DNA of 64,000 nt from Hirudinaria manillensis (Eukaryota; Annelida; Clitellata; Hirudinida; Hirudinidae), in NCBI GenBank assembly GCA_034509925.1, contig CM067530.1, forward strand, positions 1,534,001 to 1,598,000. Direction: 5' to 3'. Every line of letters begins with the position of its first letter. Position 1 is the first letter of the stretch. The notes under the pieces are model-generated. The model had not been told where the DNA came from and did no database searches. It worked only from the letters and a program-made list of their open reading frames with translations. Below are positions 1 through 64,000 of the stretch, in pieces. The translations under genes and the position numbers were made by a program.

Positions 1-197
1 GCAATTTGAAGTTTTTAATGTTTCTGTGCCTCGAAAACAATTTCAAATGACGTGAGTTTATTTCAGGTGAATTTTATAAATGCTCCTTTAAATAAAAGTA
101 ACAAATAAACAAATAAAATTTATGCCTAGCAATCCATAGTTTAATATTCCTGATAATTCTTTCCCGATAATTTTATACATTATTCCATCGCTATCCG

Positions 198-258
198 ATA
201 ATAATAATAATAATAACAATAATAATAATAATAATAATAATAACAATAATAATAATAA
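198..258. repeat. (TAA)n microsatellite
   Basis: An almost pure run of TAA triplets with two interruptions to TAACAA. Similar short ATT/TAA tracts recur through the window. Confidence 0.9.
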
Positions 259-1361
259 ATCCGCAGAAATAAAAAAATAATTCGAATGTCATTTCCAGCA
301 TTTCTGTAGCGCATTATTTCAGCACTGAGCTTCGTAACCCGGAACAGCGATTTTTGTTCATAAATGTGTCTGATGTTTATCCAATGTTTGTTTATAATTT
401 ATAATATTTGTGATTCATTCTTTTGTAAATATTCTTTCACCATTTCAATTGTTTAATTTTGATATCGAAATGATTTGCTTTAAATTTAAGTTGCAGTCGG
501 TAATAATTTATTTTAATCTGCTATTTTGCAGAATGCAATAATTACTTAGCAAATCAACAATAATGTTGTGTTAATTAACAAATTAAATTCATTAAATTTA
601 ATTAATCGTTTTTTTTAAGCATTATTTAGAAATAAGTAGGTTTATATAGGTGGCGCAGTTTTGCTTCGGTCAGATATTGTCGAATGGACAGATTTACTGC
701 GTAAAATTTGATAATGTGAAGTTCAGGAGTTAGAAATTCATGGATAGGGTAAAACCTACGGGTTCACCCCCCTATATTGCATAGTTAACGGTTTTACCCG
801 TGGATAGTTATTTGGATAACCTCCGATCCTAGGTTTATGCCGGTTTTATGCACAATAGCAGACTTCATCTGAAATTTTAATGTCCTCAACAGGATAAGAA
901 CGGCTCTTCTCGACTCAATCCATCCGCCGAAATGGAGGCACATTTGCCGAGAGAAATTCATTCTGAGCGCAATCGTAACTCGTCGTTTCCAAAATGAGGT
1001 TCAAATTCTGGAAAGAAAGTCAGCTTGATCAACCAATCAATCAATTAATCAATCAATAAATCAATCAATCAATCATGTGAAAAGATAAACATATCTGTAT
1101 CGATTTAAAGATAATAATCATAATAAGTTTATTTCTTAACTCTACGAGCAGAGACGAGTTAAAAATGATGAAAAATTCTTTTAACAAATCTATAGCCTTC
1201 AATCTACCAAGCGATTAATCTTCCTGTTACTTTTCCAGATTCATTTATTTAATTAATTCGTATTTTTAATTTAATAGAATGACATCCAAATCTATTTTAG
1301 CAGAGATTTCCAATATATAAAATGCTAATAAACATTTAAATAATAATGGAGAAAAGATTGT

Positions 1362-1411
1362 TATTATTATTACTATTATTATTATTATTGTTATTATTAT
1401 TATTATTATTG
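1362..1411. repeat. (ATT)n microsatellite
   Basis: Imperfect run of ATT triplets with ACT and GTT interruptions. Confidence 0.85.
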
Positions 1412-2258
1412 AAATATAAAATGCATGCAACTCAAACCTTTGAAAAATGACATGATCTGCATTTCGATGAAACTGATATGATGAGGATTGGTTGGATATT
1501 TTGCAATATTTGGACCGAACGTCAAATTTAATTTTTTTCCTGGCTTTCCAATGAAATTGTGTGTGGATTTATCATCAGAGCGGTTAAAAATAAATGTATA
1601 GTGAAAGTTTATCGAGACCGATTTTTGGTTTAAACACTACGCCTAAATGATATTCCTAATAATTTAAATAAAAATAAACTATCCACTTCTTGTTCCTTAA
1701 TGACTTTTCCGAGTGATAAATATTTACCTCATTTTCAAGAAGTCAAATTTTCCACAATTTCGAGCATTTTTAGACAAATGTAATTAAATTTGAATTTTAA
1801 ACAACGTGAGCGAATCATGGGGGATTAATCAAAGACATTGATTTCAGAAACTTAAAGTAATAAAGCAGAAGTTACTTCAAAAATAATCATCAAGTTTCAC
1901 CCAAAAAAAAAATATCCAACAGTTGCATCACAATGCAAGCGCTGGTTTATTGTGTTGTATTTATTATTTATTACAAGAATAATCGGAAAAATTCGATCCG
2001 AAATGATTTAAGATGTTTTTTTCCGACAATTTCCAAAAAAACTGGTATCCAAGTGGAAACTATGGAAATAAACACAAACTCCAAACGAACAAGTCCCTTC
2101 CCATCAGTCGATCGAAACCGTGGTTCTCTGATCGAATCTTGTGATCCTAGTTTAGTTAGTTTGGAGTCATCGATATATCCATGAATATTGGACTCCCTTT
2201 ATTTATTTTTTTTTATCTTTGTTTCTTTTTGGGTTCATTACGTAAAAGTTTTACGTAA

Positions 2259-2398
2259 AATGAATGCTAACCAAACAATTATTTTTGTAAATTATTGATC
2301 TGAGTCGAACAAAATCGATAGACTTCAACTACGATTTTTCCTCTTCGGTAACCTGGTCATCTTGAAGAGGACGAACGAAGCTGAATGCTTATTTAAAA
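2259..2398 (+). repeat. 140-bp direct repeat, copy 1
   Basis: Begins AATGAATGCTAACC and ends TGCTTATTTAAAA. It aligns without gaps to 2731-2870, with scattered substitutions (nearly 90 % identity by eye). The two copies are 472 bp apart start to start. No open frame is shared, so this is a non-coding duplicated segment or a fragment of a dispersed repeat. Confidence 0.8.
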
Positions 2399-2730
2399 CT
2401 ATATTTATAATTATTTATTATCAAATGTCGTTCGTATGTTTTATCAATTCGGTCATTCATTTCCATTCGAGGAGAGGTTTCTGAGAGATTTTTTTTTAGC
2501 AAGTCAATCACCAACTTCTGAAACTTTCAAAGTTGAAAACATGCAATGAGGTGTTAAAGGCGACATCCATCGAAAATATTGTGCAAACAAGAGGCTTTTA
2601 GTGGAATAAAAGCAGGATCGTTCGATCAAATAAAAATGAATTTTTAGTTTTTTTTTCCCCGCAACATTTTTTTATTCCACAATTTCTCTGTTGCTCCGAC
2701 TTCAAGTCGCTTTAAAAGAGTGAATGTGTA

Positions 2731-2870
2731 AATGAATGCTAACCAAACAATTATTTTTGTAAATTATTGTCCTAAATCGAACAAAATCGATGGACTTCAA
2801 CCATGATTTTTCCTCTTCGGTAACGTGGTCGTCTTGAAGAAGACGAATGAAGCAGAATGCTTATTTAAAA
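2731..2870 (+). repeat. 140-bp direct repeat, copy 2
   Basis: Partner of 2259-2398, same orientation and same length. Confidence 0.8.
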
Positions 2871-4228
2871 ATAAAATTTAATTCATTTTCTATGCTTTTT
2901 GTAATAATATTAAGTATAAATATAGAAGAAATATTTATCCGACGCAAGTCCAACGATATCCAGACCGAATGATAAAAATGAGCAATCGAGCAGAGGATAT
3001 ACTTATTAGCTTCTTTAAAAAGAAGAAAATGCTTCCAGCAATAAATTTTCTCAAATTTTTGCTGGTACGAAACCCAAGGAAAGTCAACAGTTTGTCATTG
3101 ATTCGCACAAATACGTTTCCCATGGAGCGATGAATGACCTCTCGGAAGTGTGCCTTACGTGCCATTAATGGGTAATGGACATCGGTGCTCGCTGTAATCT
3201 TGGACAACCGCCCAATCTCGTAAACACCTCCACATTCATCCAAGTTGTGATGATGGATGGATTTGTAACGACGGCATAATATGGAGCACGTAGCTTAATT
3301 ATATTTTTATCGGTTACTTAATTAGTTGTTTTCTTAATTTCTCCTGTCCTGGAAATTGTTTACTTTTTGACAAATACGGACATAACATGCAAATGGAAAC
3401 TGAAAAATTGAAAGCAAAAATATTTATCGTGAAAAGCCAAGTAACTCATTAAAAAACCTGATAATATGATTTTGTCCGCCATTATTTTATTATTGTCACT
3501 TACCAGCATAATTTGTCAAGTTATGTCATCCACTTTATGTTTAAAAAAACCACCTATCCCGGAGTAATAATGACTTTAACTTTTTTTTGGCCACTCAGCA
3601 GACTTTAACCAACACGGACGTTTATATCGTGCATTTTTGTTGTTATTCAAAATAGAACGTAGCTGTAAATTAAAACAAATTACTTAAGTTGCTCTACGTA
3701 GCAATTAGAGTCTGCTCGTTAATCGAGGAAAGCTGTGTCCAAGTACGGACTCATTACTAAAATGTTTTCCTTGCATTTTCGAATTTTTCTTTTATTTTAC
3801 AAAAACTTCAAATAAATAGTTAAAGAACAAACCGTTCCACTCGTTACTATAACGAATGAATAATATTAATCAAAACAATCTTGAGAATCATTTATGATTG
3901 GTAATTAAAGGTATTTTAAATTAAAGTCTGTTTCAACTGTATCAACGCTTTGCGGTTTTTCTCTCAAGAATCCTCCGCAATTCCAACTGTTAAATTTATT
4001 TATCAGTCACTGTCCTTGGCCAACCTTGACCATAGAAGTGATAAAAACTAAGAATGAATTTTCCGCTGGCAACAAAGATCTTTTTAATTTCCATCACGTA
4101 TTTTGATTCGTTCAATAAATTTAGAAAATAAAATTATTTTCCAATTTCTGATGGAGTTCTTATCCCTGATTTAGAACTTTTAAGTGAACCCTGATTAAAT
4201 GGAGCGACATTTTAATTCTTGATTGCAG

Positions 4229-4796
4229 GCGAATTCACTTTTAAGCATTTCCATCCTATTCCACTCCATCCGTCACTACTGCATGGTTTGCACTTGAGAA
4301 TAAATCTTGTCCTCGAGACGGATAAAGAAGTTTTAACCGCCGAAGAACTATTTGAATCTGATCATCTACTGAGACGTGTTTTCTCGGAAAGAAGGCAATC
4401 TTCAAATTTAAAAGTAAAAAAAAAAGAGATATCATATATGACGTCGTGCAAAATTTTTGTTCTGAACTGAATTTAAATTAGTTAAAAGAAAATAATCGGA
4501 CAAATTTCCAGGCAAATTGACAAAGATTTAAATCATAAATGGCTGGAGAACCAGGCCTTTCTGTTCAACAACTCTTCCCACAACAACAACAACAGCAGAG
4601 ACCATCATTGGCCTCTCTGATGACATTGTACTTAAGCAACATGAGCCACACAACAATAATGGAGATCTGCCTCAATGGGTCCGCGGAAATCCGTGTTGGC
4701 AGTTCAATGGTTTCCTCAGAACAGAATATAAAACCGAACCAAGTGCAACGTTGTCTGAGAATTCAGAGCCAATTCTTACTTTGAGATGGAATTCTT
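4229..4796 (+). pseudogene. Possible exon remnants with a broken frame
   Basis: After a good acceptor (TTGATTGCAG) an open stretch runs to about 4418 and reads as charged, helical protein. A second acceptor-like site at about 4512 is followed by a frame containing an Asn run that stops at about 4623. A one-base shift there opens a further frame, starting near 4608 and carrying QWVRGNPCWQFNGF, which runs to a stop near 4796. Phases at the first junction do not match either. This looks like a decayed or mis-sequenced gene; I do not recognise the protein. It could also be chance. Confidence 0.25.
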
Positions 4797-5510
4797 AGAG
4801 TTTTGTTAGTTCGCCTCATCTTTAGAAGCTCCCTTTTCCTCACAATCAACCTAAAATCTAAGTCGATTTTTAAATGCTCTTTTTTCTGTTTAAAAAGATC
4901 CCAGAGTGCAGCCGAGTGTCCTTAAGTGAGCCATTTTACAAAACTGCTACTAGTTTTAATAGTTGTTGTTGTAAGCAGAAGTCTTCGATTCATTGCCAAT
5001 TCTCCATCATGGCGACTCTCGAATGCTACCAGTGATTGACTGAATTTCACTAGACAGCTCCATCAAATCCATAACTTTTCCATCCCCTCGGAAAATCTTT
5101 ACATCGGCGCCACTCCAGCGCAAGGACCCCTCCGTTGTAAAGAGAGCACCTCTCACTTATTTTATGATAAGTCTACCGGCATCAAACGTAACCTCGGTCA
5201 CCTCTATTAAATTCCAGATGTAGCGCATTGTAAGCGCTTTATAGTCCCCCCTTTCCATCTCCGGGTCTGTTGCTTGAGCGAGGCATTCCATTTCTTTGTC
5301 CACTGGATCGAAAATATTTCATAACGAAGGAATTTTATTCCTAACAAAGTGGAGTTTATGCTGCGTCGGTTCGTCGTACATCAACGATGATCGTCCAGCT
5401 GAAGAGTTCAAGTTAATGCAGGAGTAATGCGAAACGATTCGCTCATAAAATGGTCTTTAATTGTTTGTTTCAGCATGAAATGAGAGCATAAAGCCGTTCG
5501 GTGGATCAGC

Positions 5511-8500
5511 ATGGCATCGGTCATTACCACCCTGGCACTCCTCTACGTCTTGGAGACCGCGGGAGATACCGTGACCCAGAAGGAAGATGTTGATGACGAA
5601 GGTGGTAAGTCGTTTGCGGAGGCCATGAAAAACTTTCGGACGTGTCCCTTCATTTTATAGATGTTCTTAAGGACCCGTGACGAGCCATTCCAACTTATAT
5701 TCCGTTAGTTATGCAAGAAAAGAGTAGGAATTAGCCTCAAAATTAAATTATTGTTTAAAATTAATTATCGTCGGAGGTTCAACATATGTTTTGTCGAAAC
5801 CTGCAATATTTCAAGCACCTTTATGCTCCCCAGAGTGCAGAGGAGTGAGATACCCACTGAAAGGATGCTTGGAGAACAAATCAAGCCAGACTTGCGTCCG
5901 TGAGTAGAGCTTCTTCATATTTCTTTCAATTTTTCCAACTAATACACCGTGTGACACTTTAAAGTATGCCATCCCGTGCGTTGATTCTCTCGGACATCTC
6001 GCTAATGAAGCGCAATACGTCATAAATCTCATAAGGATAGAAATTCTTCATGCTCCTAAATAAATCACTCCGTGCCCTCTCTGATTGTTGCTCATGTGAA
6101 TGCTACTCCACGTGGTTGTTAATTTTTTCCACCGATGATATTCTTCCTTGACAGATGCCGTCCATCCGTTTCTAAAGAAGGACTGGAAAATTGGAGGTCG
6201 GTGCAATAAATCAATTCCAGTTTAATTAATTACTTAACTTCAGAGCCACAAAAACATCTTCTACACATTTTTCACAGGAGACTTTTTTTGGGACTTTACT
6301 GTTAACAAGCACGGCTTGCGTGAGTTACTTTCGGCTTTACAAACCATTTTCAGGAAATTTTCATTTTTAACAATTTTTAAGAATTCTACTGAATGGACGT
6401 TTTTATATTTATTTCGTTCATTTACTTCCGGCGTGTCTTAAAGCCGAAATTCGCACTTTGCGTGAAATATTTCCACTCGAATATTTCTGACTTTCCAGGA
6501 ACGATTTTGAAATTCAAATGATCAATCGTTCCTTCTGTGCCCGGGGTAATATTACAAGAATTATATTTTAATGTCAGGAAATCGAATCTTGATACTTTAC
6601 CCTATCAAGTTATTAAAGAAATATTAAAATGGAACTCGCTAGATATTCATCAGTTGAAATAGATTTAGGGAAAGTTAAACTTGATGTCATCTTGGCTTGA
6701 ACCGGCGACGATGGTGTCAACAACCCAGGTAAATGGCTGATATCACACGTTTCAATGCCTGTTCGAGGCAGTTCTCTTTGTGTACAGCTCAAGGCAACGC
6801 AACTGGCTAGGTTTGCACCCAAACCATCTTCCTAAACGTTACCTTCCGAGGAATTCAAGCTTACATTAATAAAGCAAAAAATGTATCGATGAGACATTCA
6901 AAGTATTCCAATGTTCAAACGCGTGTTAGAATCTTCATGGCCAACAAACAAATTCATACATCAAACCCATCCTCTGCTTACGACTTGAACTAAGTTCCAG
7001 GCTCAATTCAACAGCTAATTCCCAAAAGCACTTCACTCAGAAGTGCATTACTGCTTATGACGAATGCTCGCACATAGGATCTGATAAGCATCACACGGCA
7101 GGTACTTTCTTGGCCGAGTGGAAGGAATTTATCCGTATTTCATGAAATTCTCGTCCCCTCTTGTTCCCCGAAATTATATCATCCTCCAAAAAATGTATAA
7201 AATTCATCAAGTTTCTCCATTGAAACTTGTGTTTCCAGATTTCTTTACTGCTGAACACGTTTCACTCGAGTGCTTGAGAAGTTGTCTGACAATCTGTGTA
7301 CATTTTTTTTTGTTCTTTAAGAGTTGCTTCAACTCTTGAAAGTTTTATGTGACCATTACAAGAAACGCTTTCGCGAAAAATTCGCTGAATTTGATTTTGC
7401 TCAGTCAAACTCGCTTAAGATAATTACAGAATAAATGTTGCAATGAATATTATAGATAATAGCCAGTCGATATAAAAAGTAATTCGTCAAATAAAACATT
7501 TACAAGCGCTTCATCATAATGGACAAATTACGTGTAAAAAACACGCGTAATATTAATTGCTAGCTCCCCTCTGTAACAATTATAAGCTTACTTGGTCGTC
7601 TGCTACTTGAACATCGTGGTGATATAGTGTCGACCGCTCATTTACAAAAGCGACACAGTCACTTCAGAGAAAGAAAAATGGCAGGAAAATGTACTAAATT
7701 CTCTTTCCTCCAGCTGAATGACTTTTGCTTTTTTGATGCCTGTGCGAAATGAGAGTTAGCCGACTTGATACTTTTAACTTATTTTTCACGACATTTTAAA
7801 CTCTAAACTTGAAGTACCGTTACCGTCCCTAAACGTTGACATAAAACAGGAGCCAGACTCGAATGCAGACCAGGGGTGGTATCTGAGAACCTGCACAACA
7901 ACAGAGATCTCGATACGACTTATTACGTGGCCGATTCGAAGCAAATCATCGACTTCTATTGGTTCAGAGAATCGGGCATCAGGGTCAACGTGGGGTTAGA
8001 GAGCATCAACCTCGTGCCGACCTATTACGACGTCGAGCACAAATACAACGACAACTACTTCTTCAGTGAGAACCCGGTCAAACCAAACAACAGTCGCTTC
8101 GAAGAAATTACCAACAAATATTGCCGGTGATATTTGATTTTTTTTATTGGTCTGGTGGAAGACAGACAAAACTAAAAGAAAATTGTTGCCGTTATGAATG
8201 TAATGAATGTGTAGCAAATAAATCGGCATTTGAAGAAAATTCGAAATAAAATGGTGAAAAAAACGGTAATAAATCTTTCTTCTATGTAGAAATCCGGTGC
8301 CAGACTATTATACACTGACGCTGGAGAAGGCAATGGACAGAGCAACTGAGGCCAAACGGATGAGATGCACGGGGGGCATGAAGACGAGCCAATTGTGCCC
8401 TCACAGTGTCAAGGTCAACGAGATGTTCATACAAAGGTCACTAAATGAGCCTTGTCACATGCTGGTAGGAAGGCATTTCAACATTAGAATGTTTCGTGTC

Positions 8501-11500
8501 ATTGGCGACATCTTTCTATAAAAGATTTCAGCATAAGTTTATCCGGCTAGATCGCTACAAGGTAAACTAGTGGCGAATTCGTCACGAGAGAAAATTTGAT
8601 TACGCGGATCGCATCTTCCTCTGAGACCAGCAACTCCTGACTAGGAGCGGCTGATTTTTATGCCAGAATTTCACGAGACCACTGCTAGAATAATTTCACG
8701 TAGATCCATTTTTATCATGGCCACAAATTACTCCAATATCCTGACAGTAATTCTAAATTGTTTGCATCTCATTCACGGTTCCAACGTTGCCAGCGACTTT
8801 GACATGGAAACCTTGTCATTTCAATTCAAGGGTAGCTACCCAGAAGTTTTGGAGCAAGCAACGAATAGCATCGCTTGCACCGAGGACCACAATATGCTCA
8901 GGCAGTTGTTCAGCATCGTACCGTCTGAGGTTCGAGTCGTCACTTCACCACCGAAATCGTGTCGACAAGCGGAGTCAAACTGCGATTACTGCATGGAGCA
9001 GGAGTCCCAAAACTCCGAAGGTTACTTTGACTTTAAAGTTGTTTTGTAAAATATTCGTCAAAATAAAGTACAAAAATCGTTCCTAAAAATATCCTTTTGA
9101 AGCATTGAAATTGAAAGTTTTCCACACGGTTGAGTTTCCTTCCCCGTGCAGATCTCTACAAAAACATATGCAACATGATCGATTGCTTGGTCACATTCGA
9201 CTGCAAAAGGAGCTATTCAGAATTTTGCAGAGACTCTCCAATAGTCTGCGCCATGGGTGAGAGACATCAATTCAAAACGATTACTTCTCGGGAAAGCTTT
9301 TCATGAAACTCTATCAAAATGCCATTAATCTAACATTCCCAGTGAAAACTTCCGAACTGATTTTTCATGCCATTACTAAATCACTTCTTGGATGAATCTC
9401 TCTGCAGGGGATGCCTACAGATACACCCTGCAATCCGTTTTCATCGAGACCGAGTCGACCATCAGATACAAGTGTCACCTAAAACTCCAGGAACCGACCG
9501 AACTTTATCAGCTGTGGTTCGATATAGTCATCCCAGGAACGCATTTCAGAAGCCCTAGACACAAAGTTATTCGAAAACGACAATTCAAAATTTAAAATTT
9601 AATCGTTCAGTTCCACTCCGGGCATCAAATTCGTGTCATTCAATTTCCAGGTCTCCATTCCATCCTACTTTAACGGATTTGGATCACGTCCTGAGTTCTT
9701 GGATTTGCATCCAACACGTGGTCGATACGTCATAGAGTTTTTAATCGTCGAACACGATTCAGGCTTCATTCCCCAAGCAGAACTTCTGCTGGCGGCCCAG
9801 AACATTTCCGGTTTGATGATGCGATAATGATATCGACCGTTGAAATCGTTAACATCCACGCTTTATTAATTATGTCTTCCGTTTCCATAGAAACTCAATG
9901 GTCGTACACTCTGGAATCGATCGGGAAAAACGTTCCTCCTCGCGCCCAATCGCATTCGACTGAAGAGTCTCCTAACAAGATGAATCCTTCAAATATAAAG
10001 CGGTCGTTGTCAGCAATGGATGCTTCGAAATCTCGAAAGGCCTTTTCACGCCAGACCAAAATGATGTCGAGTCAACAAGTTCAGCCAAACACAATAACTC
10101 CGAACGTTAAATCGATAAACATTCGCTTCGACACGCCGTTCCATTACACCACTGTCACCTGGAACGACGGGACATGCCAGAAAGATCTCTCCCATTTTCA
10201 CGTTCTCTCTCCTTCGGAGAGCGAAAATCAAGTCGGCAATCCTGACAAGTATTCTGCAAACATAAGCGCCATAATCAGCAGAACTCCAGGTGATTCGAAG
10301 CTAGAGTACCACCTGAGATCAATAAGCACGGCGCCTCTCTTTAAATTCGTCATCCAAGGTTATTAATCGGTTCTCCCAGAAGTACTTTATATCCAATTAA
10401 CGAGTTGACCCTTCACAGCTAACACCTCCGTACTCAGGTGGTGGTTGAAACAGGTTCGGTCAGAACTACGAGTCACTGAGAATTCTCTCAGCGTGATGTT
10501 AAAGCTGTCGAAGGATGAGAGGCATTGGCTCTTCACTATAAATGGTCTGGATGTGTTAGATTTGCAGCTGATGACGACCATTTTTTTTTAATGTTGAATG
10601 AAGCGAAGAAATAGAAATAGAAGCGACATCAAATTTTAACAGGGCTTTTTAAAAACAAATTTTAATGGGCAATAATAATGATAAATTTCGCTGAATTAAT
10701 TTGCGACTTCTGGAGATGAATGTTAGCGAATAAGAATTAGACCTGTTCACAGTAGAGTAATGCTTTAAAATTGTAAGATTTACAAATGTAACATTAGACA
10801 TCTCGCCATTGAACAGGTAGTTTTAGCGACTGCCCCGGTTACCTCTCTGTCGTCATACACGACTTGACCGACAAGGATGAAATCGTCAACTACGACATCG
10901 TCGTACCATGTCCGACGGCTTTCAATCTCACCTTTGCCGTTCCCATCAGTTTCTTCTCCTACAGAGATAAAACATTCCTCTTGCTCCTTGACGACACGAA
11001 AAAAGTCCACCCAGTTTACCTCTCAATTTTCATCAATCACCGGTGCGTCTCAAAGGTCGACCGCCTGACCGGTGGTAACCTTCACCTCCCAACTAATGAT
11101 TGCGTCCAACGTCGTAACAACGATTCCTTCGTCAGTCTGTCCATGTACGTGGCACTGCTGGCATTCCTGGTATCGGCATTTGCATCCGTTTTGATAGCCT
11201 TCATGGTACTGGATGCCTTCTCCATCAGGAGAAGTTTAGCGATATCGAAGACGTTCGACCGCAGTTGCTTCGTGCGTGTCCACGGGACTTGTTTCAGGAA
11301 TCTTTCCAATCGGTCGAGAGAGAGGATTAATTCGGCCAAGGAAATTAAGTCCTACAAGAATCTCTCAAAGCAAACGTGCATCACCGTCGCTTACGTTATC
11401 ATCACCCTGTTTTCGATGTGTGCCTTCACCCTGAATTTCATAAACTTGATCGTTCGACTTCGCATTTCCGGCGAATTCCAAGCACTGGTCGAATCAACAG

Positions 11501-13867
11501 GAGGACTGTTTAAAAAGTGGCAAATCAGTTGGATAAATGAGGAAAATATTGCCGAAGAAAGTTTGGAAAACAATTTTGCTTTGTCAGGCAACCTACAGAT
11601 CACCTCAAGTGAAGCATGTAATTCTTATGTGAGCAGAATATTAAAGTACCTTGCATCTCAATACGAACGCTTAAAGGCAGGTCATGTCAAAACCTACCAT
11701 TCGAAATATTTGTTGCACGCGAGAATATGGAATTCAACGGAAGCGAGAATTAACTATTACACAAAAGAGGTTAACGACATTATGCTTTATTTCTTTCAGA
11801 GCAATTATGAAATCCAAATAAAAACTAAATTACAGGTCAACCACCTGGTGATGAAAAAGAAAAGAAGAGTTTACGAAGAGATGGATGACACTTTTAAAAC
11901 TCATTTTGCTGGTGCAACATATCTTCTGGATAGCCCCTGGTTTCTTTTTCTTCAGTATCTCAAGAACTTGACACTCAACGCATCAAAGGACAATGAACTG
12001 CAATTACTTAACGACAGCAATTACAAAACTTTGCGTGACGACTATAAATTTTTCTTTCTCAATAAAGTAAAAGTCTTTGAAATCGCAAGCTACCAGAAGC
12101 GAAAGAACAGATTGCCTAGCAAACAGTGAGTAGCTCGTGGTGCTTAAAGATGCCATCGAAATATTCTGAATGTCTTATTTTGAATAATTACGTTGCATCT
12201 TAAAAATTAAACGTTCGCTTTCAGCCTGTTGAACGGCGAAAGTCTTGAGATTCCAAAATCGTGGAAATTTGTAAGCAATTCAACAAATGCCAAAGACTTC
12301 GTCTGCACGAGCAAAGATGAAGAAAATCTTCTGCTAGCAGAAGAGCACCAAATTGCACATCGTTTTTCTTTCAGCAGTCCATCGAATGCGAGGCTTTCTG
12401 ACGATCAATTTGAGAAATCGCCCGCTTCATCCGATCGCATAAAACTTCTCGATTCTAATTTCGAAATGGATATGGAAGAACTTCTGCTTTCGCTGGAATG
12501 GCAGTTGTTAAAAATTATTCTTTGTTTTATGGACTTTGCACTGATTGTCCATCGACTAACTAAACTTTATCTCGAAATGACCGTCAATTATTTGATCGTG
12601 TCCATACAAGCGAGAGCGGATGATTCGAAAAGATCCTCTCTAGCACGGAACGCGGCCCCGACTACAATTGCCGCAGACTCTGACAACGATGCAGGAAAAT
12701 GTGAAAAATTAATGCACAATCCAGCGGCCACAAACATGCCCCTGAGAATTGATTTTACACTCAGACTACCAACGGAAATAATAAATTTTCAAGTGAGTCG
12801 GAAATTTAAGGAACTCGTGTGGTTCTTCGAAAATGTCACTCCGCCAAACAAAGATGCCATAAACAAAAGCATGATCCTACGATTTCTCCTCCTGCTCGGG
12901 ATGAGAAAGGCTCTATTTTACATCTTCACTCTAGTTGGACTAACATCATTACTGGGTTTCTCATTAACGGTTTTCTTTGAAGAGGAAATCAACAGACAGA
13001 GAGGGACGAGCTCGATTCAGTCGCTTGCGCACCATTCCTTCCAGTGGGACATTATTGCCCGTCTTTTCCGCGACGTTGCGAAAGAAAAATTCCTATCGGA
13101 AGAACAAATTTTAAGAGAAGTCGAGTATTCTTCTTCTGGATTCTCTGCGCAGATGAAGGAGATGAAAATCCTCAGCAGCTTCGTAACGCAATCAGGTGAG
13201 GAGTTGCCGACAGGATTCAGCGATAAGACTATTGAACCGTGCCTTTCTTTTCAGAAGTTTACAACGACCAGCATAAATCACGGTCATGCGAGGAAAATTT
13301 ATGTGCGCAAAGTGGCCTGTCTGAGTATAAAATCTTCAAAGGACTGAATGAATGGGACCTCAATCTGGTCCCGTGCGCACACAGGCAGTTACCTCACATC
13401 GACACTTTCCAAAGTAATTCATTCAATCATTGAATTCTTTGTCAAATGCTTCTAACGACAATCCTGAAGACAATTTTGTTCATTTTTAAGGCACCGGTCA
13501 CATTGCCGAAGAATGCCTCGTGGCCGATATCTTAGAGAAATGTTTCACATTGCTGGGCACATGCTGGCTGCTAATTGTCATCATTTTCGGCATTTACCTC
13601 TCTTCTTGCTCGTTGAAGTGCTTCCTCCGACACAATCATAGAGAAGGTAGGGGTATGAAAGCAAAGGGTGCGTCTCTGATCGAAAGCAGAGTATTTCAAA
13701 ACAACGTAAGATATCAAGAACTTTTGGAAGGAGAGCCCAAACACGAAGGCACTCAGAAAAATAACACGATTTTAACCGTCACCGAATGTACAAATTATAA
13801 GCACCATAAGGCTGTGGACAATCCTTTGTCCAATTCGATGTCGTTATTTTCAGAGACCGACGTCTGA
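5511..13867 (+). CDS. Large multipass membrane protein of unknown family (one gene, or two adjacent genes)
   Basis: Not recognised. The model starts at ATG 5511, which gives a signal peptide (MASVITTLALLYVLETAG). Exons: 5511-5604, 5816-5899, 6155-6196, 6278-6319, 7850-8126, 8290-8436, 8794-9020, 9152-9256, 9408-9565, 9651-9810, 9891-10358, 10419-10544, 10817-12125, 12225-13195, 13255-13413 and 13491-13867; all phases agree and give about 1,581 residues. Residues 1-750 form a cysteine-bearing, beta-strand-rich ectodomain. Hydrophobic segments lie near 753-776, 831-856, 1171-1190, 1309-1331 and 1475-1496, suggesting five membrane passes with two outer loops of 150-310 residues and a cytoplasmic tail of about 85. 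Alternatively, the first six exons end at a stop at 8521 (a 256-residue secreted protein) and a second gene starts at ATG 8717, which also has a signal-like N-terminus, giving 1,378 residues. The weak donors at 8437 (GTCACT) and 9566 (GTTATT) are the least certain junctions. Exons are richer in GC than the introns. Confidence 0.6.
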
Positions 13868-14083
13868 TAAAGCGCGTAATCCCTATTTTTATCGAATTAT
13901 TGGAGTAATAATAATGTTGTTTATTCTATTGAAACATTCACAAATTATGTTCAAAATCGAGTAAATATTTTGGGAAGCAACTGCGAGCATTGAAACTTAG
14001 ATATGGATTTCTCCAGAGTATTTTGCTAATAATCTTCAATAACCTGCAACAATCTTAAATAGCGAACTTAACGTGAAATAACA

Positions 14084-14089
14084 AATAAA
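14084..14089 (+). terminator. Polyadenylation signal for the 5.5-13.9 kb gene
   Basis: AATAAA lies 217 bases after the stop codon at 13867, on the same strand, before any other gene. Confidence 0.5.
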
Positions 14090-14260
14090 GTAACATTTAT
14101 CGACCTTCCAGTTTGTATTTTTATAGACCCAATTGATCCTCTAACGCCTTTCAAACTTTCGTTCGAATGTATTAGAGATGCACTTCTACAGCAGTAACAG
14201 GGAACTTAAATTACAACTTAAATAACTTAACTTTGAGGATCCAGCTAGCTATGCACTTAT

Positions 14261-17200
14261 CTAATCCAAGAGATTTTCAACAGCTTTGGAGAGGCTGGAA
14301 ACCATATTGGAGGTGAGCATGTAGTAATTCATGCTTTCTTCCGGTGTCATGTACGTTCGTTGACTTCTCCTGGACACAACAACAACAAAATTTGGATCAT
14401 TTGCTTTAAATCATTGAGGTCTTGTCTCTGCATTCAGGTTTATTAAATAACATGACCTATTCAGATTACAATTATTTAGCCAATTAGATAAAGCAGAAAA
14501 GAAAAGACTAACTGGTCAGACATTGTTATTTTGCTTTCCAATCTATGGACCAGAGGATGTAAAAGTGTGGAGTCATACATTTTCAAGGGTTGACCAATAA
14601 TTCCGTAGCTGCGAAACATATCAATTAAGCAGGTTAAGGAGTGTAAAGTCAAGAGGCAGATACAATTTCGTTTATTTAGCAGAGATCAATACTGATATAG
14701 TCCTGAAATGATATCATTTAGCTTAACACTTTTTGCCAGATTCCCAGACGTCACGATATATGGCAATACTCTTCATAACTTTAACAAACTGATTATATAA
14801 TAGAATATAAATGTATTTTAAAACACGACTGCACTTCATAGCTTTGTAATTTTTAAAGGTTAAGAACGCTACCCTATACTTTGAAAATTATATAATGCTT
14901 TCGTGAAATAAATAATGCTTTAAAAAATTAAATAAATAAAATTTTGAGGATCAATACTATTGAAAACACACTTGAGGTCATCCGGAAGTGTTACGAAATC
15001 AGTTATGAAAGAGTGGAATTGATATTCAGACTCAAATTCTCTCGGCCTGAATGTAAAAAAGCAACAAGCACACTTATATATACAGTAATAGCTGATAGAT
15101 TAAAAAAAAAACTTGAATAACAGCGACTGTAAAATACTCTTACAATATTTCCAGCAATTAGATATAAAATATTTCAACACCTTAAAACATCTTACCGCTC
15201 CTTAAACTTTTTGAAGTCTCTTTTAGGCACATAAACCTTATCGGACATGAAGCTTCTTAAAATATTGGACCTGCATCTATCCGCAAGTTAAAATTGGTCA
15301 AGCGGCATACATAATATGTATTACATATGTATTTATAGAAAGTAAATTATATAAATTAAATAGTTAGTCTCCTAACCCCTTTATGACTTCAGCATTAAAT
15401 CTGCAAAAAATATCGCATCATTAAATTGTTTGTAAAACAATTTAATTTAATATAATTTAATTGTTTGTAATGCAATTTAAAAGATTGTCCGCACAACTAT
15501 TAAATATGATGTCTTTGCATGCATCACCAACAATACATTAAGCCTTACTTCATATCTTGCTTAATCTCAGCATTGGTAAAGGTTTTTGGTTTATCTTGAA
15601 AAATGTTAAAACTGATGTAGCGAAATCATGAATAACGAATGGCTCAACATCACCAACTTCTGCTTAAGTGAATTCTTCCATTCATAAACAATCTAAATGA
15701 AAATATTTGTATTGTAAAGAATTACTAGTGTTTTGGTTAAAAGTTGAGTAATATGTACCTGCTTAATTCTGTGGAGATTACAGAATGTTCTCTGTGTCCA
15801 AACGTTACCCATATAAACACTCCCAAAAAATTAAAAATATGCTGAAATGTAATGCTGGCGTTGGAAAATAACGAATTGAGATTAAAAATCTGAATGCATA
15901 CCTCCCACACCATAATTTCTTCCTTGACAAATTCCTGAGAAATACTAAAATAAAACGACAAATCTACAGAATATATAACGTCGTATGGAACCGATTCATT
16001 TTTATTTCTTAACTTTAAGTACCCAAATCCTGTAATGAAACAATGAAAAGCAAAGCAAACCTGTGGCATTTACCTCTTCCTTGACGACATTTGCTGAACT
16101 TAAAAAGCAACATTCCATACCAGTATGCTAACAGCTTTTCCGCTTGTACTAAATTGGATTTAATGTGTTCCGCGTTATCGCTACCACGTCTATAATAAGT
16201 TTTAATGAATTGAAGCAAAATATTGGCATCACACTTATATGGTACAGTTATATTCTTAAAGTTTATTTATCAATCATCGCTGCAGGAGATAATCTTAGAA
16301 CGAAAAGAGCTAGCCCTAAGGGTAGAAAAAGAATTAACATGGTCCAAATCTTAACACAAAAAGAAATTAAATCAGAAACTGTGTCTGCATTAATTTATTA
16401 AAGTAACCGAGGTGGTTCAACAACTGATGCAATCTTAAAAAATTTCTTAAATAAATACATAATGCAAAGCAGTTTCTGATATCAATTAATGTTAATAGCA
16501 ATATCAATTAATAAGTATTACAAATTAAAAGCTTATAAATTATTACTAACATTTGGTAGGGATTGTGTCCAGATTCAAGGCGTCTGAGTTCGAAAAACCA
16601 ATGAAAGTAGATCACCATCTTGCACAAGAACAGGTCAAACACATCTTCTCTGTTAGAAAGCAAAACGCATCAGTAACAAGTCAGTGCTTTCTCCGAAACA
16701 ATTCATATGTTCAAGTGTAAAAATTACGTAATTATTAAGTTGAAGAGATTGGAATCCATTCCAACTTTAGCCAATCTGTTCAATGAAACCCCTAAAAAAA
16801 TATCAATTGTGAGACACTTCCAAGTTGGAGCTGATGTTTGTAAATACATTTACCCTTCACATGATAGAGTGACACTTTTTCACCAAAAACCGTACTCCTA
16901 ATAAATAACATTTTCGCAAAAGGTAAATTTGTTTCTGTCTCCATATGATGTATAATCTCACTTGATTTTTTTGGTTATCCTGAAACTGTATAAAGTTAAA
17001 ATAAATCAATTTTGCATTGCTTTTACTAATTCTTAGCTAAATATTCTTTTTCAGATAGTTTTTTTTATATTTTAACAAGTAAAGCTTACTCCAATTTGCT
17101 CTTTTTCTTGTCATTTCTAAGAAAATAAAACCAGACAGCTTAACATAAACACAACTTCCATTTGGAAAAAACAAGACTTACTCAATTCTGCTTTTTCTTC

Positions 17201-17366
17201 CTGCACTGCAAATATAAAAAAAATGAAAATACTTTTTGGTCGCTAAGATTGTTAATAGATATCTAATCTTGTACACTAACAACATGTCGCCTGTGACAGC
17301 ACCGCGATAATTTGAAAAGGAACGCTTCTTTTTGAATGAGTCTCTACTGACAACGCTTTTCATCAA
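14261..17366 (-). CDS. 12-exon gene, possibly PPP1R36-like
   Basis: A chain of short minus-strand exons with matching phases: 17182-17366, 16854-16897, 16728-16791, 16551-16649, 16074-16189, 15902-16029, 15759-15841, 15549-15611, 15196-15270, 14972-15046, 14513-14608 and 14261-14369 (stop TAG). They join to about 378 residues. The product is helical and soluble, with no signal peptide and no clear domain motif. The middle (EDVFDLFLCKMVIYFHWFF, then EKLLAYWYG, then FIWVTFGHRE, then FKERRPREF) resembles, by memory only, the arrangement in protein phosphatase 1 regulatory subunit 36, a testis/cilia-associated protein of similar length. I regard that as a lead, not an identification. The first exon is the least certain, and the 15902-16029 exon may hide a small intron (GTTATA to CAG). 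Confidence 0.6.
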
Positions 17367-18446
17367 ATTTTTACATATTATTTATTTTTAAACTTTGAAT
17401 AACATAAACGTTTAAAATTAACGTTAAAATCTAAATTTATCAACTGTTTTAATTGCTAAAAAATATTTCGTTAACTGAACCGATATCTTACTGGTTCAAT
17501 TTGGAGTTCAAAAGTGAACCGAGAAATTCAAAAGTCCTTGTTCCAACTTGTTAAACACCAGAATTCGTTTCTTTTTTGTCAGAAGCAATAATTTGTTTGC
17601 TTATATTATCAGTTTATTATCATCAAATCACATTAGAAGAATTAACCATTCAGAAACAGTTAAAGTTAAGTTAGAAAGGTTACAAGAGAAAGTTCTGAAG
17701 TTGACTGACATTTCTCAATTTGTTATTTATTAGTCAATTTATTAGTTATTTATTCGTCAATTACTTCTCAAAACCTTCTTTTTCAAAATATGAAATGTCA
17801 CCAATATTTAATATACATCAAAATATCCGACATTCACGACGTCATCTGCCATGGCACTCTTGTGCCTCGCTTGAGGTAGGAAATAAGCAAACCCAATCGT
17901 TTGAAATATTTGCAGTTATTATTAAATATTCACTTTATTCGAGCACGAGATCTAATTTAATTTGTAAATTACGTTTTATATCAAATATATGAAATGCTTT
18001 AATTACATTAAATGCTTTGTCCAAGATTTTAATCAGATGGCCACTTGTTAAGTCGAACTTCATGATGCTATTTGATGACTTGAACAATTTCTCGTCTTAG
18101 TTTGAACAATAACAATAAAAGTTTTTTATGATAATTTGTTTTATTAATTAGAAGTTAATTTTAAGTTAAACATTGGCAAAATTCATTGCAGATTAAGGAA
18201 TGCTTTATTAACCAAATATTGGAACAAGTAACATGATGTGCCCTTACCAATGAATTTGACAAACATTGGAAATTCTAATTCTAATAGTTCAAATAGCATT
18301 CTTTCTAAGAGCATTTTTCAAACAAAAATACAAAAAAATGCAGATAGTAGGAATGGCTTAAACAAATATTATCGTCATATTAAGCTGATATTAATATGGA
18401 GCATTAATGGAGCCAGGTGGAGAAATTTTCTCGTCTCCAAATTTGT

Positions 18447-21400
18447 TTAAGCCAGGGTCTTCTGGATGTGGGAAGCACGATCCTGTGAATGAAACATTAA
18501 ATTGAATTATAAATAAATAGACGTCAGTGCTTTGAAAAGTCCTGAGATAAGGCAATGTAGTGTACCTGTCCGGATGTGTTGAAGAGCTGAGTGGTGATGT
18601 TCTGGCCAGTTCCCCAGTCGAGAATATCAACCTCGACATCGGAAGCTGTGGCATTGCTTGGCTTGGCTCCCTTCACCCACAACTAGATGGAACGAAAGAA
18701 AAATAATTTGTTTAAAATTAGATAAAAACTTTCTTTGGAATGAAACTATACTGTAGAATATATGTAATGTGTAAAGTTACTAGAATATGAACTGAAATCA
18801 TAGACAACCTTGATCTTCATGTGTGGGTCAATGCCGGCATCAGCCTTGAAGGTATAAACTGGAACATCCTTTCCATCGACCTTCCTTCTCAGGGTGAATC
18901 CGCCGAGTTCCTCCCTCTGTGGCGAGTTAAAATATTCAAAATAATTAATCAATTGATCATAATCTATATAATATTACATTGAATTGCTAAATACTGATTA
19001 AACGATGTCCGTACCCTCTTGCCGGTGTTTTCGAGAATGATGAATTTGCCATCTGGGGAGCATTCAGAAATGGAGACCGGTCCTCTGGCGTTCCTCTGGT
19101 AGCTGGTTCTACCACCGACGAGGGATGATGAGCCGTTTGAGGTGATCTTTCTCGAAAGGGATGTGGCTGTAAAATTCAAATAAAATGGTAAACTTAAATT
19201 TTCCAGCTCTTTAAGCTATAACTCATGTTTTTAGCTTTAAAAGCATCCACAGATTAAGAAAACCAGTAAACTCACAGCTGCTGAATCCAGTGGCAGATCC
19301 GTTGTATCCTTCTCCGTAGATACCGTCAGCGTAGGCTGAAGCGGCAGAGGCGGTAGCGCTGGCGTAGGCGTCAAACATGCTGTCGACGACTTGTTTAAGT
19401 CCGTCTCCATCCTGTTCACCCTCCAAGAGTTTCTTGTAGGTGGCGATTTCCTTTTCCAGGCTGAGCTTGGCATCCAGGAGTGCTTCCAGTTCCTTGGTGA
19501 TGGCGTCCATCTCTGCCTTCATGGTGACGATGTCGTTCTTTGTAGCTTCGAGGTCCTTCATGACTTCGATCTCTCTATCTTCCATTTCGTGTCTCAGCTC
19601 CTCCATTTCTCTCATAATCATATCGTTCTGCAAAATCGAAAATTGAGCATGTTAAGATTTATTAAACAACCAGACTAAAGAATTGCTTAACAGATTGAAA
19701 ATTAATTGCTTTAAATAACATAAAGATTCTTACTCTGCCTTCGAACTCCAAGACCTTGGTTCTGATTTCGTTGGTCTGCATCCTAATGCGGACAGATTCT
19801 TCTTTGCTTGTGGAAACAACGGCTGGTCTTGGCAGGTTGAGGGATTGTACCTGGAAACCAATTTAAAACAATTTAATGCAACTTATTTTTTATTTAGAAA
19901 TTTTGATTTCTAGAAATTCCTAAGTAAATTAATCGAAAGATTATCATTATACAGATTCAAGATTTCCAATTCCATATCAATTAATCAACAAACAAACAAT
20001 CAAACAATGGTTTACCTGCATGCTGTAGTTGAGGCTCATTTCGTTCTGGAGTTCGTCGATCTTCTCACCGTAATGCTCCTGGAGTTTCTTGAGTTCCATG
20101 CTCATCTCGCTCTTCCAGTATTCTCTGTTGCTTGCGGTGCTGTCGAAGTAAGCCTTAGCGGCCAACTCGCGAAGCTCCTGGAATGAATAATTATTTACTT
20201 CTTATTATTAATTCTACCGATTATTTGATTTATCTAGGTTTTTAAGTAACTGGTAAATTTATGGAGAGAGTTTTTCACGTTACGAACCTGCTCGTGCAAC
20301 TCCTTGATGAAGGCCAATTCTTCTTCAAGAGCCAGTCTTTTGGCTTCGGCGGCATCGTGTTCAGCAGCCTGGGCATCGAAGTCCTAGGGAAAAACATCCA
20401 TGAATTAAAAATTCGCAATTTGAAGTTAAAGTTTTCCTGTGAAATACAAGAATGTCTTCACTTACGGTTCTGGCCCTGTTGAGGTTCTCTTGGAGTTTGC
20501 TGATGATGGCTTTGTGGTATCTCTTGTCACCATCGAGGAGGTCACTGCGCAGACGCAGAAGGTGAACTTCGGATTCGATTTCAGCGATCTGTTGGATCTG
20601 CTTCTCGAGTTTGTCTCTGCTCTCGTCGACGGCAGCGTTGGCTTCGTCGAGTCTTTAGGACGAATGAATGGTGTTCAGTTATTAAGTGGCGTTGAAAGAG
20701 ATATCGTCATCGTAGTCGTCGTCATCGTTATAAAATCCATTTAGTTGCAAACTAGAATGTAGCATCCATTAATAATGTCATATTTCTCTCTCTCTTTCAT
20801 CATCATAATCTCTCGAGAGGAAATTCTCCTCTAAAAGGCGTCGTACAACATTCAGCTCGGTTGCAAAGCCTGCACTTATCGATTTTTCTTGCTTCACATG
20901 AGCAACGAATGCTATCAGCCAGTCCCAAAAATTAGGACAACCCTTTCGTTCGTATAATTTTCAGCATCGCAATCCGCTTAGAAATTTCAAATCGACTCAC
21001 TTTCTCCTCAAGTCATCGATCTTCTCTTCCATGGATGCAACCTGGATCTGGAGCTTCTGTGTGTCCTTTTCGCAGTCATCGAGCAGTCTCTTGACCTAAA
21101 GACGATGGGTATAAGACGACCGTGAAAAAGCAGTTCAATAATGCGCATCGATTGGGTAAATATTGTTAAAATTTCGCGCTAAAAACCGTATGGTAACTTT
21201 CCAATTAGACAAACGTCAAAAACGTCAAAAACAGGCAAACGATTAATTGCCACGAATTAGTTGGAAACTTATCCACCTGGTCGAGATCTGTCTGGTACAT
21301 GGTCTTGATGACTGTGGTTTGCTTTCCCCATCTGGATTTCAGGGTGTCCAATTCATCGGACAACTTTTTGTTTTGGGCCTCCAAGAAACGAACCTTCTCG

Positions 21401-21821
21401 ATGTAACCTGAGATGATTGAAATGTTGATTGATTTCGTTATTGATTGATTAAGTGAAGAATGCTATTGCATTAAGAGTTGACTTAATTTAATTAGATGAA
21501 ACTTAGAAGCATTAAAAATTGCAGAATTATTTACTAATGAATAAAACATTCAACTTCACAAATGATAAATTTACCTGCAAAGCGTTCGTTGAGGTCCTGC
21601 ATTTCTCTCTTCTCGCTCTTCCTCTGATCAGTGACAGAGGTTGCAGCGCCTCCAGCAACTCCACCGGCTCCGTAGACATTTCCGACGGACCTCGTCACAA
21701 CGGACCTGGAAGATACGTTGGTGAAGCCTCCTGGGATTGACCTCTGGATGAGCAGGTTCCTTGGCTGGATGCTGGGACGCACGTTCCTCTCGATTTCGGA
21801 GACGAAGCTTAAAGATTCCAT
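18447..21821 (-). CDS. Cytoplasmic intermediate filament protein with lamin tail domain
   Basis: Twelve exons with agreeing phases (21575-21821, 21277-21407, 21001-21095, 20466-20652, 20288-20383, 20016-20177, 19734-19850, 19276-19627, 19015-19166, 18809-18916, 18566-18682, 18447-18482) give 599 residues. A Ser/Arg/Gly-rich head (about 1-75) is followed by the coil 1A signature (NERFAGYIEKVRFLEAQN), a long coil 1B, coil 2 and the rod-end motif EIATYKKLLEGE. A Gly/Ala-rich linker leads to an Ig-fold lamin tail domain, with a TFKADAGIDPHMKIKLWVKG core. Counting between the matching points of coil 1B and vimentin gives 42 extra residues, as in lamins and protostome filaments. The protein should assemble into cytoplasmic filaments in epithelia or neurons. 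There is no nuclear-lamin CaaX box: the protein ends in KTLA. Confidence 0.95.
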
Positions 21822-21863
21822 TCTATGTTAGTCGTTGACTTCTCGGATGCAAAACTCCTGATC

Positions 21864-22000
21864 CTACAAGGAAGAGTCGAATCAGTAAATCCGATCGGAA
21901 AATTGAGGAAATTATTAAAAGCTATCGATATCGCTCTTATAGCTATCTAGTCAGCAAGTTAGAGCTCGCTTCTCGAGTTATTGCTAGACATCAGACTTTA
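21864..22000 (-). other. 5' UTR intron of the intermediate filament gene
   Basis: On the minus strand the leader reads GCACAG then GTAAAG at 22000-22001, and an acceptor TTGTAG ends at 21864, so the ATG lies in the second exon. Confidence 0.6.
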
Positions 22001-22044
22001 CCTGTGCAAAACAAGACTTAGCGGTAACTACTCGCACCTGCTGG

Positions 22045-22052
22045 CTTTTATA
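22045..22052 (-). promoter_or_regulatory. TATA box of the intermediate filament gene
   Basis: TATAAAAG on the minus strand, preceded by an inverted CCAAT-type ACCAAT element. It sits about 40 bases upstream of the 5' UTR donor, so transcription would begin near 22015-22020. Confidence 0.65.
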
Positions 22053-25000
22053 TTGGTTCGTTCAATATCATGGTAGACGCGCTTTCGCATACCAATGCAG
22101 GCTGCTTGCTGTCCCACGCGTGGTGCCTGAATTGGTGCTGCTCCGATGAACGCTGGCCTCCATACGATGCCGCGATGAAATCACTAGAGCGTGACTTCTA
22201 TGCTCATGTATGGTCGCAGAGCAACGAAGCGTAGGCATTTCTTGTATTATTTCTATTCGGTCTGCATTTAGGAAATGTCGTAGGGCTGAGACAATGGTCT
22301 GAGTGAGACTCAGTGAGATTCAATTAACGAAATCTTTGTGTGGGTCTGACGATCGAATGCAATACAGAATTGTGAGGCATCTGCAAGATTCGATGGCACG
22401 TTTTGGAGCAAGTGTTCCGTGCACGCGAGGAATTTTATTAAGTGCTGTCCTCTCTTAGTTTCAAGAAATCATTCGAATTGAAAGAAATTTGTTGTTTTTG
22501 ATTTAAATGTGAAATGCTTCTTAAATAAGAAAGAATTGGTTCTGAGTTGTTCAAAGCATGCTCCAAAACAAGGCTATGGAATCTTGTGGATTTCCAAAAT
22601 GCAAAGTTTTGCATGACTATATTTTGGTTTTGTCTGCAACCATAATGATTCAGATAATAAATTGAAATAATTGTGGCACTGTGACCATTGTAATGAAATT
22701 GTAAACGATTTTATTCATGAATTCTAAAGCTAACGCTTGCACGAGATTTTTGCTTTTTAAATAATAACTTCCTAGAATATTTGCATCAGTGGAAGTTGAT
22801 AATTGTATGCATTCTTAATTTTACGTTTAATTTTTATGTTTTATACCTTTATTATGCAGAAATTTACTCACGACATCTGCAAAACATGAGTTGAATGAGT
22901 TATGACTGGCAGACATGTTTTTAAATGCCCTGTGCTTCCACAAGCTTTCGATAGAAAGGTTCGAGTGTTAATTCAACCGTGAACAATTGTTGCCAGTCGG
23001 TTGTTGCTGTTGTTGTTGGAAGATTCTGTTGAGTTTCCGACATGTCGGCTTCGCAGCCAAATTGCCACAAAGTTGGAATAGTTCGTTGCGGATGATTTTG
23101 TTAAAATTTATCTCAATTATCTGATGAGAATTGATTCACAAGTACCAGAAATAGCATCACTTGTTCGAATCACTCAAGTGGAACGACAAATATTCACTTG
23201 CGACCCACGCGTTCCTTAGTAATGAATGCCACGATTCTTCTGATGTTTGCATTTTCTTTTGGTGTCGCCTGAGAAGGAGACTAGACAGTTATATGGAAGT
23301 TGTTGTTGTTGTTCTTGTTGTTGCTGCTGTTGTTGTTGACAACAATTCGACAACAATTATTGTTGCATGATGTTTGCAACGAACCAAACAAACTGCAATT
23401 TTTACCGGAAACCTATGACCTAAACCAGGAGCACCAACAATCTTGTTTTAAAAAAATTATTCAAATCAATTTTATTTTATTGATTTATTTATTTATTTAT
23501 TAAATAGTCACTTATTTGTTTTAGCAAAATGTGTAAACTGATCAGGTATTAATGAACATTATGTCAGTTTAAGTTTTTACTCGCACACCTTGAATAACAA
23601 ACTTGGAATTCACCTGTGGAACATTTTTGAATTTTGTCCATTTCTGTTTCATTTTTAATTGATTTAAGTGATTTTTACCCAATATAAGTTTTGTAATTTT
23701 ACGATTTGTTTCATCCTCAAAATGTTCAAAATCAGTTTAAAATGATATTTAATATCATATATAATATCGATTACTAATTCAGTAATACTTCTAAAAATAG
23801 AAATAAACTCTTGCAAAAAATAGTTGTTTAATATTCCTTAGAATTTCTTTACAGTTCTTACGCTTAAGTCTGCAGAAAGAACGCAAGTGTTTTTAATTAA
23901 CATCGACTTTTGTGACTGACGATTGGTCGAAAGACATATCGGTCAACATACAAAAGGAATCAGACAAAATGAGCCTTTGTTCAATACGCAAGAGATTGTC
24001 ATTAAACTCTATTTAATTTAATGAACCTCCGTAATGAATCGAATAGAGAGAGGTATTGATTAAATCGGCTTGGTTGACACTTAGTAATCTGGAATTGTAA
24101 ATATTAATTAAATAAACTTTTAAAAACATTTGCTTCAACAAAGAAACTATTAAATGTGATTAGAATTCTAATTGGACTCCAAAATACAACAGCGCTCTTA
24201 GGAGTGAAATAAAATTATTGGCAATTTAGGACAAATTTATATTAAATTCTCCAGTGTCCAATGAACAATGGTTCGCAGCAACTCAAGTTTCTTGTGACGA
24301 AAGTTACTAACTTCGTGGCATGTTTTAGTAACGAGTATCTGTAATGAGTTAAGAATAATGGAGCTGAAGTAACTAAGATTTTGAAGTGCTTAGATTCTAC
24401 ATAAGTTCTACATAGAATCGACTTTATTATTAAGCACCAGACGTGATTTGCAATCTTTTGTAACTGTAGTTTGATTGTTGAAAGACTGCCTTCAATGGCT
24501 AGTCGAATTTTTACATCCATAAAGGACAAATGAAGCCGAAAGATTTCCGAAAGAAAACTTCTTTTGAAATGCAGCATACATTGCAAAGTGTGATCTCTTA
24601 TTAGGCTTTTAAGCTTTAGCTTTATTTGTTAAAAATAGTGTGTTTTATACAATAAACGTGTTTCACCTGTCCTATTTGTAAAACTGCATAAAACATCTTT
24701 ATGTATTTGACTTTCACCGTTTCAAATATAAAAATAAAATATATTTGAACCGGATTTCATCATTTTTATTAACAAGCATTACGAATATTATCAGACGATA
24801 CATGTTTTTAATTGAATATACGTGATATCGCATCCTTATAACGATTTTTGTTATTTTGAAGTTTACCTTAGAACAATTGTAATTGTAACAAGTTGCTGTG
24901 ACATAGTAGCTATACATTGTAAATAGCTGTTTAATTTTTTGGGTAACTGTAACTATCTTTTTTTTTTTGAGTAACTTTACCATCAATGCCGATGGAAAGA

Positions 25001-26279
25001 TCGAACGTTTTAAAATATTAATGGATGCCCGAAATGGACTCAAAAGTATACTTTTAAAACGTTATATAATTTAGAAACAATTTCACTCCAAAGCAAAAAA
25101 TATCGGAGATAAAATAAGCAGACGCTTCTTCAGAAATAATCTTTTATAATCTGCCTCGAATGATCTTTCCGTGAGCTCAGAGATGTTTACAAGAAGAAAG
25201 TTGAATTAAGTTGACAACGAATGAAAAGAGACGCAGGCATGTTGTTAGAAAACACGAAAGTTCAAATAACTTTTGAAACAAAGCGTGTTTTATTCCGATG
25301 ATTGTTTCCGATTTTGTATTGTTTACATCATTAAATTAAATTCAGTTTACTTTTGAATTGTTATTTTATTTTTTTAATAAAATTTCTCCAAAAGTAAAAA
25401 CTGATTCAATCACAGATGAGTTTCAACAGTGAAAGATAAGAGATCTTAGGAGTAATTAACCTCCCACTCTAATGCGAAGTGAAAGCCAATCATCAGGATT
25501 TCGAGAAGAGATATTTGAGATCATTGAAATTATTCAACCGTCATTCAACAATATGAGGTGAACAAGGTATTTTTGATTGAAAGCACTTTTCAGCAGCTAT
25601 TGCCCTTGCCCTGTTAAGATCCACAAACGTGAAAATGCGATTAAACCCAATCAATGTGCAATTCGCTGGCTTCTAGTGGCAATTTCTCGGATGTCCTCGA
25701 TGCCACAAAACGACCAGAAGAAGAATTGCAGACGAAAAACAACGAAAAGGCGCCAAGTTCGGAAGAGAATGGGAATTGTTAGCATGTGACCGTGAAATTG
25801 TCTTGATCTCATGTGCGATGAGTGTAACTTGGATTACAGGATTCAATGATTGTCCTCTCGTAACGATTACTCGTCTTTGTACTCTTGATTGCATCCCCTC
25901 TCGCGGGACCTTTGCATAAAGGGACGCCTGATTTCAGAGCCACGTGACTTGGATAATGTATAACCTGCGAGCTTCTTTATTATCGCCTGCTAGATACTCA
26001 TTTGTGGTCTCAATGAGCTGGCTAAAAGTTAAACGGACCTAATGACACGCTTTGCAAGCATTCAATGCTAGTGATCCAATATGGATCTAAATTGAATCCA
26101 ATATGATTCAATCGTATGATATCGATTCGTTCAATTGGAATCCTAGTATTATCATGCGAGTATGTATAAACATATCGAATATCCAGCAATACCCGACTAA
26201 GTCCAAGACACATCCCTTTACACTGCATGCTGTCAACAAGAACAGGAAACAAGCGATTGCTTCAACTTTACGAGACCAA
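22053..26279. other. Intergenic region, no supported gene
   Basis: About 4.2 kb between the intermediate filament promoter and the 3' end of the zinc-finger gene. It contains a (GTT)n-rich tract at 23297-23345 and short open frames (for example 24242-24586, 25577-25789) that lack splice support, domains or protein-like composition. I see no RNA gene in it. Confidence 0.55.
23297..23345. repeat. GTT/GCT-rich microsatellite
   Basis: Run of GTT triplets with CTT and GCT interruptions followed by an inverted ACAACAATTC-type stretch. Confidence 0.7.
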
Positions 26280-28678
<2,399 letters not shown>

Positions 28679-28835
28679 AAGGATGCGTTTATAACTCGTT
28701 TTATTCTTCTTTGACTTGATAAATAGCTTTAAAGCTAATTTATAACCGTTCGTTTATTATTTCCGGATAATTGTTTCCAACGTTTCATTCCTTGTATACA
28801 AACGGCAGTGTTGGGGAAATGCTTGAAGGTGTTCC

Positions 28836-28844
28836 CTTTAAATA
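28836..28844 (-). promoter_or_regulatory. TATA-like element upstream of the zinc-finger gene
   Basis: TATTTAAAG on the minus strand, about 160 bases upstream of the first ATG; a CACGTG E-box lies just beyond it at about 28877. Confidence 0.4.
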
Positions 28845-28979
28845 GCAGATCACGGAACGAATCAAGAACCAAGCTCCACGTGTGATTGCCGAAACTTCAA
28901 CCTAACGACTTATTTTTTTTCTTGTTTCAGAAATGAACTGAAAATAAATGAATTTTAATTTATATTATAGGTTCCAGTG

Positions 28980-29190
28980 CTTCAGTAGTTTGGCTTTTAA
29001 CGAAACTTCTGTTCGCGGGAGCTGAAAATCGCGCTCAAATCTCGCCTCGTGAGCAATCCCCTCATTGGCTGGATGCATTGGCAATCACGAAATCTTTCCA
29101 CTGGAAAAGGACCAATGAAAACGCTCCATTTTCGAAAGGATCACGTGATCGCATTTAAAATGGAAACAAATATGGCGGTTAATTCAATGG
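28980..29190. promoter_or_regulatory. Promoter-like cluster of factor sites
   Basis: In about 200 bases there are an E2F-like TTCGCGGGAG (near 29013), CCAAT motifs in both orientations (near 29065, 29076 and 29112), a palindromic ATCACGTGAT E-box (near 29142) and a YY1-like AAATATGGCGG (near 29168). This combination is typical of a housekeeping promoter. No confident first coding exon follows, so the gene it serves is not clear. Confidence 0.45.
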
Positions 29191-31368
29191 TTTTGCATCG
29201 AAAGTGGCTTTAGAAATGAATTTGCTGTGATGAGACTGGAGATCGTGGTAGCAGTCAACGAAACTCTAATTAAAATCCAGTTAAATTCAATTATTATTAA
29301 CAATATTCACTGAATAATCAACAGTAGCAACGGGCATAATCGGAATATTAAAAATCGAAATTGTACTATTTTGTAGAAATGTACAAAGAGCACAACGTGC
29401 TCTGAGCCAGAGGACATCGAGAAAAGCAAAATGTTTACCTGAAATGTCTCTCAAAAATGTTCTCATGTTTTTTTTTTGAACTCCTGAAAAACAATTAGTT
29501 TCTCGTAACGAGTGTCAAATGAATCATGTGACGAGGAGCCATGACTTTCGTCGAAAGCGTTGGACATCTGCTCCTTTTCCAATTCCCCGAGTTGGAATCC
29601 TTTTCCAGCGGATCCGCTAGAAGTTTTGCATCTCCATTGTATGTATCACTTGAATGGTTGCATTGTTTTGGTCTCCCGAGTATGGAAACTAATGTGGGGG
29701 CCATCGACCGAGGGTGAATCCAGAGCGGGAAAGAAAGGGTGAGTTGCCATAGCAATGAAAAGCCCTGGGGGTTGCGAGGCCCCCGGTCTCCAGGTCTGAG
29801 AAGATCTGTTGACACCTGGAGATCATGCGAGAAGGACGTGAAGGAGATTGCATTCTGCTTTTCGCACGTCACTCGACATGAAACTGCACCACATTTTATG
29901 CTTAAGTATCACTTCGTATGTGCTTTAAAACGACTTTTCTTCTTTTTATAGCGCTTAAAAGGGTTTTTTTTTCAAGAAACCTAGAAAAAAGCTGTGATGG
30001 AAATTATGGTAATTATGCGCTGCCAGTGAAGTACGTCTGTTGCTCTCATTTAATTTGTTCCTTAATTTTCGAAGTACCAACCACAATGTGTTCTACAATA
30101 TGAATTAAATAAATAAGTTTGTTTATCCGAGCTTAAAATTGAAGATCTTTCCCCGGCGACTCCTCCTAAGTTAATTCAACGACAGCAGCCGGCAACAACA
30201 ATAACAACATCAACACTGGCGACTGTTGCTCTTAATTCTCCTGAAATTGCAGAACGACCGATCAACTGAGACCAAACAAAAGTCTGGAATCGTCACCAGG
30301 TCACGTAATTGGGTTAGCGGACGCGTTACCTCGTCGAGTGTGCGATGAATTATAAATCAAACCGGAGTAAGATTGCCTCGCAAAAGCTGAAAACAAACCT
30401 CGTCTCGAAATCCGACTCGCACATTTGCTTTAAAATAATTTTTATTTGCTGAAAATTCTACAGAAACGTTATCCGCAAATTAAGCTTTTGAAAAGTAGAA
30501 GCAGATCGAAGGATGTCTGCGACAATAGTTTTGAGATTGTGAATCGGGAAGACAGAAATATTTCATTGTGCTTTCAATTTCTTCGGCAGATTCTCATTGC
30601 CGATTCTGGAAGAGGTAGGAGTTGAACCCAAGAGGAAACGATCTCAGGCCATGAATTATTGAAGCAATGCACTGCGCAGACAAATGCGATGAAGTTCAGT
30701 GCCAGATATTCTGACATTTTAACGTCATCGGTCCAATCGTCATTCCAATCTTTTTGAATAACGAGGCAAATGGCGCAACTATGCTGCCTGTTTTTACGTA
30801 TTTTTTTTATGTTCTGCAAACAAATAAAATATTCATATCATAGAAAAAAAAGCTCTTTTTAAAGAAACTTTATAAACAAAATTTTTATACGAAGACATTC
30901 GTAGCTACCGCCGACGATGGAGACATGAATTTGTTGATCTGAAAATAATTCCCTTGAGGCTCTAGCGCAAGGGACCATTTCGACCGAAGGTAACCTGCAA
31001 CGGTTACTTTGGACTGCTTGAAAGCCACCGGTGGGCTCAAACACCGTTGCAAACAGACACAAATCAAATATGGACAAGGAAATTTAATTAACTCCTCCCA
31101 TGATGCTTACCTTCATTCATCCGGCTTGCTTTCTGTCGTTCATGGGAATCAAGGTTGGATCTTCTAAAGGTTTATCTCTGCTTAAATCCTTCGAATTTCC
31201 TTCGCTTTCCCCAAGGAAACATTTCGTGAACTTTTAAAAAATTCTTAGCCACGAGCCTCCACGCTTTTTTTTTTGTTTAATAACTTTAATACGTTCAAAA
31301 AGAAGGGACGTGAAATTATATTTTCAAAAAGCAGTTCCCTTTCTTCCCCATGAGACATAATGTGGTTA
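29191..31368. other. Region with unresolved short open frames
   Basis: Open frames occur on both strands (29495-29872 minus, 30574-30819 minus, 30888-31017 minus) without a splice chain I can defend. The minus frame through 30888-31017 reads TVAGYLRSKWSLALEPQGNY, follows an acceptor-like TTTCAAGCAG and looks protein-like. An ATG at 30714 on the minus strand gives a 47-residue peptide with a signal-like start. Neither is recognised. Confidence 0.3.
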
Positions 31369-31604
31369 GTGTGTGGTCGGGGTATAGATCCTCCCTTGCT
31401 GCGAGTCGTGCCTCAGAGGACTGTGTCAAACGAGAACTAGCACTTCTGAACCACCTTGAAGGCATCACAAAACAGAACCTCGTGGAGTTCCTGTCGGAAA
31501 CCAGAATGCTGGTCGACCCGAAGTTTGAGTATTTACCACTGCCTTTTTTGAAAACACATTTCTGTTTTTGCAGTATCTGTTTTACCATGTCTCTGGCAAC
31601 ATGA
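31369..31604 (+). CDS. 3' exons of an unidentified plus-strand gene
   Basis: An open exon from an acceptor at about 31368 (TGTGGTTAG) to a donor GTATTT at about 31530 reads as a helical segment (ELALLNHLEGITKQNLVEFL). A second acceptor (TTTTTGCAG) near 31574 continues the frame to TGA at 31604. AATAAA follows near 31659 and again near 31684. The upstream exons were not found. The minus strand is also open across this segment, so the strand is a judgement. Confidence 0.35.
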
Positions 31605-32006
31605 ACTCTTCCACCGAAACTGTGGGATCGTCCGTGAAAGAAAAACTTAACTTTTCTAATAAAAAAAATAGAGAAAAATTAGGTCAATAAAAAGTGACAA
31701 AATTTGTCTTAATTTTATCATTTCCACAGTTAATTTTTTTCCCTGTGCCCATTCAAGTTCCACTCTGAATTTCATATTTTTAAGATAGGAATATGTAGTA
31801 ATAGGTACTTTATTGACATTTTCAGTGAGATGTTATACCCTGTTGTTCACAGTAATTGCTAAATTTCATAAAAATAAACCGAAGTAAAAAATAAATCCTG
31901 CCGTCGGTTCTTTGTTCTCGTCAAAAATCTCCAGGAAAAAAAAAAGGATGACAGCATTTGCAGCATCTAGAGGATGGCATTCGCAACTCGCGCTTTAAGG
32001 ATTAAC

Positions 32007-35575
<3,569 letters not shown>

Positions 35576-36487
35576 CTATTACTAAAATCTCTTGAATATT
35601 TTGAACACTTAACGTCTAATCCAATGTAACTTCAAACTTTTATGATGTAAATTCCAAAACCAGATCTCTCGCATTCAAATTAAATTACCCTCCTAATGAG
35701 CTTGCGATTCGCAGTAATTAAGTCATCATTTTCATACTGATGTAAGCAGACTGCAAACGAAAATAAAATCAAAATAACTAGGCAACATTCAATAAATAAT
35801 TTGGTTCTACTTTATTTTTAGGGAAAGTTGTAAATTATTTGTTCTAACTTTGTTCTGCATATAATAATTCATAAGCTTCAAATTGAAAACTGCAGTCCAG
35901 TATTACATCTTTTTAATTATACGAAGTGGACACAAAATAACTACTAAAAATGAGATGCTAGAAACGAAACTCTCTTCGTAGGGGAGTTCCCTTCTTGTCC
36001 CTTTCCTGTAAAATTTTCGGCATTATTTTATGGTGCTAGACAGAATTTCTCCACAGACTCTATTCTCTGATTAGATACAAATAGCAGACCACTGTCGCAA
36101 CCACCATCCCTCTGTTGTTTTTCTTTTTTTCTGAAGTCCATCCTCGTATCATAGAAAAGTTAAAGCTAGCTCATGTGGAACTTTGATAAATATGGAAGTA
36201 AGAGGTTTTCGCTGGATATGTGGACTGTTAAAATCATACTTCCCCTCATATCTACTAAAAATTAAATTTTTTCCTTATAACGCTTTAGCCTGTAATCACA
36301 ACACTTTCCCACTCGAAAATTTAATTGCAAATAAAAACTTGTTCGCGGAACTTAGCATATTACATAAGTAGAAAGTAAAAAGAATGATACTATTGAAACA
36401 AATATTGTTGTTCACGATTAGCAAATAAAAACTATGAAATAACTGTGCTAGACATTGTTTTGAAGGCCAAGGCTTGTAGGTAATGTT
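35576..36487. other. Intergenic interval between the two maltase genes
   Basis: Contains the probable 5' leader exon of paralogue 1 (35689-35750, minus strand, acceptor TTTGCAG and donor GTAATT) and otherwise AT-rich sequence. A weakly similar leader segment precedes paralogue 2 near 40675-40725. Confidence 0.4.
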
Positions 36488-40552
<4,065 letters not shown>

Positions 40553-42080
40553 CTAGCAGCTAAAAAACCTAAGCTTAACTTTTAGAAGTTATTAAATCTA
40601 ATGTAAGTTAAATCTTTTATTTTGTAAAAACCGCACGAATCATCTGCAACCAAGCCAAATCCATCTCATCACACAACTTACGATTACAGTCTGCGTAGTA
40701 ACCAAGGTTGTCCTGATGTAGGCGATCGGCAAATAAAATCTAATTAAACAAAAACCTAATTAATAAAACGCAGGATTTATTTATTAAATAATAAGGCTGT
40801 AATTAGTGAAAATATGAAATACTTGTATTAAGATCTGTACGAAATATGTCCAAGATTATGATTCGAGTCAAATTGTGGATCACAGAGTTTTAGGCTCGAT
40901 AATAATTACAATAGATAGATAATTATTGCCTTAGCCTTATGCACTACATATAAATTTATTTTGAGAGCGTCTTTGCCCTACCAGACTCCAGCACTATCTG
41001 GTTTGTGTCGAGATATTATCTGAAATTCTAGCTTTTTACGAAATTCACTCATTATTGTTCCTTTAATAACAAGTTTATTTGCACAGATCCACCCCGAGTA
41101 CTCAGGCAAACCTTCTAGTGAACCCCTTCATGAATGAGCTTGATCAATATCGCTATCAAAGGTATTTCGTAACTAAATAAGAACTCTTATCTTTATTTTT
41201 TAATTTATCACAATAAATGATACACAAGCAAAGACTGTCATATTTTTATTATTAAATTTTTCATCCAACATCTAAATGGAGTTAGCTGTTTGCAGAAGTC
41301 AGAAACAGATGTTCAAATATGACTTAGAGACACATACCTGATGCCAAACAAGAGACAAACTAACACAGACTAAAAGCTTCTAAGTTCTCATGTGAAATAT
41401 CCCTGATATCTCAGTTCTATTGTAAAAATTTGACTTCAGTTCAACAACAACAGATAAAGTAATGGTTAGATGTCATTAAAGACTGATAAACAAATTTTAA
41501 ATTTAAATTCAAAAAAAGGTATAAAAGGTAAGAATTCTAGTCATGGAATAGATGGACAAATGCAACAGAATCAATAAACCAGTGCTTGATCTTGAATGCG
41601 CTTGGTCTCTGAAAATAAAATTACTGAATGGTTACGAAAAAAATTAATTTACAAATTTATTTTAATTATATTAATATTTATATTAATTATAAATTTAAAT
41701 ACGCTAAAAAATACACCGACAATCATTAACTTATTCTAAAACATATAGATCCTGGACTTAATCTACTTCAAGGAAATCAACAAATTATAGTTCTTTTTGA
41801 AATCTCAAAAAATTGCAATTCAATTAAAAACTTAATTATTGATCGGTTTGAATTCATTAATAGATAATTTCAAATAAATTCCTTGAGGCATTAGTAGAGA
41901 TAATAATTACATTTTGTTCTGTCAATGCACTTTTAAAAATAAGAAACAGAAAAAAGAACTGATAATCATGTATAGCATGATGATAGAATTTGATAGCAAA
42001 GTCTTACTATGGAAAAGGTCTCAAAATGCTTTTAATCAAATTGATCTTTTTAATTTCAACTAACCTGATGTTCAAAATGT
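40553..42080. other. Intergenic region, no supported gene
   Basis: AT-rich sequence between paralogue 2 and the 3' end of profilin; only the leader-like segment near 40675-40725 is notable. Confidence 0.5.
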
Positions 42081-43539
42081 TTAATATCCCCTGTTTCGCA
42101 AATAGTCCCTAATTGTCTCCACTTCCTTCCTGCAGTTTCCTGCTTGCTGCCCATCAATGTAAGTGCCGATTATAACACCTACAATGGAACAATGCTAATC
42201 ATAATAATTTATTGAATATTTATGCCAGACATCCTGACATCATTCATATGATGTTATACTTTTTTACATCATCATTCATAAACAATCTTAAAAATACTGC
42301 ATGCAAAAGAATAGTCCAACAATTTTTTTCAGATAAAAAAAAAGCTAACATCTGCCAGACTTTGCGACAGAAACTCCCGATGAACCCTTCCTGCCCTGGA
42401 TTTGGCAGTCGTCAGTTTGCAAGCAGAAATACTTTGTGCCTCCCAGGTTTATGCCACTTGCCCTTATGTTGGAGGGATCTTGGAATGCAGCTGTAAGAAC
42501 TTTTACTTCTGTTGGAGCAAGCTGTTGAGAGTGGCAAAGATTTCAATAGGAGGTCATTCGGGGTTAAGCTTCTCATGTGGTAGTACTTCAACCAAAGTGA
42601 TTGCTATATATCATTTAAATGAAGTTGTTAAAAGGTGGAAGAAAGCAGAGCAAGATTGGAAGTTGAAAGATTATGGTTGTAATTTATAATTTAAATTCAA
42701 ATTGAGTCTGATGATACGAATATTTTGTTTTACATTGAAATAAAATCTAATATCCAATATTAAAAGTAAATGTCAACCAAGCAATGGTATTAGGTACCAC
42801 ATATAGCAAATTAAGCTTATGTACATATCAAGAGAAAAAAATATTTGAGAATCTTAGAAACAAAAGACTATTAGTACAAAAAAGATTTATTAATGTCATG
42901 CACAAAGTCATGCTGTTGCAGCAGTAGACATCTATGACATAACTTCAGGAATAGACAGCACTACAATATCAGGATTGTAATCTTTGCTGCTATGGCAAGA
43001 AGCAAAGTTGTGAGCTAAAGTAGGAGCAAGCATCTACAATCCCAATTACTTAAAATTCCTCGAAATGTTTCGAAATTTAATTCAAAAAAAATGAAATAGC
43101 ATAGTCATTCATAATTCGAAAAAAAATTGTTGAATGTCCAGTCCAAAATGAATTCATTTTTATTCGCTTTAATATTATTTAATTATAATAGGCGAATGCC
43201 CTAGCTGTCGTTTTCGACGATTGTCAATTCATAAGTAGCTCTTGGAATCGGCCAATTGAAATCGTCTAAAAAACCTCCTGCTTCCACTGAGCGATCCACT
43301 GTTCCTTGGATCAATAACCAAATCACGTCTCATTTCTGCTCAACTAGAACACTGACATAGTGCAGATTTTGCGAGCCCTTTTATTCAATTTTAATAATCT
43401 AAATAATAATTTAAGAAAAGACAATTACATTAAAACCGGCACTTTGAGTCCAGACAGCGCCGTCGTCCAGGCCGCAAATTGCTGCTTTGTCGACAGAACC
43501 ACTCTGGGTAAGGTTGTCACGATATGAATCCCAAGACAT
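42081..43539 (-). CDS. Profilin
   Basis: Three exons (43429-43539, 42350-42521, 42081-42178) with agreeing phases give 126 residues, the usual length of invertebrate profilins. The N-terminus MSWDSYRDNL with VDKAAICGLDDGAVWTQSAGF forms the poly-proline-binding face. The middle exon has INLGGTKYFC and GRKGSSGVSVAKSG. The C-terminus IGTYIDGQQAGNCRKEVE...IRDYL closes the actin- and poly-proline-binding surfaces. Profilin binds monomeric actin and hands it to formins and Ena/VASP proteins in the cytoplasm. The upstream in-frame ATG at 43605 is rejected because it adds non-conserved residues inside the promoter. The gene diverges from RNF181 with about 400 bp between start codons. Confidence 0.95.
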
Positions 43540-43610
43540 CTCAAGAAATCTCGACCTGAAACCTGCTAAGAAATGAACGAAGGGAGAACGGACAGCAGCT
43601 AGCACAAGGC

Positions 43611-43616
43611 CTTATA
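43611..43616 (-). promoter_or_regulatory. TATA element of the profilin gene
   Basis: TATAAG on the minus strand (context GATATAAGG), 72 bases upstream of the profilin start codon. The overlapping CCTTATATCT is close to, but not, an SRF CArG box. Confidence 0.5.
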
Positions 43617-43942
43617 TCTCAGCGAAGCGCCCACTCATTAATCTCATTGTCTGGAATAGCTTATACCATTCTGATTTTATTCAGATAATTGCATTATTTA
43701 CTAATAATTTCTTCTCCTACTGAAGCTGTCGGTAAAACATTTTAAAAGTACCGTCATGTAATGTTTACCATTCAAATGAAGCAAAACTCGGAGATAATTT
43801 TTTTTTAATGTTTATGTATAAGAAGTTGGATTAAAAATTTAAGTGATTTTAGTTGTTTAATTAAATGACAGGTTTAGGAGTTAATTGGTAAATAAACAAT
43901 ACGTAAACAATATGGTTTCATTTTGCAAGTCATCATTCGGCG

Positions 43943-44763
43943 ATGGCTTGTTATTTTGATGAACATGATTGTGAGCCATTACCAGATGGACAGGCTCCAG
44001 ATCATTTGTTACATTTGGCTAGGTAATTTATAAAGGTTTATGTTGAGCTTGAGTATTTGATTTATCATTGTTAATATATCTTTAGGTTGTTGATTGATGG
44101 AGGGTATGCAGCTATGTCGGATCTAGAATTTGACAGGTTTGTTAAAAATCACGATTAGGTCATCTATTTAGAAAGAATTAATTGTTTTTAGGATTTTCCA
44201 GTCATCGAAATCTCCACCTCCTGCTTCTAAAGTATTCATTGAAGGATTGAAATCATTGAAAGCTTCCGATATGCAAAAAGGTTGGTAAACCTGTACAAGT
44301 CTAAAAAGGCTTACTAGGGTTAATCTCGATTTTACCTCCAAAATACTGAATTTCGAAATTGAGAGATGGGTAATGATACTTCTGCACAGCTCAACAAAAG
44401 TGTCCGATTTGTATATCTGAGTATGATGAAGAGGAAGAGGTCATAAAGCTTCCTTGTCTACACAGTTTCCATGCAAAATGCATTATTCCATGGTTGAACA
44501 AGGTCGTTAATAGGATTACTTAAATATATTCACGTTTTCAAGAAAATATTTTGTTTTCCAGACTAGCTCATGTCCATTGTGTAGGCATGAATTTCCAACA
44601 GATGATGAAGGTTATGAAGAATATAAAAAGCAAAAAGTGAGTAGTCAGGAATAATTTTTTTTTCAACAATGCTCTATTGAATATTTATATGTTCGTGTTC
44701 CAGGCACGTGAAAAGCAGAGGCAGTTTGAGCTGGAGTCCCTACATGATTCCATGTTTGGATAA
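43943..44763 (+). CDS. RNF181: E3 ubiquitin ligase RNF181
   Basis: Six exons (43943-44022, 44086-44136, 44192-44280, 44390-44502, 44562-44636, 44704-44763) with agreeing phases give 155 residues; the human protein has about 153. The N-terminus [12 protein letters not shown] matches the conserved RNF181 start. The RING-H2 domain (about residues 78-119) shows [27 protein letters not shown] and CPLCR, which is the full C3H2C3 zinc ligand set. A short charged helix follows. It acts as a cytosolic ubiquitin ligase with E2 enzymes. An AATAAA near 44883 follows the gene. Confidence 0.95.
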
Positions 44764-46184
44764 GATATGGATATTTTTCACTTAGGTCATTCTATTTAAA
44801 AGCCTTTTATTAGTAAAACTGTCAAAAACGTTGAGTCATTGGTGTTGCCTGAAGCTCCACTCAAGACTTGTCCTATGGTATAATAAATAATTTAAAGTAA
44901 TTCTTTAAAATATTATTAACATGGCATGTTGGATGGACCACCACTTGTGTGCTCGTTCTGAAGAATTGCCTTATTAAATGATTTTAGGTTTTCTACTTTA
45001 GCTTGTTCAAATTACGGCCGCACCTCCCAATAAGCACACGTTTTCAAGCACCATATAACTGGGCCAGCCCTATGGACAATTTTTACTCTATATCATCACT
45101 TTGAGCTTTGCCCATTCGAGAAAAAACGATTCATTGATTAGACTGTTGATAAAAAACACATTAAGCCTGTTTTGCTCCGGGGGAAGGGTTGAAATGGCTA
45201 AAAGAAACACTGATTGTAAATCCGCCTTTGCCATCGACTCCATTCTGCTAGCCTCCATATTTCCTAACTTTTGACGGTTGTTGCTTAAGCGTCAAAAATG
45301 GTGACTTGCTTAAGCGGGCACATTTAATATAGCATACAGGGTTTCCTTAATTTTACAAAATCAATTTAATTATTTCTTAAATGCCACATTTTGCTTCAAG
45401 TGATGCAAATATTGCTATAATAAATCACATTCACTTAACTTTGCGACCCTAATTTGAATATGTATGAATATCCATTTAATTTTTTTTCATTATCCGAACT
45501 AATAATGAATAAATAGCCTCAGGTTAGTTTCACGGCGACCAATTTACCTAGTCACATGTTTCTGAAGTAAATAAACCAACTTCGACAGCGGTGGCTTCGA
45601 GACAGGTCTGAAGTTGTGCATGTACCGATGATGTAACATATTATTAAACGTGTGTCTGCATGGGTATGCTAATGCGTTTGAATAGCATTTACTAAATATT
45701 TTTACGATTGCAACGTGAACATTCATTTTAAATGTGTCTGACAACTCCAGTCTCAAATTTATCAAATCATATTTGGCACTGTGCGAGCGCTTTTGAGAAT
45801 CTTTTGCTGAGTAGTGTGCAGATAAAAGGGGCAGATAAAAACTATGGATCGAAGTCCACACCAACTAAGATATTATTTGATTGAAGGTCTATCGAACGTA
45901 ATTAATTTTAAGAGTAACTTGATATTGGTTTTCAAAGATCGTTTATAAGTGACATTTTGTTGAAACTGTTTTCTTTTCAAGGAGGTTAACAATGAATGAG
46001 TTAGATGGTATTTTATCTATTTCAAGGAAGTGAATATTTGCACTTATTATCAGCATATCACAGAATTGATAGGTTAATTTAATCAAGGACGTTGGCAAGC
46101 ATTTTAGTTATAATGATCTTGTGATGCAATAAATATGATTGTATTTGTAGACTTAGGCAATTCGCATTGCTTGCAATATTAGTC
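44764..46184. other. Intergenic region; one doubtful minus-strand frame
   Basis: Contains the 3' UTR of RNF181 and a 106-codon minus-strand open frame at 45544-45864 (ATG to TGA) with no recognised domain. Its composition (His-, Ser- and Lys-rich, mixed hydrophobicity) does not settle whether it is coding. Confidence 0.35.
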
Positions 46185-49100
46185 ATGACGAGCGTTTCGG
46201 CAGCCAAAAACACGACTCTGTTGCTACAAAGATTGAGATCCTTGTTTAAAAACACTTCCGTTGTGAATCCAGCCATAAATGCATACGTCGTTCCTTCTGG
46301 AGATGCCCATTTGGTTTGTTTGAATTCTTTGCATAAAAATTAGAAATTGTTTTTCATTCAATTTGAATTTTTTAAGAATAAACTTAACCAAATAAATGTG
46401 GCTTTATCCAAATTACTTTACAATTCACATCTTATTCAATTTCAGTTCTAGAAATCTTTTTTTTAGAGTGAATACATTGCTCCATGTGATGCTAGGAGGG
46501 CTTTCATCTCTGGTTTCACTGGCTCCTATGGTAGGAACATTTGTTCAAACTTATTATGTAATTAATTAATGATTATTAAACATTATTAACTAACTAGATG
46601 TTGTAAAGTTTAAAGTTTAACTTGTATTAACTTATATTTTGTGATAGAACTGATATCATCGACTAAATTTTGAAAGGCATGAAAAACAAATCATTGATTT
46701 ACTCGCTCGTTCTTGGACTTTCCTAGAATTGCTTCTGAAAATTAGAATTCATTCAGCATTTTCATTTAATTTTAAACATTTTTTATTTGAATTTGATTCA
46801 TTTCTGAACCTCACTTCCCTACTGCATTATCAGGTGTGGCCATCGTTACGGAGAGTAAGGCAGCCATGTGGACTGATGGAAGATATTTCTTGCAGGCTGC
46901 TGAGCAAATGGATGAGAATTGGACTCTTATGAAACTTGGTGAACATATTACAACTTAATATATTAATATATTATGTTAATTTATTTCTTTAATTCTATGA
47001 TTACAAATGTTTTACAAGTTAAATATTGTAGTTAAGCATAGTTTTACCAACTGTTTCAAAAACATCCAAAATTCTTCCACGTGTTGAAAATAAATCGTTA
47101 TAAAATATTTGTTTTAACTTAATAGAAATATGTTGCTGCATTCTGAATTTTGCAACCTTAATTTCTGAAAGACTTATTATTTATTACTTCATTAGCAACT
47201 TATTATTTATTAATTTATTCATCAGGTCTCCCTGCTACACCTACCTTTGAGAAGTGGCTTAATACTGTATGGGTTTTTAAGTTTATCAGTTTTTAATTTA
47301 TAAATATTTTAATTATTAAAACTTATTAAACAGAAATTGTTTTGATATATATTTTAGGAATTACCTCCTAATGGTAAGGTCGGTGTTGATCCTTACTTAA
47401 TGTCACAGAGTGAGTTCAATTGGTTATTGACTAGTTTAGCTTAATTCTTGTACAATTTTTAACTTTAAAAAAAAAAAATAAAATAAAATTGTTTAATTAT
47501 GCATTAAAAACAATTTTCATTAAACCTTTGCTTCGAAATGAATTCAAGCTGCAGTCCACGAAATAATTTTTACAGATACTTGGGAGGAAATGTCTCAGAA
47601 ACTGAAAGCCGACGGACACACCCTAGTTCCTGTGTGGTCGAATTTGATCGACAGAATCTGGCAAGACAAGCCTGCCAGACCACTCGACAAAATTTTTGTC
47701 CACAAACTGGAATTTGCAGGTTCTAATTAAACAATTCTTTATCATCACGTTTATCGTTTTTCATATCACCTGATATTATTGTAACATTTTATTATCAATT
47801 ATCATATCATTTTGTTAGGGTATTTATAGCTCTCCTGCTTTAATTGTTTCACTGCAATGACCTCGTGAAATATTTATGTATTGTAATTGAGGAAGGAAAT
47901 ACTGGTTCATTTTATTTGTAAATTATGTAAAGTTACAGCTGACTAATTACTAATTATTAAATCAGGCTTTTCAGTGATTTTCTGAACTATTCCCAAAATT
48001 GATTCTAATTTGTCAGGTCATCATAATGAATATTGAAATGGTTATTTGAATTACTCTCACGACATTGAAGGAATTTAAATTTTCTACTTTTTATTTTTTT
48101 AATTGCAAAAATAAAACTTTAATTTTTTTAATCAAACAATTGATTTATCGACTTCCGTCGTCCCTTCTCTCGGCCGATTTGTAATTGCATCGTTTGTAAT
48201 TTCATACGTGTAATAACTATAATTAAAAATAATTAACTATAATAATTGATTATTGCAATATGGCATGAGGTGAAGTTGATGTTAATTAATTAATTAATTA
48301 ATTAATAAATTGATAATAACAATTGAACTTGTTCATCAGGAAAAACATGGCAGGAAAAAATCTCCTTGATGAGGACAAATATGGCCAAGAATCATGCCTC
48401 TGTTTTGGTTGTTTCATCCTTGGATGATGTGGCTTGGTTGTTGAACTTGAGAGGCTCAGACATTCCTTACAATCCTGTCTTCTTTTCTTATCTCATTGTA
48501 ACCAATGATACCATCATGTGAGTGAACGATGTGCCGATATTTATCGACTTATGTTTATCGATTACAAACACTTCTATTGTAAAATAATATTTAAAAATAA
48601 ACCTGAATTCTTATAAATGTTGTTTAATCAAATAATATACATACTTAAATAATAAAAATAATGATAAATATAATATAAATAATAATACTTATATAATAAT
48701 ATAAATAATAAAAAAATTAATGGTAATATGTTAGTTATAAAATTTTAAAATGTCTAAACATGTTTATTACGTTATTTCATAAAATGATTTCATCAGTAAC
48801 TAATTTCATTCAAATTGTTGAAAACAATTTGTTGATTCATTGAAATCATGGTAACATCTGGTCACCATCTGTCTGGCATGTCGTGGTCCAACTTTCATTG
48901 CAAACTTGAATTCTGTTTTAGAATTAGTTACTCTTTGCAATCACAAAAGCTTAAGAAATCAGTCTAATCAGCCTATTTGAAAGCTTCTTTGAAACTGAAA
49001 CATAGAAAAATAATAATAATTCATATGTAATTTATGGAACAATAGATTGGCATCCATCAACTTCTTACAAGTTTTGATATCTTTTTATTTTATATGAATT

Positions 49101-52100
49101 TAATGACGTCAAAGTTTAAAGTTTGTCTTGGCTTTTGAAGAATATGTTCATTTCCAGATTGAATGTTGTTGTAAATGTTTGTATGATCATGACTTCTTTT
49201 TGTATTTTGTATGCACAGCATTCGCTTTTTGGTGAGATGTTTTCAAGAGCAATGTTAACAATGGTTAAGTGAATTTTATGACTTTGAGTCTTGCACTAAC
49301 AAACATTGGAATTTGAATATTATTCACTAAGCATTGAGAGGTCAAGTCTTAGCAGTTTGGGTTATGATAACATAGACTGTAAGCGATTTCGGGAGACCCT
49401 TAGAAAATCGTTTGAAAACGACATTTTTCCCCACAACTTAATGTTATTTCGACTGTTATTAATCACAATTCCAGGTTCTTCATAGACGAAGAGAAGTTGT
49501 GTGACGAGGTACGAGCGCACCTGAACGTTTCAGGTGGAGAGAACGAAGACAAGGTCATCGTCAGACCCTACGAGCAGGTCGTTGAGGATTTGAAGGTTCT
49601 TGTGGCCAATGAAACTGGAAAGATATGGGTCAGTTTTATTTGTCCTACTCAGTGTGGTTTTTGATTGATTTAATAATTTGTCGGTGATGATAATTGTTAA
49701 TTTATCGTCATTTGTGAACCATTTATTTTGAACCTGGTCTGTTAATGCTTGAAGTTGGTCAATTTATCAGTTGTTAAAGTTACAAAGCTGTATCTTAAAT
49801 GTGATAAGTTCTTTTGTATAACCTTGTCCATTGTTTGTTGTGTGTGTCAGCTTGTATTGTTTGTTGTATGTGCCAGTTTGTAAGTCATCCAAATTGATGC
49901 AGGTATCTCCAATCACGAACCAAGCCATTTCACAAGTGGTTCCAAAAGTAAGCAGCATTGCATTTCAACAGGAACAATTTTGTTTTTGTTTTTTAAATTT
50001 GAATTTGCAGATCAAGTGAGATTGTTTTAAATTGTAAATTTTAAATATAATTTATTCATTTCAGAAAAATTAAATTAAAATTTATTTAATGGCATGCAGT
50101 ATTTACACTATAATATAGCAGTTGTATTTATGTTACACTTGTTGTTGTTGTTACCAGGAGAAGCTGCTAAAAGAATACTCACCAGTTGCAAAGGAGAAAA
50201 CAGTTAAAAATGAAGTGGAGATGCTAGGCATGAGCAACTGCCATGTAATTCACTGCATTTCTTGTTTCGTTTTTGTTACTTATTGCCCACGAAGAATAAT
50301 TCACTTTGATGAATTAATTTGTTTTTAAATAATTGTACATGGTTGCAAATGGCCAATCAAAAAACAGGAATAATTTCAAATTTTGTCTTTAGTTATTGAT
50401 AATGGAACAAATGTTGTTAAACTAAATTGTGTATCATCATCATCATATTATTATTATCGTTATTATTATTGTTATTATTACCTCTATTGCTATTATTATT
50501 ATTATTATGATTATTATTATTATTGTCATTATTATTTTATTATTATTGTTACTACATCACAGTTCTTGGAAAAGTAATAAGATTATTGTTGATCATAACT
50601 TTAAACTTCCCCATCAGATCAGAGATGCAGTGGCCCTTTGTGAGTTCTTCTCATGGTTTGAAAAGGAGGTACGAAGCAGGAATGTTACTGAAATTGAGGC
50701 TGCCAATTACTCAGAGGAATGCAGGAGGTAAACAAATCTGTTTTTGTCTTAATTTTATTAATTAATTGAATATTTATTGCTTTCATTCTCATGAGAGCAG
50801 AAGTAAGGTTGTTTGTCATTCTAAATTCTTGACATGAATTAGTATCTTATAATCGGCTAACTATTAATTAGGTGTTTATTTATTTATATTTTACTTGCCT
50901 TGATTACTTATTAACGATTTCATGTTTGAAGGAAGCAAGACCATTTTGTCAGTCTCAGTTTTGACACAATCTCTTCCACTGGTCCTGATGGTGCCATCAT
51001 ACACTACAAGTTATTATTATTATTGTTTTTTTTTTACCCCAAATTGTTATTATTTTTATCATAAAGTTAGTGTAATTGCTGAAAAGGATAATTTTTTAAC
51101 ATTCAATTCTTCAATCCTCAACTCAGACCAACTCCAGAAACAGACAAAGTGATTTCAGTTGATGAATTGTATCTCATTGATTCTGGAGCCCAGTATTTGT
51201 GAGTAATGAGAAACAGTTATTGGTATTAGAAAAGTTATTATAACACCTAATCATATTAAGCCAAAAGCATGGCCCTAAGTGATGGAGAATATTTTCAAAG
51301 CCATAGTAAATAAATTGGTTTTCATGTTAGCTGTATATTGAATGATATTGCTTCACCAGAGATGGTACCACGGATATCACGAGAACGGTGCACTTGGGGA
51401 CACCAACAGAATACGAGAAGGTATGTGCTTGCATTGAAATGCCCTGCCTTCTTTGAGTGATGGAATATCTTGATAATAAATATTAAGATATAAAATGTGT
51501 AAGTTAATTTATTTAAATGTATTATTCAAAGATATTTTATTGCTAAGTAATTCTAATCCAAATAATTATTGAAATTGTAATTTTAAATATGATTTCAGGA
51601 ATGTTTCACTGCAGTTCTTAGAGGTCACATAGCTTTGGACACAGCTGTCTTCCCAAATGAAACCAAAGGTCTGTTGACAACTTCCAAATAAGTTTCTTAT
51701 ATTTTCTGTACCTGAGGCCAAGTGGACTATATACGTTTATTAGCTAATTAGTTATAATTTTAATTAATACATCTTATAATAGGTTATGTTTTAATCACTT
51801 TAATCAAAGGAATTTACATCAATTGCTGAAATGTATTTGCCGCTCGTTCAGGCCGTGACTTTGTGAGAATGCGACGTGTGTTGCACTTGATCATGGGTCT
51901 TCTATTAAAACAACTAGCAATCCATTTGCAGGCATCTTCCTCGACAACTTCGCTCGACAACATCTTTGGAACCTCGGACTCGACTTCAGACACGGAACTG
52001 GACACGGAGTCGGATCCTTTCTCAATGTTCATGAAGGTTGGCAAACAAACTCGCATAAGTTACCTTGCATTATTGGCAGAAGGAGTTGCATTATATTATT

Positions 52101-52868
52101 ATTGTTATTATTAGTTTGCTTCTAGTTTTGCAGGTATTTTATGTCATTTAACAATAAAATTGATCTTTTCTGGATGTTAAAAACTCAAGAATTTTCAGGT
52201 CCCATCGGAATATCCCCGAAAATAAGACCCGATGACATTCCTTTGAAGAAGGGAATGGTTCTCAGCAATGGTTTGTTTAATAATAATAATAAAATTAATA
52301 ATAATAGTAATAATAATAATAGAAATAATAATAATGGTAATAATTATGTCACAGCTTAAGTGTAAACTTAAACTACTTTGTAGAACCAGGATATTATGAA
52401 GATGGAAAGTTTGGAATACGAATTGAAAACCTTTTCACTCTCGTTGAAGCCCAGACAAAGGTTCTCAAAGGAAATTATTTTTATTTAAATTTCAGAAAGG
52501 CTTTTTTAATCAGTAATAATTAATTCTGTTGCAGTACAATTACCAGGACATGGGTTTCCTGACCTGTGAGATGATATCTCTGGTGCCCATCCAAACAAAG
52601 TTGATTGACAAGTCACTATTGACTCAAAAGGAGGTAAAAAATTACTTGCTTAATCAGTTAATTAATTATTAATTCATCAATTAGTTAATTTCAGTTGGCC
52701 ATTCCTATAATAAATATTAATAATTTTTGTTCCTTTAATTTCAAACAACAGATAGAGTGGGTCAACAGGTACAACAAAAGGTGTCTCGATGTTGTTGGTC
52801 CTGAGATTCAGAGACAAGGTCTTGTCGATGCTTACCAGTGGTTATTGAAAGAGACCAGACCTATGTGA
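46185..52868 (+). CDS. XPNPEP1: Cytosolic Xaa-Pro aminopeptidase (aminopeptidase P1)
   Basis: Twenty exons with agreeing phases give 619 residues; the human enzyme has 623. Exons: 46185-46313, 46467-46530, 46834-46938, 47226-47266, 47358-47409, 47576-47719, 48340-48517, 49475-49628, 49903-49947, 50158-50244, 50618-50727, 50932-51009, 51127-51198, 51360-51420, 51599-51668, 51932-52036, 52199-52270, 52384-52460, 52535-52633 and 52752-52868. The N-terminal domains carry [20 protein letters not shown] and [16 protein letters not shown]. The C-terminal pita-bread domain keeps all five metal ligands: D414 (IDSGAQY), D425 (DGTTD), H488 ([16 protein letters not shown]), E523 (NEPGYYEDG) and E537 (GIRIEN). 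It removes an N-terminal residue that precedes proline, using manganese, and acts on peptides such as bradykinin-like substrates. There is no signal peptide, consistent with the cytosolic form. Confidence 0.97.
50428..50560. repeat. Imperfect (TTA)n microsatellite in an XPNPEP1 intron
   Basis: TTA triplets with frequent substitutions to GTT, TCA and TGA, in the intron before exon 11. Confidence 0.8.
52278..52350. repeat. Imperfect (AAT)n microsatellite in an XPNPEP1 intron
   Basis: AAT triplets with AGT, AGA and GGT interruptions, directly after exon 17. Confidence 0.8.
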
Positions 52869-53000
52869 TCAGAAGTGTTGTAATTTTAATCAGAACTGAG
52901 TGATATCCTCCTGATACTTTGTGATGGACAAACTCAATGAAGTAACAGAGAAAAACTCAGGAATTTTATTTTTCTTGCAATTAAACTTTCACAATTTCAT

Positions 53001-53006
53001 AATAAA
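53001..53006 (+). terminator. Polyadenylation signal of XPNPEP1
   Basis: AATAAA 133 bases after the stop codon at 52868. Confidence 0.55.
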
Positions 53007-53801
53007 GGCTGAAATTGGATCCAAGTCGACGCACAATCTCGGCAAAAAACGCATCGATTTTTTTTTTTCAATGTCAAAGTTTCACGTCAAAGGAAACGAA
53101 AGCAAGTCGTTAAGAAATTAATTAGTAATATTATATCCATAAGAACCGTTATGAGACAGAAGTTAAAATGCATGTAACAGCTTGGCCAGAAGCTGCCAGT
53201 TTGTGTTACGTGCGAAATTAATGAACATTGATTGATGACCCATCATGACTGGTTATATCAAAAGTGAAAGACATAAACTGATAGAATTAACCAGAGCATA
53301 GGAAGACCTAATCAGTAACAAGGGCTTGTCTTAACAATCCTAACTCAAAAAAAAAAAAACAAACAACAACCCATTTGGGTTCAGTTATCCCGGCTGTGAT
53401 GTGAACTATGAACTACTAAGAGCATCTTTTGCCAAAAGGAATACTTTATCCCAGCGCTTCTTTGTGCGTATTTTGAAAATACTGAGTTTGAAAGGGTCAC
53501 AAGAAGAAATTGACAACTATAAAAAGAAATCAGCATCGTATCGAAGGTTCAGGTGGCAGCGGCCACGTTAATAATTAACAATATTAATAATTATTAATAT
53601 TAATAAAAGCGTTCCCCATGGTTAGTAATGCCACTTTCTGAGCAATCAATGAATGCAGACATCTCATAAAAGTCTCACCAACTTAAGCCCATCTAAATTA
53701 AAAAACAACACGTTTTCATGAATGCACAGCATGCAAGCCAGGTGACTTCCCCTAAAACGAATGAATGAACGAGCAAACAGATGTCCGAGGGCCCCACCTA
53801 C
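53007..53801. other. Convergent intergenic interval, no gene seen
   Basis: Separates the 3' ends of XPNPEP1 (+) and the PGC-1-like gene (-). Confidence 0.5.
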
Positions 53802-56800
53802 TCATCTTCTGCTCCTCACAGTATCCCTGAGGAGTTCGTCAAAACTTTGAGTCCTCACCACACCTGAAACGTACTCTTCTGTTACCTGCATGTTTCCATC
53901 TGCAAAAAACATTTTGTCAAATTTTAAATTAAATTTTGAAATTCGAGAATTTTGTTCTGATCAACTTTGGCATGTTTTTTTGGCATCCATGCAGTTAGGG
54001 TTGCTTGTGAGTTAGTGCTGTAGCAGAATACCATTGAGAAGTGGTGATATAAGCTGAAACTTTTGCTGGTGCATTATGCATATTATTTTATGCATTATTT
54101 ACTTACAGAAGTGATTTAAAACGAATTTGAAGTAAATTTCCGTGGAAACATGTCCAAAGAATGCAATTTTGAACATCACAACAAGACATCCATCTCATGT
54201 GTCTGCTCAAAAGCCAAAGGTCGTTCGAGTTATGCAGTAAATTGAGTTAAGACATTACAAGGACATTATCATTATGCACAATTTTTTGTGTTTACATTTT
54301 TAGCATCTCACCAACATACAAGATTTTAATGGGAAAATATATGATGATGGCAATAATTAATAAAATAAACTAAAAAATCACCAAATAATATATGTTATTT
54401 TAAAATATCGTTAACATTATTCAAATGACTCAGACACCAAGATGGGGAATTTCTCTTAGCAAGTAATAATATCAACTAGTAATTATGATATTTATTTCTA
54501 TAATATTAACCCAAGTCCGTGTAATCATCCTTGCAAAATTTTCTTCTTCCCCCAAAGCAAATGTCCCAGCGTTCACATCCAGGTAAGCTGTTGCCAGCTG
54601 CAAAAAGATCACGACCTTTGGTCAGTACACCTATCTCATTCAAAGTATCAGTCTCAATACAATGGCTTGTATTAGAAATGATTGCAAATATTATTCCTAT
54701 TTATTCTATTATTTATTCAAGCATTGATACTTAATACAATAAAAACTAATCTGTCTAATCACCAATAATTTTTGTTTAATTATCAAATTGCATGTGAAAG
54801 CAACACAAAAAAAATTCTAAATAACTTCCATGCTCACTTTCAACGGCTTTTCTGCTCCCCTCGGAGTTCACGTAAGTCACAAAACCATAATTGTCCCTGA
54901 ATTGATTAATTAATATTAATTAACCTTATATTATTTATATTATTAACCTTCAAAATTTATTTCCAATTACCAATACTAAATTAATTATTAATGGCGATCA
55001 AATGTCATAAACGCGTTGTCAATTGTTTTGGAAAATATGCAACATAACGAACGACCCAAAAATGCGTCTCGGTTCAAAGTTAAAAGGCACATAAAAACTG
55101 TGACATTTTTTTAAGACTATGCTTGTTAACTTTTCTGCTTCATCAACTTTTGCAACTGTTGCAAACCATGACTGATGAAAACTCAGGAGACAACACCTAC
55201 TCAATGCAGACAAAGTTTATTGTTCGAGACTGTTTTTAAGAAAAGTGAGTATTTTCTTAGATTTCTTAACAATCTAGGTTAAAAATGATGTAACAACGTA
55301 GAAAGAGTTTAATAAAAAAAAATGCTTTGAAATGGTTTTTCAATAATAAAAAGTGTAAAACTTTACTGAGTCAATTGACATGTATTGATCAATTATAGGG
55401 AACAAGATGGCTGAAGAATAAATCAATATTGTCGAGCTGGACAGATGAGAGGCTCATTGTATCATTAATCTTAAACCTTATGTTACTAAACTGTAACATT
55501 CCCAACATCTAATTGTACACTATTACTATAGTTTACTTATTGCCTAGCTTTTGGACATTTGCAATGAATCCTTTATTATCATTTGATTATCACTTGATCA
55601 ATAAATACTCAAATATTCAATTTGATCTTGAGTTGAAAGGGTAGAGTGCATGCAACCCATAAAAACAAAGTGATTTTAAAAGAAGGTATTTCTGATGATA
55701 TGCTTGTGGTGCTACATACAATTAATAATAATAAAATATAATTATATTGCTGTACGGCAAACAATTTGCAACAAATCAACGGAAGGTAAAGAAGAAAAAG
55801 TAGATAAGATATTTTTTTAACATGATTCAACAAATTGCAAAGTAGATATTAAACCCATTTTGTGTTTGTTGATCCCTACTGTGACATGAACTACTATGAA
55901 CAATTAACTCAAAGCACTTTCAAAATATATTGTTGTTACCAATGTCAAGACAGCAGCAACAATAACAAAATCAACACCGATTACTCACCCCGACTCTCGG
56001 AAATGCACGGAACATTCCGCGATTCTGCCAAACCTTCGGAACAAATCCATCAACTCCTTCCTGGAAAAACCTCGAGGAATCCTTCCAATGTAAACTATCC
56101 TCCTTTCCAGCTGTTGTAAATTATCATTCAACACTTGATTATCATAAATCAATGTCTAATAAATAAATCCACTGTCTTGGAATAAAACAAATATGATATT
56201 GAACTAGATTGAGATCAATGCTTCAAGGTACTAAAACTTCTCACAGATTTGGATTTTGTGGAGAAATCCTTTCCTGTAGTTTCACACTCCTTATCCGGAT
56301 TATTGATCCTGAATCAATAATGAAATGAATTAATTCAAATTTATGCAAACCAATTAATTCAAGAATATTCAAAATGATGCATCTCTTATAAATAAATTAA
56401 CAATGATATTAGACATACAGCTCAATTGACTAACTTAGTTAAATATTAAATCTTAATGAAGATTCTCTAGGGTGATTAAAGATGATGATAGTCATTGCCA
56501 AACATTTCTGTAAACAATGCAATGCTGACTCAATGATAAACATCACAAAGAACCTCTTTTCTGAAGGCTCTCGCACAGAATCACTCGTTGTCTTGGAAGT
56601 TTTTTTCATCGTCCTGGCTCTCCCTCTGGACCTTCCCCGTGACCTCGATCGACCCCTTGACTTCCCTCTTGACCTGGACCTAACTCTGTTGACATCTCTG
56701 TGCTTTGCTCTACAGCATCGTTTCCTGCCTTCTGACCTCAGTAACTCCCTTTGATGCGAAGAAGGCTTGCTCTCCATTGGCAAAGAAAAGTTCACCTCAT

Positions 56801-57721
56801 TAAATTTCTCATCATACTTAATGCTATTGGTGAAGCAGCTTTGATAAGCAGGAATCTGAAAGAAATTGTTCTTGAACACTACAAGACAAGACAAGATCTC
56901 TCCTTAATCTATGGAAAAAGTCTTTGAAATTAACCTTATCAAGCACAAGGCTTTCGTAGGAAGGCTGTTGATCTGTGTCTGGAAACTCGAGCTCGGAAGG
57001 ATTTAAATGAATGTTTCTCACAATGCCATGAGCTGGCCTGGAGAGCACGGTGTAATAATTTGGTAATTTATCATATAATTGGGGAGTCCCAGATCCACCC
57101 GATCCCTTGCAACTAGATGTATTCTCAAGCTGAGAAGTCATGTGATTTCTTCCCCTCCCAAAAGGCCCTCCGGCCGTACCTCCCCCTTTCTTGTGCCTTC
57201 CGAAGTTGCAGCCTCGACCCCTATAAAGGCGAGACGTAATGGATTTATCGTCTGTCGGATGGTGATCTGAACTTTCTGAAGATGAATCATCAGTCCAAGA
57301 AGAATCAGACAAATCATCCTTATTGTTGTGCCCATGTTTCTCCTCTTTACTGCAATTCTGGTAAGGTCCTCCGTTAACCAAGTTTGATTGATGACACAAC
57401 CAATCATTGTCTATTTCCAAAATATCAGCTGTTGCATCATCACTTTGACATTTTCCAACATTGGTATCTTGATTAAAATCTGATTTGCAAATTTCATCTT
57501 CTAATAGTGAATCCACAACACATTTGCTTTTATTTGTAGAAACATAGACAGGCAAGTCTTGTTTCATACATATTTCCTTTTCTATCAGTGGCTGCACTAA
57601 TAAGAATATTGGCAAATGGTAATAATATTTGAAAAATTTGCCAAATAAAAAACAAACCTTCTTCAAAGCATGACAACAAGGTCCCTAAATCACTGGCACT
57701 GATACCTAGGCAAGATTTCAT
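53802..57721 (-). CDS. PGC-1 family transcriptional coactivator (Spargel-like)
   Basis: Eight exons with agreeing phases (57658-57721, 56935-57596, 56554-56855, 56245-56308, 55989-56110, 54838-54896, 54511-54597, 53802-53899) give 485 residues. The N-terminus carries an LxxLL nuclear-receptor box (LGTLL, residues 12-16). An acidic Ser/Asp-rich stretch follows, then a Gly/Arg-rich patch, then an arginine-serine region (repeats of RSRSRGKSRGR, about residues 285-315). The RRM (from about residue 365) has the family words RRIVYIGRIPRGF, FGRIAECSV and DNYGFVTYVNSEGSRKA, followed by CERWDICFGGRRKFCKDDYTDLD. The C-terminus TQSFDELLRDTVRSRR matches the conserved end of PGC-1 proteins. The family coactivates nuclear receptors and NRF1-type factors to raise mitochondrial gene expression in the nucleus. 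It is much shorter than vertebrate PGC-1alpha (about 800). I did not find a clear host-cell-factor DHDY motif. Confidence 0.88.
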
Positions 57722-59458
57722 ATTTTATAAAAATTGTCCATAAATTTAAGCTACTCCGTAATTTCTTTAAAACAATCCATCATATAAGAGTTAGCTAATT
57801 ACACGATATGTAATACATCAAAAAAATGAATTTTTATAAATGGCATCATTCACTAAGATAGTCTTATATTATTCGCAAAAGTACAACCATCAATAGTGAG
57901 CGACTCCATGTCCCAATATTATGTTTTTAAACAAATCATTCAATCATTCTACGTAGATACGATAACTATACTGCTCACAACAATCCCGGCTGATGTTGTT
58001 CAGCCTCAGAAATTTGTTTTGAATAAGAATCGCAACCGAATCAAGAGGCTCATGAATGACGGCCAAGCTCCTCTATTATAGGAGGGGCTTATTTTCATAA
58101 TTGTTTTAATCATTTATTATGAATATGTAATCATCTGTGTTATGTACGTTAAGCGAAAACACTTTCACATCAATAAATTCAATTTAAAAAGATAAACAGC
58201 AGATTAATGTTTGACTGTAACTAGTAAAGTGACTAATCCTCAAATGTATTAATTAGATATGGGCAAATTAGGTATTGACAAGGTTAAAGTCGGCTCAGGC
58301 TACAAAATAGCCATGGTTTAGTCGTTGAATATACATTAAAATTAGGAGGGCAAGGTCATTTTGGAAATTTGTTTATTTTCCGGGACGGAACAAGAAATGC
58401 ATGCTTTTTCGAGACAAAGATTATCTGAGACAAAGTCATCTCTAAGCAAGTGCCTCTCAACATAATTTCTGAAGGTATGTGAAATGTGTTCACTCCACTG
58501 AGCTTGGTTACAATTGCCCAGTAAAAATATCATGTTAAATTTCATCAAGCAAGCCTTGATTTATAAAAATGAATTTTTTTTTAAATTCTTCATTCTACAT
58601 TCAGTAATATTATTGGCCCAAATCAGTGCAACAATTTAAATGCAATGATTTGGCATGTACGTTCTTGTGAATAGTTAAATCTTATAATAAGTAGAAATTT
58701 AATCACGCTTTATCTCACTAATATCAGAACTTAATTTCCTAATCGGTCGATTGCTGTTTTTTTCTCTTTTGGCTAAAGTTTAACAAACTTTTGTTAGTAG
58801 TCCTAGAGGCCATTCGGTTTAGTTTCATAAATAAATATTAAAAAAACCCTTTATTTAGATAGAAGCAGGACATCAAAAATTATGGGTTAAGACGCTACTT
58901 AAATCTCACATGCATAACAGTGGTCAGCTAACAACAGCATACAAATCACGTGTTGAAGGTAAAAAAAAAGTAAAGGTAAATTAAAATTTAATTTCGATTT
59001 ATTATTTTTCGATAATAAGACGAAAGGTTTTCAATGCGATTTAAAAAAAAAAAAAGCTTACCCGAACAGAATCAAATAAAATATTAAGCAACTTTTTTCT
59101 ACAAAAAAATCAAATTAAATAATAATTTTGTACTAGATTTGTTTGATCAAATTTAATTATAGTCAAACCGAATTTAATTTTGAGAAATATAAAAAGGTGA
59201 GACCACGCCCCTACAAGGTTCATACAAAATCAACATGAGATTCAAAGAGGTTCACCAAGAAGATACCAAAACAAACGTAACGTGCATCTTTAATTTACAA
59301 CTATTTTGATTTTAATTAAATTAATCACAAATTTGATATTACCTAATTATGATAACAAGACGTACCTACAAGGGTTCAAACAAGAATTATAGTTATACTG
59401 CACTACAAACCAATCAAGTTAAAGTACTGCGAGAAGCCGATAGAATAATATACGTAAG
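57722..59458. other. Upstream region of the PGC-1-like gene; one doubtful small frame
   Basis: AT-rich. A plus-strand open frame from ATG 57908 (or 57896) to the stop at 58078 encodes about 57 residues with a hydrophobic first half and a basic tail (VLNKNRNRIKRLMNDGQAP). AATAAA follows near 58171. It could be a small protein or a terminal exon, but I do not recognise it. Nothing else is supported before the tRNA array. Confidence 0.3.
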
Positions 59459-59542
59459 GACGGAGTCGAACCGCCGACCTAAGGATGCCCGTCGCAATCA
59501 ACACACTACAGTCCTCCGCTCTACCAACTGAGCTATCACGGG
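59459..59542 (-). pseudogene. tRNA-Tyr copy truncated at its 3' end (array edge)
   Basis: The last copy in transcription order. It matches the other units up to the TPsiC arm. The 3' acceptor strand is replaced by unrelated sequence (TACGTAAG in place of TCCCGCGA on the plus strand), so the 5' acceptor strand CCCGTGA cannot pair. Not expected to give a functional tRNA. Confidence 0.85.
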
Positions 59543-59554
59543 AGTACAAGAAAA

Positions 59555-59582
59555 AACTCGTTTTCAAGCCTCAAAACGAGTT
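59555..59582. promoter_or_regulatory. Hairpin plus T-run preceding a tRNA-Tyr gene (first of at least 22)
   Basis: AACTCGTTTT and AAAACGAGTT form a perfect 10-bp inverted repeat around an 8-base loop. On the tRNA strand the second arm runs into TTTTTT and ends about 12 bases upstream of the mature 5' end. The same element recurs every 207 bp. It resembles a terminator or insulator between units, but its role is unknown. Confidence 0.6.
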
Positions 59583-59657
59583 CCTCGAGCCTCAAATAAG
59601 AGCAAAACGCCCACCTTACAATCGTACTCTTCCTTCGGACGGACCGTCAAAACTCCT

Positions 59658-59749
59658 TCCCGCGAGACGGAGTCGAACCGCCGACCTAAGGATGCCCGTC
59701 GCAATCAACACACTACAGTCCTCCGCTCTACCAACTGAGCTATCACGGG
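59658..59749 (-). tRNA. tRNA-Tyr (GTA), intron-containing
   Basis: Minus-strand gene of 92 bases. Acceptor CCCGTGA pairs with TCGCGGG, discriminator A. A box TAGCTCAGTTGG and B box GGTTCGACTCC are intact. The anticodon loop CTGTAGA carries GTA and is split by a 19-base intron (59694-59712) after position 37, the canonical site for eukaryotic tRNA-Tyr. A TTTT Pol III stop lies six bases after the gene. The mature tRNA would be 73 bases. Confidence 0.97.
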
Positions 59750-59864
59750 AGTACAAGAAAAAACTCGTTTTCAAGCCTCAAAACGAGTTCCTCGAGCCTC
59801 AAATAAGAGCAAAACGCCCACCTTACAATCGTACTCTTCCTTCGGACGGACCGTCAAAACTCCT

Positions 59865-59956
59865 TCCCGCGAGACGGAGTCGAACCGCCGACCTAAGGAT
59901 GCCCGTCGCAATCAACACACTACAGTCCTCCGCTCTACCAACTGAGCTATCACGGG
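59865..59956 (-). tRNA. tRNA-Tyr (GTA), intron-containing
   Basis: Same sequence as the 59658 copy. Confidence 0.97.
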
Positions 59957-60071
59957 AGTACAAGAAAAAACTCGTTTTCAAGCCTCAAAACGAGTTCCTC
60001 GAGCCTCAAATAAGAGCAAAACGCCCACCTTACAATCGTACTCTTCCTTCGGACGGACCGTCAAAACTCCT

Positions 60072-60163
60072 TCCCGCGAGACGGAGTCGAACCGCCGACC
60101 TAAGGATGCCCGTCGCAATCAACACACTACAGTCCTCCGCTCTACCAACTGAGCTATCACGGG
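60072..60163 (-). tRNA. tRNA-Tyr (GTA), intron-containing
   Basis: Same sequence as the 59658 copy. Confidence 0.97.
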
Positions 60164-60278
60164 AGTACAAGAAAAAACTCGTTTTCAAGCCTCAAAACGA
60201 GTTCCTCGAGCCTCAAATAAGAGCAAAACGCCCACCTTACAATCGTACTCTTCCTTCGGACGGACCGTCAAAACTCCT

Positions 60279-60370
60279 TCCCGCGAGACGGAGTCGAACC
60301 GCCGACCTAAGGATGCCCGTCGCAATCAACACACTACAGTCCTCCGCTCTACCAACTGAGCTATCACGGG
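60279..60370 (-). tRNA. tRNA-Tyr (GTA), intron-containing
   Basis: Same sequence as the 59658 copy. Confidence 0.97.
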
Positions 60371-60485
60371 AGTACAAGAAAAAACTCGTTTTCAAGCCTC
60401 AAAACGAGTTCCTCGAGCCTCAAATAAGAGCAAAACGCCCACCTTACAATCGTACTCTTCCTTCGGACGGACCGTCAAAACACCT

Positions 60486-60577
60486 TCCCGCGAGACGGAG
60501 TCGAACCGCCGACCTAAGGATGCCCGTCGCAATCAACACACTACAGTCCTCCGCTCTACCAACTGAGCTATCACGGG
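60486..60577 (-). tRNA. tRNA-Tyr (GTA), intron-containing
   Basis: tRNA identical to the 59658 copy; the 3' flank has CACCTT instead of CTCCTT. The TTTT terminator is kept. Confidence 0.97.
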
Positions 60578-60692
60578 AGTACAAGAAAAAACTCGTTTTC
60601 AAGCCTCAAAACGAGTTCCTCGAGCCTCTCCGAAGAACAAAACGCCCACCTTACAATCGTACTCTTCCTTCGGGCGGACCGTCAAAACTCCT

Positions 60693-60784
60693 TCCCGCGA
60701 GACGGAGTCGAACCGCCGACCTAAGGATGCCCGTCGCAATCAACACACTACAGTCCTCCGCTCTACCAACTGAGCTATCACGGG
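60693..60784 (-). tRNA. tRNA-Tyr (GTA), intron-containing
   Basis: tRNA identical to the 59658 copy; the 3' flank is of the TCCGAAGAAC type with GGGCGG. Confidence 0.97.
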
Positions 60785-60899
60785 AGTACAAGAAAAAACT
60801 CGTTTTCAAGCCTCAAAACGAGTTCCTCGAGCCTCAAATAAGAGCAAAACGCCCACCTTACAATCGTACTCTTCCTTCGGACGGACCGTCAAAACTCCT

Positions 60900-60991
60900 T
60901 CCCGCGAGACGGAGTCGAACCGCCGACCTAAGGATGCCCGTCGCAATCAACACACTACAGTCCTCCGCTCTACCAACTGAGCTATCACGGG
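60900..60991 (-). tRNA. tRNA-Tyr (GTA), intron-containing
   Basis: Same sequence as the 59658 copy. Confidence 0.97.
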
Positions 60992-61106
60992 AGTACAAGA
61001 AAAAACTCGTTTTCAAGCCTCAAAACGAGTTCCTCGAGCCTCTCCGAAGAACAAAACGCCCACCTTACAATCGTACTCTTCCTTCGGACGGACCGTCAAA
61101 ACTCCT

Positions 61107-61198
61107 TCCCGCGAGACGGAGTCGAACCGCCGACCTAAGGATGCCCGTCGCAATCAACACACTACAGTCCTCCGCTCTACCAACTGAGCTATCACGGG
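61107..61198 (-). tRNA. tRNA-Tyr (GTA), intron-containing
   Basis: tRNA identical to the 59658 copy; 3' flank of the TCCGAAGAAC type. Confidence 0.97.
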
Positions 61199-61313
61199 AG
61201 TACAAGAAAAAACTCGTTTTCAAGCCTCAAAACGAGTTCCTCGAGCCTCAAATAAGAGCAAAACGCCCACCTTACAATCGTACTCTTCCTTCGGACGGAC
61301 CGTCAAAACTCCT

Positions 61314-61405
61314 TCCCGCGAGACGGAGTCGAACCGCCGACCTAAGGATGCCCGTCGCAATCAACACACTACAGTCCTCCGCTCTACCAACTGAGCTATC
61401 ACGGG
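61314..61405 (-). tRNA. tRNA-Tyr (GTA), intron-containing
   Basis: Same sequence as the 59658 copy. Confidence 0.97.
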
Positions 61406-61520
61406 AGTACAAGAAAAAACTCGTTTTCAAGCCTCAAAACGAGTTCCTCGAGCCTCAAATAAGAGCAAAACGCCCACCTTACAATCGTACTCTTCCTTCG
61501 GACGGACCGTCAAAACTCCT

Positions 61521-61612
61521 TCCCGCGAGACGGAGTCGAACCGCCGACCTAAGGATGCCCGTCGCAATCAACACACTACAGTCCTCCGCTCTACCAACTG
61601 AGCTATCACGGG
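61521..61612 (-). tRNA. tRNA-Tyr (GTA), intron-containing
   Basis: Same sequence as the 59658 copy. Confidence 0.97.
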
Positions 61613-61727
61613 AGTACAAGAAAAAACTCGTTTTCAAGCCTCAAAACGAGTTCCTCGAGCCTCAAATAAGAGCAAAACGCCCACCTTACAATCGTACTCT
61701 TCCTTCGGACGGACCGTCAAAACTCCT

Positions 61728-61819
61728 TCCCGCGAGACGGAGTCGAACCGCCGACCTAAGGATGCCCGTCGCAATCAACACACTACAGTCCTCCGCTCTA
61801 CCAACTGAGCTATCACGGG
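61728..61819 (-). tRNA. tRNA-Tyr (GTA), intron-containing
   Basis: Same sequence as the 59658 copy. Confidence 0.97.
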
Positions 61820-61934
61820 AGTACAAGAAAAAACTCGTTTTCAAGCCTCAAAACGAGTTCCTCGAGCCTCAAATAAGAGCAAAACGCCCACCTTACAATC
61901 GTACTCTTCCTTCGGGCGGACCGTCAAAACTCCT

Positions 61935-62026
61935 TCCCGCGAGACGGAGTCGAACCGCCGACCTAAGGATGCCCGTCGCAATCAACACACTACAGTCCTC
62001 CGCTCTACCAACTGAGCTATCACGGG
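61935..62026 (-). tRNA. tRNA-Tyr (GTA), intron-containing
   Basis: tRNA identical to the 59658 copy; the 3' flank has GGGCGG. Confidence 0.97.
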
Positions 62027-62141
62027 AGTACAAGAAAAAACTCGTTTTCAAGCCTCAAAACGAGTTCCTCGAGCCTCAAATAAGAGCAAAACGCCCACCT
62101 TACAATCGTACTCTTCCTTCGGACGGACCGTCAAAACTCCT

Positions 62142-62233
62142 TCCCGCGAGACGGAGTCGAACCGCCGACCTAAGGATGCCCGTCGCAATCAACACACTAC
62201 AGTCCTCCGCTCTACCAACTGAGCTATCACGGG
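62142..62233 (-). tRNA. tRNA-Tyr (GTA), intron-containing
   Basis: Same sequence as the 59658 copy. Confidence 0.97.
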
Positions 62234-62348
62234 AGTACAAGAAAAAACTCGTTTTCAAGCCTCAAAACGAGTTCCTCGAGCCTCTCCGAAGAACAAAACG
62301 CCCACCTTACAATCGTACTCTTCCTTCGGACGGACCGTCAAAACTCCT

Positions 62349-62440
62349 TCCCGCGAGACGGAGTCGAACCGCCGACCTAAGGATGCCCGTCGCAATCAAC
62401 ACACTACAGTCCTCCGCTCTACCAACTGAGCTATCACGGG
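62349..62440 (-). tRNA. tRNA-Tyr (GTA), intron-containing
   Basis: tRNA identical to the 59658 copy; 3' flank of the TCCGAAGAAC type. Confidence 0.97.
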
Positions 62441-62555
62441 AGTACAAGAAAAAACTCGTTTTCAAGCCTCAAAACGAGTTCCTCGAGCCTCAAATAAGAG
62501 CAAAACGCCCACCTTACAATCGTACTCTTCCTTCGGACGGACCGTCAAAACTCCT

Positions 62556-62647
62556 TCCCGCGAGACGGAGTCGAACCGCCGACCTAAGGATGCCCGTCGC
62601 AATCAACACACTACAGTCCTCCGCTCTACCAACTGAGCTATCACGGG
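62556..62647 (-). tRNA. tRNA-Tyr (GTA), intron-containing
   Basis: Same sequence as the 59658 copy. Confidence 0.97.
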
Positions 62648-62762
62648 AGTACAAGAAAAAACTCGTTTTCAAGCCTCAAAACGAGTTCCTCGAGCCTCAA
62701 ATAAGAGCAAAACGCCCACCTTACAATCGTACTCTTCCTTCGGACGGACCGTCAAAACTCCT

Positions 62763-62854
62763 TCCCGCGAGACGGAGTCGAACCGCCGACCTAAGGATGC
62801 CCGTCGCAATCAACACACTACAGTCCTCCGCTCTACCAACTGAGCTATCACGGG
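62763..62854 (-). tRNA. tRNA-Tyr (GTA), intron-containing
   Basis: Same sequence as the 59658 copy. Confidence 0.97.
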
Positions 62855-62969
62855 AGTACAAGAAAAAACTCGTTTTCAAGCCTCAAAACGAGTTCCTCGA
62901 GCCTCAAATAAGAGCAAAACGCCCACCTTACAATCGTACTCTTCCTTCGGGCGGACCGTCAAAACTCCT

Positions 62970-63061
62970 TCCCGCGAGACGGAGTCGAACCGCCGACCTA
63001 AGGATGCCCGTCGCAATCAACACACTACAGTCCTCCGCTCTACCAACTGAGCTATCGCGGG
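62970..63061 (-). tRNA. tRNA-Tyr (GTA), intron-containing, acceptor variant
   Basis: The only complete copy with a change inside the tRNA. The 5' acceptor strand is CCCGCGA instead of CCCGTGA, which turns a T-G wobble pair into C-G. Fully foldable; the 3' flank has GGGCGG. Confidence 0.96.
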
Positions 63062-63176
63062 AGTACAAGAAAAAACTCGTTTTCAAGCCTCAAAACGAGT
63101 TCCTCGAGCCTCTCCGAAGAACAAAACGCCCACCTTACAATCGTACTCTTCCTTCGGACGGACCGTCAAAACTCCT

Positions 63177-63268
63177 TCCCGCGAGACGGAGTCGAACCGC
63201 CGACCTAAGGATGCCCGTCGCAATCAACACACTACAGTCCTCCGCTCTACCAACTGAGCTATCACGGG
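63177..63268 (-). tRNA. tRNA-Tyr (GTA), intron-containing
   Basis: tRNA identical to the 59658 copy; 3' flank of the TCCGAAGAAC type. Confidence 0.97.
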
Positions 63269-63383
63269 AGTACAAGAAAAAACTCGTTTTCAAGCCTCAA
63301 AACGAGTTCCTCGAGCCTCAAATAAGAGCAAAACGCCCACCTTACAATCGTACTCTTCCTTCGGACGGACCGTCAAAACACCT

Positions 63384-63475
63384 TCCCGCGAGACGGAGTC
63401 GAACCGCCGACCTAAGGATGCCCGTCGCAATCAACACACTACAGTCCTCCGCTCTACCAACTGAGCTATCACGGG
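63384..63475 (-). tRNA. tRNA-Tyr (GTA), intron-containing
   Basis: tRNA identical to the 59658 copy; the 3' flank has CACCTT, as at 60486. Confidence 0.97.
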
Positions 63476-63590
63476 AGTACAAGAAAAAACTCGTTTTCAA
63501 GCCTCAAAACGAGTTCCTCGAGCCTCTCCGAAGAACAAAACGCCCACCTTACAATCGTACTCTTCCTTCGGGCGGACCGTCAAAACTCCT

Positions 63591-63682
63591 TCCCGCGAGA
63601 CGGAGTCGAACCGCCGACCTAAGGATGCCCGTCGCAATCAACACACTACAGTCCTCCGCTCTACCAACTGAGCTATCACGGG
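63591..63682 (-). tRNA. tRNA-Tyr (GTA), intron-containing
   Basis: tRNA identical to the 59658 copy; 3' flank of the TCCGAAGAAC type with GGGCGG, as at 60693. Confidence 0.97.
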
Positions 63683-63797
63683 AGTACAAGAAAAAACTCG
63701 TTTTCAAGCCTCAAAACGAGTTCCTCGAGCCTCAAATAAGAGCAAAACGCCCACCTTACAATCGTACTCTTCCTTCGGACGGACCGTCAAAACTCCT

Positions 63798-63889
63798 TCC
63801 CGCGAGACGGAGTCGAACCGCCGACCTAAGGATGCCCGTCGCAATCAACACACTACAGTCCTCCGCTCTACCAACTGAGCTATCACGGG
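63798..63889 (-). tRNA. tRNA-Tyr (GTA), intron-containing
   Basis: Last complete copy in the window, same sequence as the 59658 copy. The following unit is cut by the window end before its tRNA. Confidence 0.97.
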
Positions 63890-64000
63890 AGTACAAGAAA
63901 AAACTCGTTTTCAAGCCTCAAAACGAGTTCCTCGAGCCTCTCCGAAGAACAAAACGCCCACCTTACAATCGTACTCTTCCTTCGGACGGACCGTCAAAAC

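Follow-up and report, generated by a model that had tools for sequence, protein, structure and literature searches.

The last 4.5 kb of the window, a 64,000-nucleotide stretch of Hirudinaria manillensis DNA, consists of a tandem array of tRNA-Tyr(GTA) genes. It is likely (a probability of about 0.78) that the array is real and its tRNA-Tyr genes are working ones, that it belongs to a set of tRNA tandem arrays across the leech chromosomes, and that its copies are kept alike by recombination. Of the other tRNA genes located in the genome, most are likewise stacked in rows elsewhere.

The sequence and structure of the array are established directly. TRF reported a single array at 59459..64000 (period 207, 21.9 copies, 98% matches, 0 indels, score 8825), with the array/flank junction at 59458/59459. 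The 207-bp unit was found again in the same genome with E values down to 8e-103, and this recurrence together with the TRF score rules out chance. ARAGORN called 21 tRNA-Tyr genes and Rfam model RF00005 gave 22 matches, all on the minus strand. These results, together with the fold, confirm an earlier note on this DNA that had described an amplified, homogeneous array of intron-containing tRNA-Tyr genes in a eukaryote. The note had counted at least 22 genes; 21 of them are complete, and the 22nd is a truncated edge copy at 59459..59542 (minus strand) that is without the last 8 gene bases (Rfam match 59452-59540, 36.1 bits). The first complete gene, 92 nt long, lies at 59658..59749 (ARAGORN and Rfam RF00005). 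The next ten start at 59865, 60072, 60279, 60486, 60693, 60900, 61107, 61314, 61521 and 61728, and the last ten at 61935, 62142, 62349, 62556, 62763, 62970, 63177, 63384, 63591 and 63798, all on the minus strand and exactly 207 bp from start to start. As the note had also stated, 20 of the 21 complete genes are identical. The exception, at 62970..63061, carries a T5 to C substitution that gives a C-G pair. RF00005 matched all 21 complete genes, scoring 57.0 bits for each of the 20 and 59.2 bits for the substituted one, in which the change improves an acceptor-stem pair.

Each gene comprises 73 mature nucleotides and a 19-nt intron. Sequence, fold and Rfam agree on a full cloverleaf with a GTA anticodon, an intron after position 37, a C1-G72 pair and A73. 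The C1-G72 pair, A73 and an intron after position 37 fit the identity rules for a functional eukaryotic tRNA-Tyr gene. In the first complete gene, the anticodon (34-36) is at 59714..59716 on the minus strand, as placed by sequence, hand numbering and fold. The intron is at 59694..59712 on the same strand by sequence and fold, and its exact splice ends presumably follow the canonical tRNA intron site, 37/38. A TTTT at 59649..59652 (minus strand), 6-9 nt past the 3' end of the gene, is a likely Pol III terminator. The spacer between this gene and the next (59750..59864, 115 bases) has a GC content of 45%, versus 30% in the 2 kb to the left of the array. An inverted repeat of 9 bp with a loop of 8 nt (ACTCGTTTT-CAAGCCTC-AAAACGAGT) was recognized by eye at 59763..59788, 14-39 bases upstream of the gene. 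The spacers in the window are not wholly uniform and occur in two chief forms (CAAATAAGAG and TCCGAAGAAC) with a few single-base variants.

In the assembly, the array extends past the window, as the note had said, and occupies C5:1593459-1637272. In other words, it covers 43.8 kb with ~210 genes, and the window holds its left tenth. A total of 212 gene matches were found over the 43.8 kb, comprising 207 of full length, 3 nearly full and 2 cut at the array edges. The earlier description of an exact 207-bp unit without indels holds within the window but not beyond it: 156 of the 211 intervals measure 207 bp, and the remainder range from 201 to 236 bp. A substitution-only search found 176 of 200 genes to be identical. 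Substitutions per site and copy amounted to 0.0039 in the gene and 0.0121 in the spacer, and by arithmetic one linked five-site variant accounts for nearly half of the spacer substitutions. Singleton and odd-length units concentrate in the middle of the array. Because the array exceeds the read length reported for the HiFi assembly (mean 18.73 kb; PMC10671345) and odd units crowd its middle, its unit number (~210) and inner order are provisional. Block duplications as a trace of unequal exchange were not significant in the array, with 120 of 1000 shuffles reaching the observed value. The note had proposed a check for tRNA-Tyr genes elsewhere. All 200 genome-wide matches to the exact core lie inside the array and none outside, a pattern that diverged genes would escape. 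The array is therefore probably the sole source of tRNA-Tyr in the genome.

Other tRNA arrays were observed in the same assembly. The seven arrays, including that of Tyr, represent 12 anticodons and 10 amino acids with one to three genes per unit, and there is an eighth (Lys). All seven are built from tens to hundreds of near-identical units in head-to-tail order, with tRNA gene and spacer in each. Contig C1 carries a Thr-AGT/Leu-CAG array (585-bp unit) and a Gly-TCC array (~293-bp unit, at least 88 core matches). An Asp-GTC/Asn-GTT array on C8 (499-bp unit) contains 78 of 78 Asp matches, an initiator Met array on C6 (185-bp unit) 80 of 83 matches, and a Val-AAC/Glu-CTC/Val-CAC array on C11 (~683-bp unit) 74 of 76 Glu matches. 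For the Phe-GAA/Glu-TTC array on C2 (~400-bp unit) there are 171 Phe matches, and 99 of the 100 listed are in the array. By exact cores, dispersed copies thus number 0 of 200 for Tyr, 0 of 78 for Asp, 3 of 83 for initiator Met, 2 of 76 for Glu-CTC, and 1 for Phe among the 100 listed of 171. Core patterns for His and Trp, which may be wrong for this species, gave 0 genome matches. A first look yielded 10,475 unscored tRNA candidates (63 scored), which is not a gene count. A run of T4 or longer lies within 30 nt downstream of 10 of the 12 array tRNA genes, Phe and initiator Met being without one. The located parts of the seven arrays sum to ~0.26 Mb, or ~0.2% of the genome, by arithmetic and as a lower bound. 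A search for a spacer element common to the seven arrays turned up nothing beyond short stretches of 11-21 matching bases, several of which fall within or close to the tRNA genes, and a shared regulatory element was rejected.

How would the Tyr array work, and how would its copies stay alike? With an internal promoter and a T-run terminator for every gene, transcription by RNA polymerase III would proceed separately for each unit. The 19-nt intron would leave by the usual tRNA splicing. At least part of the array must presumably be expressed, since it is probably the only tRNA-Tyr source. Concerted evolution, by unequal exchange among the units and by gene conversion, would keep the copies alike, and homogenization, which the note had named beside recent amplification, does appear likely. 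A GC bias of conversion would lift spacer GC above that of neighboring DNA. The contrast itself is directly observed: spacer GC is 45-57% versus 29-36% in the left flanks in seven of seven arrays, which suggests that the spacers are homogenized by GC-biased gene conversion. Flanks of five dispersed tRNA copies, of six known, have a GC content of 20-38%. Seven arrays with unrelated spacers, together with the AT-rich flanks of dispersed copies, offer a natural test for GC-biased gene conversion.

It is possible, although we doubt it, that most Tyr copies are silent. The array would then be a tRNA-derived satellite in closed chromatin from which a few copies make tRNA, and its homogeneity would come from recombination alone. 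The authors of the Entamoeba work (PMC2652664) consider that a large share of the copies in arrays may be inactive, and spacer GC points to recombination as a main force. However, 176 of 200 genes are identical, and variation per site is lower in the genes than in the spacers. Furthermore, not all copies can be silent, because no other Tyr source was found with the exact core. An unlikely reading is that the array is kept for a role in chromatin, insulation or nuclear organization and not for tRNA supply. Other roles of the boundary or chromatin type exist for tRNA genes. A human tRNA VNTR has been proposed as a boundary element (PMC4041453). Against such a role, the seven arrays share nothing in their spacers beyond the short matches described above, and their positions on the six contigs that carry them differ, with Phe/Glu starting ~200 kb from a contig end and the others further in.

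A high demand for tyrosine had been named in the note as a possible reason for such an array. Secreted or cuticle proteins might create one, and the Tyr array does have the highest unit number counted. This explanation is very improbable, because at least 11 other anticodons in six other arrays share the same organization (Phe alone has its 171 matches), and the arrangement is not special to tyrosine. A published codon table (PMC6050667) compares the codons of one amino acid with each other and was left unused, because relative usage does not measure demand. It is likewise very improbable that a short array was expanded or misassembled. The Tyr array is longer than the reported reads, its interior is noisier than its edges, and the Merqury quality score is 33.53 (PMC10671345). 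Nevertheless, one read of the mean length would by arithmetic hold ~90 Tyr units, units with variants are found at scattered positions in the array, the AT-rich DNA beyond both edges does not contain the unit, and the picture is the same in seven arrays whose units are unrelated. Hirudo verbana, moreover, was annotated with thousands of tRNA genes (5,709; PMC12820476).

A protein-coding repeat on the plus strand was considered and rejected. A 1514-aa frame is open through the window, but the full array has 173-254 stops in each of the three frames, and an open frame also arises in 23% of spacer shuffles. This frame and its Pfam hits are by-products of the 69-codon period antisense to the tRNA. 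As a clue to annelid identity, Pfam PF16915, which we take to be an annelid-specific family, was found at seven places over the cut-off and at an eighth below it; the 14 controls in this search were all prokaryotes and are silent on specificity. A PDB match of one linker-domain fragment, likewise for annelid identity, gave no hit.

tRNA tandem arrays turn up in unrelated lineages without an agreed function. In Entamoeba, tandem arrays of near-uniform copies contain almost all tRNA genes, a unit holding as many as five, and few are dispersed (PMC2652664; Tawari et al.). Head-to-tail, near-identical units with few dispersed copies are found here too. However, the leech is an animal, its spacers are GC-richer than their flanks, and the Entamoeba arrays are reported to make up >10% of the genome, versus the lower bound of ~0.2% here. 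Short tandem repeats between genes are described in E. histolytica and E. dispar only and are absent from the Tyr array, in whose stretch within the window TRF detected no period other than 207 bp. Other Entamoeba species are reported to be without them as well, so such repeats do not define this kind of array. In the cnidarian Hydractinia, tandem arrays of tRNA and other ncRNA (PMC11067881) have the same architecture as in the leech. In Phytophthora infestans, an array unit carries between one and three tRNA genes, and some two-thirds of the families are confined to one chromosome; Cys, for instance, has 271 genes with a unit of 513 nt (PMC9584435). This one-to-three-gene architecture is also that of the leech, although in an oomycete it is of unrelated origin. 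Large tDNA clusters are known in Nematostella, zebrafish and stickleback (PMC2888827); those of Nematostella and zebrafish are mostly heterogeneous pairs, unlike the homogeneous leech units, and the accessible text does not state array periodicity.

Among leeches, which belong to one subclass, tRNA totals are 5,709 in H. verbana, 1,308 in Dinobdella ferox (PMC10494388) and 429 in Hirudo medicinalis (PMC7303139). High totals would fit hidden arrays, and in their accessible text these papers give totals only, not arrangement. The evidence suggests that the H. medicinalis draft total is far too low. No report of leech tRNA tandem arrays was found in the literature among the matches listed. We lean slightly towards a wider proposal, that in leeches nearly all nuclear tRNA genes sit in chromosome-specific tandem arrays whose spacers are unrelated, and in which GC-biased gene conversion would create islands of 52-57% GC in ~35% GC DNA. 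This would be an independently evolved, Entamoeba-like organization in a bilaterian, hidden so far because assembly reports give tRNA totals at most. The leech and its sequenced relatives (Hirudo, Whitmania, Dinobdella and Helobdella) provide a bilaterian setting in which to date the origin of the arrays, to examine the conservation of units and partner genes, and to ask if every copy is active. The leech arrays add to a kind known earlier from amoebae, a hydroid and a water mould.

The tRNA-Tyr(GTA) genes at the right end of the window (the Tyr array) are part of a larger thing than is visible there: they form one of at least seven tRNA arrays in the genome, and the array form is not peculiar to tyrosine. 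They occupy the final 4.5 kb of the window, where 21 complete genes and a truncated copy at the array edge, all on the minus strand, repeat with an exact 207-bp period. The gene is 92 nt long and has a CCCGTGA acceptor strand and a GTA anticodon; position 37 is followed by a 19-nt intron, and the 3' end yields the C1-G72 pair as well as A73. A TTTT run starts six bases past it. Of the complete copies, 20 share one sequence, and the remaining one has a substitution by which the acceptor stem becomes stronger. The periodic array of intron-containing genes described in the earlier note was borne out. That note does not mention that there are two main spacer forms, nor that the array edge truncates the first copy.

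Two other features lie in this part of the window. A 9-bp inverted repeat (59763-59788) sits 14-39 bases upstream of a Tyr gene; in the other arrays, inspection by eye of the 60 bases that precede the genes showed none like it. A stop-free frame of 1514 aa runs antisense to the array on the plus strand (59458-63999), a consequence of the period of 207 being divisible by 3. It was rejected as a coding repeat since it is interrupted farther into the array, and the five Pfam families that match it were taken as spurious.

The full extent of the array was determined from six stretches covering C5:1593001-1653000, where C5 is the contig that holds the window (C5:1534001-1598000) in a 148.43-Mb genome of 23 contigs; 5 kb beyond the array reads N. 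BLAST with the Tyr gene gave 212 matches from C5:1593459 to 1637272, of which 207 are full length, three fall slightly short of that, and two are truncated where the array begins and ends. On both sides the sequence becomes AT-rich again and the unit is absent. The exact 207-bp unit that had been claimed holds for the genes in the window but not for the whole array, in which 156 of 211 gene intervals are 207 bp. A search that allowed only substitutions returned 200 matches, and 176 of these were identical. The singleton and odd-length units cluster toward the array's middle (units 100-179), where four successive bins of 20 units contained 12, 10, 7, and 8 singletons; the first two bins of the array contained 2/20 and 0/20, and the last 1/11. 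This excess looks like a weaker consensus where reads fall short of the flanks, and the exact copy number is therefore provisional.

Is the array the only source of tRNA-Tyr? The Tyr core pattern, an exact gene sequence counted genome-wide, had no forward and 200 reverse matches, and exactly 200 lay within the array stretches. A check for tRNA-Tyr genes elsewhere thus found none by this pattern. Because exact cores miss diverged genes, we only infer that the array is the sole source.

Other tRNAs were surveyed by counting core patterns over the whole genome, and genes were identified from the stretches or loci read. An Asp array with Asn on the opposite strand (C8, unit exactly 499 bp) accounted for 78/78 Asp core matches. 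An initiator Met array (C6, exactly 185 bp) held 80 of 83 matches, the other three being dispersed, two of which were read. An array of Glu-CTC, Val-AAC, and Val-CAC (C11, ~683 bp) held 74 of 76 Glu-CTC matches, with two dispersed. Phe had 171 matches in the genome; among the 100 listed, 99 were in an array with Glu-TTC (C2, ~400 bp) and one was dispersed. Contig C1 carries two arrays: Thr-AGT with Leu-CAG (585-bp unit, at least 65 units, comprising 63 Thr genes and two more) and Gly-TCC (~293 bp, at least 88 B-box matches, four genes read as Gly). At least four Lys-CTT matches lay in a repeated unit of ~331 bp. Partners such as Asn, Val, Leu, and Glu-TTC were identified where individual stretches and loci were inspected, and the counts do not include them. 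The B-box core GGTTCGANTCC occurred 1,969 times versus 88 for its reversed control, and His and Trp core patterns had no matches in the whole genome. The central part of the Gly-TCC array (C1:3379000-3394000) has irregular core spacing (~300 to 1,860 bp), which could reflect poorer consensus or decayed copies.

tRNA genes carry internal promoter boxes. A run of T4 or longer was present within 30 nt downstream in 10 of 12 array genes examined, and none was found in that interval for the initiator Met and Phe genes. As each unit has a complete gene with its own boxes and mostly such a run, RNA polymerase III would be expected to transcribe the genes one at a time; the Tyr transcripts would then be spliced.

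Between arrays, the units have in common only short matches of 11-21 bases, several of them in or near tRNA genes, which suggests that every array arose separately and then multiplied a single unit. Substitutions per site and copy in the Tyr array were 0.0039 at gene sites and 0.0121 at spacer sites, about threefold less in the gene, a contrast that by our own arithmetic falls under twofold without one linked five-site spacer variant. In all seven arrays (two on C1, and those on C2, C5, C6, C8, and C11), spacer GC (45-57%) exceeded that of the left flanks (29-36%) and the CpG ratio was higher in spacer than in flank. The flanks of the five dispersed tRNA copies that were read are AT-rich, with a GC content of 20-38%. 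The spacer and flank pattern is most simply read as units recombining often, with repair biased toward GC. The order of Tyr variants revealed no block duplications beyond chance (120 of 1000 shuffles reached the observed value). On a bolder reading, the whole tRNA complement of this leech may reside in self-homogenising GC-rich arrays.

The rest of the window contains protein-coding features. An intermediate filament gene (18746-21827, minus strand) has one exon matching Pfam Filament; its remaining exons and a lamin-type tail were recognized by eye, and two further frames had no Pfam match. A C2H2 zinc-finger gene of at least two exons (26280-28145, minus strand), GFI1-like by eye, adjoins a 400-bp AT microsatellite (26556-26959). 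Two near-identical alpha-amylase-domain exons on the minus strand, ~5 kb apart (35177-35389 and 40154-40366), suggest that a maltase or SLC3-like gene, named by eye, was duplicated in tandem. An exon at 49416-49664 (plus strand) encodes a creatinase/prolidase N-terminal domain and therefore probably belongs to an aminopeptidase gene. The erythrocruorin linker domain (PF16915), which is not known outside annelids, matched eight places in the genome, seven over the cut-off.

The published PacBio HiFi and Hi-C assembly of Hirudinaria manillensis is described as 22 scaffolds, 13 chromosomes, and a mitochondrial genome, with a longest scaffold of 14.76 Mb, an N50 of 11.46 Mb, and a total of 148.59 Mb (PMC10671345). 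In the genome analysed here, C1 is 14,755,599 bp and C6 is 11,463,318 bp. Among the open-licence literature matches listed, totals alone were found for leeches and no report of tRNA arrays; the totals are 5,709 tRNAs for Hirudo verbana (PMC12820476), 1,308 for Dinobdella ferox (PMC10494388), and 429 for the Hirudo medicinalis draft (PMC7303139). Large tDNA clusters are present in Nematostella, zebrafish, and stickleback (PMC2888827). Almost all tRNA genes of Entamoeba histolytica belong to arrays, built from 25 different kinds of unit (PMC2652664), and Phytophthora infestans has one to three tRNA genes per array unit, with about two-thirds of families on a single chromosome (PMC9584435). The type of array seen in Hirudinaria manillensis is itself already known from Entamoeba, Hydractinia (PMC11067881), and Phytophthora infestans.
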